64,000 nt of DNA, taken from contig CAJXYU010000003.1 of NCBI GenBank assembly GCA_913063155.1, positions 186,001-250,000 on the forward strand, written 5' to 3'. Origin of the DNA: an uncultured Desulfovibrio sp. Its GTDB lineage: Bacteria; Desulfobacterota; Desulfovibrionia; Desulfovibrionales; Desulfovibrionaceae. The translations under genes were made by a program, and so were the position numbers. Within the stretch, counting starts at the first letter, position 1, and every line of letters begins with the position of its first letter. Below the pieces are notes generated by a model. It made no database searches and was not told the DNA's origin. It was given only the letters and a program-made list of their open reading frames with translations. Shown piece after piece: positions 1-64,000 of this stretch.

Positions 1-1067
1 TTGGCGCCGGGGCGGATACCGGGAATGAATCCGCCCTGCTTCTGGATATTCTCGGAGATGCCTTTGGGATCAAAGACGATCGCCGTATAGAAATAGCAGA
101 AGAATACGATGATTCCAACGAAAAGAATGTTGTAGACGATAGAGGTGGGATGCATGAACCCGCTCAGGTTCTGCAACCATTCCACGCTGGAAAACTGTGC
201 CATGGTGGCCGGAAACATCAGAATGGAAGACGCGAAGATGGGCGGAATGACACCGGCGGTGTTGATCCGCAGGGGCAGGTGTGTGGTCTGCCCGCCGAAC
301 ATCTTGCGGCCCATTTGACGCTTGGCATAGTGAATGGGAATGCGGCGCTGGCCGCGTTCCATAAACACGATGAATGCCAAGGTGGCAATCATGACGATGC
401 CGATGATGATCAGCATGAACAGGGAAAGCTCCCCGACCGTCATCAAACGAGTGGTGTTGAGGATGGCCCGGGGAAGCCCGGCAACGATACCCCCGAATAT
501 AATGAGGGAGATACCGTTGCCGATTCCCTTTTCAGTCATTTGTTCGCCAAGCCACATCAGGAAGCAGGTTCCCGTGGTCAGGGTGACAACGGTCATGAGC
601 TTGAAGCCCAGGCCCGCGTGCAAAACCACCGGCGCACCGGTGGGGCTGCTCATACCTTCAAGACCGGTCGCGATGGCGAAGCCCTGAATGAGGCAGATGA
701 GCACGGTTCCATAACGGGTGTACTGGGTGATCTTCTTACGTCCCGCCTCGCCTTCCTCCTTCTGCAGCCGTTTCAGCTCGGGGCTGACCACGGTGAGCAG
801 CTGGATGATGATGGATGCGGAGATGTAGGGCATGATACCCAGTGCAAAGATGGACAGATTCTTCAGTCCACCACCCGAGAACATGTCAAAGAGCCCGAAC
901 AGAGTGTTCTGGGCGCTTGCGAAGAAATCCGCGAGCGCGCCACTATCGACGCCGGGAACAGGAATGTGAATCCCAAGCCTGTAAACAGCGAGCAGTGCGA
1001 ACGTCCAGAGCAGTTTTTTCTTCAGCTCCGGCAGACGGGCGATATTTTCGACTCCTGACAATGCCAC
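1..1067 (-). CDS. secY: SecY, protein translocase channel subunit (partial, C-terminus beyond window)
   Basis: Central pore subunit of the SecYEG inner-membrane translocon. About 355 residues are visible out of roughly 435 for the family; the 3' end lies left of base 1. Reading back from a GTG start at 1065-1067 gives MALSGVENIARLPELKKK, then alternating hydrophobic helices. The plug-region motif VPGVDSGAL and the LGIMPYISASIIIQLL helix are plain SecY signatures. The GTG was chosen because GGAAGGG sits five bases upstream. It follows rplO by 26 bases at the end of the spc-type cluster, the usual position. Its partner secE lies 24 kb upstream in the same direction. Confidence 0.97.
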   Translation of the reverse strand, partial: MALSGVENIARLPELKKKLLWTFALLAVYRLGIHIPVPGVDSGALADFFASAQNTLFGLFDMFSGGGLKNLSIFALGIMPYISASIIIQLLTVVSPELKRLQKEEGEAGRKKITQYTRYGTVLICLIQGFAIATGLEGMSSPTGAPVVLHAGLGFKLMTVVTLTTGTCFLMWLGEQMTEKGIGNGISLIIFGGIVAGLPRAILNTTRLMTVGELSLFMLIIIGIVMIATLAFIVFMERGQRRIPIHYAKRQMGRKMFGGQTTHLPLRINTAGVIPPIFASSILMFPATMAQFSSVEWLQNLSGFMHPTSIVYNILFVGIIVFFCYFYTAIVFDPKGISENIQKQGGFIPGIRPGA

Positions 1068-1093
1068 GTTAACCCTTCCAATTTGGTTGAAGC

Positions 1094-1540
1094 TTAGCCT
1101 TCGATGGCCTTGGCGGTACCGCCGGCCTTCTGAATCTTGTCGGCAGCGGATGCGCTGAAGCGGTGCGCTTCAACGGTCACGGCCTTGGTCACTTCGCCGA
1201 CGCCCAGCACTTTGACTGCTGCGCCCTTGGCGACGATGCCGCGTTCGTAGATGTCGGCGAGGGTGATCTCGTCCTTGCCTTCGAACATGGCGACCAGACG
1301 GCCGATGTTGACCGCTGCATATTCCTCGCGGAAGCGGTTCTTGAAGCCGCGCTTGGGCAGACGACGGGCCAGAGGCATCTGACCGCCTTCAAAACCGGGG
1401 CGGACACCGCCGCCGGAGCGGGCGTTCTGGCCCTTATGCCCCTTACCTGCGGTCTTGCCCCAACCGGAGCCGGAACCGCGGCCTATGCGCTTGCGCTGCT
1501 TGTACTCTTCCGGGAACGGATACAGTTCGTGCAACCTCAT
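1094..1540 (-). CDS. rplO: 50S ribosomal protein L15
   Basis: Large-subunit protein of 148 residues, the usual length. The N-terminus [18 protein letters not shown], followed by the Gly/Arg/Lys-rich stretch [18 protein letters not shown], is the hallmark extended tail of L15 that penetrates the 23S rRNA core. The globular part (about 75-148) ends in [14 protein letters not shown]. Its ATG overlaps the rpmD stop by four bases (ATGA-type), so the two are probably translationally coupled. Conserved spc-operon neighbours rpmD and secY flank it. Confidence 0.98.
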
Positions 1541-1710
1541 GATTCCGTTACCTCCACCAGGTGTTTCACTTTCTCGATCATGCCGCGGATCTCCGGGCGG
1601 TCCTCAAAGGACTTCTCCTGGCGGATCTTGCGCAGGCCCAGAGCGTCCAGGGTCTTGACCTGGTTGGGCTTGCACGCGATCTTGCTCTTGATAAGTTTTA
1701 CCTTCAACAT
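1537..1710 (-). CDS. rpmD: 50S ribosomal protein L30
   Basis: A 57-residue protein starting [17 protein letters not shown] and ending HLVEVTES. The motif [20 protein letters not shown] is the typical L30 core (KSxIG-like strand, then the helix that holds LGLRKIRQ). The start ATG at 1708-1710 is followed in frame to TGA at 1537-1539, which overlaps the rplO start. It sits 11 bases after rpsE, exactly where L30 lies in spc operons. It is easily missed because of its size. Confidence 0.95.
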
Positions 1711-1721
1711 ACCGGATCTCC

Positions 1722-2216
1722 TTACTTTCTCGGCGTGGAAACCGGCTTGCCGCGAAGCTCAGAGACTTCCTCTGCACTCCGCAGGGAAGCCAGGCCAGCG
1801 ATGGTGGCACGCAGCACGTTGTGCGGATTGTTGGTGCCGATGGCCTTGGTCAGGATGTCCCTGACGCCGACGGCTTCCATGATCGCACGCACAGGACCAC
1901 CGGCGATGATACCGGTACCCTGGGAGGCGGGCTTCAGCATGACACGGCCTGCGCCGAAACGTCCGAGGACTTCGTACGGCAGAGTGCCGTCCAGCAGAGG
2001 CACGTCGATCATGTTCTTCTTGGCGCTTTCGGAAGCCTTGCGAATTGCTTCGGGGACTTCGTTAGCCTTGCCAAGACCGTAGCCGACCTTGCCGTTACCG
2101 TCGCCGACGACGACCAGGCAGCTGAAGCTGAAGCGACGACCGCCCTTGACAACCTTTGCAACGCGGTTGAGATAGACGATTTTCTCGATCAGTCCAGATT
2201 CGTTTTGTTCCATCAT
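1722..2216 (-). CDS. rpsE: 30S ribosomal protein S5
   Basis: Small-subunit protein of 164 residues involved in decoding accuracy and mRNA entry. The double-stranded RNA-binding-like N-terminal domain contains [20 protein letters not shown] and [20 protein letters not shown], both diagnostic; the C-terminal domain carries [20 protein letters not shown]. Two adjacent ATG codons occur; the first, at 2214-2216, is kept. Flanked by rplR and rpmD with spacers near 12 bases, inside the spc-type operon. Confidence 0.98.
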
Positions 2217-2228
2217 GATAGTAACCCT

Positions 2229-2588
2229 CTAGAATTTGAGGCCGCCCTCGCGAGCGCCGTCGGCAAGAGCCTTGATTTTACCGTGATAGATGTACCCGTT
2301 ACGGTCGAAAACCACGGATTCAATCTTCTGCTCAAGAGCCTTGGCCGCAATGTTTTTACCCACCTTGGAGGCGGCTTCGCGGTTGGGCCTGAGGGCCTCA
2401 CCATCCTTGGCCATCATCTGAGTAGATGCGGTGGCCAGGGTTTTGCCGTTGTTATCGTCGACCAGCTGGGCGTAAAGGTGCTTGTTGGAGCGGAAAACGA
2501 CCAGTCTGGGACGCTCGGCAGTACCGGAAACCTTCTTCCGGATACGGATCTTCCTGCGGCGTCTTGCCTGTTCTTTGGTCATAGCCAT
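2229..2588 (-). CDS. rplR: 50S ribosomal protein L18
   Basis: 5S rRNA-binding protein of the central protuberance, 119 residues. The basic N-terminus ([23 protein letters not shown]) and the core [26 protein letters not shown] are standard L18 elements. The C-terminus [13 protein letters not shown] is the usual ending. The first ATG (2586-2588) has AGGG at a seven-base spacing, so MAMTKEQ is preferred over MTKEQ. Partner L5 (rplE) is encoded 1.2 kb upstream. Confidence 0.98.
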
Positions 2589-2603
2589 ATCGTTACCCTA
2601 CCC

Positions 2604-3140
2604 CTACGCCTTACCGGCCTTACCGGCTTTGCGTTTAATGATTTCGTCGATGTACTTGATGCCCTTACCCTTATACGGCTCAGGCGGACGCACGCGGCGA
2701 ATCTGGGCTGCCACTTCACCGACCAACTGCTTGTTGAGGCCGGAGATGAACAGCTTGCCGCCTTCGGCGCGGGCTTCCAGGTCCTTGGGCAGGTCATATT
2801 CCACAGGGTGGGAATAGCCTACGTTCAGAACGATCTTTTTGCCCTGCACATTGACTTTGTAACCGACGCCTACCACTTCCAGGCCCCGTTCAAAGCCTTT
2901 GGTGACACCCTCGATGCAGTTGGCCAGCAGGGTGCGGCGCAGGCCGTGCTGAGCGCGGGCAAGACGAGAGTCGTCCACACGCTTCACCACAACCTGGTTG
3001 TCCACGATTTCATATTCGACCTTCGGGTGAACGGGAGTAGTCAGGCTGCCCTTGGGGCCTTTCACCAGAACTTCCTCTGCGGCGAGTTTGACTTCGACGC
3101 CCGAAGGGATTTCAATCGGTTGTTTACCTATTCTAGACAT
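2604..3140 (-). CDS. rplF: 50S ribosomal protein L6
   Basis: Large-subunit protein near the factor-binding centre, 178 residues. The start MSRIGKQPIEIPSGVEV and the C-terminal signature RVRPPEPYKGKGIKY are the two best-known L6 motifs. It consists of two similar alpha/beta domains (about 1-82 and 83-178). The tail is Lys/Ala/Gly-rich (KRKAGKAGKA). Gene order rpsH-rplF-rplR is canonical. Confidence 0.98.
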   Translation of the reverse strand: MSRIGKQPIEIPSGVEVKLAAEEVLVKGPKGSLTTPVHPKVEYEIVDNQVVVKRVDDSRLARAQHGLRRTLLANCIEGVTKGFERGLEVVGVGYKVNVQGKKIVLNVGYSHPVEYDLPKDLEARAEGGKLFISGLNKQLVGEVAAQIRRVRPPEPYKGKGIKYIDEIIKRKAGKAGKA

Positions 3141-3152
3141 GACAAACCTCGG

Positions 3153-3536
3153 TTACCAAATTTCGCAGAGGACTTCGCCGCCCACGTTCTTATCATGGGC
3201 TACAGTACCCTCAAGCACACCGTTGGAGGTAGACAAGATGCAGATACCGATACCGTTCTGCACCTTGGGGATGCCATGGACACCGACGTAAACGCGGCGT
3301 CCAGGCTTGCTTACCTTCTTCAGGCCGGTGATGACCGGCTTGCCTGCGGCGTATTTCAGGGCAATTGCGATTTCCTCGCCTTCGACTTTATAATCTTCGA
3401 TGTAGCCTTCAGCCTTCAGGATGTCCGCGATGGCGACCTTTATCTTGGAGGTCGGCACCTTGACATCATTGTGGAACGCCTGATGGGCGTTCCTGATGCG
3501 GCTCAGCATATCGGCAATGGGATCTACAACAGCCAT
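3153..3536 (-). CDS. rpsH: 30S ribosomal protein S8
   Basis: 16S rRNA central-domain binding protein, 127 residues. N-terminal DPIADMLSRIRNAHQAFH and the C-terminal signature ISTSNGVLEGTVAHDKNVGGEVLCEIW identify it. In E. coli S8 represses its own operon by binding mRNA near rplE; whether that holds here cannot be read from the sequence. Lies between rpsN and rplF. Confidence 0.98.
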   Translation of the reverse strand: MAVVDPIADMLSRIRNAHQAFHNDVKVPTSKIKVAIADILKAEGYIEDYKVEGEEIAIALKYAAGKPVITGLKKVSKPGRRVYVGVHGIPKVQNGIGICILSTSNGVLEGTVAHDKNVGGEVLCEIW

Positions 3537-3553
3537 TGTATTCTCCTTAAATA

Positions 3554-3739
3554 TTACCAGCTCGATTTGCGCACGCCGGGCAGTTCGCCGGCCAGAGCTT
3601 TATTCCGGAAACAAATACGGCAGATGCCGTAACGCCTCAGGAACGCCCTCGGCCGCCCGCAGATGGGGCAGCGGTTGTAGGCACGAACCTTGAACTTAGG
3701 CTTGCGGCGAGCTTTGACTTTCAATGCAGTTCTAGCCAT
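3554..3739 (-). CDS. rpsN: 30S ribosomal protein S14, zinc-binding type
   Basis: A 61-residue S14 of the short zinc-binding class: the knuckle [20 protein letters not shown] places four cysteines as CxxC...CxxC. The longer zinc-free form would be near 100 residues. The C-terminus [11 protein letters not shown] is the canonical S14 ending. The zinc form is the usual one in Desulfovibrio-type bacteria as far as I recall. Sits between rplE and rpsH. Confidence 0.97.
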
Positions 3740-3750
3740 TTCTGATTCTC

Positions 3751-4290
3751 CTACTTCTTAAAGGGCATTCCAAGAAGGTCGAGAAGCATCTTGCCTTCTT
3801 TGTCCGTATCTGCGGAGGTGACAATGGTGATGTTCATACCAATCACCTTCTCCACCTTATCGATTTCGATTTCGGGGAAGATGGTGTGCTCGGTGATGCC
3901 GAGGGTGAAGTTGCCACGTCCGTCAAAGCCTCTGTCCGGAATGCCGCGGAAGTCGCGGACACGCGGCAGGGCGAATGTCACCAGTTTATCCAGGAAGTCC
4001 CACATGAGGTCGCGACGCAGAGTCACGCGGCAGCCCACGGGCATGCCGTCGCGAAGCTTGAACGCTGCGATGGACTTCTTGGCGCGAGTCACAACAGCAC
4101 GCTGACCGGCGATCCTGGAAAGCTCTTCAGCAGCTGCGTCAACGAGCTTGCTGTTCTGGCTTCCTTCGCCGAGGCCCACGTTCAGAGAGATCTTCTCGAT
4201 CCTGGGCAGCTGCATGGAGCTCTTGTACCCGAACTCCTTCTGGAGAGCCGGGGCCACTTTTTCCTTGTATACTTTCTCGAGACGAGTCAT
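3751..4290 (-). CDS. rplE: 50S ribosomal protein L5
   Basis: 5S rRNA-binding protein, 179 residues. Motifs: [20 protein letters not shown], the region [18 protein letters not shown], and [21 protein letters not shown]. The C-terminus [17 protein letters not shown] is standard. It follows rplX by ten bases. Length matches the family. Confidence 0.98.
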
Positions 4291-4300
4291 AGCGGTTTAC

Positions 4301-4621
4301 CTATTTGAAGATCTCGTTGCATTTTTTGCAGAAACGGACCTTCTTACCGTCTTCTGTCTTCTTGTACCCGACCCGGGTCGGCTTGGTGCAAGCATCACAA
4401 ACCACCTGGACGTTGGAAACATGGATCGGGGCTTCCTTCTCGACAATGCCGCCGGGCTGATTGGCATACGGGTTGGCCTTGGTGTGGCGTTTGACCACAT
4501 TGACCTTCTCGACCAGTACGCAGTCCTTCTTCTTCAGAATCTTCAGGACTTTGCCGATCTTTCCCTTGTCCTTCCCGGCAATGACCATGACTTTGTCGTC
4601 TTTACGAATTTTAGTCTTCAT
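4301..4621 (-). CDS. rplX: 50S ribosomal protein L24
   Basis: Assembly-initiator protein of the large subunit, 106 residues. The KOW motif is seen near the N-terminus ([20 protein letters not shown]). The C-terminal part holds two CxxC-like pairs ([10 protein letters not shown] and FCKKCNEIF), a feature of many bacterial L24 proteins that suggests metal binding. Located between rplN and rplE as expected. Confidence 0.97.
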
Positions 4622-4632
4622 TGCTCAATTCC

Positions 4633-5001
4633 TTACAGAACCTCGGGAGCGAGGGATACGATCTTCATGAAACCTGCGGCGCGCAGTTCCCTGGCCACGG
4701 GGCCGAAGATACGGGTGCCGACGGGCTCCATGTTGTTGTTCAGCAGCACTGCGGAGTTGTTGTCGAACTTGATGTAGGAACCGTCGGGACGACCGATTTC
4801 CTTCTTGGTACGTACAACAACTGCCTTCATGACCGCGCCCTTCTTCACTTTGGAATGGGGCATTGCCTCTTTAACCGAAACGACGATGATGTCGCCAACG
4901 CTTGCGTAGCGCCTCTTGGAGCCGCCAAGAACCTTGATGCAAGATACTTTCTTGGCCCCGGAGTTGTCCGCAACGTCGAGTTTGGATTCAACCTGTATCA
5001 T
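4633..5001 (-). CDS. rplN: 50S ribosomal protein L14
   Basis: Five-stranded barrel protein at the subunit interface, 122 residues. The start [19 protein letters not shown] and the signature region [20 protein letters not shown] are diagnostic, as is the end [12 protein letters not shown]. It follows rpsQ by 18 bases. Confidence 0.98.
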
Positions 5002-5019
5002 GGCTTACTCCCTCTCAAC

Positions 5020-5286
5020 CTAAACGGCTTTATCAAGAATCTGAACCAGGTGCCATCTCTTGCGGCGGCTCAGGGGCTTGGATTCAACAATCTGTACCTT
5101 GTCACCGACACCGCATTCGTTGGCCGGATCATGGGCCATGAATTTCTTGCGACGACGAATGTATTTCTTCAGCAACGGGTGCTTGACCAGGGTTTCGACG
5201 CGAACGACAATTGTCTTGTCGGCCTTGTCGGAAATCACGGTTCCGGTCAGCACACGACGGTTGCCTGTGTACTTGAACTCAGCCAT
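5020..5286 (-). CDS. rpsQ: 30S ribosomal protein S17
   Basis: Primary 16S rRNA binder, 88 residues, OB fold. Motifs: RRVLTGTVISDKADKTIVVRVE, HPLLKKYIRRRKKFMAHDP and GDKVQIVESKPLSRRKRWHLV. Only three bases separate it from rpmC, so the two are translated in close succession. Confidence 0.98.
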   Translation of the reverse strand: MAEFKYTGNRRVLTGTVISDKADKTIVVRVETLVKHPLLKKYIRRRKKFMAHDPANECGVGDKVQIVESKPLSRRKRWHLVQILDKAV

Positions 5287-5289
5287 CAG

Positions 5290-5481
5290 TTACGCTCCCT
5301 GTCTTTCACGCTGGATGGTAAGAATACGCGCGATGGTTTTCTTCACATCACCCAGTTTGCCGGTGTTTTCCAGCTGAGCGGTTGCGTGTTTGAAACGCAG
5401 GGAGAAAAGCTCCTGGCGGGATTCCGCCAGCTTCTCGTTCAGCTGGGCGTTGTCCAATTCACGAAGTTCCTTGATATCCAT
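5290..5481 (-). CDS. rpmC: 50S ribosomal protein L29
   Basis: A 63-residue two-helix hairpin protein at the nascent-chain exit, part of the docking site for trigger factor and [23 protein letters not shown] and ELFSLRFKHATAQLENT are typical. Its start codon shares one base with the rplP stop codon, giving tight coupling. Confidence 0.97.
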   Translation of the reverse strand: MDIKELRELDNAQLNEKLAESRQELFSLRFKHATAQLENTGKLGDVKKTIARILTIQRERQGA

Positions 5482-5897
5482 TATTCAAGACCCTCCTTGA
5501 CAACAATGGCGCAACGGATCGGGAGCTTGTAGGAGGCCAGCTTGAGGGCCTGCTTGGCGAGCTCGAGATCCACGCCTTTTACTTCATACATAACCCGGCC
5601 CGGTTTCACCGGCGCCACCCAACCTTCGGGAGCGCCTTTACCCTTACCCATACGGACTTCAGCGGGCTTTTTGGTGACGGGGAAATCAGGGAAGATACGG
5701 ATCCAGACCTTCCCACCACGCTTGATATGGCGCATGATGGCAACACGAGCAGATTCAATCTGCTGGTTGGTGATCTTTCCGTGCTCCAGTGCCTTCAGGC
5801 CGATATCGCCGAAGGACACGCTGTTACCCCTTTGGGCCTTGCCTCTGTTGCGGCCTTTCTGCCGCTTACGGTATTTAACCTTTTTTGGAGCAAGCAT
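5481..5897 (-). CDS. rplP: 50S ribosomal protein L16
   Basis: Essential protein near the A-site tRNA elbow, 138 residues. Starts [20 protein letters not shown]; the signature motifs [20 protein letters not shown] and [18 protein letters not shown] are clear. One-base overlap at both ends with rpsC and rpmC. Confidence 0.98.
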
Positions 5898-6538
5898 TAC
5901 TGTTCAACCTCTTTGTCCAGAATCTCACCCTTGAAGATCCAGACCTTGACGCCAATCACGCCGTAGGTGGTGTTCGCCTCGGCATAACCATAGTCAATGT
6001 CAGCACGAAGGGTGTGCAGGGGCACACGACCGTCGCGGTACCATTCGCCACGTGCGATTTCCGCACCAGCGAGACGGCCGGCACAAGCGACCTTGATGCC
6101 TTCGGCGCCGAATTTCCTGGCAAGGCCCACCGTACGCTTCATGGCACGGCGGAAAGCAATTCGACGTTCAAGCTGCTGGGCGATGCTCTCAGCTACGAGC
6201 TGGGCTTCGACTTCAGGCCGACGGATTTCGTTCACTTCAATGGTGAATTCAGTTTGGAATTTCCTCTTCAACTCTTCGCGCAGCTTTTCGATCTCAACAC
6301 CTTTGCGACCGATGACGATCCCCGGACGGGCGGTGTGGATGATCAGGCGGATCTTGCCGCCAGCGCGCTCAATCTCAATGCGGGCTACGCCAGCCTGGTA
6401 GAGCTTTTTCTTGACGAACTTGCGCAGCTTGTCGTCCTGGTAGACGAAAGCCGGGTAGTCCTTCTTGCTGTACCAGCGAGACAGCCAGTTCTTGTTATAC
6501 CCCAGACGAAAACCGTAAGGATGTACTTTTTGACCCAT
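5897..6538 (-). CDS. rpsC: 30S ribosomal protein S3
   Basis: Small-subunit protein with mRNA helicase role, 213 residues. [20 protein letters not shown] is the universal S3 start. The KH domain follows ([20 protein letters not shown]), and the C-terminal domain has [21 protein letters not shown] ten-codon upstream extension in the same frame exists but lacks homology and was dropped in favour of the conserved start at 6536-6538. Confidence 0.97.
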
Positions 6539-6548
6539 GGCTGTCCCC

Positions 6549-6881
6549 CTAAGATTCCTTAACCACAATGGTTATATGGCTGGTGCGCTTACGGATGCGG
6601 TAAGCGCGGCCCATGGCCCGCGGCTGGATGCGTTTCCAGGTGGGGCCTTCATTGACGATGATTTTATCCACGATCAGTGCGTCTACATCCACGCCGGGCT
6701 TCTGTTCCGCATTCGCGATGGCGGAATACAGAACCTTGCTGAGGATCTGCGCGGGCTTCTTGGCCGTGAAACGCAGGATGTTCAGGGCGTCCTCAACCGG
6801 CTTGCCCTTGATGTTCTCAGCAACGATACGGGTCTTGCGCGGGGACACACGAATGAATTTTGCTACTGCTTTAGCTTCCAT
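6549..6881 (-). CDS. rplV: 50S ribosomal protein L22
   Basis: Exit-tunnel protein of 110 residues. The start [20 protein letters not shown] and the tunnel loop with [20 protein letters not shown] are diagnostic. The end HITIVVKES is standard. Between rpsS and rpsC. Confidence 0.98.
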
Positions 6882-6891
6882 TTGGTATCAC

Positions 6892-7167
6892 CTATTTACC
6901 CTTCTTCTTGTCAGCGGCGTGACCGAAGTAAGTCCTGGTGGGCGAAAATTCACCCAGTTTGTGACCGACCATGTTTTCGGTCACGAACACGGGGATGAAC
7001 TTGCGTCCGTTGTGTACCGCAAAGGTCAGACCTACCATTTCCGGCAGGATGGTGGACCGGCGGGACCAGGTCTTGATGACGCGACGATCATTATTTTCCT
7101 GGGCCGTGTTGACTTTCTTGATGAGATGATCGTCAACAAAGGGACCCTTTTTAAGAGACCTAGGCAT
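6892..7167 (-). CDS. rpsS: 30S ribosomal protein S19
   Basis: Head protein that contacts S13, 91 residues. [19 protein letters not shown] and the signature ITVHNGRKF-like stretch (here [20 protein letters not shown]) are clear, followed by [16 protein letters not shown]. Ten-base spacers separate it from rplB and rplV. Confidence 0.98.
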
Positions 7168-7177
7168 AATTCAACTC

Positions 7178-8008
<831 letters not shown>

Positions 8009-8011
8009 TTG

Positions 8012-8302
8012 CTATACTCCCTCGAAGAATTCGATTTTTTCACCAGCAACGAGTTTGACCATGGCTTTCTTGTAGCCGGCCGCACGGCCGACCACGCGGC
8101 CAAAGCGAACGCGCGGCATTGATTTCTTGCGAATGATGTTCACGGACTCGACTTTGACGTCGAAGGCTGCCTCAACGGCCTTCTTCACCTCGGCCTTGTT
8201 GGCGTCGGGATGGACGAAAAAGGAGATGTGATTGGCCTGCTCCTTGGCTTCGGTAGCCTTTTCGGAGATCACGGGCTTAAGCAGTATTTTGGAGTAATCC
8301 AT
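8012..8302 (-). CDS. rplW: 50S ribosomal protein L23
   Basis: Exit-site protein of 96 residues that docks trigger factor and SRP. Motifs: LLKPVISEKATEAKEQ, FFVHPDANKAEVKKAVEAAF and the loop KSMPRVRFGRVVGRAAGYKK. Three bases from rplB and two from rplD indicate tight coupling. Confidence 0.98.
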   Translation of the reverse strand: MDYSKILLKPVISEKATEAKEQANHISFFVHPDANKAEVKKAVEAAFDVKVESVNIIRKKSMPRVRFGRVVGRAAGYKKAMVKLVAGEKIEFFEGV

Positions 8303-8304
8303 AG

Positions 8305-8925
8305 CTATTTCAACCTCTCCTGAACGTCAACGGCAGCGCCCTCGAGCAGAACCAGCTCGGGGTGAAGCAGCACGTCGTAAACATTAAGCTTATCAGCCTC
8401 TACAACCTTGAGACCCGGAATGTTCCGGGCAGAAAGAGCGAGATTTTTATCAGCTTCCTTCACGACAATCAAGGCTTTTCCGAGACCCAGGTTCTGCTTG
8501 ACCGCGGCCATGGCCTTGGTCTTGATTTCCGGCAGGTCGATGGACTTGACCACCATCAGCTTGTCTTCGGACAGGCGGGAGGACAGGGCCATCTTCATAG
8601 CCAGCTTGCGGACCTTCTTGTTGACCTTGAATTCGTAGCTACGGGGCTGAGGACCGAAGGTGGTTGCACCACCACGCCACAGCGGAGAACGGGAGGAACC
8701 CGCGCGTGCGCGACCGGTGCCTTTCTGCCTCCAGGGCTTGCGGCCGCCGCCGGTGATCAGTGCACGGTTCTTGGTGGCGTGCGTACCGGCGCGTTTTGCG
8801 GCGAGCTGAGCCCTGACTACGAGCTGCAGGATCTCGGGACGAACTTCGACCTCGAAGACTTCCGGGGCCAGCTCGATGTTGCCCACTTCTTTCTTATTTT
8901 GATCAATGATGCTCAATTTAGCCAT
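8305..8925 (-). CDS. rplD: 50S ribosomal protein L4
   Basis: Exit-tunnel protein of 206 residues, also a known autorepressor of S10 operons in gamma-proteobacteria. The long basic loop (TKNRALITGGGRKPWRQKGT, then GRARAGSSRSPLWRGG) is the diagnostic tunnel extension. A Rossmann-like globular domain follows. No E. coli-like S10 leader was recognised upstream of rpsJ. Confidence 0.98.
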   Translation of the reverse strand: MAKLSIIDQNKKEVGNIELAPEVFEVEVRPEILQLVVRAQLAAKRAGTHATKNRALITGGGRKPWRQKGTGRARAGSSRSPLWRGGATTFGPQPRSYEFKVNKKVRKLAMKMALSSRLSEDKLMVVKSIDLPEIKTKAMAAVKQNLGLGKALIVVKEADKNLALSARNIPGLKVVEADKLNVYDVLLHPELVLLEGAAVDVQERLK

Positions 8926-8948
8926 TTTTGATACCTCTGGCTCAGCAA

Positions 8949-9581
8949 CTAGGCCGTTTTACGGATCATGACGAGACCGTCTTTCGGTCCGGGCACCTGG
9001 CCCTTCACGATGAGGATGTTCTCCTCGGGACGGACATCGACGATCTCGATGTTGGAAACGGTGACACGCGCATTACCCATTTGGCCGGGCATCTTCTTGT
9101 TCTTCCAGATGCGGCCGGGGAAGGTTGCGTTACCGACGGAACCCGGGACACGGTGGATCTTTTCGGCGCCGTGGGAGGCGCGCTGTCCAGCGAAGTTCCA
9201 GCGCTTCATGACGCCCTGGAAGCCTTTACCCTTGCTCTTGCCGGTCACCTTGACCTTTTCGCCGGGAGCGAAGATATCAACGGTGATTTCCTGGCCCACC
9301 TCGTATTCGGCCACGTCTTCGAGGCGGAATTCCTTGAGGTGACGGAACAGGCCCTTGTCAGCCTTGGCCTGATGGCCTTTCTGCGGCTTGTTGACCTTGC
9401 GTTCCTCGATGGCATCGTAACCGACCTGAATGGCGCTGTAGCCTTCCTTGTCGTCGGTCTTGACCTGCATGATGGGGCACGGACCTGCCTGAATGACGGT
9501 GACGGGGCAGACGGTACCGTCTTCCCTGAACACACGGGTCATGCCCAGTTTCTTTCCGAGTATTCCAAGTTTCTTGGCCAT
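8949..9581 (-). CDS. rplC: 50S ribosomal protein L3
   Basis: Early-assembly large-subunit protein, 210 residues from [18 protein letters not shown]. The signature [20 protein letters not shown] lies in the central extension, followed by [17 protein letters not shown] start four codons upstream (GVI) is possible, but the chosen ATG at 9579-9581 gives the conserved N-terminus and has a GGGGG-containing purine run five bases away. Confidence 0.97.
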
Positions 9582-9592
9582 GATTACCCCCA

Positions 9593-9910
9593 CTACAGCT
9601 TGATTTCAACGTCCACGCCGGCGGGCAGGGACAATTTACCGAGGGCATCAACGGTCTGCTGGGTCGGTTCAAGGATGTCCAGCAGGCGCTTGTGAATGCG
9701 CATCTCGAACTGTTCGCGGGACTTCTTGTCCACGTGCACGGACTTCTGAATCGTAGTCTTGTGAATACGAGTCGGAAGCGGGATGGGACCGGCGATAGCC
9801 GCACCGGTATTCCGGGCGGTATCCACGATCTCAGTCACCGCCTTGTCCAGAATGCGGTAATCGTAGGCTTTGAGCTTTATCCTGATACGATCGCTCGTCA
9901 TGGAAGCCAT
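9593..9910 (-). CDS. rpsJ: 30S ribosomal protein S10 (NusE)
   Basis: Head protein that also acts as antitermination factor NusE. From ATG 9908-9910 it is 105 residues: [20 protein letters not shown] and [19 protein letters not shown] are diagnostic. The frame is open for 17 more codons upstream, but AGGAGA lies seven bases before the chosen ATG and homology begins there. A third ATG, three codons later, would have a sixteen-base spacing and is less likely. Opens the S10-type gene run, 128 bases after fusA. Confidence 0.96.
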
Positions 9911-10038
9911 GTCGGATTCTCCTATTTTTGATCCTGTTTCCACGATGACGCTGGAAGTCAAGGCTGCCGGGGCATTAATGGCAAGCGTTTCCGCCTGATT
10001 GCCGCCCCGGACTTTCGCCTGAAGACTCAGCGATCACT

Positions 10039-12111
10039 CTACTGTTTGTTCATAATCTCTTCTGCCAGGGAGGCAGGCACTCTCTCATAATGGTCGAACT
10101 GCATCGAGAACGTGGCGCGACCCTGGGTGCGGGACCTGAGGTCGGTGGCGTAACCGAACATTTCGGACAGCGGCACGAAGCACTTGATGGCCTGCACGCC
10201 GACGCGGGCTTCCATTTCGCCCACGCGGCCGCGACGGCCGTTCAAGTCGCCGATGACGTCGCCGAGATATTCTTCCGGGGTAACCACTTCCACGGACATG
10301 ATGGGTTCGAGAATCTGAGGCGCTGCCTTTCTGCAGGCATCCTTGATCGCCAGGGAACCGGCGATGTAGAATGCCTGCTCGCTGGAGTCCACGTCGTGGT
10401 ACGAACCGAACACCAGATTGACCTTGACGTCGACGACCGGATAACCGGCGGCGACGCCTGCCTTGAGGGCATCCTGAATACCCTTGTCGACGGCCGGGAT
10501 GTATTCCTTGGGAATGACACCACCTTTGATCGCGTCTTCGAACTCGTAGCCCTTTTCCGGGTTCGGCTCGACTTCGAGAACAACATGACCGTACTGACCA
10601 CGACCACCGGACTGCTTGGCGTGCTTCACGTCAACCTTGACAGCTTTGCTGATGGTTTCGCGGTAGGCGACGCGAGGTGCGCCCACGTTGGCGTTGACGT
10701 TGAATTCGCGCAGCAGGCGGTCGACGATGATTTCAAGGTGCAACTCACCCATACCGGCGATAAGGGTCTGACCGGTCTCGTCGTCGGACTTGACGCGGAA
10801 GCTGGGGTCTTCCTTAGCCAGCTTGGCCAGGGAGTTGGTCAGCAGGTCGCGGTCGGCCTTGGTCTTGGGCTCGATGGCGACTTCGATGACCGGCTCGGGA
10901 ATGTCCAGGGACTCCAGAACCACCGGCTTCTTCAACTCAGCCAGGGTGTCACCGGTGGCTGCATGCTTCAGACCCACGGCAGCGACGATGTCGCCAGCAT
11001 AGGCTTCCTTGATCTCCTCACGCTTGTTGGCGTGCATCTTCAGGAGACGGCCGATACGTTCTTTCTTGCCGGAAGCGCCGTTCATGAAGGTGTCACCGCT
11101 GCGGATGACGCCGGAGTAAATGCGCAGGAAGGTCAGGTGGCCGACGAACGGGTCGGTGGCCAACTTGAACGCCAGGGCAGCGAGAGGCTTGTCGTCCTCG
11201 CAGGGGCATTCCACTTCCTCGCCGTTGTCCGGGTTGATACCGGTCATGACTTCGATGTCCAGCGGAGAAGGCAGGTAATCGACAATGGCGTCCAGCAGGG
11301 GCTGAACACCTTTGTTGCGGAAAGCGGTGCCGCACAGGACCGGGCAGATGGTCAGCCTGGTGGTCGCCTTGCGGATGCCTTCGCGCAGTTCTTCCTCGGA
11401 CAGCTCTTCGCCTCCGAGATATTTTTCAAGAAGTTCCTCGTCCTCTTCGGCGATGGCTTCGATCATCTCGCCGCGGAGCAGTTCGTACTGATCCATGAGG
11501 TCTGCAGGAATTTCCTTTTCTTCGTATTCTTCGCCGTACTTGCTGTCCTCGACGTAGACACAGGCCTTGCCCTTGATCAGGTCGACGACGCCGGAGAACT
11601 CGTCTTCGGCTCCGATGGGGATCTGCAGGGGAACGGCCTTGGAGCCGAGCCTGGTCTTGATCATGTCCACGCAGCGGAAGAAGTCGGCTCCGATACGGTC
11701 CATCTTGTTGACGAACGCGATGCGGGGAACCTTGTAACGGTCGGCCTGACGCCAAACGGTTTCGGACTGAGGTTCGACGCCTGCAACGGAGTCGAAAACG
11801 GCCACGGCGCCGTCGAGCACGCGAAGGGCACGCTCGACTTCCATGGTGAAGTCGACGTGGCCCGGAGTGTCGATGATGTTGACGCGGTGGTCACGCCAGA
11901 AGCAGGTGGTCGCGGCGGAAGTAATGGTAATGCCGCGTTCCTGTTCCTGAACCATCCAGTCCATGGTGGCGTCGCCGTCGTGGACCTCACCGATCTTGTG
12001 AGACACACCGGTATAGTACAGAATACGCTCGGTAGTGGTAGTCTTGCCCGCATCGATGTGGGCCATGATACCAATATTGCGTTGTTTATCTCTCGATACC
12101 AATCTGGGCAC
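10039..12111 (-). CDS. fusA: Elongation factor G
   Basis: Translocation GTPase of 690 residues. GTPase motifs: [15 protein letters not shown] (P loop, about 19-33), the switch region [20 protein letters not shown] and NKMD. Domains II to V follow, with [20 protein letters not shown] in domain IV and a C-terminus ending EEIMNKQ. The start codon is GTG (12109-12111) with GAGAAAG upstream. It is the last gene of the str-type trio rpsL-rpsG-fusA; tuf, which follows fusA in many bacteria, is instead 13 kb upstream. Confidence 0.99.
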
Positions 12112-12129
12112 GATCTTTCTCTCCCAGCA

Positions 12130-12630
<501 letters not shown>

Positions 12631-12695
12631 TTATTTCGGGCTGCCTCAGCCCTACTTTGGCGTCATCCCCGGCGTTGAAAAAAACTGGCTACAAC

Positions 12696-13067
12696 CTATT
12701 TCGGCTTCTTGGCGCCGTACTTGGAACGACCGCGGCGACGATCATCAACACCGGAGGTGTCGAGGGAGCCGCGAACGATGTGGTAACGGACACCGGGAAG
12801 GTCTTTGACACGACCGCCACGGATCAGAACCACGGAGTGTTCCTGCAGGTTGTGACCTTCGCCACCGATGTATGCGGTGACTTCGATACCGTTGGTCAGA
12901 CGCACACGAGCGACCTTACGAAGCGCGGAGTTCGGCTTCTTGGGGGTCGTGGTGTAAACCCTGGTGCACACACCGCGCCGCTGGGGGCACTGCTGCAGAG
13001 CACGGGTCTTGGAGCGCTTGACCTGCAACTTGCGTTGCTTGCGCACAAGCTGGTTAATGGTAGGCAT
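12696..13067 (-). CDS. rpsL: 30S ribosomal protein S12
   Basis: Decoding-centre protein of 123 residues starting [18 protein letters not shown]. The conserved loops [18 protein letters not shown] (Lys43-type streptomycin loop) and [17 protein letters not shown] are present. Both loops carry the wild-type lysine, so streptomycin sensitivity is expected. Nine upstream codons in frame were excluded because GGAGG lies four bases before ATG 13065-13067. Confidence 0.98.
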
Positions 13068-13133
13068 AAATCCTCCAAAACGAGTTACAAACAATAAACC
13101 TTAGACAATAAAACCATACGGCAAAGAGAACCG

Positions 13134-13163
13134 CTTGTATGCGCAAAGAAACGCCGATGTCAA
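13134..13163 (-). promoter_or_regulatory. Sigma-70-type promoter for rpsL-rpsG-fusA
   Basis: On the minus strand TTGACA (13158-13163) is followed after 18 bases by TACAAG (13134-13139), about 65 bases before the rpsL start. It lies just downstream of the rpoC terminator, so it probably restarts transcription for the str and S10 genes. The -35 is a perfect match; the -10 matches four of six. Confidence 0.65.
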
Positions 13164-13209
13164 GGCTTTTCGAGCCCCCCGGCGTTATTCTTTACGAAGA
13201 CGGTTCGTC

Positions 13210-13244
13210 AAAAAAGCTGGAGAGGGCAGCCTCTCCAGCTTTTT
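13210..13244 (-). terminator. Rho-independent terminator after rpoC
   Basis: Perfect 11-bp stem AGCTGGAGAGG/CCTCTCCAGCT with a four-base loop, followed on the minus strand by a run of T. The complementary strand also ends in TTTT, so it could work in both directions. It separates the rpoBC unit from the rpsL promoter. Confidence 0.88.
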
Positions 13245-13272
13245 CAATCAGTTAAAAGACGCCTATTACAAT

Positions 13273-16200
13273 TTACTTGGCGTCCATCAGAAGCGGCGCG
13301 TCTTCCAGTTCCTCCAGGAACTTGTCGGGGCGCTCCGCCTGTTCAGGCACTTCGATGGAAGCTTCCTCGTACTTGCGGAAGCCGGTGCCGGCCGGGATCA
13401 GGCGGCCGACGATGACGTTTTCCTTCAGACCGCGCAGGTCGTCGGACTTGCCCTTGAGGGCAGCCTCGGTAAGGACCTTGGTGGTCTCCTGGAAGGAAGC
13501 CGCGGAAATGAAGGAATCCGTGGACAGGGAGGCCTGGGTGATGCCGAGAACCAACGGTTCCGCGGTGGCGGGCTGTCCGCCTTCCTTGCGCACCTTGTCG
13601 TTTTCATCCATGAAGCGCTGCTTGTCCACCTGCTCGCCCATGAGGAAAGAGGTGTCCCCGGCGTCGAGGATGGTCACCTTCTTGAGCATCTGGCGAACGA
13701 TGATCTCGATATGCTTGTCGTTGATGCCGACGCCCTGGAAGCGGTACACGTCCTGAATTTCCTCGACAAGGTAACGGGCCAGGAACTTCTCGCCCTTGAT
13801 CTTCAGGATGTCGTGCAGTTCGGGATTGCCTTCGGTGAGGAGGTCGCCCGCCTCGACGAAGTCGCCCTCGGTCACGGTGATGTGGCGGCCCTTGGGAATG
13901 AGATATTCCTTGGTGTCGCCCACTTCCGGGGTGACGATGATCTTGCGCTTGCCCTTGGTGTCCGGACCGTAGGTGCAGATACCGTCGATTTCGGAGCAGA
14001 CGCCGAGATCCTTGGGCTTGCGAACTTCAAAGAGTTCCGCAACGCGCGGCAGACCACCGACGATGTCCTTGGTCTTGGAGGACTCACGCGGCTTACGTGC
14101 AATGACGTCACCGGCCTCGATGTCTCCACCGTCCTTGACCATGAGAATGGCGCCCACGGGCATCTGGAAAGTGGCCGGGGCCGAGGAGCCGGGACGGGTC
14201 AGCACGTTGCCCTTCTCGTCCACGATGGAGATGGCGGGCTTGAAGTTGGTGGTCCTGTATTCGAGAACAGTAAGCATGGAACGCTGGGTGCGGTCCTCCT
14301 GCACTGTCTTTCCTTCGATGATGTCGTGGAACTTGACGCGGCCCTTGACGTCGACGATGAACGGTTCCATGAACGGCTCCCACTCCGCGAGCATGGTGCC
14401 CTTCTTGATGTCCTGTCCATCTTCGACCATGATCCGCGCACCGGACGGGAGAACGTACTTTTCTCGCTCACGTCCCTGCTCGTCCACGATGCCGACCTGG
14501 CAGCTCTTACCGATGACCATGGTGTGGCCGTCCCTGTTCACGACGGTGCGCATGCGGGAGAAGACCACCTTGCCCTGGTGCTGGGATTCGATGTTGGACT
14601 GCTCGATTTCCTTGGATGCGGTACCACCGATGTGGAAGGTACGCATGGTCAGCTGGGTGCCGGGCTCACCGATGGACTGCGCGGCGATGATGCCGATGGT
14701 CTCACCCACGTTGACCAGATGGCCACGGGCAAGGTCGCGGCCGTAGCACTTGGCGCAGATGCCGTGCGGGCTCTTACAGGTCAGCACGGAGCGCATGGTC
14801 ATGGAGTTCACATCGCGCTCTTCGATGAGCTTGGCGTATTTTTCGTCGATGAGCTCGTTGGCCGGAACCAGAAGCTCACCGTTTTCTTCGTCATAGATGT
14901 CGAACAGAGTCACGCGGCCGAGCACGCGCTCCGCAAGACGTATTTTGATTTCACCGCCCTTCACCAGGTGGCCGATTTCCAGGCCGTCCACGGTGCCGCA
15001 GTCGATATCCGTCACGGTCACGTCCTGAACGACGTCCACGAGACGGCGGGTCAGGTAACCGGAGTTCGCGGTCTTGAGCGCGGTATCCGCGAGCCCCTTA
15101 CGAGCACCATGTGTGGAGGTGAAGTACTGGAGCACGGACAGACCTTCGCGGAAGGACGCCGTGATCGGAGTTTCGATGATCTCACCGGAGGGTTTGGCCA
15201 TCAGACCGCGCATACCGGCGAGCTGGCGCATCTGGTCCTGGTTACCACGAGCACCGGAGGTTGCCATCATGAAGATGGAGTTGAAGCTGGAGTTGGCTTC
15301 GGTCTTGCCGGTGACCGGGTCTTCCACGATGTCCACGGCAATATCCTTCATCATCTCGTTGGAGATGTCGTTGGTGGTCTTGGTCCAGACGTCGACGACC
15401 TTGTTGTACTTCTCCGTACGGGTGATGATGGAATCCGCGAACTGGCTTTCGATCTTCTCCACTTCGTCGTGGGCGGCCTTAAGCAGGTGCTTCTTGGCCT
15501 CAGGAATGCACAAGTCCTTCACCGCGATGGACACGCCGGCGCGGGTGGCGAACTCGTAACCGAGATCCTTGAGACGGTCGCAGAGGATGACCGTGGCCTT
15601 GGTGCCTGCCAGACGGTAGGCGCCGGAAACCAAGTTGGCGATGTTTTTCTTGCTCAGCACGCAGTTGACCATCTCGAACGGCAATTTGGCCGGGAGGATC
15701 TCACTGGCGATGATGCGACCGGTGGTGGTTTCCACCAGTTCACCGTCCAGGCGAACCTTGATGCGCGCGTGCAGTCCCACCGCCCCGCCGTCGTAAGCGG
15801 CAACGACTTCCCCTGGATCGGAGAAAATCATGCCCTCGCCCTTCTGGAAGGAACGGGCGCCGGTGAGGTAGTACAGCCCCAGAACGATGTCCTGAGACGG
15901 GTTGATGATGGGCGTACCGTTGGAGGGGCTGAGAATGTTGTTGGAGCTCATCATGAGCACGCGGCATTCGATCTGCGCCTCAACGGACAGGGGCACGTGC
16001 ACGGCCATCTGGTCACCGTCGAAGTCCGCGTTGTAGGCGGAGCAGACGAGCGGGTGCAACTGGATGGCCTTGCCTTCGACCAACTGCGGCTCAAAGGACT
16101 GAATGCCCAAACGGTGCAGGGTCGGGGCGCGGTTGAGCATGATCGGGTACTCGCGGATCACGTCCTCGAGGATTTCCCAGACCACCAGATCTTCGCGCTC

Positions 16201-17421
16201 GACCATTTTCTTGGCGGACTTGATGGTGGTCGCGATTTCACGACGTTCCAGCTCCGCGTAGATGAAAGGCTTGAACAGCTCCAGAGCCATCTTCTTGGGA
16301 AGACCGCACTGGTGCAGCTTGAGTTTCGGGCCCACAACGATGACGGAACGACCGGAGTAGTCGACGCGTTTACCGAGCAGGTTCTGACGGAAACGGCCCT
16401 GCTTCCCCTTGATCATGTCGGACAGGGACTTGAGGGGACGGCCATTGGTGCCGGTGATGGCGCGGCCGCGGCGGCCGTTGTCGAACAGAGCGTCGACGGC
16501 TTCCTGCAGCATGCGCTTTTCGTTGCGGATGATGATCTCGGGAGCGCCCAGCTCAAGCAGGCGCTTGAGGCGGTTGTTCCTGTTGATCACGCGGCGATAC
16601 AGATCGTTGAGGTCCGAGGTGGCGAAACGCCCGCCATCCAGGGGGACCAGAGGGCGCAGTTCGGGCGGAATGACCGGAATGACTTCCATGATCATCCATT
16701 CCGGCTTGTTGCCGGATTCCAGGAACGCCTCAACGACTTTCAGCCGCTTGGTTATTTTCTTCTTCTTGGTCTGGGAGCGGGTGCTCTGGGACTCTTCGCG
16801 CAGCTCGTGGCGCAAGGTCTCCAGATCGATGGCCTCCAGGAGCTTGCGCACGGTTTCCGCGCCCATGCCCACTTCCAGAGCATCTTCGCCGAAGTGCTCG
16901 ATCACCTGGAAGTACTGGTCTTCGGAGATGATCTGATGCGTCTTCAGCGGGGTGTCGCCCGGCTCCAGAACAATAAAGGAGTCGAAGTACAACACCTTTT
17001 CCAAGTCGGCCATGGTGATGTCCAGCAAGGTGCCGATCTTGGAAGGCAGTGTCTTCAGAAACCAGATATGCGCGACGGGCGCGGCCAGCTCGATGTGACC
17101 CATGCGCTCGCGGCGAACTTTTGATGCGATAACCTCAACGCCGCACTTTTCGCAGACAATGCCGCGATGCTTCATGCGCTTGTATTTACCGCAGTTGCAT
17201 TCGTAGTCCTTGACCGGACCGAAAATCTTGGCGCAGAACAGACCGTCGCGTTCAGGCTTGAACGTACGGTAGTTGATCGTCTCCGGCTTCTTGACCTCAC
17301 CGAAAGACCATTCCCTGATCTTTTCGGGGGCAGCAATGGAGATTTTCATCGACTTGAGGCCCTTGCCCGCCAGAGCGGCGTTGGGGGCTCCGCGCAGAGT
17401 GAACAGATCGTCCAACGTCAT
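13273..17421 (-). CDS. rpoC: DNA-directed RNA polymerase subunit beta'
   Basis: Catalytic clamp subunit, 1382 residues. The N-terminal zinc site is [20 protein letters not shown] (about 71-90). The catalytic loop [12 protein letters not shown] supplies the three Asp residues that hold Mg. The trigger-loop region follows, and the second zinc site includes [19 protein letters not shown]. The start [14 protein letters not shown] has AGAGGG upstream. It follows rpoB by 80 bases that contain a strong hairpin. Confidence 0.99.
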
Positions 17422-17453
17422 CTGTAGTCCCTCTTTGCTAAATGTTATCTCAT

Positions 17454-17480
17454 GCCCTGCCGGACCGGGTCCGGCAGGGC
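17454..17480 (-). other. GC-rich hairpin between rpoB and rpoC
   Basis: GCCCTGCCGGACC and GGTCCGGCAGGGC form a 13-bp perfect inverted repeat with almost no loop in the rpoB-rpoC spacer. No T run follows, so it is not an intrinsic terminator. It may be an RNA processing or stability site in the rpoBC message. Confidence 0.7.
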
Positions 17481-17501
17481 CTTGTCAACAATATCCGACC
17501 G

Positions 17502-20500
17502 CTAGGCGACTTCGGGACGCTTGCGAAAAGCGCCTTCGTCGCGGCCCGGACGGCCAGGCTTCTCTTCCTGCTCAAGGGTCACGTCCAATCCGAGGGACAT
17601 GAGTTCCTTGATCAGGACGTTGAAGGATTCGGGCAGACCGGCTTCAAGGAAGTTGTCTCCCTTGACGATCTTTTCGTACATCTTCACGCGGCCCTGCACA
17701 TCGTCAGACTTGACGGTGAGGAACTCCTGAAGAAGGTACGCAGCGCCGTAGGCTTCCAGCGCCCAGACTTCCATTTCCCCGAGACGCTGCCCACCGAACT
17801 GGGCTTTACCGCCAAGGGGCTGCTGGGTGACCAGCGAGTAAGGACCAGTGGAGCGGGCGTGTATCTTTTCGTCGACCAGGTGGTGCAGCTTGAGCATGTA
17901 CATGACGCCGACGGTGACCCTGTTGTGGAACGGCTCTCCGGTGCGGCCGTCGTAGAGGATGACCTTGCCGTCGTCAGGCTGGCCGGCGCGTTCCAACAGA
18001 CGCCAGATCTCATCTTCACTGGCACCGTCGAAGACCGGGGTCTTGGTGATGATGCCTTCGCGGACCTCGCGGACGGCTTCGACGAACTCGTCGTCGTTGA
18101 GGCCGTCCACCAGTTCGTTGATGGTCTCGGACTGGAATATGTCTTTGACTTCGGCGCGCACGTCTTTCAGCACGGAGCCGTTGTCGAGCATTTCGTTGAT
18201 CTGGGTGCCGAGCATCTTGGCTGCCCAGCCCAGGTGGGTTTCCATGATCTGCCCGATGTTCATACGGGAGGGAACGCCCAGGGGGTTCAGCACGATGTCC
18301 ACGGGATTCCCGTTGGCGAAGAACGGCATGTCCTCTTCGGGCAGGATGCAGGATACGACACCCTTGTTCCCGTGACGACCGGCCATCTTGTCACCCACGG
18401 CCAGCTTACGCTTCACGGCCACGTAGACCTTGACCATTTTAATGACGCCCGGAGGCAGGTCGTCGCCTTCGGTGACCTTCTCGCGCTTCTGGTCGTAGAC
18501 GGTCTTGATGAATTTCACCTGGTTGTCATAGTCGGCCAGGATGTCGCGGACAGCCTCGTTGCCGCCCTTGTCGAAACAACCGGCCAGCTTCTTGACCGGC
18601 AGATCGGCGAGCATTTCGCGAGTGACCTTTTCGCCGGACTTGCCGACAACGTTCTTGCGGGCGTCCGTCAGGTCCTTTCCGAGCTTGGTGCCTTCCACCA
18701 CTTCGGCGATGCGCTTGCGGGTGGACTCGCCCAAGGCGGCGATGTGCTTGGTCTCCTTCATGTCGAACTTTCCGAGTTCGAATTCCTCGATGGAATGAGT
18801 GCGGTCGTCCTTGTCGCCGGAGCGGCGGTTGAAGACCTTCACGTCGATGACGGTGCCCTCGATTCCCGGCGGAACCTTGAGGGAGGTGTTCTTCACATCG
18901 CGTGCCTTGTCGCCGAAGATGGCGCGCAGCAGCTTTTCTTCCGGGGTGAGCTGTGTTTCGCCCTTGGGCGTGATCTTACCCACCAGAATATCGTCGGGCT
19001 TCACCTTGGCGCCGAGGCGGATGATGCCGCATTCGTCCAGGTTGCGAAGCATTTCTTCGGAAACGTTGGAGATGTCCCTGGTGACTTCTTCCGGTCCGAG
19101 CTTGGTGTCGCGGGCGACGAGTTCGAATTCCTCAACGTGAATCGAGGTGTAGACGTCTTCCTTGACCATGCGCTCGGAGATGAGGATGGAGTCCTCGTAG
19201 TTGTAGCCGCACCAGGGCATGAAAGCGACGGTCAGGTTCTTGCCGATGGCAAGCTCGCCCTTGCTGATGCTGGGACCGTCGGCCAGAACGTCGCCCTTCT
19301 TGACGGACTGCCCCACCTGAACGACGGAGCGCTGGCCAAAGCAGGAGTTCTGGTTGGACTTGTGCCACTTCTGCAGTTCGTAATGTTTGGAACCGCCGGA
19401 CTTGGGCGCAAATCCGTTCTCATAGTTGACGATGACGCGTTCGCCGTCCACGTAATGAACGACGCCGTCCTCTTCGGCCAGGATGCAGGCGCCGGAGTCG
19501 CGTGCCACAGGGCCTTCCATGCCCGTGCCGACCAACGGCATGCTGGAACGCAGCAGAGGCACTGCCTGGCGTTGCATGTTGGAACCCATGAGCGCGCGGT
19601 TAGCGTCGTCGTGCTCCAGGAAGGGAATCAGCGCGGCGGATATGGACACGGTCTGACTCGGACTGATGTCCATGAAGGTGACGTCCTCGTTGGCGGCCAT
19701 GAACGGGTCGCCGTCCAGGCGGCTCTGCACGCGCGGATTCACGAAGTTGCCGACCCCGTCCAACACGGCGTTGGCCTGGGCCACGATCTCGCCATGCTCG
19801 CGGGAAGCATCCATATAAATGATCTCATCGGAAACCTTACCCTGCGTTGCCGTACGGTACGGAGTTTCGATGAAGCCGTAATCATTGACCTTCGCATAAC
19901 AGGTCAGGGAGACGATCAGACCGATGTTCGGGCCTTCCGGAGTCTCAATCGGGCAAATGCGGCCGTAGTGAGAGGTGTGCACGTCGCGCACTTCGAAGCC
20001 CGCGCGTTCGCGGGTCAGGCCGCCGGGGCCCAGCGCCGAAAGACGACGCTTGTGGGTCACTTCGGAAAGCGGGTTGGTCTGGTCCATGAACTGGGAGAGC
20101 TGGGAAGTGCCGAAGAACTCCTTGAGCACGGCTGCAACCGGCTTGGGGTTGATCAGGTCGTGCGGCATGAGAGTGGCCACTTCCTGCAGGCTCATGCGCT
20201 CCTTGATGGCGCGCTCCATACGGACAAGGCCGATACGGTACTGGTTCTCGACCAGCTCGCCCACGGGGCGGACGCGGCGGTTGCCGAGGTGGTCGATGTC
20301 GTCGGCAGGACCGTGGGTATCCTTGAGCATCATCAATTCCTTGAGAGCCTGCAGGATATCTTCGTTGGTCAGGGTCCTGGTGTTCTGGTCCACGTCCATC
20401 TTCAGACGAGAGTTCAGCTTGTAGCGGCCGACCAGGGACAGGTCGTAATAATCGGCGCTACGGAACAGGTTCTCGAAGAAATTGGAAGCGATCTCCGGCG

Positions 20501-21623
20501 TGGGCGGAGAGCTGGGACGCAGGCGGCGGTAGATCTCGATCTGCGCCTGCTCCATGCTGGTGGTCTTGTCCAGCATGAGGGTATCGCGCAGAGAGGAGGA
20601 AACGTCCGCACCCAGAGTGTGGAGCACGGAAACTTCCGCGATGCCTGCAGCATTGATCTTTTCGATGATATCGACGGTCAATTCACCGGCGACCTCGACG
20701 ATGACCTCGCCGTTGGAATCCACGATGTCCCTGGCCGCGAACTGGCCGAGCAGAGAATCGGGATCCACCTCGATGGTTTCGATGCCGGCACGCATGAGCT
20801 TACGCCAAGTAGCCTTGGTTATGGGCGCGTCCTGCTTGCACAGCACTTTGCCGTCGTGTTCGATTTCCGCGTAACAGAATTCCTTGCGGAACTGACTTTC
20901 CTTGACCTTGCGCAGCAGCCGGCCACCCTCGAAGAGATAGTCTTCGGTGTCGTAATAGTAGTCGAGAATATCCTGACGGGTGAGCCCCATGGCCTGCAGC
21001 AGGATGGTGGCGGGCATCTTCCTGCGGCGGTCGATACGCACGTACAGGATGTCCTTGTGGTCGAAGTCGAAGTCGAGCCACGAGCCGCGCATGGGAATGA
21101 CTCGTGCGGAGTACAGGACTTTGCGGCTGGAGTGCGTCTTGCCCGAGTCATGCTCAAAGATAATGCCCGGGGAGCGCTGCAGCTGGTTGACGATGACGCG
21201 CTCAGTACCGTTGATGATGAAGGTTCCCTTCTCGGTCATCAGCGGCAGCGTGCCAAAGTAGATGTCCTGTTCCTTGATGTCTCGGATGGTGCGGTTGTCG
21301 GTTTCTTCGTCAACGTCGAAGACAACCAGGCGAACCTTGATGCGGATAGGGGTTTCATAAGTGAGACCCTTGGAAATGCACTCTGCCTGGTCATACTTGG
21401 GTTCGCCGATTTCATAACTGACGAACTCAAGGCTCGCGGTCTTGTTGAAATCCTCAATGGGGAAGACAGACCGGAAGACCCCTTCCAGACCGAAATCGCC
21501 CCGGCTGGCTGGCGGCACTTCCTCCTGAAGGAACTTCAGATAGGAGTCCACCTGCAGCTCAAGGAGATGCGGGATGGGCAACTGGTTGCCGATCTTACCA
21601 AATTCTTTTCTAAGCTGACCCAT
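17502..21623 (-). CDS. rpoB: DNA-directed RNA polymerase subunit beta
   Basis: Catalytic subunit of 1373 residues. The rifampicin region is readable as [20 protein letters not shown], then [14 protein letters not shown], with wild-type residues at the common resistance positions (Asp in FMDQ, His in THKR, Ser in RLSALG), so rifampicin sensitivity is expected. Later motifs include [22 protein letters not shown] and [10 protein letters not shown]. The start [20 protein letters not shown] has GAGGG upstream. It follows rplL by 290 bases. Confidence 0.99.
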
Positions 21624-21849
21624 TGTACCCTCTGCGAGTAGTTATGGTGTTCGGACGGGACATCGGTAGCGCCTGAATAAGGGCCCGGAGACGAAACCGA
21701 TGCCGATCTAAAAAAATCCGAGAAGAAATTTTAAGGTTTGGACGAAGCCTGGTGCTCCGCCCCAAGGAGCTACGGGAGTGATCCTGGCCCTTAGCGCCAA
21801 AGATCAATAAGCCACAAACCGTTTCAAAGCGATATTATAATAGACAGCA

Positions 21850-21890
21850 CAGAGAGCGCATGCCCCGAGACAAAGGGCTTGCGCTCTCTG
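21850..21890 (-). other. Stem-loop in the rplL-rpoB intergenic region (21624-21913)
   Basis: The 290-base spacer between rplL and rpoB holds an 11-bp perfect stem CAGAGAGCGCA/TGCGCTCTCTG starting about 25 bases after the rplL stop, with further pairing (GCCC/GGGC) inside. No T run follows. In E. coli the same spacer holds an attenuator and an RNase III site; this one is in the equivalent place, so a similar role is inferred. I see no gene in the rest of the spacer. Confidence 0.65.
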
Positions 21891-21913
21891 CGAATAAACG
21901 CAAGTAAGCGTAA

Positions 21914-22303
21914 TTACTTAACTTCAACTTCAGCGCCGGCTTCTTCCAGCTGCTTCTTGGCTTCTTCAGCCTCGTCCTTGGAAACGCCTTCCTTGAGCGG
22001 CTTCGGAGCTTCGTCCACGATAGCCTTGGCTTCTTTCAGGCCCAGGCCGGTGATGGCGCGGACAGCCTTGATGACGGCGATCTTGTTGCCGCCGGCGCCA
22101 GCCAGGATAACGTCGAATTCGGTCTTTTCTTCAGCACCACCGGCAGCTTCGCCGCCAGCAGCCGGAGCAGCGACAACGGCAGCGGCCGGAGCGGCAGCTT
22201 CAACGCCGAACTTGTCTTCCAGTTCCTTGATGAACTCGGAGAGTTCCAGGACGGTCATGTTACCGATAAATTCTACAACCTGATCTTTGGTGATATCAGC
22301 CAT
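21914..22303 (-). CDS. rplL: 50S ribosomal protein L7/L12
   Basis: Stalk protein of 129 residues that recruits translation GTPases. N-terminal dimerisation domain ([20 protein letters not shown]), an Ala/Gly hinge (about 36-58, rich in [15 protein letters not shown]), and the C-terminal domain [20 protein letters not shown] with [20 protein letters not shown]. Complete and typical. Follows rplJ by 43 bases. Confidence 0.98.
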
Positions 22304-22346
22304 TGTAATTTCCTCCTAAAGGGATACTAAACGCTTTGAATTGGTT

Positions 22347-22874
22347 CTACGCGGCTTCCTGTTCTTTCTGGTCCTTGATGGCTACCAGGGCGTACAGGAA
22401 CTTGCGTTCAATGTTGGCGAACAGAGACACGAAATTGCGGGGCACGGCCTGCATGGTGCCAAGCACGGAGCTGAGAAGCTCGGGCTTGCTGGGCATCTTG
22501 CTGAGCTCTTTGATGCCGTCCGCGTCAAGATACTTGCCTTCGAGGGAACCGTACTTCAGCTCAAACTTCTTGCTGCCTTTTGCAAAGTCGGCAAGAACCT
22601 TGGCCAGCGCAACAGGGTCTTCGTAACCCAGTGCGAAAGCGCAGTTTTCCTTCAGGTGTTCACCCAGGTCACCGTGATCGGTGTCCTTGAGTGCCAACCG
22701 GGCCAGGGTATTCTTGACGACTTGGAAATCGACTCCCGCCTCAAAGCACTTGGAGCGAAGCTCGGTGAGCTCCTCAACAGTCATGCCTTTGAAGTCGGAG
22801 ACGACAGCGATGCTCGCGCGTGCAGCTTTTTCGTGAAACTGCTCGATGACTTGGGCTTTTTCTTGCCTGTTCAT
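22347..22874 (-). CDS. rplJ: 50S ribosomal protein L10
   Basis: Stalk base protein of 175 residues from MNRQEKAQVIEQFHEKAARA. The N-terminal rRNA-binding domain contains VVSDFKGMTVEELTELR; the C-terminal helix that binds L7/L12 dimers ends NIERKFLYALVAIKDQKEQE. Tandem ATG codons exist; the second (22872-22874) has GAGGAG at a suitable spacing. The frame is open for 48 more codons upstream, but that part is the leader RNA. Confidence 0.97.
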   Translation of the reverse strand: MNRQEKAQVIEQFHEKAARASIAVVSDFKGMTVEELTELRSKCFEAGVDFQVVKNTLARLALKDTDHGDLGEHLKENCAFALGYEDPVALAKVLADFAKGSKKFELKYGSLEGKYLDADGIKELSKMPSKPELLSSVLGTMQAVPRNFVSLFANIERKFLYALVAIKDQKEQEAA

Positions 22875-22879
22875 CATCA

Positions 22880-23024
22880 CTCCTCGTCGTTCGGCCCGGA
22901 AAGCTGTCAAAGCGTTGTCTCGGCAGGGTATTGAGGGACACGGTCCCACCTGCTTTCTCTGACGATACTTCCCGTGCGTATAATGAACCCCGCCGGACAA
23001 GTCCGGCGGGATACCTACCAATTA
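22880..23024 (-). promoter_or_regulatory. Probable L10 leader (rplJL autoregulatory mRNA region)
   Basis: The 150-base spacer between rplA and rplJ is too long for this compact operon. On the minus strand it carries the hairpin CCCGCCGGAC-TTG-GTCCGGCGGG type (22989-23011) and then a stretch with CCTGCCGAGACAACG before the SD. L10-L7/L12 leaders in bacteria bind the L10 complex to repress translation. Identity rests on position and pattern, not on a covariance search. Confidence 0.5.
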
Positions 23025-23732
23025 TTAATCGTCAATGAACTTCTTGATGGTCAGCGGATCGATCTTGATGCCGGGGCCCATGGTGGTGGCCACCGCCAGG
23101 CTCTTCATATAGGTGCCCTTGGCGGAAGAAGGCTTCAGGCGCTGGATCGTATCCAGAAGTGCACGCAGGTTTTCCAGCAGCTTTTCGGCTCCGAAGGAAA
23201 CCTTGCCGATGGGAGCGTGCAGCACGCCGGCCTTGTCGACCTTGAACTCGACCTTACCGGCCTTCATTTCAGAGACGGCCTTGCCAATCTCGAAGGTGAC
23301 GGTGCCGGTCTTTGCGTTGGGCATCATGCCGCGGGGGCCGAGAACTCGACCGATCTTACCGACCAGGGCCATCATGTCCGGAGTGGCGACAGCCTTGTCG
23401 AAATCCATCCAACCGCCCTGAATCTTTTCCACCAGTTCCTCGGCGCCGGCGAAATCGGCACCGGCTTCCTTGGCTTCGGCTTCCTTGTCTCCCTTGCAGA
23501 AGGCGATGACGCGAACGTCCTTGCCCAGTCCATTGGGGAGAGAAACCGCACCGCGGATCATCTGGTCGGAATATTTGGGGTCAACGCCGAGGTTGAGAGC
23601 GATGTCAACGGTCTCGTCAAACTTGGCGAAGGCCTTTTCCACTGCCAGCTTCACACCGTCTTCGACTGCGATGCGCTGCTGCGCATCCAGACCTTCGGCG
23701 GCATTACGATATTTTTTTCCGTGTCTCGGCAT
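23025..23732 (-). CDS. rplA: 50S ribosomal protein L1
   Basis: L1 stalk protein of 235 residues that moves deacylated tRNA out of the E site. The start [18 protein letters not shown] is preferred to one four codons upstream because GAGG is six bases before ATG 23730-23732. Motifs: [20 protein letters not shown] and [15 protein letters not shown] (the classic L1 signature). Eleven bases separate it from rplK. Confidence 0.98.
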
Positions 23733-23743
23733 GGCAGTCCTCA

Positions 23744-24166
23744 CTATTTCACTTCGATGCCCATGCTACGAGCGGTGCCCATAATGGACTTCATAGCGGC
23801 ATCGATATCATTAGCATTCAAGTCCGGCATCTTGGTCTCGGCGATTTCACGGACCTGGTCCATGGTCACCTTGCCGACCTTGACTTTGTTGGGCTCACCG
23901 GAACCGCCGGACAACTTGGCCGCTTTCAGCAACAGAGTGGAAGCGGGCGGAGTCTTGGTGATGAAGGAAAAGCTGCGATCCTGGAACACCGTGATGATGA
24001 CCGGGATGAGCATGCCCTTCTGATCCTGGGTCTTGGCGTTGAACGCCTTGCAGAATTCCATGATATTGACGCCGTGCTGTCCGAGAGCCGGGCCGACCGG
24101 CGGAGAGGGGTTTGCGGAGCCGGCGGGAATCTGCAGTTTGATTTTACCAATTTCTTTTTTGGCCAT
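23744..24166 (-). CDS. rplK: 50S ribosomal protein L11
   Basis: GTPase-centre protein of 140 residues. The N-terminal domain has [20 protein letters not shown] (thiostrepton-binding region with the paired prolines) and [15 protein letters not shown]. The C-terminal RNA-binding domain ends [14 protein letters not shown]. Located between nusG and rplA as usual. Confidence 0.98.
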
Positions 24167-24211
24167 GGTATACTTCCTCGGTGAGAAAATTCGCGTTTAG
24201 CGCGGAGCGGG

Positions 24212-24778
24212 CTACCCCTTGTCCACCTGGACAAAGTCCAGTTCGACAGGAGTCTGACGCCCGAAGATGGATACGGAGACGCGAAGCTTCCCCTTGTCAT
24301 AATTGACTTCCTCCACAACACCGTTGAAGCCGCCGAAGGGTCCGTCAATGACGCGGACTTCATCGCCGCGCTCGAAGTTGAACTTCGGACGCGGTTTTTC
24401 CTGACGGGCTTCCATCATGTTGAGGATATTTTGCGCTTCGCTATCCCGCATCGGCGTGGGCCGGTTTTTACCGCCCACAAACCCCGTGACGCGGGGAATG
24501 GACTGAATCAGATGCCACGAGTCATCGGTCAGGATCATCTTGACCATGACGTAGCCGGGATAGAACTTGCGCGTGGAGGTCTTGCGTTCCCCCTTGACCA
24601 ATTCGACGACCTGTTCGGTCGGCATGACAACTTCCTCGATAAGTCCGTTGTCCTGGCCGGTACGCATCATTTCCCGGATAGTCTTTTCGACACGCTGCTC
24701 AAAGCCGGAATAGGTATGTACGATGTACCACCTGGCCTTACGCGGCGCCGGTTCGCTCATGACGTCTGTCGGTTTCAC
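24212..24778 (-). CDS. nusG: Transcription termination/antitermination protein NusG
   Basis: Couples RNA polymerase to the ribosome and Rho. The NGN domain begins [20 protein letters not shown] and includes [25 protein letters not shown]; the C-terminal KOW domain has [20 protein letters not shown]. 188 residues from a GTG at 24776-24778, with GAGG ten bases upstream. An ATG six codons later (24758-24760, MSEPAPRK) has no clear SD but cannot be excluded. Follows secE closely. Confidence 0.96.
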
Positions 24779-24800
24779 TTCAGTCTAGCCTCAAATGGGA

Positions 24801-25052
24801 TTAGGAAAGGATTGCAGCCACGAGCTTGCTCAGCCCGAGGTCCACCAGGCCCAGATACAGGGCGATTACCAGAGTGACCACGACAACCGCCACACAGGTG
24901 GAGACAGTCTCCTTCCGGGAAGGCCAGACCACTTTCTTGATCTCGACCTTGGACTCCTCGAAAAAGGTCATGAGCTCACGGATTTTACCCATGAGCCCGC
25001 CCTGGACATCGGCAGTCTGTGCTGCCGCCTTATTGCCTTTTTTTCTGGCCAT
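24801..25052 (-). CDS. secE: Protein translocase subunit SecE
   Basis: Short single-span SecE of 83 residues. The amphipathic region FFEESKVEIKKVVWPSRKET is the conserved SecE motif (VxWPSRxE), and the single transmembrane helix is about 55-78 (VAVVVVTLVIALYLGLVDLG). It clamps SecY. Position before nusG and after tRNA-Trp is typical. Confidence 0.96.
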   Translation of the reverse strand: MARKKGNKAAAQTADVQGGLMGKIRELMTFFEESKVEIKKVVWPSRKETVSTCVAVVVVTLVIALYLGLVDLGLSKLVAAILS

Positions 25053-25081
25053 ATCTTTTTCAGTATCCCAAAAATTTTAAG

Positions 25082-25158
25082 TGGCAGGGGTGGAGGGATT
25101 CGAACCCCCAACCTCCGGTTTTGGAGACCGGCACTCTAGCCGTTAGAGTTACACCCCT
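25082..25158 (-). tRNA. tRNA-Trp (CCA anticodon)
   Basis: Minus-strand cloverleaf beginning AGGGGTG and ending CACCCCTGCCA. The anticodon stem CCGGT/ACCGG closes the loop CTCCAAA, giving anticodon CCA. D and T arms (GGTTCGAATC) are standard and the 3' CCA is encoded. It lies between rpmG and secE. Confidence 0.97.
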
Positions 25159-25171
25159 GCTTTATCGAAAA

Positions 25172-25321
25172 CTACTTTGCTTCTTTGTGAAGAGTATGCT
25201 TCTTGTCCCAGGGACAATACTTCTTCATCTCGATGCGACCAGTAGAATTCTTCTTATTCTTCTGCGTTGCGTAGTTTTTACGCTTGCACTCGGTGCACTG
25301 CAGCTGAATGTTGACGCGCAT
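25172..25321 (-). CDS. rpmG: 50S ribosomal protein L33
   Basis: A 49-residue protein too short for most gene callers: [20 protein letters not shown]..., ending [21 protein letters not shown] near the N-terminus is the first half of a zinc ribbon. The second half reads CPWD, so the fourth cysteine is replaced by Asp, intermediate between the zinc and zinc-free classes. The ATG at 25319-25321 lies three bases after the tuf stop, and the TAG at 25172-25174 lies just before tRNA-Trp. Confidence 0.96.
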
Positions 25322-25324
25322 GTC

Positions 25325-26518
<1,194 letters not shown>

Positions 26519-26568
26519 TGCAATTCCCCCTAAGAATTTCAGGTTTTGTTTACTTCGATAAAAAACTG

Positions 26569-26644
<76 letters not shown>

Positions 26645-26695
26645 CCTTTTATCAGCTTCGCCTGAGAGGTTGAGAGGAATGACGGGACAGTGAAT

Positions 26696-26772
26696 TGGAG
26701 CGGGAAACGAGACTCGAACTCGCAACCCTCAGCTTGGAAGGCTGATGCTCTAGCCAATTGAGCTATTCCCGC
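26696..26772 (-). tRNA. tRNA-Gly (TCC anticodon)
   Basis: Begins GCGGGAATAGCTCAATTGG on the minus strand. Anticodon stem TCAGC/GCTGA encloses CTTCCAA, anticodon TCC. Acceptor GCGGGAA pairs with TTCCCGC and CCA is encoded. Confidence 0.97.
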
Positions 26773-26835
26773 CCACTATCCTGTAGTCGCCAGCAGGTTC
26801 CTACGACCTACCTCCTACAGCGCGGCTTTTAAATA

Positions 26836-26921
26836 TGGTGGTGGGGGGAGGATTTGAACCTCCGAAGGCGTACGCCGACAGATTTACAGTCTGTTCCCTT
26901 TGGCCACTCGGGAACCCCACC
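26836..26921 (-). tRNA. tRNA-Tyr (GTA anticodon)
   Basis: An 86-base class II tRNA with a long variable arm (CGGCGTACGCCTTCG region). Anticodon stem CAGA/TCTG encloses CTGTAAA, anticodon GTA. Acceptor GGTGGGG pairs with CCCCACC, then ACCA. Confidence 0.97.
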
Positions 26922-26931
26922 ATGTCAAATA

Positions 26932-27007
26932 TGGAGCTGGCGATGGGACTTGAACCCGCAACCTGCTGATTACAAATCAGCTGCTCTACCAGTTGAGCTA
27001 CGCCAGC
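26932..27007 (-). tRNA. tRNA-Thr (TGT anticodon)
   Basis: First gene of the long minus-strand block. Begins GCTGGCGTAGCTCAACTGG. Anticodon stem GCTGA/TCAGC encloses TTTGTAA, anticodon TGT. Acceptor GCTGGCG pairs with CGCCAGC and CCA is encoded. Confidence 0.97.
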
Positions 27008-27110
27008 TCGAGGACGAATCGTTTACGTCGAACCGACTTTGATTGCAAGTCTTTTTTGAAACAAAATTTATTTTTCTGTTTCGGCGTCTCTTTCGCCAGA
27101 GAACGAGGGT

Positions 27111-27139
27111 GTTTAAGCGGGAATCGCCTCCATTGTCAA
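27111..27139 (-). promoter_or_regulatory. Sigma-70-type promoter for the tRNA-tuf-rpmG-secE-nusG block
   Basis: Minus strand TTGACA (27134-27139), 17-base spacer, TTAAAC (27111-27116), about 100 bases before tRNA-Thr(TGT). A perfect -35 and ideal spacing fit a strong stable-RNA promoter. The spacer is GC-rich with CCCGC next to the -10. The remaining intergenic bases 27140-27296 are AT-rich and hold no gene that I can support; I see no clear terminator for the chemoreceptor gene there. Confidence 0.75.
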
Positions 27140-27296
27140 CCCCAAAGTTCCATTTTTTCTCCCGAGGGCCGTTTTTTCCTCTCAAAACCGTGATAGTCAT
27201 ATGAAATAAAGGAGTTACCACAAGCTCATCATACGACTGGTGGTATGTCTTACATCATATATTTGTATAGTTCAAACAGAACCTCTTATTTTCCCG

Positions 27297-28907
27297 TTAC
27301 TCTTCCAACGGCAGCGCCCGAGTCTCCACGGCAATGGTCGTCGCTTCCCGCCGGGCGTCAACCTTGAAGAACGACATGGCCGTCTGCAGCTCCTGGCCGC
27401 GCCCGGCAAGTTCCTCTGCCGCCGAGGCGATCTCCTCGGCCCCGGAGGCGTTGCGCTGGACCATCTGGTCAAAGTCACCAATGGCCCTGTTCACCTGTTC
27501 CGTGCCGCTGGCCTGCTCATCCATGGCCGTGGAGATCTCCTGCACAAGCGTCGAGGTCTTTTCAATATCCGGCAAGAGTTGGGAGAACATTTCTCCTGCC
27601 CTGTCCGCCACCTCCACACTGCTGGAAGAGAGCTCCACGATCTCCGCCGCCGCGTTTCCGCTTCGTTCGGCAAGTTTTCTCACCTCTGCGGCGACCACGG
27701 CGAAGCCCTTGCCATGCTCCCCGGCCCGGGCCGCCTCGATGGCTGCGTTCAAGGCCAGGAGATTCGTCTGACGTGCTATTTCCTGGATGATTCCTATTCT
27801 GTCTGCGATCTCGCGCATTGCGCTCAAGGCCTCGTTGACCGCCTTGCTGCCGTCCCGAGCGTCGGAAGCGGCCTTGGCTGCGATCTCTCTGGTCTCACGC
27901 GCATTCTCGGTGCCGGCCGCGATGCTGCTCACCATTTCCTCCAGGGTCGCGGATATCTCCTCGACCGATGCGGCCTGTTCATTGGACGCCTGTGCCAACT
28001 GTTCGGATGCCGCCGCCAGCTCTTCACTCCCGGCGGAAATTCCGGTCGCCACGTTCAGTGTCCTGCCCACCACATCGGAAAGCTGCGCGATCATCTGACG
28101 CAACGCATTGGCCATGATGCCCATTTCATCCCTGCTCTGAATCGCGATATTCACCGTGAGATCCCCTTCGGCGACCTCTCCGACCACGTTGACGACCTCA
28201 TTGACGGGATTCAGGACGCTTCTTGCGAAGTAAACGAAAAGGGCGCTCAGCAGGCAGAGAAAAGACAACGTGACCACCCGGTTGAGCCAGAGTGCGGATT
28301 GCTGGCTGGCCATGAGTTCATGCTCGACCTCGACAAGCAAAGCCTCGGCCTTGTCGACCTGATGATGTACGGATTCCTCCAGGCCCGCCAGTTGCGTCTC
28401 GATATCTTCCGAGCTTTTTTCAAAGGAATGGCTGAACTCCCGGAAAGCAACAATGGACTCATGTTCTTCGTACCTGCCGCGATGTTCCTTGATCAATGCC
28501 GGCAACTCCCTTTCCAGCTTCCCGAAAAACAGGGTCACATCGGCCGAGATGTTTCCAAGAACCTGTTTCTCTTCATTGTCGGCCAGTTTCTCCAGCAACT
28601 CCAGTTCATCCGTGACGGCCCCGATGTGCTTGGCGGCCTTTGCCCGCAATCGTTCCGGAACATGCCCTTCGGCCCTGTCGATGATGATCTCGAGGCCCAC
28701 GACGGTCAGTTCCGCGAGCATGCGTTCCACAGTCGCCACATGCAGCAGTTTTTCATGACGGACGGTATTCCCCTCCGCGACTTCGATTATGTGCTCGATG
28801 GCCTTTGAAACGTCCCTTGAGGACATCTCCGTTTCAACAAGAAGTCCGCCCAGGCAAAGAAAAATAATCAGACCGACTCCGATAAATTTACCCTTGATCG
28901 TCAACAT
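27297..28907 (-). CDS. Methyl-accepting chemotaxis protein
   Basis: Chemoreceptor of 536 residues. Membrane helix 1 at about 7-25, a periplasmic helical sensor (about 26-205), and membrane helix 2 near 210-232, then HAMP ([20 protein letters not shown]). The signalling hairpin tip is readable as [22 protein letters not shown] tip variant [20 protein letters not shown] is typical of delta-proteobacterial receptors. No CheR-docking pentapeptide is seen at the C-terminus (ALPLEE). Monocistronic; the ligand is unknown. Divergent from dusB. Confidence 0.93.
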
Positions 28908-29033
28908 AGGTCCCCCGCATTGCTGTTTTCATCGCTGAACGGCCGCTCCTTGCGTCGGCACGGCATCCCCAACATAAACTCCCAGATACACTTTACTATT
29001 ATTATCAAGAAAAAAATTCACATGAAAGATACT

Positions 29034-29062
29034 TTGACTGTTCACAAAACAAGCTATATGAG
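29034..29062 (+). promoter_or_regulatory. Candidate promoter of dusB
   Basis: TTGACT (29034-29039), 17-base spacer, TATGAG (29057-29062). The expected start of transcription is only a few bases before the dusB ATG at 29072, so the transcript would have almost no leader, which fits the poor SD there. Confidence 0.45.
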
Positions 29063-29071
29063 CAACCCGTC

Positions 29072-30085
29072 ATGACGAAATTCGAAATAACACCGGACAG
29101 CCCCTGGCTGGCCCCTCTCGCAGGATATTCGGACCTCCCCTTCCGACTGCTGTGCCGCAGGCACGGCGCCGGGGTGACCTGCTCCGAAATGGTCAGCGTC
29201 AAGGGGTTGGCATACAAGAACTCCGGCACCACACGGCTGCTCAACACCTGCCCGGAAGATGCTCCCATGGTCCTCCAGCTCTTCGGGGCCGATCCGCAGT
29301 ATTTTCCCGCAGTCATGGAAAAGCTCGTTTCCATGGGCTACCGCAACTACGACCTCAATTGCGGTTGCGCCGTGCGCAAGGTCATGAAGTCGGGCAGCGG
29401 CGTGGCGCTCATGCGAGACGTGGATCTTTTGGTGCGCATCGCAAAAATTATGGTGGAAAAGGCGGCCCTGCACCCTAAAGGAGGCCGCGTGGGCGTCAAG
29501 TTCCGCATCGGCCCCGAATACGGCGACGAAACCTATCTGGACCTTGCCCCGCGCCTGGAGGACATCGGCGTGAATTGGGTGACCATGCACCCGCGCTACG
29601 GCAAACAGCTCTTCCGCGGCGAGGCCGACTGGTCCAAGCTGGTGAAGCTCAAGGAAGCCGTGTCCATCCCGGTCATCGCCTCGGGGGACTTGTACACCGC
29701 GCGGGACGGGGTGCGCTGCATAGGGGAAACCGGCGTGGACGGCGTCATGTTCGCGCGCGGGGCCATGTTCGACCCCACGGTATTCGACCGATTCCGCGCC
29801 CTGCGAAAAGGTCGTGAGCTGCCGCCCCTGGACGGCGCCATGCTGGCCCGGGTGGTGCGCGAACACATCCGCTTCACCCGGGAGTACGAGGGCGATGGCC
29901 GGTCCTTCCGCAAGATACGCTCCATCATCCCCCGTTACACCAAAGGCCTGCAGGGCATCCGGGCTTTGCGCGGCCGCCTGAACCAATGCGAAAGTTGGGA
30001 GGCGCTGGAAGCGGCCGCGGCAGAGATCAAGGCCATGAGAAATGCGGACGGCATTTCCCTCCCTGTTGACGACAACTGCCTGTAA
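29072..30085 (+). CDS. tRNA-dihydrouridine synthase (DusB-like)
   Basis: Flavin enzyme of 337 residues reducing uridines in the tRNA D loop. The TIM-barrel start WLAPLAGYSDLPFRLLCRR is the FMN-binding motif, FGADP the second family signature, and the catalytic-Cys region is NCGCAVRKV (Cys99), where most family members have GCP; the proline is replaced by Ala. Phosphate-binding loops IPVIASGDLYTA and GVDGVMFARGAM follow. The DusB/DusC subtype is not certain. Shares the strand with cheV 53 bases downstream. Confidence 0.9.
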   Translation: MTKFEITPDSPWLAPLAGYSDLPFRLLCRRHGAGVTCSEMVSVKGLAYKNSGTTRLLNTCPEDAPMVLQLFGADPQYFPAVMEKLVSMGYRNYDLNCGCAVRKVMKSGSGVALMRDVDLLVRIAKIMVEKAALHPKGGRVGVKFRIGPEYGDETYLDLAPRLEDIGVNWVTMHPRYGKQLFRGEADWSKLVKLKEAVSIPVIASGDLYTARDGVRCIGETGVDGVMFARGAMFDPTVFDRFRALRKGRELPPLDGAMLARVVREHIRFTREYEGDGRSFRKIRSIIPRYTKGLQGIRALRGRLNQCESWEALEAAAAEIKAMRNADGISLPVDDNCL

Positions 30086-30138
30086 AGTTTATCACTGCGT
30101 AAATTAACAATCCGAATTGCACGGAAAACGGAGAGACC

Positions 30139-31152
30139 ATGGCTGCGACCAAAGACGGAATCCTGCTGGAAGCCGGTACCAACGAGCTCGAGATTGTGGA
30201 ATTCTACCTTGAGGAAGAACCCAAGGGCGAAGCTGAAAACGGCAATGTCGTCATCGAGGAAACCGAAGACGGTGAAAAAGGGCCGAAAAAAAGCAAGAAG
30301 GCATACTACGGCATCAACGTGGCCAAGGTTCTTGAGATAATCCGCATGCCCGAAGTGACGGAAATGCCGGAAGTCTCGCACCCGTCCGTGCTCGGCGCAT
30401 TCAACCTGCGCGACCGCATCATCCCCCTGCTGGACCTTTCCTCCTGGCTTAAGAAGAAACGCGTGGAAAACGAGCCGCCCAAGGTCATCGTCACCGAGTT
30501 CAACAATGTGACTTCGGCCTTCATGGTTTCCGGCGTGACCCGCATCCACCGCATCAGTTGGGAGGACGTGGAAGCGCCCAACCGCTATGTTTCCGCCCTT
30601 TCCAGCGAATCCATCACCGGCGTGGTCAAATTCGAGGACCGGCTCGTGTTCATCCTGGACCTGGAACGCATCGTGGCCGAGTTGAACCCCAGCCTGCGCC
30701 TGCGCCTGGACGACAATGTCGAGTTCGACACGAAAAATCACTACCGCGCGCTCATCGCGGACGACTCCCCACTCATCCGGGAAATGATCCGCGACCTGCT
30801 GCAGCAGGCCGGATTCCAGGTGGAAAAGACAAACAACGGCCGCGAATGCTGGGAGCGCCTGCAGGAAATGAAAAAGCACGCAACAGAGGAAGGACGGCCC
30901 ATATCCGACTACGTGCAGGTGGTCATTTCGGACATCGAGATGCCCGTGATGGACGGCCATAACCTGACCAAGCGCATCAAGGACGACATCATGCTGCGCG
31001 ACCTGCCGGTCATCCTGTTCTCTTCCATCATCACCGACAAGCTGCGCCACAAGGGCGAATCCGTCGGCGCCGACGATCAGTGCTCCAAGCCGGAGATCAC
31101 CCAACTGGCCATCCGCGCCGCCAACCTCATCGAAGGCCGCAAGGGCGAATAA
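30139..31152 (+). CDS. cheV: Chemotaxis protein CheV (CheW-receiver fusion)
   Basis: Coupling protein of 337 residues. Residues about 15-185 form a CheW-like domain (AYYGINVAKVLEIIRMPEVT, GAFNLRDRIIPLLDLSSWL), here with an acidic insertion near 30-52. Residues about 203-330 form a receiver: acidic pair in LIADDS, phospho-acceptor Asp265 in VVISDIEMPVMDG, and Lys317 in CSKPE. It links receptors to CheA and tunes adaptation. It lies near a receptor gene; cheA-like genes are 20 kb away. Confidence 0.95.
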   Translation: MAATKDGILLEAGTNELEIVEFYLEEEPKGEAENGNVVIEETEDGEKGPKKSKKAYYGINVAKVLEIIRMPEVTEMPEVSHPSVLGAFNLRDRIIPLLDLSSWLKKKRVENEPPKVIVTEFNNVTSAFMVSGVTRIHRISWEDVEAPNRYVSALSSESITGVVKFEDRLVFILDLERIVAELNPSLRLRLDDNVEFDTKNHYRALIADDSPLIREMIRDLLQQAGFQVEKTNNGRECWERLQEMKKHATEEGRPISDYVQVVISDIEMPVMDGHNLTKRIKDDIMLRDLPVILFSSIITDKLRHKGESVGADDQCSKPEITQLAIRAANLIEGRKGE

Positions 31153-31167
31153 TACAATAAGAACAGA

Positions 31168-31293
31168 GGGAAAACCTCTTGAAAGAGGTTCCCATCGGAC
31201 TGACTCGGCACGTCCTGATTGTGTTATAAGCATCTATCGTCAGACCCAACGCAAACGCCCCGAACGGCATTGTCGTTCGGGGCGTTTGCGTTG
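31168..31293. repeat. Two stem-loops after cheV, including a perfect 20-bp inverted repeat
   Basis: A small hairpin around AACCTC-TTGAAA-GAGGTT (31176-31193) is followed by a perfect 20-bp inverted repeat: arm 31247-31266, CAACGCAAACGCCCCGAACG, seven-base loop, arm 31274-31293. Neither strand has a T run after it, so it is not a standard terminator. It lies between convergent genes and may stop transcription from both sides or be a dispersed palindromic repeat. A GC-rich imperfect palindrome (31300-31335, GGGGAT/ATCCCC core) directly follows. Confidence 0.75.
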
Positions 31294-31341
31294 TCCAGGG
31301 TTTGCAAAGGGGATTATCCCCCTTGCCCGCCGGAGGCATTT

Positions 31342-32214
31342 CTAACGACAATTCCCTTCGAGAAACACCTGAACGATTTCCGCAAGCCGCTCGGGCTCCT
31401 GATACATAAGCCAGTGACCGCCATTGCGAAAACGGACCACCCATGCCCCCGGCAGTTCGTCGGCCATATCCAGCCACAACCAAGGAGGAGTCACCCAATC
31501 CTCGTCGCCCCCCAAAAGCAGGACATCCTTATTCAAGGAAGAAAGCCTGTCCCTTGTGCCGCCCCATCGCTCCATGGCCAGCTTTTGCGCAGCCACCACG
31601 GCAGGTTCTGCGGGCTTTTCCGAGGTAGGAAGCCGGGAAAAGATACCGGGATGTCCTGAAAGCCATTGTGCGGGGAACAGCAGGGCCGCGAACTCCTCAG
31701 GGGAACACGCCGTCATCCGGTCCACGGCCGCCCGAACTTCCCCATCATATGCTGACGTAGGCCCGTACAAAATGAGCTTTTCCGCTCTTTCAGGCTCACG
31801 GAATGCCATTTCCTGCACGATCATACATCCCATGGACCAGCCCAAAACATGCGCACTTTGAATGCCAAGCGCGTCCAAAACTCCGAGAGCATCCCCAGCC
31901 ATGAGTCCCATGCTCAGTTCTCCTGACAACGGGCCGGAGTATCCCATACCGCGATTGTCGAACAGGATGACGCGAAAATGCCGGGCCAGCCGGGCCACCA
32001 GCACCGGATCCCAGACATCCATAGTCCCGGCATACCCCATGACCAGCAGCAGCGGCTGCCCGGAACCGAGTTCACGATACGCGATCTTCGTGCCGTTGAC
32101 CGCCACCCTCTTGACCGGGACGGAACGCAAAAAACCCGGTTCCGGACGAAAATGGACGCATCCGGCGAAGAGCATCTGAGCAATCACGAGGAACGACAAC
32201 ACGATTCTGAACAT
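31342..32214 (-). CDS. Alpha/beta-hydrolase lipoprotein
   Basis: 290 residues from ATG 32212-32214 (GGGAG upstream). The N-terminus MFRIVLSFLVIAQMLFAGC looks like a lipoprotein signal with lipidated Cys19 (Phe at -3 is less usual). Then an alpha/beta-hydrolase fold: oxyanion region VMGYAGTMDVWD, FDNRGMGYSG, nucleophile elbow GWSMGC (Ser127), late acid in GGDEDWVTPP and His in NGGHW. The substrate is unknown; similar to esterase or haloperoxidase-type hydrolases. It lies beyond the hypE terminator, so it is probably a separate unit. Confidence 0.82.
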   Translation of the reverse strand: MFRIVLSFLVIAQMLFAGCVHFRPEPGFLRSVPVKRVAVNGTKIAYRELGSGQPLLLVMGYAGTMDVWDPVLVARLARHFRVILFDNRGMGYSGPLSGELSMGLMAGDALGVLDALGIQSAHVLGWSMGCMIVQEMAFREPERAEKLILYGPTSAYDGEVRAAVDRMTACSPEEFAALLFPAQWLSGHPGIFSRLPTSEKPAEPAVVAAQKLAMERWGGTRDRLSSLNKDVLLLGGDEDWVTPPWLWLDMADELPGAWVVRFRNGGHWLMYQEPERLAEIVQVFLEGNCR

Positions 32215-32227
32215 GAAATTCTCCCAA

Positions 32228-32257
32228 CAAAAAGGCCGCCCTGAAACAAAGGCGGCC
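32228..32257 (-). terminator. Rho-independent terminator after hypE
   Basis: Minus-strand stem GGCCGCC/GGCGGCC with a ten-base loop followed by TTTTTG, 33 bases after the hypE stop and just before the lipoprotein gene's SD. Confidence 0.85.
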
Positions 32258-32289
32258 TCAATCTTTATCCTCAACTCATACGGAATCCG

Positions 32290-33294
32290 CTAACAAATTC
32301 TGGGCAATTGTTCGCCTTCCAGCATATTGAGCAGCCGCTTGCCGCCAAGCTTGGTGATCATGACCACCTTGCCGGGGTTGGCATCGGTTACGGCGCCGAT
32401 ACGGCATGCGTCCCTGCCCAACTCGTCGGCATGCATGATCTCCAAGGCCTGCTCGGCGTGCTCCTCGGGAAGAATACACAGAAACTTGCCCTCGTTGGCC
32501 AGATAGAGCGGATCGAGACCAAGGAAGGAACAGCCGCCGCTCACCTCGGACCGGACTGGAATGGCTCCTTCCTCCAACTCGCAACAGACATTGGAAGAAC
32601 TTGAAATCTCGTTCATGGTCGTAGCCAGGCCTCCGCGGGTCGGGTCGCGCAACACGTGCACATCGGGCAGTTCGCGCACCAGCTTCACCAGCAAATGGTT
32701 GAGCCCTGCGGAATCGGACTGTACACCGGCCTCGAACTCCAGTCCCTCACGAGTGCCCAGAATGGTCAGCCCGTGATCGCCCATAGTGCCGCTGAGCAGG
32801 ATGGCGTCACCGACTCTGGCCCGGTCGCCGCTGGGAGCCGGGTCCACGAATATCTCACCGATGCCCGTGGTATTGATGAAAATGCGGTCCACGGCCCCCT
32901 TGGGCACTACCTTGGTGTCGCCGGTGACGATCTTCACCCCGGCCTTGCGGGCCGCCTCACCCATGGAGGCGACGATCTTCTCCAGGTCGGCCATGGGCAG
33001 ACCTTCCTCGATGATATAGCCGCAGGTCATGTATTTGGGAACGGCCCCCATCATGGACACGTCGTTGACCGTGCCGTGTACGGCCAGGGAACCGATGTTG
33101 CCGCCCGGGAAAAAAATGGGGTCCACCGTAAAGGAATCGGTGCTCATGGCGATACGGCCGGAAACCGCAAGCTCTGCGGCGTCATTGAGCCGATTCAGTT
33201 CGTCGTTGCCGAAATGATCCAGGAAAAGTTCGGAGATGAGGCGCTGGGAGGCTCGGCCCCCGCTGCCGTAGTCGAGAAGGACTTTGTCACTCAT
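32290..33294 (-). CDS. hypE: Hydrogenase maturation protein HypE
   Basis: Carbamoyl dehydratase that makes the cyanide ligand of [NiFe] hydrogenases. 334 residues with a PurM-like fold: N-terminal LLDYGSGGRASQRLISELF, ATP site region GTMGDHGLTILGTREGLEF, and the C-terminal tail LPRIC whose terminal Cys334 carries the thiocarboxamide. It starts two bases after the hypD stop. HypF and HypC, its partners, are not in this window. Confidence 0.97.
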   Translation of the reverse strand: MSDKVLLDYGSGGRASQRLISELFLDHFGNDELNRLNDAAELAVSGRIAMSTDSFTVDPIFFPGGNIGSLAVHGTVNDVSMMGAVPKYMTCGYIIEEGLPMADLEKIVASMGEAARKAGVKIVTGDTKVVPKGAVDRIFINTTGIGEIFVDPAPSGDRARVGDAILLSGTMGDHGLTILGTREGLEFEAGVQSDSAGLNHLLVKLVRELPDVHVLRDPTRGGLATTMNEISSSSNVCCELEEGAIPVRSEVSGGCSFLGLDPLYLANEGKFLCILPEEHAEQALEIMHADELGRDACRIGAVTDANPGKVVMITKLGGKRLLNMLEGEQLPRIC

Positions 33295-33296
33295 GA

Positions 33297-34391
33297 TCAG
33301 TCAACCTTGTATTTGTAGTAGGCGGCGCAACTGCCCTCGGTGGAAACCATGCATGGCCCCACGGGATTGGCCGGGGTACAGGCCTTTTTGAACAGCGGAC
33401 ATTGGTCAGGGCTGAGGATGCCCTTGAGCACCTGACCGCACTTGCAACCCGGCAGGGGCGGTGCTTCGGTGATCTCGACGCCGAATTCGCGTTTGGCGTC
33501 CATGTCGGCCCATTCCTCGCGAATTTCCAAGCCACTGCCCGGAATCAGGCCGATGCCGCGCCACAGGGCGTCCGAAATCTCAAACACGTCGTACAGCACC
33601 TCACGAGCCTTGGCGTTGCCTTCGTCGGAAACCGCACGGCGGTAGTTGTTGGCCACATGAGCCTCGCCCTTGTTGCGCCACCGGACCATGTCAAGCAGGG
33701 ACTGAAGAATGTCCACGGGCTCGAACCCGGTGACGATGGCGCTGCGGTCGTAGTCGGCGGCAATATAGTTGTAGGGCTCAAGACCGATGACCGTGGAAAC
33801 GTGGCCGGGCAAAATAAAACCGTCGATACGCGTAGCCGTGTCGTCCATGAGCGCGGCCAGGGCCACGGGCACCGTCTTGTGAAACGGCAGGACGCGGAAA
33901 TTGGAAATCCCCTGCGCGCGGGCCATGGTCATGGTGGCGGCGATGGTCGGCGCCGTGGTCTCAAACCCCACGCCCAGAAACACGACCGTGTCATCCGGGT
34001 TCTCTTTGGCGATCTTCAGGGCGTCAAAGGGCGAATAGATGACGCTGACGCGTGCGCCGTCGGCTTGTGCGGCCTTGAGATTGCGACCTCCGTGCCCGGG
34101 AACGCGCATGAGGTCCCCGAAAGTGGCGATGATCACGTCGTCGCGCCCGGCCAGGTCCAGGAAGGCATTGACCTCGGATTCATGGGTGACGCAGACGGGA
34201 CAGCCCGGACCGCTCAGGTGCACAATGCCTTCCGGCAGCAAGGACCGCAACCCGCTCTGGAAGATGGCTACGGTATGGGTGCCGCAGACCTCCATGAAGC
34301 GGAGCTCCCCCTCCAGCTCCTTGTCCAGTTTTTCGAGCAGCGCCCTGCACAGCTCGGGGTCACGAAATCTATCAAGAAGTTTCAGGCTCAA
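33297..34391 (-). CDS. hypD: Hydrogenase maturation protein HypD
   Basis: Iron-sulfur scaffold that assembles Fe(CN)2CO. 364 residues. Motifs: FMEVCGTHTVAIFQSGL (the CGTHT site), SGPGCPVCVTHESEV, GFETTAPT and a cysteine-rich C-terminus (PGCKCGQVLKG, CPLF, CTPANPVGPC, GSCAAYYKYK) that binds the 4Fe-4S cluster. The only plausible start is a TTG at 34389-34391, with GAGG seven bases upstream; an in-frame stop lies close before it. A structured leader with its own promoter precedes the gene. Confidence 0.95.
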   Translation of the reverse strand: MSLKLLDRFRDPELCRALLEKLDKELEGELRFMEVCGTHTVAIFQSGLRSLLPEGIVHLSGPGCPVCVTHESEVNAFLDLAGRDDVIIATFGDLMRVPGHGGRNLKAAQADGARVSVIYSPFDALKIAKENPDDTVVFLGVGFETTAPTIAATMTMARAQGISNFRVLPFHKTVPVALAALMDDTATRIDGFILPGHVSTVIGLEPYNYIAADYDRSAIVTGFEPVDILQSLLDMVRWRNKGEAHVANNYRRAVSDEGNAKAREVLYDVFEISDALWRGIGLIPGSGLEIREEWADMDAKREFGVEITEAPPLPGCKCGQVLKGILSPDQCPLFKKACTPANPVGPCMVSTEGSCAAYYKYKVD

Positions 34392-34409
34392 CTCCCCACC
34401 TCACACTGC

Positions 34410-34529
34410 TTAAGGTTCAGCCGTCAACGGCATGCCTTCCCGGGGCGCGGACATAAAAAAAGCAACCCTGCCAGACAGTTGAACAGGCAGGGCGCCTATG
34501 TGTTCAACCATGGAGCCCGGAAGTTGCTT
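34410..34529 (-). promoter_or_regulatory. Structured hypD leader with interleaved helices and terminator (candidate riboregulator)
   Basis: In transcript order the minus strand gives AAGCAAC (34529-34523), GTTGAACA (34508-34501), CCCTGCC (34492-34486), TGTTCAAC (34485-34478), GGCAGGG (34472-34466) and GTTGCTT (34466-34460) merging into a run of seven T. The first pairs with the last; the second with the fourth; the third with the fifth. The last two pairings interleave, so they are either exclusive (antiterminator against terminator) or form a pseudoknot. A 33-codon reading frame (34410-34511) runs through the hairpin and may be accidental. No known riboswitch class was recognised. Confidence 0.55.
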
Positions 34530-34550
34530 GCATCAGCATGTCAATGAGGA

Positions 34551-34579
34551 ATCATATACGGAAGCGCCATGCGAAGCAA
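34551..34579 (-). promoter_or_regulatory. Candidate promoter of the hypDE leader
   Basis: Minus-strand TTGCTT (34574-34579), 17-base spacer, TATGAT (34551-34556; five of six). It lies between the dsrC terminator and the structured leader and predicts a transcript starting near 34544. Confidence 0.55.
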
Positions 34580-34592
34580 ATGGGAAAGGCAA

Positions 34593-34625
34593 CAAAAAAG
34601 GGACGAAAGCTTACGCTTTCGTCCC
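34593..34625 (-). terminator. Rho-independent terminator after dsrC
   Basis: Perfect 11-bp stem GGGACGAAAGC/GCTTTCGTCCC with a four-base loop and TTTTTT on the minus strand, 24 bases after the dsrC stop. Confidence 0.92.
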
Positions 34626-34648
34626 TTGAGTCTCCACATTTCTGCGAA

Positions 34649-34966
34649 TTAGACGCAGCCGGTGGGCTTGGGCAGGCCAGCCATTTTACAGGCTCCCTTG
34701 CCAGGTCCGGACGGGAACAGTTCGTAGATTTGCTTCAGCTTGAAGCCGGTGACCTTGGAAAGAATGCGGACCATCGGAGCGATGCCGTTCTTCTTGTAGT
34801 AGTCCTGCAGGAAGTCGATGACCTTCTGGTGATCGTCGGTCAGTTCCTTGATGCCTTCGGAGTCCTTCACGTAGTCAACCCACTCAGGGCACCAGCTGTC
34901 GAACTGGAGCAGGAAACCGTCTTCGTCGACCTCAAACTGTTTGCCCTCGAATTCTACTACTGCCAT
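34649..34966 (-). CDS. dsrC: Dissimilatory sulfite reductase physiological partner DsrC
   Basis: Small redox sulfur carrier of 105 residues that takes the sulfite-derived sulfur from DsrAB as a trisulfide and passes it to DsrMKJOP. The C-terminal arm reads GACKMAGLPKPTGCV: Cys93 and the penultimate Cys104, eleven residues apart, both needed for a true DsrC rather than a TusE. N-terminus MAVVEFEGKQFEVDEDGF with GGAGG eight bases upstream. Alone between terminator and promoter region, not next to dsrAB, as is common in this group. Confidence 0.97.
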   Translation of the reverse strand: MAVVEFEGKQFEVDEDGFLLQFDSWCPEWVDYVKDSEGIKELTDDHQKVIDFLQDYYKKNGIAPMVRILSKVTGFKLKQIYELFPSGPGKGACKMAGLPKPTGCV

Positions 34967-35249
34967 TGTAATGCCTCCTCGATTTTGCTTCAAATGATTC
35001 CGGCGATTTGCGCCGGGCACTTCACAAGATGTATCTATGAAGTGTGAAGTCCTCGTTTAATTTGTGACGAGAAAAAGTTCAAGTAGAAATTACACGGCAA
35101 CTCCTTCTTTCCCGCAGGAATTCGATCGCATACCGATTCCTGTCCCGGCTTTATTTTTGGGAAACGAAGTGATAACAATACGGAAATACGTCGCACACGG
35201 GCCTGCTCCGTCAGGCCTGCAAACCATTTCAACAGGTTCCTAATTCCTC
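34967..35249 (-). promoter_or_regulatory. dsrC promoter and leader region with hairpins
   Basis: The 283 bases upstream of dsrC contain no gene. Minus-strand candidate promoter TTGAAC...TTAAAC (16-base spacer, about 35054-35081). In the putative leader, CCGGCG-ATTTG-CGCCGG (35000-35016) and CACTTCA/TGAAGTG (35018-35024, 35038-35044) can form two small hairpins. These could stabilise an abundant mRNA or control it; no function is shown. Confidence 0.4.
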
Positions 35250-35894
35250 ATGAACCAGTCGAAACTCGATCAAGAAACCGTCAGGAGACCGTTCATCCCC
35301 ACAGTTCCGGCTCCGCCCTCCTCCGTCATCGATCCGTCCTGGCACATCCCGGACGATGAGGAGTGTTTTGCGCTCTGGGACAGGTTCGAGATGTTCGACA
35401 ACGTGCGCAAGCACAGCATGACCGTGGCCGAGGTGGCCACCTGCGTGGCGCAGCGCGGCATGGAAAAGGGCTTCGACGTCAACGTCCCACTGGTGCGGGC
35501 CTCGGCCCTGCTCCACGACCTGGCCAAGACGTATTCCATCAAATTCGGAGGAAACCACAGCCAGCTCGGCGGTGCGTGGGCCCAGGAACTGACCGGCAAC
35601 CCGGTGCTGGCCGCCGGAGTCACCCACCATGTATACTGGCCTTTTGCCATAGACCTGGACAAATATTTTCACCAACTGACCGTGCTCTATGCGGACAAAC
35701 GCGTGCGCCACGACCAGATCGTGGGCGTGGAACCTCGTTTCGACGATCTCATCGTGCGTTACGGCATCACCGACCTCATAGCCAGACGCATCCAAATAAC
35801 CAAAGAACAGGCCCTCAAGGTGGAACAAGCCTTTGACGCGGCCCTCGGGATCATCCTCAATGAATGTACTTTTGATAGCGGGCGGTTGGAGTAG
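35250..35894 (+). CDS. HD-domain phosphohydrolase
   Basis: 214 residues with an HD metal site: His55 in NVRKHSMTVAEVA, His89-Asp90 in SALLHDLAK, and a later acidic residue near ADKRVRHD. The family hydrolyses phosphate esters or nucleotides, often by analogy to YqeK-type or tRNA-related enzymes. It overlaps the start of ddl by 35 bases, so it is part of an envelope operon (ddl, waaA, kdsB); a role in precursor metabolism is only inference. Confidence 0.8.
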   Translation: MNQSKLDQETVRRPFIPTVPAPPSSVIDPSWHIPDDEECFALWDRFEMFDNVRKHSMTVAEVATCVAQRGMEKGFDVNVPLVRASALLHDLAKTYSIKFGGNHSQLGGAWAQELTGNPVLAAGVTHHVYWPFAIDLDKYFHQLTVLYADKRVRHDQIVGVEPRFDDLIVRYGITDLIARRIQITKEQALKVEQAFDAALGIILNECTFDSGRLE

Positions 35895-36771
35895 CGAACG
35901 CGAAGTCTCGCTGAACGGTGCTGAAATCATCCGGCAGGCTCTGGAACGCCTGGGCCATGATGTCCGCATGTTCGACCCTGCCCTGGAATTCGACGCCCTA
36001 TTGGACAACGCCCGGCAGGCTGACTTCGCCTTCATCAACATGCACGGTTCGCCGGGCGAGGACGGCCTGGTGCAGGCCATGCTGGAACGGGCTGACTGCC
36101 CCTACCAGGGGCCGGGGCCGGCCCCGTCGTTCCTGGCTCTGAACAAGGCGGCCAGCAAACAGATCTTCCGCGCCAAGGGCATTCCCACGCCGGACTGGCG
36201 ACTCATCACCGAACGTCCCGAACCGGGTTTCGACCTCGGCTTGGAGTTCCCGGTCTTTGTCAAGCCCAATGCGGGCGGCTCCAGTGTGGACATGGGCATC
36301 TGCCGCGACCGGAAGTCCCTTGAACGCCAGTTGAACATCATCTTCGACCACTGCGACCTGGCCCTGGCGGAACGTCTGGTGGAGGGCACGGAACTGACCT
36401 GCGGCATGCTGGGTGACAAGGCGTTGCCTCTGATCATGATCCGCCCCAAAGGCGACGCAGAATTCTTCGATTACGAAAACAAATACTCGGCCGACGGCGC
36501 AGAAGAAATATGTCCCGCTCCAGTGGACGACTCCGTCCGGGACATGGTCCAGAAATACACATTGCAGGCCAACGAGGCCCTGGGCCTGACCGGCTGCAGC
36601 CGCGCCGATTTCATCCTGGACGAAAGCGGCAAGCCCTGGCTGTTGGAGATCAACACCCTGCCGGGCATGACCGCCACCAGCCTGCTGCCCCAGGCGGCCG
36701 CCGAAACCGGCCTCGAATTCGACGCCCTCATCGCCGAACTGATCCGACTCGGCCAGGCGGAGCGCTCCTGA
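35860..36771 (+). CDS. ddl: D-alanine--D-alanine ligase
   Basis: ATP-grasp enzyme making the peptidoglycan dipeptide; 303 residues from MNVLLIAGGWSSEREVSLNG. The motif FINMHGSPGEDGLVQAMLE is the N-terminal Ddl signature; the ATP lid region holds FPVFVKPNAGGSSVDMG, and the C-terminal metal site WLLEINTLPGMTATSLLPQA carries the conserved Glu and Asn. It starts inside the 3' end of the HD gene and is followed by waaA after two bases. Confidence 0.95.
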   Translation: MNVLLIAGGWSSEREVSLNGAEIIRQALERLGHDVRMFDPALEFDALLDNARQADFAFINMHGSPGEDGLVQAMLERADCPYQGPGPAPSFLALNKAASKQIFRAKGIPTPDWRLITERPEPGFDLGLEFPVFVKPNAGGSSVDMGICRDRKSLERQLNIIFDHCDLALAERLVEGTELTCGMLGDKALPLIMIRPKGDAEFFDYENKYSADGAEEICPAPVDDSVRDMVQKYTLQANEALGLTGCSRADFILDESGKPWLLEINTLPGMTATSLLPQAAAETGLEFDALIAELIRLGQAERS

Positions 36772-36773
36772 CG

Positions 36774-38060
36774 ATGGGGAAACTCCTGAACACGGCCATG
36801 ACGGCCTACGACCTGGCCTGGCGCGCCGCCGTCCCCTTGCTGGGCGGCAACAAGCGGCTCAAGCACGGACTGGGACAGCGAACCCTGGAAGACGGGCTGC
36901 CCGCCAAGGCTGACCTCTGGATCCAGGGAGCCAGCGGCGGGGAGAGCTACCTGACCTGGGAGGTGTTGCGACGACTGGAAAATCCGCTCAAGGACAGGTC
37001 CCTCAACGTACTGGCCACCACCAACACCAAGCAGGGCATGGAAATCCTGGAACGGGCCGCCGAGGACATCAACTCTTCCAAACGCGGCATAGCCTTGCAG
37101 ACACACTATTTTCCGTTCGATGCGCCGAGCATCATGCGCCGGGCCTTGGCCCACGCCGCTCCCCGGGTGGCCCTGATCCTCGAAACCGAAATCTGGCCCG
37201 GCTTCCTGCGCGCCTGCAAGGAACAGGGAACAAAAATCGTGCTGGCCAACGGCCGCATGAATACCAGGAGCCTGGCCGGCTACCTGGCCGCCAAAGGCCT
37301 GTTCCGGGAATTGGCCCCGGACCTGGTATTGGCCATGTCCGACCGGGACGCCATGCGCTTCGCCACCTTGTTCGGCCGCGACCGTGTCCAGACCATGCCC
37401 AACATCAAGTTCGACCGCATGGGGGCCTCCGCAGCCATGTCCCGCAAGGACAACCCCTTGAAAGACACCATTGCGCCGCGGACCGATTTCGTGGTCTTCG
37501 GTTCGGTGCGCAAGGAAGAGGAACAGGATGTGGAACGGCTGGTGGCCGATCTGCATCGCAGCATGCCCAAAGCCGTCATCGGCCTGTTCCCCCGGCACAT
37601 GGAACGCATCGACCGCTGGAAGGAGCTGTTGGACCAGAACGGTCTGCCCTGGACGCTGCGCAGCGAGCAGACCGGAACCGCGGCTCCCGGCGTCACCATT
37701 CTCTGGGACACCTTCGGCGAGATGATACCGGCCTATGCCCTGTGCCGGACCGCCTTTGTGGGCGGCAGCCTTGCCTCTCTGGGGGGACAGAACTTTCTGG
37801 AACCGCTGACTTGCGGAGTGGTCCCCGTGGTGGGGCCCAGCTGGCACAATTTTTCCTGGGTAGGCGAAGAAATCTTCCAATCCGGACTGGTCCGACAGGG
37901 CCAAAACCGGGAAGAAGTACTCGCCATGCTTTTGGAACAGCTGAAGAATCCTCCTGCCCGCAGGGACGTAGTCGCAAAAGTCCGCACCTACATCCGCAAG
38001 CGGCAGGGAGGCGCGAAAACGGTATGCAAACATATTGCCCATTTGGTCATTAATGATTAA
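36774..38060 (+). CDS. waaA: 3-deoxy-D-manno-octulosonic acid (Kdo) transferase
   Basis: Adds Kdo from CMP-Kdo to lipid A precursor at the inner membrane. 428 residues. WIQGASGGESYLTWEVLRRL corresponds to the WaaA HAxSxGE-type motif, here with GASGGES; ILETEIWPGFLRACKEQG supplies the acidic motif; the GT-B C-domain has FGSVRKEEEQ, FPRHMER and GGSLASLGGQNFLEPL. The changed first motif (Gly-Ala-Ser-Gly-Gly-Glu) is a little unusual. Next to kdsB, which makes its donor. Confidence 0.9.
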   Translation: MGKLLNTAMTAYDLAWRAAVPLLGGNKRLKHGLGQRTLEDGLPAKADLWIQGASGGESYLTWEVLRRLENPLKDRSLNVLATTNTKQGMEILERAAEDINSSKRGIALQTHYFPFDAPSIMRRALAHAAPRVALILETEIWPGFLRACKEQGTKIVLANGRMNTRSLAGYLAAKGLFRELAPDLVLAMSDRDAMRFATLFGRDRVQTMPNIKFDRMGASAAMSRKDNPLKDTIAPRTDFVVFGSVRKEEEQDVERLVADLHRSMPKAVIGLFPRHMERIDRWKELLDQNGLPWTLRSEQTGTAAPGVTILWDTFGEMIPAYALCRTAFVGGSLASLGGQNFLEPLTCGVVPVVGPSWHNFSWVGEEIFQSGLVRQGQNREEVLAMLLEQLKNPPARRDVVAKVRTYIRKRQGGAKTVCKHIAHLVIND

Positions 38061-38081
38061 AGACCCATCACGGTAAACAGA

Positions 38082-38822
38082 ATGATCACCATCCCCGACT
38101 GCTACGGCATCATCCCCGCGAGGTACGAGTCCTCGCGCTTTCCGGGCAAGCCTCTTGCAGACATGCTGGGCAAGCCCATGTTCTGGCACGTGTATGAACG
38201 CGCCCGCCGTTGCCCGTTGCTGAAAAGCGTCACCCTGGCCACGGACGACGATCGCATCTACAAGGCCGCCCTGGATCTGGGCGTGCCCGTGGTCATGACC
38301 TCCACCACCCATGCAAGCGGCACGGACCGCGTCCTGGAAGCCGCCCGCATCATCGGCGTGGAACCGGGCGAAGTGGTGGTAAACATCCAGGGGGACGAAC
38401 CGGCCCTGAATCCCGTCATGCTGGAAGAGTTGCTGGAACCCTTCACCCGCTGCCCGGCCATGGTCACCACCCTGGTGAGCCAGATCAGCCCGGAAGAGGC
38501 TCAGTCCCCGGACCGGGTCAAGGCGGTGGTCACCCAGCACGGCCGCGCACTCTACTTCTCCAGGGCCATGGTTCCCTATGACCGGGAAAACCTAATGCAT
38601 TCCTACTACCTTCATGTCGGGCTCTACGCCTTTCGCATGGAGGCCCTTATACGTTTCGGCGAGTTGGACCCCAGCCCGCTGGAGCAGCGCGAGAAACTGG
38701 AACAGTTGAGGTTCCTCGAGGACGGCATCACCATCCACGTGACAGAAACGAAGCACTGCTGTCACGGCGTGGACCGGCCAGAGGATTTGGATAAAGTCAT
38801 CAGCATTTTGGAGCAGGAATAA
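38082..38822 (+). CDS. kdsB: 3-deoxy-manno-octulosonate cytidylyltransferase
   Basis: Forms CMP-Kdo from CTP and Kdo. 246 residues. The CTP-binding motif [29 protein letters not shown], and [16 protein letters not shown] are diagnostic. The stop codon directly abuts the carA start. Its neighbour waaA uses the product. Confidence 0.96.
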
Positions 38823-39947
38823 ATGAAAGCTATTCTGGCCCTTGAGGACGGAACGATTTTCGAAGGCACCTCGTTCACCGGCGAGGGAGAGGCCTGCGGC
38901 GAGGTCATCTTCAACACCGGCATGACCGGGTATCAGGAAATTCTGACCGATCCGTCCTATACCGGACAGATGGTCTGCATGACCTACCCGCTCATCGGTA
39001 ACTACGGAGTGAATCCCGAGGATGTGGAGTCCGAAAAGGTCCAGGCCTCGGCCATGATCGTCAAGGAGTGCTGCAAGAAACCCAGCAACTGGCGATCCTC
39101 CATGTCCCTGCCCGAATACCTGACACAGGCGGGCGTCATGGGCATCGAAGGAATCGACACCCGCGCCCTGACCCGCCATCTGCGCATCAACGGGGCCATG
39201 CGCGGCGTCATCGCCTGTGGCGACGTTTCAGCCGAGGAACTGGTGGCCAAGGCCAAGCAGGCGCCCTCCATGGAAGGGCTGAACCTGGCCGACCGCGTCT
39301 CTTCGGAGAAGCCCTATGCATGGGTGGACAACAAACCCAAATATTTCGACACGCTGAATAAAGCCGAATGGTCCGGTCAAGGGCCAAAACTCGTGGTCTA
39401 CGACTTCGGCGTGAAGTGGAACATCCTGCGCTGGCTGACCGAGGAAGGGTTCGATCTTCTGGTGGTGCCCTCCTGCACGAGCCCGGAAGAGGTGCGAGCC
39501 CTGAATCCTGACGCCGTCTTTCTCTCCAACGGACCGGGCGATCCGGCCGCCGTGGAAACCGGGGTGGCCGCCGCCAAAGACCTGACCGAGGATTACCCTG
39601 TGGCGGGCATCTGCCTGGGCCACCAGATCCTGGGCCTGGCCATGGGCGGCAAAACCTTCAAACTCAAGTTCGGGCACCACGGCTGCAACCATCCGGTCAT
39701 GGACAAAACCACCGAGAAAATCGAAATTTCGTCCCAAAACCACGGATTCTGCGTCGATATAACCGGCTTGAATTTCCTGGAAGCTACGCATATCAACTTG
39801 AATGATGGAACTCTTGAGGGTTTCGCCCACAAGGAAAAGCCGATCCTGGCCATCCAGTATCACCCTGAAGCTGCTCCGGGCCCGCACGACAGCCGCTACT
39901 TCTTCAGCCGCTTCCGGGAAATGGTCAAAGACGCTTGCGGAAAATAA
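38823..39947 (+). CDS. carA: Carbamoyl-phosphate synthase small subunit
   Basis: Glutaminase subunit of 374 residues supplying ammonia to CarB. N-terminal domain [20 protein letters not shown] and [17 protein letters not shown]; the class I amidotransferase domain carries the nucleophile in [17 protein letters not shown] and His/Glu in [16 protein letters not shown]. No carB follows in the window. It begins with no gap after kdsB, with an AGGA SD inside the kdsB 3' end. Confidence 0.97.
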
Positions 39948-39977
39948 AAACGGTACGACTCCAGTCACGAGGCAACA

Positions 39978-40778
39978 ATGTCCAATGAATTGATCAAGGC
40001 TCGAAAAAAGCTGACCGGCGTGAGCAGTCTGCTGAAGAAGGGCAAATACATGCCCGCCGCCCAGGCTGCGTACGACGGCACCCTCATCATGCTCAAGCAG
40101 TCGCTCATGAAGGGCGAACGCCACGAATTCGAGGATCTGCTGAAAAAGGTCGCCTACAGCCTGAATTCCGACGACAAGCTGCGCCAGGTCTATCCCTTGG
40201 TCATCAGTTACGAGCCGGGCAAGGAAAAGGCTTTCCTGGAGGCCATGAAAGAACTGCTTCGCCTCCTGCAGGAAAAACTGAACGAAGAGGCCCAACTCGA
40301 CATCGCGGCCATAGAAACTCGTAAGAAGGCTGGTTTGGCCAAAGGGCAAGAACTCCTGGACAGCAAGGATTTCGACAAGGCCAAGTCCGTCTTCGACAAG
40401 CTCATATCCGAATTCGGCGGCGACGTGGATCTCAAGGCCGACATCGCCGACCGCTACCTGAACGCCGAGCGCTACCAGGAGGCGTTCAACCTCTTGGACG
40501 ACGCCTTGCGCGACGACCCCAACGCTCTGTTCCTCTACAACCGCATCGGCATCGTCCTGCGCAAAATGCGGGACTACGAGACCGCCGAGAAATACTATCT
40601 CAAGGCCCTGACCATTGAGGACAGCGACGAGTACCTGCTCTTCAACATGGGCAGGCTCTACTACGACTGGAAAAAATGGCCCAAGATGGCCCAGGCTGCC
40701 GAGCGCGCCCTGGGCATCAATCCCGAATTCAAGGAGGCGGCCAAGATGCTTGCCTTCGCCACCAAGAAAATGGGCTGA
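39978..40778 (+). CDS. Tetratricopeptide repeat protein
   Basis: 266 residues, cytoplasmic, no signal peptide. The first half is helical without a clear family. From about 150 on, TPR-like units are visible (LNAERYQEAFNLLDDALRDD, YNRIGIVLRKMRDYETAEKY, LFNMGRLYYDWKKWPKMAQA). Probably a protein-interaction scaffold; the partner is unknown. Follows carA by 30 bases and precedes a terminator, so it may be the last gene of the ddl-carA run. Confidence 0.8.
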   Translation: MSNELIKARKKLTGVSSLLKKGKYMPAAQAAYDGTLIMLKQSLMKGERHEFEDLLKKVAYSLNSDDKLRQVYPLVISYEPGKEKAFLEAMKELLRLLQEKLNEEAQLDIAAIETRKKAGLAKGQELLDSKDFDKAKSVFDKLISEFGGDVDLKADIADRYLNAERYQEAFNLLDDALRDDPNALFLYNRIGIVLRKMRDYETAEKYYLKALTIEDSDEYLLFNMGRLYYDWKKWPKMAQAAERALGINPEFKEAAKMLAFATKKMG

Positions 40779-40818
40779 CCAAGCTGCCGAGCATACCGCG
40801 TCCACTCTGCTGCGACAC

Positions 40819-40850
40819 AAAGCTCACACTCGAAAGTGTGAGCTTTTTTT
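40819..40850 (+). terminator. Rho-independent terminator after the TPR gene
   Basis: Perfect 12-bp stem AAAGCTCACACT/AGTGTGAGCTTT with loop CGAA and a run of T, 40 bases after the TPR stop. Confidence 0.92.
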
Positions 40851-40962
40851 ACGCCTCGCGGACACGACTTACGCGGACATTGGAAAAATGAAAGACAGGA
40901 ATTATCATGGGTTGAATTCTCCCTCTTGTTCCCATCCCCTTTCCTTTCAGGTATTGAAAGGC

Positions 40963-42354
40963 ATGGAACACATTCACTGCGACGTTCTCGTTCTCGGAGC
41001 AGGCCTGGCCGGTCTCCGGGCGGCCTGGGCGGCCAAAGAGCACGCCCCGTCCCTGTCCGTGCTGGTGGCGACCGGACCTTCCGGACCTTCCGGTTCTTCC
41101 TTTGCCAACCGCAACAACGCCCTGGGCATGCAGGTGCTCCTCTCGGATGAGGAATGCCGAATCTTTGTCCGGGAAGTGCTCGATCTGGCCCCTCCCGGCA
41201 CAGTGGACGAAACACTGGTCCAACTCCTGGCCAGGGAGAGTGAAGCCCGTTTCCGCGACCTCCAAAGCCTGGGCCTCGATTTCCGGCGCGAGGAAAACGG
41301 AACGGCCGCGCGCCAGCCGGGCTGCGGCAGCCCGTACCGTCGGGCGGCGATCTTTGACAACCTGGCGCACACCTTCAACCAATTCATTGTTAAAACAAAT
41401 GGTTGTAGCATCGACTTTGCAACCAACACTTCCCTGCTCGGCTTACTGAAAAGGGATGGCCGTTGCGTCGGGGCCTGGGGTATGAATAACGGCGGCACCC
41501 CTGTGACCTTCCAGGCCGGAGCCACTATCCTGGCACTTGGAGGCCCGGCCCCTCTCTATCAAAACAGGATTTGCGGCACGGGCAACACCGGGCTGGCCCT
41601 GGGGATGCTGCGTGAAGTGGGCGCAAAGACGGCCAATGAATCGTTTCTGCAGTTCATGTGGTACGACGGCCACGGCCGTTTCCAGAATCTCACCAGGCTG
41701 CTGGGCAACGGGGCCTATGTGGTCAGGCAGGACGGCCGCAGGGTCATCCCGGACATCCGGGAGGATCTGCTGGCCTCGCGCGAAGGCCACTGCCCGGCTT
41801 TCTATGGCCGGGAGGATGCCACGACTGACGAATTCCTGCTTTCCCATGCCTGGGAGGACGGCTGGTGCCGGGTTGAACTTTCCGGGGAGGTCGTGCTCAT
41901 CTCGCTCATGGCCCATGCGGGCAACGGAGGGGCCGTGGTGAATGCGGAAGGAGCTACCTCCCTGAAGGGACTGTACGCGGCGGGCGAATGCGCCACGGGC
42001 ATGCACGGCGCCAACCGCATGGGCGGAGCCATGGTCCTTGCCACCCAGGTCTTCGGCAGACGCGCAGGACTCGCCGCGGCCGAACTGGCCGAAGTCATGC
42101 GGGATGTGAAACGGCCCGATGCGAAATTACCTCCCGGAGCCTTTGCCCTGCATGATGACCAGTACCGGATTGACATGGACATCCTCCGCAAGGGCATGCA
42201 AAGACACGCCCTGTTCGGCCCGCGCTCCGGGCTGGAGACGTTCCGCATGGAGCTGCGGGAGATCGAGCGGTCCTCCGACGACCGGCGCACCCTTGTTGCG
42301 ACCGGGTCCGCCCTGGCAATTGCGGAGCACGCATTGGCTTTCGCCGAGGTGTAA
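40963..42354 (+). CDS. FAD-dependent oxidoreductase (fumarate reductase/aspartate oxidase-like flavoprotein)
   Basis: 463 residues. The dinucleotide-binding start HCDVLVLGAGLAGLRAAWAA and the FAD motif GLYAAGECATGMHGANRMGG place it in the family of succinate/fumarate/aspartate flavoprotein subunits. A central substrate domain is present; the long C-terminal domain of Sdh/Frd is shortened. No FeS or membrane subunits accompany it. GAAAGG lies just before the chosen ATG (40963); an upstream ATG in frame would put 25 extra residues before the flavin domain. Substrate unknown. Confidence 0.82.
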   Translation: MEHIHCDVLVLGAGLAGLRAAWAAKEHAPSLSVLVATGPSGPSGSSFANRNNALGMQVLLSDEECRIFVREVLDLAPPGTVDETLVQLLARESEARFRDLQSLGLDFRREENGTAARQPGCGSPYRRAAIFDNLAHTFNQFIVKTNGCSIDFATNTSLLGLLKRDGRCVGAWGMNNGGTPVTFQAGATILALGGPAPLYQNRICGTGNTGLALGMLREVGAKTANESFLQFMWYDGHGRFQNLTRLLGNGAYVVRQDGRRVIPDIREDLLASREGHCPAFYGREDATTDEFLLSHAWEDGWCRVELSGEVVLISLMAHAGNGGAVVNAEGATSLKGLYAAGECATGMHGANRMGGAMVLATQVFGRRAGLAAAELAEVMRDVKRPDAKLPPGAFALHDDQYRIDMDILRKGMQRHALFGPRSGLETFRMELREIERSSDDRRTLVATGSALAIAEHALAFAEV

Positions 42355-42439
42355 CAGCAGATTATGCGCTGGGGAAAGCCCCCCTTTAGCTTGCCTTCCC
42401 GGAACCATTCATCGATTGCGCTGTGCAAAACGATAAAAA

Positions 42440-42847
42440 TCAACCATGAAGGGAACACCCCTTCAAGATCTTGTCGATAGATTTTTTCCGGCCGTAGAAC
42501 GCCATCCCCACAAGGTTCAACTCATCACTCGAAACGGCCTCAACCGCCGCACGGTTGTCCTTATCGTTAAGGGTTGCGAAAAGCTCCTCGGTATACACCG
42601 TGAAATCAATATCCCGTTGCAGGGCTTTCCTGTGAATCGACTTCATCTTTTTCCGGTCCGCACTGAAAACCATGACCGGTTGTTTGATCATGGGAAGATA
42701 GGAAACGCCGGAGCCGTCCACATACTCCTCACCCATGACTTCCTGCGTCCCCGCTATACCGCTGACCGTAAATGCGGTTACGTTCAACTTCTGCCATGTC
42801 TGCAAGTCCTCCCTGACGACAACAGCTATTTTCGTGTCGAATTTCAT
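42440..42847 (-). CDS. DUF2000 family protein
   Basis: 135 residues: MKFDTKIAVVVREDLQTWQK, LNVTAFTVSGIAG, SYLPMIKQPVMVFSAD, TVYTEELFAT and a C-terminus GRKKSIDKILKGCSLHG, matching the DUF2000 pattern as I remember it. These proteins are related to the Pth2 (peptidyl-tRNA hydrolase) fold, with no proven role. Start chosen at ATG 42845-42847 (GAGAGGAG five bases upstream). Eighteen bases after the MarR-GNAT gene; likely co-transcribed with it. Confidence 0.8.
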   Translation of the reverse strand: MKFDTKIAVVVREDLQTWQKLNVTAFTVSGIAGTQEVMGEEYVDGSGVSYLPMIKQPVMVFSADRKKMKSIHRKALQRDIDFTVYTEELFATLNDKDNRAAVEAVSSDELNLVGMAFYGRKKSIDKILKGCSLHG

Positions 42848-42865
42848 GTTCACTCCTCTCTCTAC

Positions 42866-43810
42866 CTACAAATTGATTTCCATCTGGATATTGCACCTTT
42901 CATAAGGGGAATGCTGGGCCGTCCCTCTCTCAAATCCCAGCTTTCTGTAAAGGCTGATTGCCGGCTTGAGCTTGGTATTGCTTTCCACAACCGCCTTGGC
43001 CGCTCCCAAGGAACGGGCTTTCTCAAGAGCCGCGCAGCCCAACTTCCAGCCTATGCTTCTTCCCCTCATCCCGGTGGACACCGTCATTTTCACCAATTCA
43101 AATGTCTTGGAATCCTTTTTCAGAAGAGCACACGTACCAACGACGGCATTTTCGTATAGAGCCAGGAGAATGGCGCCGCCAGGTTCCAAAATTTTTCCGT
43201 GCGGATCTTCAAGAATTTCGTAATCTTCTCTCTCTACTTTGAAATGATGCCTGATCCATTCATAATTCAAACGTTTGAAGTCTTCATGATATTCATCCGA
43301 ATACTCCACAATCTCGACCTGTCGGCTCTCTCTCAGTTTTCGCCGTTCAACCACCCGCTCAAGGAAACTCCTTTCTCCGAGCAGAGACTCCATTTCCTCA
43401 AGCGCTTCCCAGAAGTCATGCCGCATCTGCCGGAGCAGTACATCCATTGCTTCGAAAACATCCTGCACCTGAACTTCCATGTTCGGAATCAATGCTTTCC
43501 CTGCAGTCGAAAGCTTCACCACATTGACGCGGGCGTCCTCAGAGCTTTTGCCCGTCTTGATGAGCCCCGCCTTGGCCATCTCCTTCACCACCTGGCTTAC
43601 GACCGGGTGGGAACACCCGATGCTTTTGGACATGGTTGTGATGGAACACTCCCCCTGCCGGGACAGCAGGTAAAACACCGGAAACCATTTGGGGTGGATA
43701 TCCACACCGTACATTTCATAAAGCCGCGCCGCGTCCACAGCGAAAACCTCACCCAACCGCCGTAGGCGGCTCCCCAATGCAACCTTTCCAAGATCTTGCA
43801 AAAAATCCAT
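42866..43810 (-). CDS. MarR-family regulator fused to a GNAT acetyltransferase
   Basis: 314 residues. Residues about 1-140 are a winged-helix MarR domain (YEMYGVDIHPKWFPVFYLLS, recognition helix SIGCSHPVVSQVVKEMAKAG, wing KSSEDARVNVVKLS). Residues about 167-314 are GNAT: GAILLALYENAVVGTCAL, the acetyl-CoA loop GMRGRSIGWKLG and YRKLGF. The pairing occurs in several bacterial groups; targets are unknown. Divergent from the PhzF gene across 129 bases holding candidate operators, so autoregulation and control of phzF are likely. Confidence 0.87.
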   Translation of the reverse strand: MDFLQDLGKVALGSRLRRLGEVFAVDAARLYEMYGVDIHPKWFPVFYLLSRQGECSITTMSKSIGCSHPVVSQVVKEMAKAGLIKTGKSSEDARVNVVKLSTAGKALIPNMEVQVQDVFEAMDVLLRQMRHDFWEALEEMESLLGERSFLERVVERRKLRESRQVEIVEYSDEYHEDFKRLNYEWIRHHFKVEREDYEILEDPHGKILEPGGAILLALYENAVVGTCALLKKDSKTFELVKMTVSTGMRGRSIGWKLGCAALEKARSLGAAKAVVESNTKLKPAISLYRKLGFERGTAQHSPYERCNIQMEINL

Positions 43811-43833
43811 ATTTCCAAGCCTCTTATATATAT

Positions 43834-43861
43834 GTAGCCAACTACGTAACTTAAAACGTAA
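43834..43861. promoter_or_regulatory. Candidate operators between the MarR-GNAT and PhzF genes
   Basis: A 12-bp palindrome GTAG-CCAA-CTAC type (43834-43845) is followed by a direct repeat ACGTAA (43844-43849 and 43856-43861) with a 12-bp period. The region overlaps an AT-rich stretch (TATATATAAG on the minus strand) that looks like the -10 of the regulator gene. A MarR dimer could bind here; this is inference. Confidence 0.4.
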
Positions 43862-43939
43862 TCTATGGATAACAAAAAAGCAAGCAAGGCGCCCCCTCCC
43901 GGACTTGCACCACACCCTCTCTAGAGGTATCTCTCTTTC

Positions 43940-44890
43940 ATGAATACAAAAATCACCGTTCTGCTGGTGGATGCCTTCACCACCGTTCCCGGCAAGGGCA
44001 ACCGCGCAGGTGTCGTGCTCGACGCCACCGGCCTTTCCGCCAGCCAGATGCAGGCCATAGCCGCCTTGATAAACGTCTCGGAAACCGCGTTCATGATCCC
44101 CACCCCCGAGACGGATGACCATGAATTATGGGTGCGCTATTTCACGCCCGCCATGGAAGTGCCCACGTGCGGGCACGCCACCATCGGCTCGCATTTCGCC
44201 CGTTCCAGCGCCCTCGGCATGGACAACGGTCGGGTGATCGCCAAGATCGGCGCAGGAAATCTGCCCGTGGACATCTGCACCGAGAGCGGCAGGAAAAAAG
44301 TGGTCATGACCCAGGGCGAGATCAGATTCACGCCCGAGTATGATGCAAATCTCAGGATGGAAATCCTGGAAGCGTTGGGACTTGAACCGAGCGACATGAT
44401 CAGGGATCTCCCGATTCAGGAGGTTTCCACCGGCCACTCCAAGGTCATGGTGCCCATCACCTCGGTGGAAAAACTGGACAGTCTCAAGCCGGACATGGAT
44501 CGTCTCAAAGAGATCAGCAGAAAAATCAGCTGCAACGGGTACTTTGTGTTCGCCTTCAACGAGGACGGGGACGAATGCCTGACTTCGGGCCGTATGTTCG
44601 CGCCCATTGCGGGAATCGACGAGGATCCGGTAACGGGCAACGGCAACGGACCGTGCGGCGCCTATATTTCCAGATACGGTCTGCTGCCGGATGCGCCGGT
44701 CTTCACCTACAAGGGACGCCAGGGCGTTGCCATGGGCAAGGAAGGAGTCATCGAGGTCACGGTTCATCGAAAAGACGGCGAGCCCAGAACCATTCAGGTA
44801 GGCGGCACGGCCGTGAAGGCCGGAACCATGAAAGTGGTGCTTACTGCGGACGCTTCGGGGAATCCATGCGCCCGTCCTGCTTACTCTTGA
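43940..44890 (+). CDS. PhzF-family isomerase/epimerase
   Basis: 316 residues with the diaminopimelate-epimerase-like double fold of PhzF/YddE. LLVDAFTTVPGKGNRAGVVL, the catalytic Glu48 in INVSETAFM, CGHATIGSHF and DEDPVTGNGNGPCGAYI are the family motifs. The natural substrate is not predictable. The SD is weak (GAGG about 15 bases before ATG). Its last 50 bases overlap the end of gmhB on the other strand. Confidence 0.88.
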   Translation: MNTKITVLLVDAFTTVPGKGNRAGVVLDATGLSASQMQAIAALINVSETAFMIPTPETDDHELWVRYFTPAMEVPTCGHATIGSHFARSSALGMDNGRVIAKIGAGNLPVDICTESGRKKVVMTQGEIRFTPEYDANLRMEILEALGLEPSDMIRDLPIQEVSTGHSKVMVPITSVEKLDSLKPDMDRLKEISRKISCNGYFVFAFNEDGDECLTSGRMFAPIAGIDEDPVTGNGNGPCGAYISRYGLLPDAPVFTYKGRQGVAMGKEGVIEVTVHRKDGEPRTIQVGGTAVKAGTMKVVLTADASGNPCARPAYS

Positions 44891-45422
44891 GTCCGGCAAT
44901 GACCTCTGCGGCCTCGCGCAGGTCGTCCACCACGAAATCGGCGACCTCGCCGCAGACGGCCTCCTCCTGTGAACCCTTCCCGGTGCGCACCAGGATGGCC
45001 ACCGCGCCCGTATTTTTCCCCAGAAGTACGTCGGCGCTCTTGTCGCCGATCATGAAGGCTTCGAAGGGATCGAAACCCAGTTCGCCCGCAGCCTGAATCA
45101 TCATACCCGGCTCTGGCTTGCGGCAGCGGCAATTGTCGTCGGGCGTGTGCGGACAGTGATAGACCGCGTCGAAGCTCACGCCTTCCGCTTCCAGCAACTC
45201 CATCATCCGCTCATTGCAGGCACGCACGTCCTTATCGGTAAAATATCCCCGCCCCACACCGCTCTGGTTGGTGAGCAGGACCAGGCCGAAGCCCATGTCC
45301 TGGAGTCGTTTCAGGCCCTCGACGGCTCCCGGCAGCAATTCCACCCCGGCCGGATCGTGCAGGTAATGCTTGTCCACGATGACCGTTCCGTCACGGTCCA
45401 GCAGTACGTACCGTTTCCCCAT
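44841..45422 (-). CDS. gmhB: D-glycero-D-manno-heptose 1,7-bisphosphate 7-phosphatase
   Basis: HAD phosphatase of 193 residues in ADP-heptose synthesis for LPS core. Nucleophile Asp9 and Asp11 in LLDRDGTVI, TNQSGVGRGYF, a zinc-binding loop CPHTPDDNCRCRKP and the late acid motif MIGDKSADV. The zinc loop separates GmhB from histidinol phosphatase only with difficulty, but LPS genes nearby favour GmhB. Its ATG shares one base with the pdxA stop (TGATG). Confidence 0.92.
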   Translation of the reverse strand: MGKRYVLLDRDGTVIVDKHYLHDPAGVELLPGAVEGLKRLQDMGFGLVLLTNQSGVGRGYFTDKDVRACNERMMELLEAEGVSFDAVYHCPHTPDDNCRCRKPEPGMMIQAAGELGFDPFEAFMIGDKSADVLLGKNTGAVAILVRTGKGSQEEAVCGEVADFVVDDLREAAEVIAGLKSKQDGRMDSPKRPQ

Positions 45423-46447
45423 CAAACAGCCTCCTTGCAGCCCACGATCATCTTGCGGACCATGTCCAGCGCGGCGAGAAAACTCTTGGTGGAAGCCTTA
45501 CCCGTGCCCACCACATCGTATCCGGTGCCGTGGTCAGGCGAAGTGCGGGGACAAGGCAGCCCCAGGGTAACGTTCACGGCCTCGCCGAAATGCAGCAGCT
45601 TGAGTGGAGCCAATCCCTGATCATGGTACATGGCCAGGACGGCCGGATACTCGCCCTTGGCCGCGAAATGAAAGAGCGTGTCCGCCGGGAACGGTCCCTC
45701 CACATTGAGCCCTTCTTCCTGTGCGGCCTGCAACGCGGGGATGATGGTCTTTTCCTCTTCCTTTCCGATCCGGCCCGATTCCCCTGCATGGGGATTAAGG
45801 CCGCACACGGCGATGGGACCATGCAGACAAAGACTCTTGAGGAAAACGCTGGTCAGCCGCAGGCAACGCAGAATGCGCTCACGGGAAATCAGAGACGGCA
45901 CCTGGGACAAAGGCGGATGGGTGGTCACCAGACTGACCCGCAGCAAGGGCGCACCGGTGTCGTCCATGTCGTGGCCGCACAGATGCATGCACACGCCGTC
46001 CGCGCCCACACCGAAGTGCTCGGCGAGAAATTCGGTGTGCCCCGGAAAGTCGTAGCCCGCTTTCTGGAGCATTGCCTTGTTCAGGGGGCAAGTCAGCAGC
46101 CCTTGGGCGATGCCGGCCTTGAGCACTTCCACTGCCTTTTTCAGAGCCGCGCCCGAAGCCAGGCCGCCCTCCATGGACGGAGCGCCCACAGGATAACCTA
46201 TGCGGGAAAGCTCGGGAGGCTGATGCAGATAGATGCCGGACTCGGCGCCCACAATATCCTCCACTGCATCAAGATCGGTCCAAAAGGAGGTCTCCCCCGG
46301 CTTCTGAAGCCGCTCCAAGGCGACGCGGGGCCCGATGACCAAATATTTCCAATCCTCGTCCGCCTGACCCGGAAGGCAGCGTTTGATGAGTTCCGGCCCA
46401 AGTCCGCCGGGGTCGCCAAGGGTGATGCAGAGTGTATGCTGACTCAT
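45422..46447 (-). CDS. pdxA: 4-hydroxythreonine-4-phosphate dehydrogenase
   Basis: Pyridoxal phosphate biosynthesis (DXP-dependent route), 341 residues. [30 protein letters not shown] (metal His), [18 protein letters not shown] and [16 protein letters not shown] (metal and substrate sites) and [17 protein letters not shown] are all PdxA signatures. Four-base overlap with the nudix gene and one-base overlap with gmhB. Confidence 0.96.
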
Positions 46448-46923
46448 TTCTCTTTTCTTTCCGCTTTGTTCAAAGATTTCCTGTAATCGTCCAGTATGTC
46501 GCCGTGATCGAAAGCGAGCTTGGGAAGTCCGGTCAGGGGGAAAATGCGCGCCTTGCCCGCATCGTCTCCCGCCCTGAGTCTTGAAATATCGTCGGCAACC
46601 GCGAGATAGACCACACTCACGGTGTGAAAGCGGGAATCTCTGTCAGGATCGGAATAGACACCGAAAAGCCCGGAAAGCACCACGTCCAGGTTGGTTTCCT
46701 CTTTCATCTCGCGGACGGCGGCCTGCTCGCAGGATTCGCCGTAGTCCACGAATCCGCCTGGAAGCGCCCACCCGTACGGAGGATTGCTGCGCTCGATAAG
46801 CACCACACCGGGGCCCTTGTCGTCAACATCCGCCACCTGAATGATGGCGTCCACCGTGGGGAAAGGATTACGAAAGGTTTCGACAGGGGTGTTGCACTTC
46901 GGGCAATTGCGCGTGTCGTTCAT
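46444..46923 (-). CDS. NUDIX hydrolase
   Basis: 159 residues. The Nudix box starts at Gly57 ([12 protein letters not shown]) and continues to REMKEETNL; the usual Gly before the last hydrophobic residue is Asn78. An N-terminal CPKC motif may be half a zinc site. Likely ADP-ribose/ADP-sugar or nucleotide pyrophosphatase; substrate unknown. First gene of the nudix-pdxA-gmhB operon. Confidence 0.9.
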
Positions 46924-47112
46924 GCGGGCTCCTTTTCTTGGCCGGGACTTTTGCCCATGCGGCCCTTCATGTCAAACCGGAAAGATAAAAAATAAAAAAA
47001 TTTGCACTGCCCGGAACCCTCGGACTACAGGCACGCCCAATCCGCCGGCATGGCTCTCTGGCTGAAGTCGATCACACGAGTCCGGTGTGAATCGTACCTT
47101 ACGCCGGAAACG

Positions 47113-47181
47113 AAAAAAGCTTCCAGGGAACGCCCCTGAAAGCTTCTCTCGGCTAATGTGCAAAAAAAGGAAGAAGGATGT
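47113..47181 (-). ncRNA. Candidate sigma-54-dependent small RNA ending in a terminator
   Basis: In the gene-free 436-base gap (46924-47359) a sigma-54-like promoter at 47191-47207 is followed within about 70 bases by an intrinsic terminator: minus-strand stem AAGCTTTCAGGG/CCCTGGAAGCTT (one mismatch, 47117-47145) and TTTTTT. No credible gene lies between. The 5' part contains TCCTTCTTCCT, complementary to SD sequences, a common seed for translation-repressing RNAs. The rest of the gap (46924-47110) has some GC-rich palindromic sequence (CACACCGG/CCGGTGTG type) and a TTGACA that may serve the nudix operon. Confidence 0.5.
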
Positions 47182-47190
47182 TTTCATAGC

Positions 47191-47207
47191 TGCATCGGGT
47201 GTGCCAA
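47191..47207 (-). promoter_or_regulatory. Sigma-54 (-24/-12) promoter motif
   Basis: Minus strand TTGGCACACCCGATGCA. GG and GC dinucleotides are ten bases apart, as required, and TTGGCAC plus ATGCA match the consensus TTGGCAC-N5-TTGCA at all but one position. An activator-binding palindrome was not recognised upstream. Confidence 0.65.
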
Positions 47208-47359
47208 ACTTAAACCAAAAGGAGCATCAAATATAAAAGATCAACAATTCAAGCTTAATAGACACTCTCACTCTCATTTCACCCCATTCCATACGGGCAA
47301 ATAGGGTAAAATTTTTTATACCGAATTCCTAAACATCGGACTATTGCCCAAGCCCGGGT

Positions 47360-48838
47360 TCAACTTTTTTCACTGACGGGAAGGGTGAAATGAAACTCCG
47401 CCCCATGGCCAAGTTCCGACTCGACCCAAACCCGACCCTTGTGTGCTTCCACGATGTTCCTGACGATCATGAGACCGAGGCCGACGCTGGATTCGTCGCC
47501 CGTGGGTATGGCCCCGGTGCGCACGAAGCTGCGGAACAGACGTTTCTGATTTTCCTGGGAGATGCCCGGCCCCTTGTCGCGCACCACCACATGGGCACTG
47601 TGCTTATCCCGAGACAGGGTCACCAGGACGTCCGCTCCCAGGGGGGAATACTTGATGGCATTGGAAAGTAGATTGTCCACCATCTGGGCCACACGCTCAG
47701 CATCCCCCTTCACGGGCGGCGCCTCTTGCAGATCCACGGAAATGACGATCTCCTTGGCCGCGGCAGCGATATTCTGAATGCGCACCCGCTCGCGTATCAG
47801 CGCACCGAGGTCGAAACGGCTGATACGCAGGTCCAGCCTGCCCGAATGGATCACGGAAATGTCAAGAAGGTCGTTGACCATGCCCAGCATGTTGCCGGTT
47901 GCGGTCTGTATGATGTCGAGCAGTTCGCGCTGGTCGTCGGAAAGCCCGCCCGCCCCCTCGCTCAGCAAAAGTTGCACGAACCCGTTGATGCCGTTGATGG
48001 GCGTACGCAGGTCGTGAGCCACAATGCCCAGAAACTTGGTCCGTTCCTTGTCGTGCCTGCGGAGCGCCTTGACCATCTCCATGGTTTCCACGTTCTGGAG
48101 CACGCGGCAGTTGAACTCCTCCTCCATGAACGGCTTGTGCAGAAAGTCGTTGGCCCCGGATTTGAGAAATAAAGCGGAAAGGGGCGTGCTCACCCGTGCC
48201 GAGACCCCGATGATGACCAATTCCACCTGACTGCTCATCCGGCGCAGAGAGCGCGTCAACTCCAGGCCGTCCATCTCCGGCATCTCATAGTCGACTATCG
48301 CCAGGGCGATGTCCGGGTTCTTCTCGTAGAGCTTCAGGGCCTGCCTGCCGTTCTGGGCCTCCAGCACCTGGAACATCTGCAACTGGAGCTGCTTACGAAT
48401 AAATCCCCTGAACGAGGTGGAATCGTCGGCGACCAGGACCCTGATGTCCCGGTTGCGTCGCAGACGTCTGACCCGTGCCACCAAGGCGGGAACCGCATAA
48501 TTGTCCTTGACCACATAGTCGATAATGTTCCGGGAAAGAATCTTTTTACGGACGTCTTCATCCAGATTGGAAGTGAAGACAATGGAGGGAATGCCGAGCT
48601 CCCGGGCGTAGTCCACCACTTCGCCGTCGGCCGCGTCCGGCAGGGTGATGTCCAGAATGGCCACGAAGACGTCGCCGGCGTGCGCATCCATGTATATGCG
48701 GGCCTCGGCAAAATTGGTGGCCGTAGCCACCTGAAACTCGTCCTTGGCCGTCAGTTGGCGGGTGACCTCGTGCAGGATGGTCTTGCTGTCCTCGACGATG
48801 AGGATGATCGGCTGTTCCACGTCTTCCATATAGCCCAT
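47360..48838 (-). CDS. Histidine kinase with two N-terminal receiver domains
   Basis: 492 residues, cytoplasmic. Receiver 1 about 10-125 (Asp63 in AILDITLPD), receiver 2 about 132-250 (Asp183 in AIVDYEMPEMDG, LHKP lysine), then HisKA with His275 in VAHDLRTPINGI and an HATPase domain (NAIKYSPLG, DKGPGIS, SSVGLGLMIVRN). No membrane or PAS sensor. The order REC-REC-kinase suggests it integrates inputs from other phosphorelays. GAGGGC precedes the ATG. A 25-base gap follows tsaC. Confidence 0.92.
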   Translation of the reverse strand: MGYMEDVEQPIILIVEDSKTILHEVTRQLTAKDEFQVATATNFAEARIYMDAHAGDVFVAILDITLPDAADGEVVDYARELGIPSIVFTSNLDEDVRKKILSRNIIDYVVKDNYAVPALVARVRRLRRNRDIRVLVADDSTSFRGFIRKQLQLQMFQVLEAQNGRQALKLYEKNPDIALAIVDYEMPEMDGLELTRSLRRMSSQVELVIIGVSARVSTPLSALFLKSGANDFLHKPFMEEEFNCRVLQNVETMEMVKALRRHDKERTKFLGIVAHDLRTPINGINGFVQLLLSEGAGGLSDDQRELLDIIQTATGNMLGMVNDLLDISVIHSGRLDLRISRFDLGALIRERVRIQNIAAAAKEIVISVDLQEAPPVKGDAERVAQMVDNLLSNAIKYSPLGADVLVTLSRDKHSAHVVVRDKGPGISQENQKRLFRSFVRTGAIPTGDESSVGLGLMIVRNIVEAHKGRVWVESELGHGAEFHFTLPVSEKS

Positions 48839-48863
48839 GACGCCCTCTGTGGATGCTTAGAAA

Positions 48864-49469
48864 TCAGGTCACTGAAAACCCCTGCTCCTCGAGTTGTTCC
48901 AGATCGACGGCTCCCGAGCGGATGACCTGCAGCCTCCTGCCGTCGAGCACCCTGACCACGGTTGAGGGTTCTCCGCCCTGAGGCCAGGGTTTGCCTAGAT
49001 ACGCGCCATCCGTCCGGGCCAGAACGCCGGGGTCCAGTTCGTCCGGAACGGCTGCGGCAGGCATGCCGCTCATGTTGGCGCTGGTGGCCACCAGGGGAAC
49101 TCCCGCCCGACGGCTCAGTTCTGCGGCCACGGGATGGGGGCTCAGTCGTACCGAAGTATACCCTTCCCGATCCGAAACCAGAGACGAAAGCCCGGGCCTG
49201 GCCTTGACCAGTATGGACAGAGGGCCGGGCCAGAACGCGTCGGCCAGGGCCTGAACGCCGTCCGGGACCTCTTCGGTCACGGCATGAATACCCTCGGGCC
49301 AGCCTATGATCAACGGCAGGGGTTTGTTCATGTCCCTTGCCTTGATTTCCGCAACACGACGACAGGCCCCGTCGTCGGTAGCCGCACATCCGATGGCATA
49401 AAGCGTCTCGGTGGGATAGACGACAACGCCTCCGGCTTTCAATGCTTCAAGCACCTTGTCCACGTCCAT
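48864..49469 (-). CDS. tsaC: Threonylcarbamoyl-AMP synthase (Sua5/YciO/YrdC family)
   Basis: First step of t6A37 tRNA modification. 201 residues with a YrdC fold: VVVYPTETLYAIGCAATDD, KPLPLIIGWPE, DAFWPGPLSILVKAR, SVRLSPHPVA and PLVATSANMSG are the family motifs. It lacks the Sua5 C-terminal domain. A paralogous role (YciO-like) is possible, but the KxR/SxN core is intact. Confidence 0.88.
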   Translation of the reverse strand: MDVDKVLEALKAGGVVVYPTETLYAIGCAATDDGACRRVAEIKARDMNKPLPLIIGWPEGIHAVTEEVPDGVQALADAFWPGPLSILVKARPGLSSLVSDREGYTSVRLSPHPVAAELSRRAGVPLVATSANMSGMPAAAVPDELDPGVLARTDGAYLGKPWPQGGEPSTVVRVLDGRRLQVIRSGAVDLEQLEEQGFSVT

Positions 49470-49558
49470 CCTCCATCAGCAGCATGCCACACAAGGAAAA
49501 AACTGGGGATTATTTATTCCTGGATTCATGAAAAACAACCGAATATGCATACGGACGG

Positions 49559-50149
49559 CTAGCGCTCGTACCATTCCCGACGCAGCCGCTCCAACTCCTC
49601 TTCGGAAAATCCTGGAGTGTCATACATACCTGCGGCGTTGCGCTGCACAAAGGCCTGATAGAGAATGATGGCCGCAGCCACCGAGACGTTGAAACTCTGC
49701 ACCATGCCCTGCATGGGGATATAAATCTCGTCAGGGACCACTTCGGCCAGTTCCGGTGCGGTTCCCTGGTGCTCATTGCTCAGAATCACGGCCGTAGGCT
49801 TGGTGAAGTCGAAATCCATGACCGGCCGCGCCGTCTGCGAAAACCCGGTACGCAGGATCTGACACCCCTGGTCGCGTAACCCCTGGATCATGCCCGGGCC
49901 ATCCTGATGGCGAACGCGCTCCACCCATTTTTTGGCCGAGGCCGAGCTTTTTTTGGCCAAATCGGGCCATGGGGAATGAGTGTAGTAGAGATGCACCCGG
50001 GGAACCCCGAAAGCATCACAACTTCGAAGTATCGCCGACACATTGTGAGGATCCCAGATGTTGTCCATCACAAGGGTCAGGTCCTTCTGACGACACGCCA
50101 GGACGCCGTCGATACGTTGTTTTCTACGTTCGGTAATGGACTTGCTCAT
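49559..50149 (-). CDS. TrmH-type RNA 2'-O-methyltransferase
   Basis: SPOUT methyltransferase of 196 residues from MSKSITERRKQRIDGVLACR. Motif 1 is NIWDPHNVSAILRSCDAFG, motif 2 AVILSNEHQGTAPEL, and motif 3 IPMQGMVQSFNVSVAAAIIL, all as in tRNA Gm18 TrmH. A TTG start 14 codons upstream would add unrelated residues. The SD is weak. Probably tRNA (guanosine-18) methylation. Confidence 0.88.
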   Translation of the reverse strand: MSKSITERRKQRIDGVLACRQKDLTLVMDNIWDPHNVSAILRSCDAFGVPRVHLYYTHSPWPDLAKKSSASAKKWVERVRHQDGPGMIQGLRDQGCQILRTGFSQTARPVMDFDFTKPTAVILSNEHQGTAPELAEVVPDEIYIPMQGMVQSFNVSVAAAIILYQAFVQRNAAGMYDTPGFSEEELERLRREWYER

Positions 50150-50290
50150 GTGGGGGGTCGTAGTCACTTGCCGGTCAAAATGCAAGGTCAACGTTATTAT
50201 TTGCCGAGCCGTGTTGACTTTTTTTCAAGTTATATAAGAGAGTAGGGTTGCTCACAGCAAACAGACACACAAACCGGACACGGAGTGAAC

Positions 50291-50686
50291 ATGCGGGCCC
50301 TGATAGTTGAAGATGAATTCCTGAGCCGTAAGGTTCTGCGTTCTTTCCTGATGTCCCTTTTCGAGGTCGACATCGTGGTCAACGGAAAGGAAGCCGTGGA
50401 CGCGTTCAAACTCGCGCACCAGGAAGGCAATCCCTACGCCCTGATCCTCATGGACATCATGATGCCGGAAGTTGACGGCATCGAGGCCCTGGAACAGATA
50501 CGGGCCGTAGAGCGCGAGGAAAGGCTCACACCACGGGTCAAGGTCATCATGACCTCGGCTCTGGACGACCCCAAGACGGTCATCAAATCCTTCCACGACG
50601 GCGAGGCCTCCGGGTACATCGTCAAACCGGTGGATAAGGATAAACTATTCGCCGAACTGGAGAAACTCAAGCTCATCAAGGAATAA
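50291..50686 (+). CDS. Single-domain response regulator (CheY-like)
   Basis: 131 residues, receiver only: acidic pair in IVEDE, phospho-acceptor Asp55 in LILMDIMMPEVDG, Thr/Ser in MTSALDD and Lys112 in IVKPVDK. GGAG lies five bases before ATG 50291. It opens a three-gene operon with an HPt-STAS protein and a CheA-like kinase, so it is their likely phosphate acceptor. AT-rich TTGACT...TATATA sequence (50210-50240) may hold the promoter. Confidence 0.9.
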   Translation: MRALIVEDEFLSRKVLRSFLMSLFEVDIVVNGKEAVDAFKLAHQEGNPYALILMDIMMPEVDGIEALEQIRAVEREERLTPRVKVIMTSALDDPKTVIKSFHDGEASGYIVKPVDKDKLFAELEKLKLIKE

Positions 50687-50700
50687 CAAAGGCTTGCGCA

Positions 50701-51438
50701 ATGAGCGAAGACGACGCATTGGTTGACGAGTTTTTCTCGGAAGTCAACGACAAGTATTACCCCCAAGTGCTGGAGGGAATTGAGATGCTCGAGGGCGGCA
50801 ACGTGTCCGAAGGCATTGAAATACTCTCTCGCCCCCTGCACACCATCAAGGGCGTTACCGGCTTCATGACCGGTTTCGAATATGCGTCGGGCTTCACCCA
50901 CAAGGTGGAGGACTTCCTGAAGAAGGTTCAGTCAGGCGGTGTGGAGCAGAGCCCGGACAACATCACCCTGCTCTCCAGAGCGGTAAACATGATATTCCAG
51001 GTGGTGGAACAGCTCAAGGAAGATGGTGTTCCGGACGAGACCGAGCCCAATGAAGTGCTGGAAAAAATCGCCGAAGCATCCGGTTCCGGCGGCGGCGACG
51101 AGGCTCTGGCCTTCGACGGCGTGGATACCGAGGAAAAGAACGGCGCCCTCGTGCTCCGCATAAAGGACGCCCGTGTCCACTTCGCCGCCCAGCGCGACCT
51201 GCTCACCAGCGCAATCCTCAAGGCCGAACCCGGCAGCAAGGTACTGCTGGACCTGAGCCGGGTCCTGACCTTCAATTCGGCGGCCTGGGACACGGTTGTC
51301 TCCTACTCCGAAGTCTTCGACATCGCCGCAGCCGGTTTGTGCCCCGCGTGCAAAGAGGTCTTTTTTTCCTGGGGGTTCGACAACAACATCCCCTTGTATC
51401 CCGACGAAGAATCCTATTTCAAAAGCATGTCCGATTAG
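50701..51438 (+). CDS. HPt-STAS fusion protein
   Basis: 245 residues. Residues about 1-115 form a phosphotransfer helix bundle with the HPt signature RPLHTIKGVTGFMTGF; His47 is the expected phosphorylation site. Residues about 140-240 resemble a STAS/anti-anti-sigma-type domain (GALVLRIKDARVHFAAQRD, KVLLDLSRVLTFNSAAWDTV). A middle Gly-rich linker joins them. It sits between the CheY-like gene and a CheA-type kinase that lacks a normal HPt motif, so it may supply the missing P1 function in trans. Confidence 0.8.
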   Translation: MSEDDALVDEFFSEVNDKYYPQVLEGIEMLEGGNVSEGIEILSRPLHTIKGVTGFMTGFEYASGFTHKVEDFLKKVQSGGVEQSPDNITLLSRAVNMIFQVVEQLKEDGVPDETEPNEVLEKIAEASGSGGGDEALAFDGVDTEEKNGALVLRIKDARVHFAAQRDLLTSAILKAEPGSKVLLDLSRVLTFNSAAWDTVVSYSEVFDIAAAGLCPACKEVFFSWGFDNNIPLYPDEESYFKSMSD

Positions 51439-51456
51439 CCTGGAGATAAGTGCGCC

Positions 51457-53121
51457 ATGCGAGACAACATTCTCGAATGCATAGAAGAGATCGAAAAGGA
51501 GGTAATGGACCTCGAAGCGGGCAAGGGAGGAGGCGTCGAACTCGTCATGAACTCCCTGGGACTCTCGCACATGCGGGTCCAGTCCGCCCAGGTCATTGCC
51601 ATTCTGGACATGCTCACGGACGGCATCACCCCCGTCACGCCGGAAATCATCACGGCCATGCTGTGCATTGTCGAAGCCCAAAAGAAATTTCTCTACTCCC
51701 TGGCTGGCATCCTGGACGAAGGCCCTGCCATTCTGGACACCTCCGAAGTGGAGGCCGAGGCCAAGGACATGGAGGCAGCCGAGGAAGCCATAGCCGCGGC
51801 CATGGGCGGCGAGCCCGCCACCGCCGAATCCGCGGCAGAGGCCAAGGCGGAAGAAAAAACCGCAGCCAGAGCCGAAGAAAAGCCGGAAGGCAAACAGGAG
51901 GCCCCGGAGAAACCCATGGCCGCCCAGGCCATCTCCTCCATCCGCGTGGCCACGGACCGCCTGGATCGGGTCATCGAACTGGTGGGCAAGCTCATGGTCA
52001 CTTACGCGGTCATCGCCCAGAGCGGCATGCGCGTGGACAGCAAGATCACCTCAAGCCTGCGCGAATTGGACAACGTCATCAGCAAACTCCAGCAGGAAGT
52101 GGACGCCATCCGCCTGGTGCCGCTCAAGCAGATATTCATGCCCATGCACCGGCTGGTGAAGAGCCTGAGCCAGAAGATCGGCAAGAAGCTCGACTTCAAC
52201 ATAGTGGGCGAGGAACTGGCCCTGGACAAGACCATTGTGGAATCGCTCAACGAACCCCTGGTGCACCTGCTGCGCAACGCAGTGGACCACGGCATGGAAA
52301 CGCCCGAGGAACGCGTTGAGACAGGCAAAAGCGAGACGGGCGACGTACGCCTGTCCGCATGGCGCAAGGGCGAGTATGCATACATTGAGGTGCGCGACGA
52401 CGGGCGCGGGCTCAACCCGGAAAAAATTCTCAACAAGGCGCTGGAAAAGGGCCTTGCAGATCCGGACACGGAATACGAGGACGAGGAAATCCTCCAGTTC
52501 GTGCTCATGTCCGGTTTCAGCACTGCGGAAAAGGTCACGGACGTATCCGGCCGAGGCGTGGGCATGGACGCGGTGGTCAACGCCATCAAGGTGGGCCTGG
52601 ACGGCGATGTGCAGATAAAAAGCGTGCTCGGTCAGGGAGCCACCTTCACCATCACCATTCCCCTGGACCGTTCCGCCAACGAGGGGATCGTGGACGCTCT
52701 GGTCTGCCGGGTGGGCGGCGAAGTCTTCATCATTCCCAGTCGCGACGTGGTGGAGATCTACGTGCCCAAGCTCAACGAAGTGGTGGAACTGCCCGACGGC
52801 CGCGAAACCGTGGACGTACGCGGACACGTGCACTCCCTGCTCCGGCTGGCCGAATACCTTGAGCTCAAGGCCGAGATCGACAGTGTGGACCGCGCCCAGA
52901 CAGTGGTGGTGCGTACCGGCGACTACCGGGCCGCCATCCTGGTGGACGAGGTCATTCGCCAGCAACAGGTGGTCATCACCCGTTTTACCGTGCCCGTGGA
53001 AGAGGTCTACGACCTGCCCATCCTGGGCTACGGCATGATGGGCGAATCAGACGCCCTGGTCATCGACGTGGAGGAACTGCTGCAGAAAATGGACGAAAGC
53101 GGCGGCGTTCAGGCCGCTTGA
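51457..53121 (+). CDS. cheA: CheA-type histidine kinase with degenerate N-terminal domain
   Basis: 554 residues. The N-terminal 95 residues are helical but show no HxxKG phosphorylation motif; an Ala/Glu-rich linker (95-155) follows. The dimer domain is SIRVATDRLDRVIELVGKLM, the ATPase has N box HLLRNAVDHGMETPEERV, G1 VRDDGRGLN and G2 GRGVGMDAVVNAI, and residues about 405-554 form the CheW-like P5 (LDRSANEGIVDALVCRVGGE). The separate HPt protein encoded 19 bases upstream probably carries the phosphohistidine. Distinct from the main flagellar cheA by architecture. Confidence 0.9.
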   Translation: MRDNILECIEEIEKEVMDLEAGKGGGVELVMNSLGLSHMRVQSAQVIAILDMLTDGITPVTPEIITAMLCIVEAQKKFLYSLAGILDEGPAILDTSEVEAEAKDMEAAEEAIAAAMGGEPATAESAAEAKAEEKTAARAEEKPEGKQEAPEKPMAAQAISSIRVATDRLDRVIELVGKLMVTYAVIAQSGMRVDSKITSSLRELDNVISKLQQEVDAIRLVPLKQIFMPMHRLVKSLSQKIGKKLDFNIVGEELALDKTIVESLNEPLVHLLRNAVDHGMETPEERVETGKSETGDVRLSAWRKGEYAYIEVRDDGRGLNPEKILNKALEKGLADPDTEYEDEEILQFVLMSGFSTAEKVTDVSGRGVGMDAVVNAIKVGLDGDVQIKSVLGQGATFTITIPLDRSANEGIVDALVCRVGGEVFIIPSRDVVEIYVPKLNEVVELPDGRETVDVRGHVHSLLRLAEYLELKAEIDSVDRAQTVVVRTGDYRAAILVDEVIRQQQVVITRFTVPVEEVYDLPILGYGMMGESDALVIDVEELLQKMDESGGVQAA

Positions 53122-53146
53122 CAGGGAAAGCCCCCCCGAATAGAAG
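53118..53146 (+). promoter_or_regulatory. Promoter of the cobalamin operon
   Basis: TTGACA (53118-53123, overlapping the cheA stop codon), 17-base spacer, TAGAAG (53141-53146). It lies directly before the riboswitch aptamer. Confidence 0.6.
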
Positions 53147-53149
53147 AAA

Positions 53150-53312
53150 ACTGCTCCAGGCGCCCGCAAGGGCTTGCAAGGGAATCCCGTTGAAATCGGG
53201 AGCGGACCCGCCGCCGTGAACCCTGTTGATCGCTGTCGGAAAGAGCCACTGGGAAACCGGGAAGGTCGGCAAGCGTAGGGGGAGCCGGAAGACCTGCCTG
53301 CAGCGTGTCCAA
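53150..53312 (+). promoter_or_regulatory. Cobalamin riboswitch aptamer
   Basis: Clear B12-box architecture: AAGGGAAT, GAAATCGGGAGCGGACCCGC then CGCCGTGA, GCCACTGGGAAACCGGGAAG, then GTCGGCAAGCG and GAGCCGGAAGACCTGCC. These are the conserved junction and L5/B12-box elements of the cobalamin class, in the right order. It precedes cbiK and the importer genes and should shut them off when cobalamin is plentiful. Confidence 0.93.
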
Positions 53313-53376
53313 GTTCCGCCATGGCGACAACGGGGCTACTTGTCCGCCATGAGCCTGCGAAGGGAAAAAACGGCGT

Positions 53377-53414
53377 ACCTTCCATCTGCCTGTGCAATGG
53401 AAGGTTTTCTTTTT
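53377..53414 (+). terminator. Riboswitch expression-platform terminator
   Basis: Perfect 9-bp stem ACCTTCCAT/ATGGAAGGT with an 11-base loop followed by TTTTCTTTTT, 40 bases before the cbiK ATG and 65 bases after the aptamer. Suggests cobalamin-dependent transcription termination. Confidence 0.88.
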
Positions 53415-53452
53415 CCCGCTCAACATCGCCCCTCCAAACAACGGAGGAAGCA

Positions 53453-54406
53453 ATGCGCTTCATCGCACCCTTGTTTGCTCTTCTGCTCCTGTTCACGTCC
53501 CCGGCCATGGCCGGACACGGCTCGGAACAGGGCCCCGCCAAAAAGGCCGTCGTCCTGACCGCCTTCGGCACTTCCTATCCCGAGGCTCTCAAATCCATCC
53601 TGAACATCAAACAGCGTGTGGAAAGGGCCGTTCCCGGCGTCCCGGTCCGCCTGGCCTTCACCTCCAACATCATCCGCAAGATCTGGCAGGAACGCCAGGG
53701 GGACAAGGCCTGGCAAAAGGCCAATCCCGACGTGCCCGAGGAAGTGCTTTACGTGAAGACGCCCCTTGCCACCATCGCGGACCTGCAGAATGACGGCTAC
53801 CGCGACATCACGGTGCAGTCGCTGCACGTGTTTGCGGGCGAGGAATTCCACGACACCCTGGTCATGGTATCGGGGCTGCGCTCCATCAAGGCCATGAAGG
53901 CCAAGTTCAGTCCCTTTGCGCGCCTTGCCCTGGGGCGCCCCGCCCTGGGCATGCCCGGCGTCGAGCACCCCTACACCGATGACATCGCCGCGGCAGTGAA
54001 GACACTGAAGGCCGACGTGAACGAGGCCAGGAAGATGGATGCCGCCCTGGTGTACATGGGACACGGCAATGACTTCTTCTCCACCGGCATATACGCCGAA
54101 TTCCAGAAGGATATGCAGGACGAGTACGACTGGCCGGTCATCGTGGCCTGTGTGGAAGGTTTTCCGCAGTTCGACCACGTCCTGGCTGATCTCAAGACTT
54201 CGGGCAAGAAGAAGGTGCTCCTGAAGCCCTTCATGGTGGTTGCGGGCGATCACGCCAGCAACGACATGGCCGGCGGGGAGGACGACTCCTGGAAGGTCAT
54301 GCTCACCAAGGCGGGCTACCGGGTAAAGACCGAACTGCGCGGCCTCGGCTGTATGGACGCCTGGGCCGATCTGTACGTGAGCCACCTCAAGGACGCCATG
54401 CAATAG
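53453..54406 (+). CDS. cbiK: Periplasmic sirohydrochlorin cobaltochelatase (CbiK-P type)
   Basis: 317 residues. A signal peptide (about 1-20, MRFIAPLFALLLLFTSPAMA) directs it to the periplasm. Then the class II chelatase fold: VVLTAFGTSYPEALKSILNI, TVQSLHVFAGEEFHDTLV and VYMGHGNDFFSTG with the metal-binding histidines, and LLKPFMVVAGDHASNDM. Desulfovibrio is known to have a periplasmic CbiK besides a cytoplasmic one; this is that form. GGAGGAAG lies before ATG 53453. Its role outside the cytoplasm, near an ABC importer, may be metal or tetrapyrrole handling. Confidence 0.93.
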   Translation: MRFIAPLFALLLLFTSPAMAGHGSEQGPAKKAVVLTAFGTSYPEALKSILNIKQRVERAVPGVPVRLAFTSNIIRKIWQERQGDKAWQKANPDVPEEVLYVKTPLATIADLQNDGYRDITVQSLHVFAGEEFHDTLVMVSGLRSIKAMKAKFSPFARLALGRPALGMPGVEHPYTDDIAAAVKTLKADVNEARKMDAALVYMGHGNDFFSTGIYAEFQKDMQDEYDWPVIVACVEGFPQFDHVLADLKTSGKKKVLLKPFMVVAGDHASNDMAGGEDDSWKVMLTKAGYRVKTELRGLGCMDAWADLYVSHLKDAMQ

Positions 54407-54419
54407 GGCCCAGGCGACA

Positions 54420-55463
54420 ATGTATGAAACCGCTCCCCGCAGCCCCGTCCGGACGGGCTTCTGGATTCCTCTGCTGGCAGGTGTTCTCTTCTGCCTGACC
54501 GTGGCCGCCACGGGCATGGGATTCATCGCCATCCCGTCGGAAAACGTGCTCCGGGTCATGGCGCACAAGCTGTGGGGGGCGGACGTTTCAGGCCTCGATC
54601 CGCTCTTCATCAACGTGATCGTCGACGTCCGGCTGCCCCGCATCCTGACCTCGGCGGCCGTGGGTTTCGGCCTGGCCGTATCCGGCGCCGTATTCCAGGG
54701 CATCCTGCTCAACCCCCTGGCCGACCCGTTCACCCTCGGCGTTTCCTCGGGGGCGGCCTTCGGAGCCTCTCTGGCCCTGCTCCTAGGACTGACCTTCGCC
54801 ACGCCCTACTCGGTCTGTCTGTTCGCTTTTGCCGGGGGCCTGCTCACCCTGCTCGCGGTCATGGCCATAGCGGGCAAGGACGCCAGTCTGTCGCCCACCA
54901 GCCTGATCCTGTCCGGAGTCATCGTTTCAGCCATCCTTTCTGCGGGCATCAGCTTCATCAAATATATGGCCGACGAACGCGTGTCCGTGATCATCTTCTG
55001 GCTCATGGGCAGTTTCGCCTCCAAAACCTGGGGGGATGTATTCTTCACCGTGGCGGCGAGCCTGGCCGGATTCGCTGTCTGCCTCTATTTCGCCCGCGAC
55101 CTCAACGTCATGTCCATGGGTGATCGCTCGGCACGCTCCCTGGGCGTGGACACGGGCCGCGTGCGCCTGATTCTCCTGGCCGCAGCCACGCTGGTCAGCG
55201 CCGTGTGCGTGTCCGTATCCGGCATCATCGGGTTCGTGGGCCTCATGGTGCCGCACCTCATGCGTTTCGTGACCGGCCCGGATAACCGGCTGCTCATCCC
55301 GGCCTCGGGACTGTGCGGCGCCATCCTGTTACTGGCCGCGGACACCCTGACCCGGGCCGTGCTGCCTCAGGAAGTGCCCATCGGCGTGCTCACCGCGCTC
55401 ATCGGCGGTCCTGTCTTCTGCGTCATCTTCCGGCGCAAGCAGATGGGAGGTGAACGTGGCTGA
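54420..55463 (+). CDS. FecCD/BtuC-type ABC transporter permease
   Basis: 347 residues with about nine to ten membrane helices. NVIVDVRLPRILTSAAVGFGL and AVFQGILLNPLADPFTLGVS are the family motifs; GIIGFVGLMVPHLMRFVTGP contains the coupling helix. Imports cobalamin, siderophore or heme; the riboswitch favours a corrinoid or cobalt-related cargo. Overlaps the ATPase gene by eight bases. Confidence 0.93.
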   Translation: MYETAPRSPVRTGFWIPLLAGVLFCLTVAATGMGFIAIPSENVLRVMAHKLWGADVSGLDPLFINVIVDVRLPRILTSAAVGFGLAVSGAVFQGILLNPLADPFTLGVSSGAAFGASLALLLGLTFATPYSVCLFAFAGGLLTLLAVMAIAGKDASLSPTSLILSGVIVSAILSAGISFIKYMADERVSVIIFWLMGSFASKTWGDVFFTVAASLAGFAVCLYFARDLNVMSMGDRSARSLGVDTGRVRLILLAAATLVSAVCVSVSGIIGFVGLMVPHLMRFVTGPDNRLLIPASGLCGAILLLAADTLTRAVLPQEVPIGVLTALIGGPVFCVIFRRKQMGGERG

Positions 55464-56241
55464 GGCTTACACTCTGCGCAACATCCACTTCGGATACAAC
55501 GGCAAAACCGTCATTACGGGGCTGGACCTGAACATCACCGAGGGAAAACTGACGGCCATCGTCGGCCCCAACGGCAGCGGCAAGTCCACCCTGCTGGATC
55601 TCATGGCAGGCTACAGGGAACCGCAGTCGGGCAGCGTGGAACTGCTCGGCAGAAATATCCGCAACTACGGCCAGCTGGAGCTGTCCCGCACCACGGCCAT
55701 GGCCCCGCAGGAATTCGGCTTCAAATTCCCGTTCACCGTATGCGAGGCCGTGCTCATGGGCCGCCACCCGCACGTTCCCCGTTTTTCCGCTCCCTCAAAA
55801 CAAGACCGGGCGCATGCGGACGCAGCCCTGAAGATCATGGACCTGACGCCGCTGGCAAGCCGCTCGGTGGCCGCCCTTTCCGGCGGCGAACGCCAGCGCA
55901 CCGTCATAGCCCGCACTCTGGCCCAACAGACTCCGGTCATTCTCCTGGACGAGCCCACCTCCAGCATGGACATCCGCCACGCGCTGGTCGCCCTGCGGGA
56001 GTTCAGACGGTTAGCCGTCGAGAAAAAACACACAGTGGTCGCGGTCCTGCATGACCTGAACCTGGCCGCGTCGTTCGCCGACGAGATCGTGCTGCTGCGA
56101 AACGGAGACGTGCACGCCACTGGCGCTGTCAAGGAAACCCTGACCCCGGACAATGTCCGAGCGGTCTTCGGCGTGCACTGCAATGTACGCTGGGACGACT
56201 TCGCCAACCACCTTTCCGTGTCCTACCGCCTGGAGCCCTGA
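55456..56241 (+). CDS. ABC transporter ATPase (BtuD/FecE-type)
   Basis: 261 residues from a GTG at 55456 (GGGAGG five bases upstream). Walker A GPNGSGKST, Q loop in MAPQEFGF, signature LSGGERQR, Walker B VILLDEPTSSMD and H loop in AVLHDLNLAASFADE. Forms the importer with the permease; one-base overlap with the binding-protein gene. Confidence 0.95.
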   Translation: MAEAYTLRNIHFGYNGKTVITGLDLNITEGKLTAIVGPNGSGKSTLLDLMAGYREPQSGSVELLGRNIRNYGQLELSRTTAMAPQEFGFKFPFTVCEAVLMGRHPHVPRFSAPSKQDRAHADAALKIMDLTPLASRSVAALSGGERQRTVIARTLAQQTPVILLDEPTSSMDIRHALVALREFRRLAVEKKHTVVAVLHDLNLAASFADEIVLLRNGDVHATGAVKETLTPDNVRAVFGVHCNVRWDDFANHLSVSYRLEP

Positions 56242-57143
56242 TGCGCATCTTCTTCGCTCTCCTGCTCTCCCTCATGACCGCACTCCCGGCTCTGGGCGCG
56301 TCCATTACGGACACCGCCGGACGTGTCATCCCCTGCGACAAGCCGTATACCCGCATCATCTCGCTCTATGCGGCACACACCGAAAATCTCTTCGAGCTGG
56401 GCCTGGCTGCGGAGATCGTCGGCGTTTCCCGCAACGAGGACTTCCCCGCAGCCGCCCTCGAAAAACCGACCTTCAACGCCCGCGACGGCGTGGAACGTTT
56501 TCTTGCGGCCCATCCCGACCTGGTGCTCATCCGCCCCATGCACTGGCGCGCCTATCCCGAACTCTGGAAGGCGCTGGACCGGGCGGGCGTCCGGGTGGCC
56601 GTGCTTCAGCCCTCGTCCGTGAAGGACATGTACGAATATTGGAAAGCTCTCGGACAACTGACCGGCAGGCAGGGTCCGGCCCGGAACATGACCGAACGGT
56701 TCAAGGCCGGATTAACCAGACAGCGACACAAGCTGGCCGCCATTCCCGAGAACAAACGGCCCAAGGTTTTTTTCGAGTCCATCCACCGCAAGCTGAGCAC
56801 CTTTTCTCCGAACTCCATGGCCATGTTCGCCCTGGAGAACGCCGGAGGCACAAACGCCGCCCCGAATGCGGCACCGCGCCACGGCACCAACATCGCGGCC
56901 TACGGCAAGGAACGTCTCCTGGCCAGGGCCGACACCATCGACGTGTATCTCGCTCAAACCGGGACCATGAACAGGGTGAGCGGGAAAGACATAGTACGCG
57001 AGCCGGGCTTTGCCGCCCTCAGAGCCGTGCAAAACGGAAGAATATATCTGGTGGATGAAAGCCTGGTGTCCAGACCCACCCTGCGACTGCTCGCAGGCAT
57101 CGAGCGGCTGCACAAGTTACTCTACCCGGGAAACCGTAATTGA
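56241..57143 (+). CDS. ABC transporter substrate-binding protein (BtuF/FecB-type)
   Basis: 300 residues. Signal peptide about 1-19 (MRIFFALLLSLMTALPALG), no lipobox cysteine, so a soluble periplasmic protein. Class III fold: ITDTAGRVIPCDKPYTRIIS, AHPDLVLIRPMHW and the C-terminal VQNGRIYLVDESLVSRPT. The ATG shares a base with the ATPase stop. Ligand probably a corrinoid; heme or siderophore is possible. Confidence 0.9.
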   Translation: MRIFFALLLSLMTALPALGASITDTAGRVIPCDKPYTRIISLYAAHTENLFELGLAAEIVGVSRNEDFPAAALEKPTFNARDGVERFLAAHPDLVLIRPMHWRAYPELWKALDRAGVRVAVLQPSSVKDMYEYWKALGQLTGRQGPARNMTERFKAGLTRQRHKLAAIPENKRPKVFFESIHRKLSTFSPNSMAMFALENAGGTNAAPNAAPRHGTNIAAYGKERLLARADTIDVYLAQTGTMNRVSGKDIVREPGFAALRAVQNGRIYLVDESLVSRPTLRLLAGIERLHKLLYPGNRN

Positions 57144-57200
57144 CTGCCGGGCCAAAACCATTCACATTCACCTCCCTCAAAGGGAGACCAAGGAAATACA

Positions 57201-57917
57201 ATGACGCAATCCGGAAAACTCTACGGTATCGGAGTCGGCCCCGGTGATCCCGACCTGTTGACCGTCAAGGCCGCCAAAGTGCTCGGCACCGTGGACGTGG
57301 TCTTTGCGGCCGCCTCCACCAAAAACGACTACTCCACGGCCCTGGGAATCGCCAGACCGCACATGCGCAAGGACGCAGTGGTCCGCCACCTCGGCTTTCC
57401 CATGACCAAAGACAAGGCCGAGTTGGAAACCGCCTGGGAAAAAAACGCCGAGGAAGTGGCCGAAGTACTGCGCAACGGCAATACGGCTGCATTCCTGACC
57501 CTGGGCGATTCCCTGACTTACTCCACCTACGGCTACCTGTTAAACACCCTCAAGAAGCTGGACCCGAGCCTTCCCTGCGAAGCCGTACCCGGCATCACCT
57601 CCTATCAGGCCGCCGCCGCCAAGGTGGGCTTCATCCTGGCGGAGTCCGAGGAAAGCCTGGTCATCTCCTCCGGCGTATGCAGTTCCCAACGGCTGGAAGA
57701 ACTACTGCGGACGGCCGACAACGCGGTCATCATGAAGACATACAAAAACTTTGGTGATATACGGCATTCATTGGAAAAACTGAGACTGTCCGACAAGACC
57801 GTACTCGTGTCCCGACTGGGCATGGAAGGCGAAAGCATCCTGCACGACATCAGGGACGCCCCGGAAAAACCACACTATTTCAGCCTCGCCCTGGTACGCA
57901 AGAATCCGCATGACTAA
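57201..57917 (+). CDS. cbiL: Precorrin-2/cobalt-precorrin-2 C20-methyltransferase
   Basis: 238 residues. SAM-binding tetrapyrrole methylase fold with YGIGVGPGDPDLLTVKAAK, FLTLGDSLTYSTYGYLL and AVPGITSYQAAAAKVGF, which is the C20 type. The cobalt route is expected in an anaerobe with CbiK, so the CbiL name is preferred over CobI. Eight-base overlap with the next gene. Confidence 0.92.
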   Translation: MTQSGKLYGIGVGPGDPDLLTVKAAKVLGTVDVVFAAASTKNDYSTALGIARPHMRKDAVVRHLGFPMTKDKAELETAWEKNAEEVAEVLRNGNTAAFLTLGDSLTYSTYGYLLNTLKKLDPSLPCEAVPGITSYQAAAAKVGFILAESEESLVISSGVCSSQRLEELLRTADNAVIMKTYKNFGDIRHSLEKLRLSDKTVLVSRLGMEGESILHDIRDAPEKPHYFSLALVRKNPHD

Positions 57918-58704
57918 CGCCATTATCCTCGCCGCATACGGCTCCCGCCACCAGAACGCCGTGGACGCCCTGGAACACATGAAGGAACGTGTGGAGGCCG
58001 CTTGGCCCGGCGTTCCCGTGCGCATGGCCTACACCTCCAAAAAAATACGCGGCCACATGAACCGGGCCGGCGAGCGGGCAGACTCCGTGCGGGAGGCCCT
58101 GGAAGGGCTGCTGCAAAAGGGGGCACGGCGCGTGGTGGTGCAGTCCCTGCACATGATCCCGGGGAGCGAATTCCACGACCTGCTGCCCCTGGCCAACACC
58201 TACATGCTGCGCGAAAACGGATTCGAACGCGTGGAGGTGGGCTTTCCCCTGCTGGCCGGTGAAGACGACATCGAACAGGTCTGCGACGCCCTGCTCACTG
58301 TACTGCCGAAACGGCGCAAGGAGGCCGAGGCCGTGCTGCTCATGGGGCACGGCACCCTGCATCCGGGCAACGTCTATTACGAGGGGCTCAATGCCTGTAT
58401 CAGGGAAAAGGACGAAAACGTGTTCGTGGGAGCGTTGGAGGCCGAACCCGGCATCGAACTGATCCGCGACATCCTTGTCCGACGCGGGGTCAAGCGCGCC
58501 TTTCTGCTTCCTTTCCTGTTCGGCGCAGGCTGGCACGCCTCCAAGGATATGGTCGGTCCGAAATCCGGCTCATGGAAAAGCATTCTTGAGACGGCGGGCT
58601 TAGAGTGCGAGGCCGTTCTCAAGGGTGCGGCCGAATACGACGTGCTGGCCGACATCTGGCTGGAACATCTGAAAGACGCCATGTTGCGCCTGGAAAGAAG
58701 GTGA
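57910..58704 (+). CDS. cbiK: Cytoplasmic sirohydrochlorin cobaltochelatase (CbiK-C type)
   Basis: 264 residues, no signal peptide: MTNAIILAAYGSRHQNAVDA. Metal-binding histidines in VVQSLHMIPGSEFHDLLPLA and LLMGHGTLHPGN, then FLLPFLFGAGWHASKDM. Inserts Co2+ into sirohydrochlorin to start anaerobic B12 synthesis; CbiL next to it acts on the product. Second paralogue in the same operon. Confidence 0.94.
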   Translation: MTNAIILAAYGSRHQNAVDALEHMKERVEAAWPGVPVRMAYTSKKIRGHMNRAGERADSVREALEGLLQKGARRVVVQSLHMIPGSEFHDLLPLANTYMLRENGFERVEVGFPLLAGEDDIEQVCDALLTVLPKRRKEAEAVLLMGHGTLHPGNVYYEGLNACIREKDENVFVGALEAEPGIELIRDILVRRGVKRAFLLPFLFGAGWHASKDMVGPKSGSWKSILETAGLECEAVLKGAAEYDVLADIWLEHLKDAMLRLERR

Positions 58705-58754
58705 CGAAAGAACGGTCGGGAAAACAGGGAAAAAAGAGAAGGCGAGGGCAGCAA

Positions 58755-59111
58755 TCAATACATGTAATTGCGGCGACGGCGTATGGGAGCGCCGCTGACA
58801 TACCCTCCCGCAACGATTCTCTGAAGGGACTTGGCCTGTCCCTGAGTCAGATCCACATAGCTGCATTTGGCATACCGGTCGACATAGCTGACCACCTGAA
58901 TACGCAGATTGCTGGCGACAGGAGTTTCTCCGCAAAAAACGTAAATGCTGAAACGCATACCCGGCCTCAGGGAGCCCGCCTGTACGTCCAGGCCGATGGA
59001 TTCGGACGAAATATCGCGAACGCCGAAAGCCACCTGTTGGTTGGCGACCTTGGCGTACAGACCGAACTTCGTGGCCCGATATAGTGCCTTTTTGTTTTCT
59101 TCTGTATACAT
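58755..59111 (-). CDS. PilZ-domain-like protein
   Basis: 118 residues. The sequence YRATKFGLYAKVANQQVAFG, then VRDISSESIGLDV, recalls PilZ (an Arg-containing N-terminal strand, then DxS...G), but the Arg motif is short and two residues are extra between Ser and Gly. It ends IRRRRNYMY. Possibly a c-di-GMP-responsive or a degenerate PilZ protein. Single gene, divergent from the RACo-like gene. Confidence 0.6.
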   Translation of the reverse strand: MYTEENKKALYRATKFGLYAKVANQQVAFGVRDISSESIGLDVQAGSLRPGMRFSIYVFCGETPVASNLRIQVVSYVDRYAKCSYVDLTQGQAKSLQRIVAGGYVSGAPIRRRRNYMY

Positions 59112-59184
59112 AAACTAGTCTCTCAGAGTGGGCGTTCTATCATCGAAACGTTATTTTTCCAACCTTATTTTACCTGTTGATCCG

Positions 59185-59213
59185 TTTACAGCACAACTCC
59201 CTTGGGTTACTAT
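59185..59213 (+). promoter_or_regulatory. Candidate promoter of the RACo-Rsm22-lipBA operon
   Basis: TTTACA (59185-59190), 17-base spacer, TACTAT (59208-59213), 28 bases before the first ATG. Confidence 0.45.
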
Positions 59214-59240
59214 CAATTTCCACTTGGCCAGGAGGATTTC

Positions 59241-60797
59241 ATGGCAGACATTCTCATCCGCATCCATGACGGCACCCAGCGTTCCATACCGGAATCACCG
59301 GACGTTTCCCTGGCCCAGCTCATATTTTTACAGGGCCTGTGGCAGGACGTCCCCCTCTGCTCCGGGCTGGGTAAATGCGGCCTGTGCCGCGTACTCTTCC
59401 TTTCCGACCCGCCCGAGCCGCGCAAAGAGGAGTTGAAAAAGCTCCCCCCGGAGGAAATCGAAAAGGGCTGGCGGCTCTCCTGCCTGCATCCGGCTACGGC
59501 CTGCACCATCGGGCTGCCCGAACCACTGCGTTTCGAACGACGGATCAAAATCGCCACTTCCAGCCAGGGCGACTATTCCCTGGCCATGGATTTGGGAACC
59601 ACCTCCATCCAATGGTCCGTATTGGTCGAAGGCGAGACAGTGGCCACGGGCAGCCGCCTCAATCCGCAGATCGGCCTGGGCAGCGAAATCATGACCAGAC
59701 TGGCCCATGCTGTCACCCCGGAGAAAGCCAAGCCCCTTCGAAAGCTGGTCCTGGACGTTGTAAAAAATATAGTCGAGGGTGTGGGGGTCAACCTGAAAGG
59801 CAAATGCGAGCATATAGCCGTTGCCGGCAACCCGGCCATGACCTACCTGCTGCTGGGACTGCCCGTCTCCGGGCTGGCCGGAGCACCCTACAGGCTGGAC
59901 TACGGGGGCGGCGATCTGCAGAAACTGACCAAAGGCATGCCCCCCGCCTACATCCCGCCCCTGTTCGCCCCGTTCGTGGGCGCTGACTTGAGCGCCGGCA
60001 TGGCAGCCCTGCACTTTTCCGAGACACCTCCGGAGTATCCCTACCTGCTCGCCGACCTTGGCACCAACGGGGAATTCATTCTGGCTCTTTCGCCCACCAA
60101 ACATCTCTGCGCCAGCGTGCCCATGGGCCCGGCTCTGGAGGGTGTGGGGCTCAGCGCCGGCCGCACCGCCGGCCCTGGAGCAATTTCCGGCTTCGCCCAC
60201 TCACCGGCGGGCATAGCCCTCCACCGCATTCCCGGCGACGCTCCTTCAGCACGCCAGGGCATGACCGGCACCGGCTATCTTTCCCTGACCGCCCTGCTTT
60301 TGCATGAAGGAGTGCTTGACGAAAACGGCCTTTATCAGTCAGGTAGCACGCCACAGGCCCGCAAGCTGGCCCTACGCATCACCGAAAGGGGAAGCGAAAA
60401 GGCCTTTGAAGTCCTGCCCGGACTGTTCATGCCCGCCGGCGACGTGGAGGAAATCCTCAAGGTCAAAGCGGCCTTCAACCTGGCCGTTTCCCGGCTCATG
60501 ACCGTAGGAGGCATACGGCCCGAGGACCTGACAGCGCTGTACCTGGCCGGGGCGCTGGGCGAGCACGTCAACCTGGACGACCTGGAAGCGCTGGGCTTTC
60601 TGTCCACGACCCTGAAGCACAAAACCGTCAAGGCGGGGAACACCTCGCTGCGCGGCGCCGAAGTTCTGCTGACCAACCCTGAAGCCAGAGCATGGCTGGC
60701 CGGTATCCCCGGCGTCATGCAGGTGCTGGACCTGGCGGGCGACGAGAGTTTCGGCGCACAATATATGGAGAGGATGCGATTCACCTATGTTGATTAA
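59241..60797 (+). CDS. RACo-like corrinoid activation protein (2Fe-2S plus ASKHA ATPase, DUF4445)
   Basis: 518 residues. N-terminal ferredoxin domain with Cys40, Cys46, Cys49 and Cys81 (PLCSGLGKCGLCR ... LSCLHP), a plant-type 2Fe-2S pattern. Then an ASKHA region: LAMDLGTTSIQWSVLVEGE, VAGNPAMTYLLLGLP, FVGADLSAGM, ADLGTNGEFIL and GPALEGVGLSAGRTAGPGAI. The architecture is that of reductive activators of corrinoid proteins. No corrinoid protein or methyltransferase partner is next to it; instead Rsm22-like and lipoate genes follow. AGGAGG lies before the ATG. Confidence 0.88.
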   Translation: MADILIRIHDGTQRSIPESPDVSLAQLIFLQGLWQDVPLCSGLGKCGLCRVLFLSDPPEPRKEELKKLPPEEIEKGWRLSCLHPATACTIGLPEPLRFERRIKIATSSQGDYSLAMDLGTTSIQWSVLVEGETVATGSRLNPQIGLGSEIMTRLAHAVTPEKAKPLRKLVLDVVKNIVEGVGVNLKGKCEHIAVAGNPAMTYLLLGLPVSGLAGAPYRLDYGGGDLQKLTKGMPPAYIPPLFAPFVGADLSAGMAALHFSETPPEYPYLLADLGTNGEFILALSPTKHLCASVPMGPALEGVGLSAGRTAGPGAISGFAHSPAGIALHRIPGDAPSARQGMTGTGYLSLTALLLHEGVLDENGLYQSGSTPQARKLALRITERGSEKAFEVLPGLFMPAGDVEEILKVKAAFNLAVSRLMTVGGIRPEDLTALYLAGALGEHVNLDDLEALGFLSTTLKHKTVKAGNTSLRGAEVLLTNPEARAWLAGIPGVMQVLDLAGDESFGAQYMERMRFTYVD

Positions 60798-61920
60798 GAA
60801 CCTTTTTCCCCGACTCGACACGCAGGCCGCAAAGGAACTCGACGAGTTCGGCCGCGTCCTCAGGAAAGCCGCGCCCCTCAAGGGCAAGCACTTCGAGGTG
60901 CTGCACAAAAACGTGCGCGCCCTTTCCGACAGTCTGACCTCGGACCGCGAGGGGCTGCGCAAGGACTACATGACCGATGCACGCTTTCTGGGCGCGTATC
61001 TTTATTATTTCCTGCCCTGGAACCTATACCGCCTGTCCCGGCTGTTCACGGGCATCGAGCCCTATGTGAACAACGGCGGCGTCATCATCGACCTCGGTTC
61101 CGGCCCGCTCACCGTCCCCCTGGCCCTGTGGATCTCCATGCCCAAGATGCGCGAACGCACACTGACGTTCATCTGCGTGGACCGGGCTTCCAAAGTCATG
61201 AGCGAGGGCCGCAGGCTTTTCGACACTCTCACCGGCGGCACATCCAAGTGGAGAATCGTCACGGTCAAGGGGTCGCTGGGCATGCAGCTGCGGGAAAAGG
61301 CAGACCTGGTGGTGGCGGCGAACACCCTGAACGAACTGAACTGGACCGGACGGGACAGCGAACAGATGCAGGGCAAGGTGGCCCATTCGCTGGCGAAATA
61401 TCTCAAGAAGGACGGCCGGTTGCTCCTGGTTGAACCCGGTCTGCGCCAAGCCGGACGCAACTTGGCGGTCATGCGCGCCGAACTCATGGATCTGGGGCTC
61501 ATGCCCCTGGCGCCCTGCCCTCACGACGGCTACTGTCCCATGCACGGACAGGGAACCGACGCGCGCTGGTGCCACTTCAACTTCGGCGTGGAGGGCGCTC
61601 CCCGCTGGCTCACGGACCTGACCCACAGGGCCAGGCTGACCAAGAGCGGTTTGAGCCTGAGCTTCGTGTACCTGACCACGGCCGAAGTCAGCTACGTGGG
61701 CAGCGTCCGCGCGGTGTCCGAAGTCTTCAAGATTCCCCAGGGGCGTGGGCAATACGCCTGCTCGTCCCGCGGCCTGACCCTGCTGGAATATCCCCAGCGC
61801 GGCCCGGCTCTGTTCCCCGGCCAGTCACTGCCCCCGGAATGGCCGGAGCAGTCCCGCACGGACCTCAAGTCCGGAGCGGTCATCCTGCCGGTCACAGCCA
61901 AACTGACGAAAGGCAAATGA
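60787..61920 (+). CDS. Rsm22/METTL17-like methyltransferase-fold protein
   Basis: 377 residues. A Rossmann methyltransferase region has [20 protein letters not shown] and the signature [10 protein letters not shown]. Then [20 protein letters not shown] gives Cys244, Cys250 and Cys262, with Cys325 in [14 protein letters not shown]; together they resemble the four-cysteine [4Fe-4S] site of mitochondrial METTL17. This family assists small-ribosomal-subunit maturation in mitochondria; its bacterial role is not settled. Overlaps the RACo-like gene by 11 bases and lipB by four. Confidence 0.82.
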
Positions 61921-62573
61921 ACATCATCGACCTCGGTATTATCGACTACAAGGAAGCCGAAACCCTACAGCTCGAGCGGCTGCAGGCGGTCATAGAGGGC
62001 AGCGAGGACAACACCCTGTTCCTGCTGGAGCACCCTAAAGTGATCACCTGCGGCAAACAGGGCGGCGGTGAAAACCTGCACGCGAGCGACCAGTTCCTGG
62101 CCGAGCAGGGCATCACCCTGGCCCAGACCGCGCGGGGCGGCAACATCACCTGCCATTTCCCGGGCCAGCTTGTGGGCTACCCCATCTGGCGCGTGGAAAA
62201 ACGGCCCGGCGGCATGAAAAAGTTTTTCCACGACATGGAAGAGGCGGTCATCAACACCTGTGCTCATTTCGGCGTGGAGACCACGCGGTGCAAAGGCCGC
62301 CCCGGTGTGTGGGTGGACGAGCACCGCAAGATCTGCTCCATGGGCATCGGCGTACGCAAATGGGTGACCTATCATGGACTGGCCCTCAATGTGGGGTCGG
62401 ACGTCAGCCTGTTCAATCTCATTACCCTGTGCGGCATCCAAGGCGCGGTTCCCACCTCGCTGAGCATGGAGGCCGGACACGAAATCACCGTAAAGGAAGT
62501 AAAGCATGTCTTCCGCCAAGAGTTTGCAAAAGCCTTTGCGCATTCCGCCGTGGCTGCGCATCAAACTGCCTAA
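61917..62573 (+). CDS. lipB: Octanoyl-ACP:protein octanoyltransferase
   Basis: 218 residues from ATG 61917. [31 protein letters not shown] (the RGGxxTxHxPGQ motif, with Cys for the usual Tyr) and [38 protein letters not shown] contains the catalytic Cys. Transfers octanoate to lipoyl domains. Its 3' end overlaps lipA by 68 bases. Starts ATGA with the previous stop. Confidence 0.95.
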
Positions 62574-63381
62574 GGACAATACGTTCGCCGGCACCAAGGA
62601 CCTGCTGGCCGACCTGAACCTGAACACGGTCTGCCAGAGCGCCAAGTGCCCCAATTGCTGGGAATGCTTCGGCAAGAACGTGGCCACGTTCATGATCATG
62701 GGCACGGTCTGCACCCGCAACTGCGCGTTCTGCAACATCACGCCCGGCCATGTGAGCCCCCTGGACGCGGACGAACCCGCGCGCATCGCCGAGGCCGCCC
62801 GGCGGCTCAAGCTGCGTCATGTGGTCATCACCTCCGTGACTCGAGACGACCTGCCCGACGGCGGCGCAGGCCACTTCGCGGCCACCATCCTCGCCGTACG
62901 CAACGCCGTGCCCGACTGCACCATCGAGGTGCTCATCCCGGATTTCCAGGGAGATTGGGACGCGTTGAAAACCGTGCTCGACGCTGGCCCGGACGTGCTC
63001 AACCACAATCTGGAAACCGTGCCGGACCTCTACGCCGAAATCCGCCCCCAGGCCGATTACCGCCAGAGTCTGGACCTGCTGACCAAATCCAAGGAACTGG
63101 TCCCGCACATCCCCACCAAGAGCGGCATCATGGTGGGCCTGGGCGAGACCGACTCCGGCGTTCTGCGGGTGCTGGACGATCTGGCCGCCATCCAGTGCGA
63201 CATCGTGACCATCGGCCAGTACATGCAGCCCAGCCGCAAGCACCCGCAGGTGAAGCGCTACGTGCCGCCCAACTTTTTCGACGAGTATGCGGCCGCAGGC
63301 CGGGCCAAGGGCATCAAGGACATGTTCTGCGCTCCACTTGTGCGCAGCAGCTATATGGCTGAAAAATTCATGAAGAAATAA
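62506..63381 (+). CDS. lipA: Lipoyl synthase
   Basis: Radical SAM enzyme inserting two sulfurs into octanoyl chains. 291 residues. Auxiliary cluster CX4CX5C at Cys43, Cys48 and Cys54 ([12 protein letters not shown]); radical SAM CX3CX2C at Cys69, Cys73 and Cys76 (CTRNCAFC). GVEVLIPDFxG-like [20 protein letters not shown] and the C-terminal RSSYMAEKF motif with the cluster-ligating serine are present. Complete. Last gene of the operon. Confidence 0.97.
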
Positions 63382-63428
63382 AGCCTGATGTGAATTCTCA
63401 CGCTCATCGCCACTGAACAACGTTATTG

Positions 63429-63464
63429 AAAGCCCCGCAGTGTCACTCACTTCGGGGCTTTTTT
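63429..63464 (+). terminator. Rho-independent terminator after lipA
   Basis: Stem AAAGCCCCG/CGGGGCTTT with a 15-base loop followed by TTTT, 48 bases after the lipA stop. Confidence 0.9.
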
Positions 63465-63522
63465 CCTGCTCATTGAAAATCTATAAACGGGATACTCCAC
63501 GAATCCCCTCTCCAGAAAACAC

Positions 63523-63540
63523 TTCACATATATTTCACAT
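63523..63540 (+). promoter_or_regulatory. Direct-repeat box upstream of the OmpR-family gene
   Basis: TTCACAT occurs at 63523-63529 and again at 63534-63540, an 11-bp period typical of OmpR-family dimer sites. It lies about 80 bases before the regulator's ATG. Autoregulation is inference. Confidence 0.4.
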
Positions 63541-63617
63541 CCGTGATTGTATCCTGCTATCGTCAGGGCAAGGGAAAAGGCGCTTTTCCGCCATACATCA
63601 CCAGAAGGTGGAATCAC

Positions 63618-64000
63618 ATGAGTCAGATGCGGATACTGGTCATTGAGGACAATCAGGACATAGCGGGCAACATCTGCGACTATCTCGAATCGCAAGGTGC
63701 GGTTACCGACTATGCCGCCGATGGACTGGTCGGTCTCCACCTCGCAGTCTCGGGAGATTTCGACGCCATCATCCTGGATGTCATGCTGCCGGGGATCGGC
63801 GGCATCGAACTGTGCAGGAAAATGCGGGAGTCCTCGGCTCCACAACCGCCAATCCTGATGCTCACAGCCCTTGACGCCCTGCAGGACAAACTGTCCGGAT
63901 TCGATGCCGGAGCCGATGACTATCTGGTCAAACCCTTTGCCCTGGAAGAGCTCCACGCACGGATCAAGGCTCTCGTAGCGAGAAATCAAAGAGGGCACAA
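63618..64000 (+). CDS. OmpR-family response regulator (partial, 3' end beyond window)
   Basis: 127 residues visible from MSQMRILVIEDNQDIAGNIC. Receiver domain with the acidic pair in VIEDN, phospho-acceptor Asp in IILDVMLPGIGG, MLTALD and the Lys of DDYLVKPFALEELHARI. That C-terminal helix of the receiver is typical of OmpR/PhoB proteins, so a winged-helix domain is expected beyond the edge, perhaps with a kinase gene. Confidence 0.85.
   Translation, partial: MSQMRILVIEDNQDIAGNICDYLESQGAVTDYAADGLVGLHLAVSGDFDAIILDVMLPGIGGIELCRKMRESSAPQPPILMLTALDALQDKLSGFDAGADDYLVKPFALEELHARIKALVARNQRGH

Follow-up and report, generated by a model that had tools for sequence, protein, structure and literature searches.

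The trp, pyr, and riboswitch leaders are terminator-type leader attenuators, and preQ1 and SAM-II are H-type pseudoknot riboswitches. A kept antiterminator or switch is required of an attenuator that is regulated, not of one that is constitutive. We analyzed the leader upstream of hypD in the window (the whole 64-kb stretch of DNA considered here, from the genome that we call G000), together with its counterpart in one relative, G023. Like the trp, pyr, and riboswitch leaders, it presents promoter, leader, terminator, ribosome-binding site, and gene in that order; unlike them, it lacks a known aptamer, an antiterminator that both species keep, and a leader peptide with signs of selection. The H-type riboswitches share with it the interleaving of two of its helices (2 and 3) in G000, but no Rfam family matches, helix 2 is not kept in G023, and a 5-nt loop would have to cross 8 pairs. 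In both species the leader resembles an intrinsic (Rho-independent) terminator, with a GC-rich stem and a T-rich tail directly after it, although it differs from the terminators found behind genes in lying inside a leader, in its loop of 13 nt in G000, and in a T-run broken by two non-T bases. Leader terminators are a known kind of element, and the hypD leader looks like a new, lineage-restricted case. A narrow search of the open-access literature, as far as its texts were available, yielded nothing on hyp genes being attenuated in these bacteria.

Layout of the locus and the hypD promoter

On the minus strand, the window carries dsrC, a terminator hairpin, a promoter, a leader of 159 nt, hypD, and hypE, in this order. 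The preliminary description of this DNA had placed the leader between dsrC and hypD, and Pfam confirmed the identity of both flanking genes. The name HypE for the gene that follows is one that we presume from this gene order. The features are as follows (positions in the window).

34649-34966, minus strand: dsrC, the upstream gene, 105 aa (Pfam DsrC PF04358, E 2.5e-36)
34598-34627, minus strand: dsrC terminator hairpin, then a T-run (consensus scan; hairpin and tail 85% identical in G023)
34551-34579, minus strand: hypD promoter, TTGCTT (34579-34574), N17, TATGAT (34556-34551); 84% identical in G023
34528-34543, minus strand: conserved leader start, TGACATGCTGNTGCAA; 15 of 16 positions identical in G023
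34419-34539 (approximate), minus strand: extra leader piece of ~108 bases, its ends placed by eye; ~102-115 nt longer than in 31 genomes
34460-34529, minus strand: helix 1, AAGCAAC (34529-34523) with GTTGCTT (34466-34460); 4 of 7 pairs in G023, not kept
34478-34508, minus strand: helix 2, GTTGAACA (34508-34501) with TGTTCAAC (34485-34478); 5 of 8 pairs in G023, not kept
34455-34492, minus strand: putative intrinsic terminator, helix 3 (CCCTGCC 34492-34486 with GGCAGGG 34472-34466) and a T-rich tail (9 T of 11, with seven T at 34461-34455); kept in G023
34392-34418, minus strand: ribosome-binding region, GAGGTGGGGAG then TTG; stretch 86% identical in G023
33297-34391, minus strand: hypD, start codon TTG at 34391 (Pfam HypD PF01924, E 1.1e-144)
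32290-33294, minus strand: presumed hypE of AIRS type, which follows hypD in the same orientation (Pfam AIRS and AIRS_C)

The promoter-like pair TTGCTT-N17-TATGAT is present as it had been described, and its pattern is kept throughout the genus. When we used the HypD of the window as a query (E 1e-50), 33 of the 36 genus genomes proved to have the protein; all 33 carry TTG-N20-TATG upstream of hypD, and 32 carry the stricter TTGC-N19-TATG. These counts leave out G026, G031, and G033, which are the genus genomes without HypD, as well as second hypD copies in G014, G017, and G002. A consensus promoter scan did not list the pair, which has 8 of 12 matches and just 3 of 6 in the first hexamer; support for this promoter comes from its conservation across the genus. 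Neither the scan nor inspection by eye found a second promoter between the terminator and hypD.

The second hypD copies (L141, L142, and L143 in G014, G017, and G002, respectively) are without the promoter found ahead of the first copies and lie directly 3' of a short gene that, by eye, resembles hypC. G026, G031, and G033, listed as 99-100% complete, have no HypD either by Pfam PF01924 or by the query above, although the NiFe hydrogenase large-subunit family is matched 3, 4, and 3 times in them, in part by incomplete matches. Among the matches listed in a scan of the genome contigs for HypD (the best 80 of 553), the named genomes that have HypD or the leader in common with members of the genus are Pseudodesulfovibrio and Salidesulfovibrio brasiliensis.

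Helices and putative terminator in G000 and G023

The preliminary description had drawn three perfect helices with their arms in the order 1-2-3-2'-3'-1', followed by seven T, and had pointed out that helices 2 and 3 interleave. The letters of the minus strand bear out both statements for G000. Helices 1 and 3 are not independent, because they have base 34466 in common and because two T of the T-run belong to helix 1. Counting disjoint perfect helices of at least 7 pairs, with 1 nt of overlap allowed, we shuffled the 99-nt region 5000 times with dinucleotides preserved and found three of them in 1 shuffle and an interleaved pair in 24. When the window was cut into 2557 overlapping segments of 99 nt, 1 had three helices and 10 had an interleaved pair, so a single triple is no surprise at this scale. 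As the region had been selected from 64 kb, the three helices taken alone are weak evidence.

Folding of the leader gave an energy z of -2.52, with 2 of 200 shuffles equally good. The structure predicted to be most stable combines helices 1 and 2 in G000 (-32.1 kcal/mol, versus -24.8 kcal/mol when helix 3 is enforced), while in G023 it includes helix 3 (-24.0 kcal/mol). The fold of helices 1 and 2 also ends in GTTGCTT and then T in G000, so that both folds could terminate; the G000 sequence thus gives no obvious sign of a switch between stop and read-through. By these predictions, a role of the helix 1 and 2 fold as an antiterminator is likewise not obvious.

Of the three pairings, the alignment with G023 kept helix 3, with 7 of 7 pairs when its 5' arm is slid by 1 nt (one T-G pair; 5 of 7 in strict columns), and broke the other two (4/7 in helix 1; 5/8 in helix 2, with a longest run of 2). 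Identity between the two sequences changes along the region. It amounts to 84% of 31 columns in the promoter segment, 69% of 29 at the start of the leader, where helix 1 has its 5' arm, 46% of 37 in the middle, which contains the 5' arms of both helix 2 and helix 3, 81% of 31 in the terminator 3' half, which includes the 3' arms of all three helices, 41% of 37 in the stretch behind the terminator, and 86% of 29 in the ribosome-binding region; at fourfold sites it is 124/180 (69%) in hypD and 38/44 in dsrC. This pattern fits selection on the promoter, the terminator, and the ribosome-binding region and not on helices 1 and 2. Helix 3 is kept in full even though identity is 46% in the middle stretch, in which its 5' arm lies, compared to 69% at the hypD fourfold sites. 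The apparent constraint on the terminator comes from one pairwise comparison, that of its two carriers. With the two sequences aligned, pairing involves 81% of cells and, in slid controls, 33-50%, but the structure came from one of these rows, which in itself favors it; three pairs have changed on both sides, a number reached by 58 of 500 shuffles, and covariation across two sequences has no power.

In both species, a stable GC-rich hairpin is followed directly by a T-rich stretch, which is the sequence signature of an intrinsic terminator. The terminator hairpin has a predicted energy of -14.8 kcal/mol in G000 and -16.0 kcal/mol in G023. For the best hairpin preceding at least 7 T of 11, the values are -17.9 and -14.4 kcal/mol, respectively, and an equally good combination of hairpin and T-rich tail occurred in 3/1000 and 10/1000 shuffles of the leader; a hairpin at least as stable as -10 kcal/mol preceded a T-rich tail in 58/1000 and 38/1000. 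The five bases TTGTC stand between the stem and the unbroken T-run in G023, and this gap may weaken its terminator. A consensus terminator scan with a loop limit of 8 did not list the hairpin, the loop of which is 13 nt, and returned 2 terminator-like sites in the region, fewer than the shuffle mean of 2.8.

Distribution of the putative terminator and of the extra leader piece

We screened 37 leaders for a hairpin followed by a T-tail, namely those of the 33 genus genomes that bear HypD plus L061, L062, L063, and L136, with eight A appended to each leader so that short ones could score. L061, L062, and L063 share HypD and leader with L042, L057, and L058, and L136 shares its leader with L146 (G009). 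No comparable leader terminator was found in 31 of the 33 HypD-bearing genomes, and the sole leader in the screen to show anything beside those of G000 and G023 was L046, with a weak hairpin of -6.0. Spacing tells the same story: the distance from the -10 hexamer to the start codon is 47-57 nt in 31 of 33 genomes, 159 in G000, and 162 in G023, and a long leader with a hairpin occurs in these two only.

DNA searches with the leader agree. The match in G023 has 72% identity (E 4e-19). Of 60 genomes, our own among them, 47 had at least one match with E no higher than 1, and the best of those in the other 58 reached E 0.007 over 22 bases. At E 1e-4, the leader DNA was detected in 2 of 288 genomes of the family, G000 itself and G023. 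We rejected the idea of a dispersed repeat, as leader patterns at 0 mismatches occur only here in G000 and once in G023; that the leader might be a piece of the second dsrC copy was rejected as well. At 3 mismatches, the leader pattern has 5 places in G000, 0 in G023, 3 in G017, 4 in G014, and 5 in G009, and a reversed control pattern has 0-2 per genome; apart from the two exact matches, these places look like background.

G000 and G023 are not grouped alone on the HypD tree. A constrained tree holding them together was not rejected (p-AU 0.121, 33 rows after L064, L066, and L067 had been dropped), and therefore a single gain of the extra piece and an older origin followed by loss in G017 and G014 both remain. 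The short leaders upstream of hypD in these two genomes contain T-runs, of 7 in L033 (G017) and of 6 in L034 (G014), which possibly represent remnants of a lost terminator tail.

Readings of the hypD leader

Between an attenuator and a pseudoknotted aptamer, the two forms that the preliminary description had offered, the geometry of the former stands and the latter is not supported. What we propose, and hold to be probable with considerable room for doubt, is a simple transcription attenuator, made up of the conserved hypD promoter and then of an intrinsic terminator that, among the genomes examined, occurs in G000 and G023 only. This reading is supported because promoter, terminator, and hypD follow one another in the sequence as in an attenuator, and because the terminator helix and the T-rich tail are kept in G023. 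Polymerase starting from the hypD promoter would often release a short RNA after ~90 nt, and the remaining transcription would read through into hypDE and supply HypD. We infer that termination in cells would lower hypDE expression in this way; the attenuator would set the hypDE level and may also regulate it. Against it speaks that, in G000, a fold other than the terminator is predicted to be the most stable, though that fold too ends at the T-run. Furthermore, the 31 of 33 relatives without the terminator argue against an important regulator.

A new pseudoknotted or switching aptamer that controls hypDE is very unlikely, although several observations lean its way: the three perfect interleaved helices and the fold z in G000, a terminator that could serve as expression platform, the conserved leader start TGACATGCTGNTGCAA, and the share of pairing cells in the two-row alignment, with its bias toward the row that supplied the structure. 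Against these stand the breakage of helices 1 and 2 in G023 and the location of the helix 2 5' arm within the stretch of 46% identity; the absence of the element from 31 of 33 HypD-bearing genus genomes and its presence in 2 of 288 family genomes; and the ease with which shuffles reach three both-sided pair changes. No family matched the leader in Rfam, whether the whole window was searched at gathering score or 34392-34640 to E 10, in agreement with the earlier statement that no known riboswitch class was recognizable here. With two sequences, to call the aptamer refuted would be too strong. Its milder relative, a young, lineage-specific, regulated attenuator in which the leader, through TGACATGCTGNTGCAA, would sense some state tied to hydrogenase maturation or sulfur metabolism and let polymerase into hypDE, by a refolding that differs between species, we consider decidedly unlikely. 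No competing antiterminator or switch is kept in G023, the single relative available, where helices 1 and 2 are broken, and inspection by eye noted no protein-binding motif in the leader. Attenuation by a ribosome translating a leader peptide is the least credible reading and appears extremely improbable. By eye, both species have a short reading frame that starts from one conserved ATG (34539), with 11 codons in G000 and 10 in G023, and the G000 stop falls within the 5' arm of helix 2; however, 6 of 10 comparable codons differ, all 6 changing the amino acid, so this comparison by eye gives no sign of selection as protein. In addition, there is no run of one amino acid and no ribosome-binding sequence, and a transcript start near 34544 would leave ~5 nt before the ATG.

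The stretch from promoter to terminator has a fitting size for a small regulatory RNA, and its 5' end and terminator are conserved around a diverged middle, which is how a terminated product of ~90 nt from the shared hypD promoter might look; yet this promoter serves hypD genus-wide, 31 of 33 genomes lack such a terminator, and the RNA has no known target and no Rfam match, all of which makes this quite unlikely. It is unlikely, too, that the hairpin and T-run are a neutral leftover that hardly terminates, in a spacer grown by chance. That would account for its absence in 31 of 33 genomes, for the interrupted T-run of G023, and for the free evolution of much of the extra piece, but not for terminator arms and tail that are kept when their neighbors are not and that are rare in shuffles of both species. 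If the attenuator that we favor terminates in cells, it would be a lineage-restricted damping of transcription upstream of a maturation gene that most relatives examined appear to express from a bare promoter, and a clean case in which to ask how attenuators arise or vanish. A riboswitch would matter more; the evidence does not lean there.

Three minor observations concern the surroundings. A BjrC68 match seen in the Rfam search (E 0.00016) falls on the dsrC terminator and scores 24.6 bits, below the gathering score of 39. A second dsrC copy in G000 (L160, G000:C4:119919-120233) encodes a protein 98% identical to that of the window copy; by eye, it precedes a gene resembling ribosomal protein L31, where the window copy precedes hypD, and two full-length copies also exist in G023, G017, G015, G031, and G009. 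Elsewhere in the window, at 53141-53315 on the plus strand, lies a cobalamin riboswitch (Rfam RF00174, 82.3 bits).
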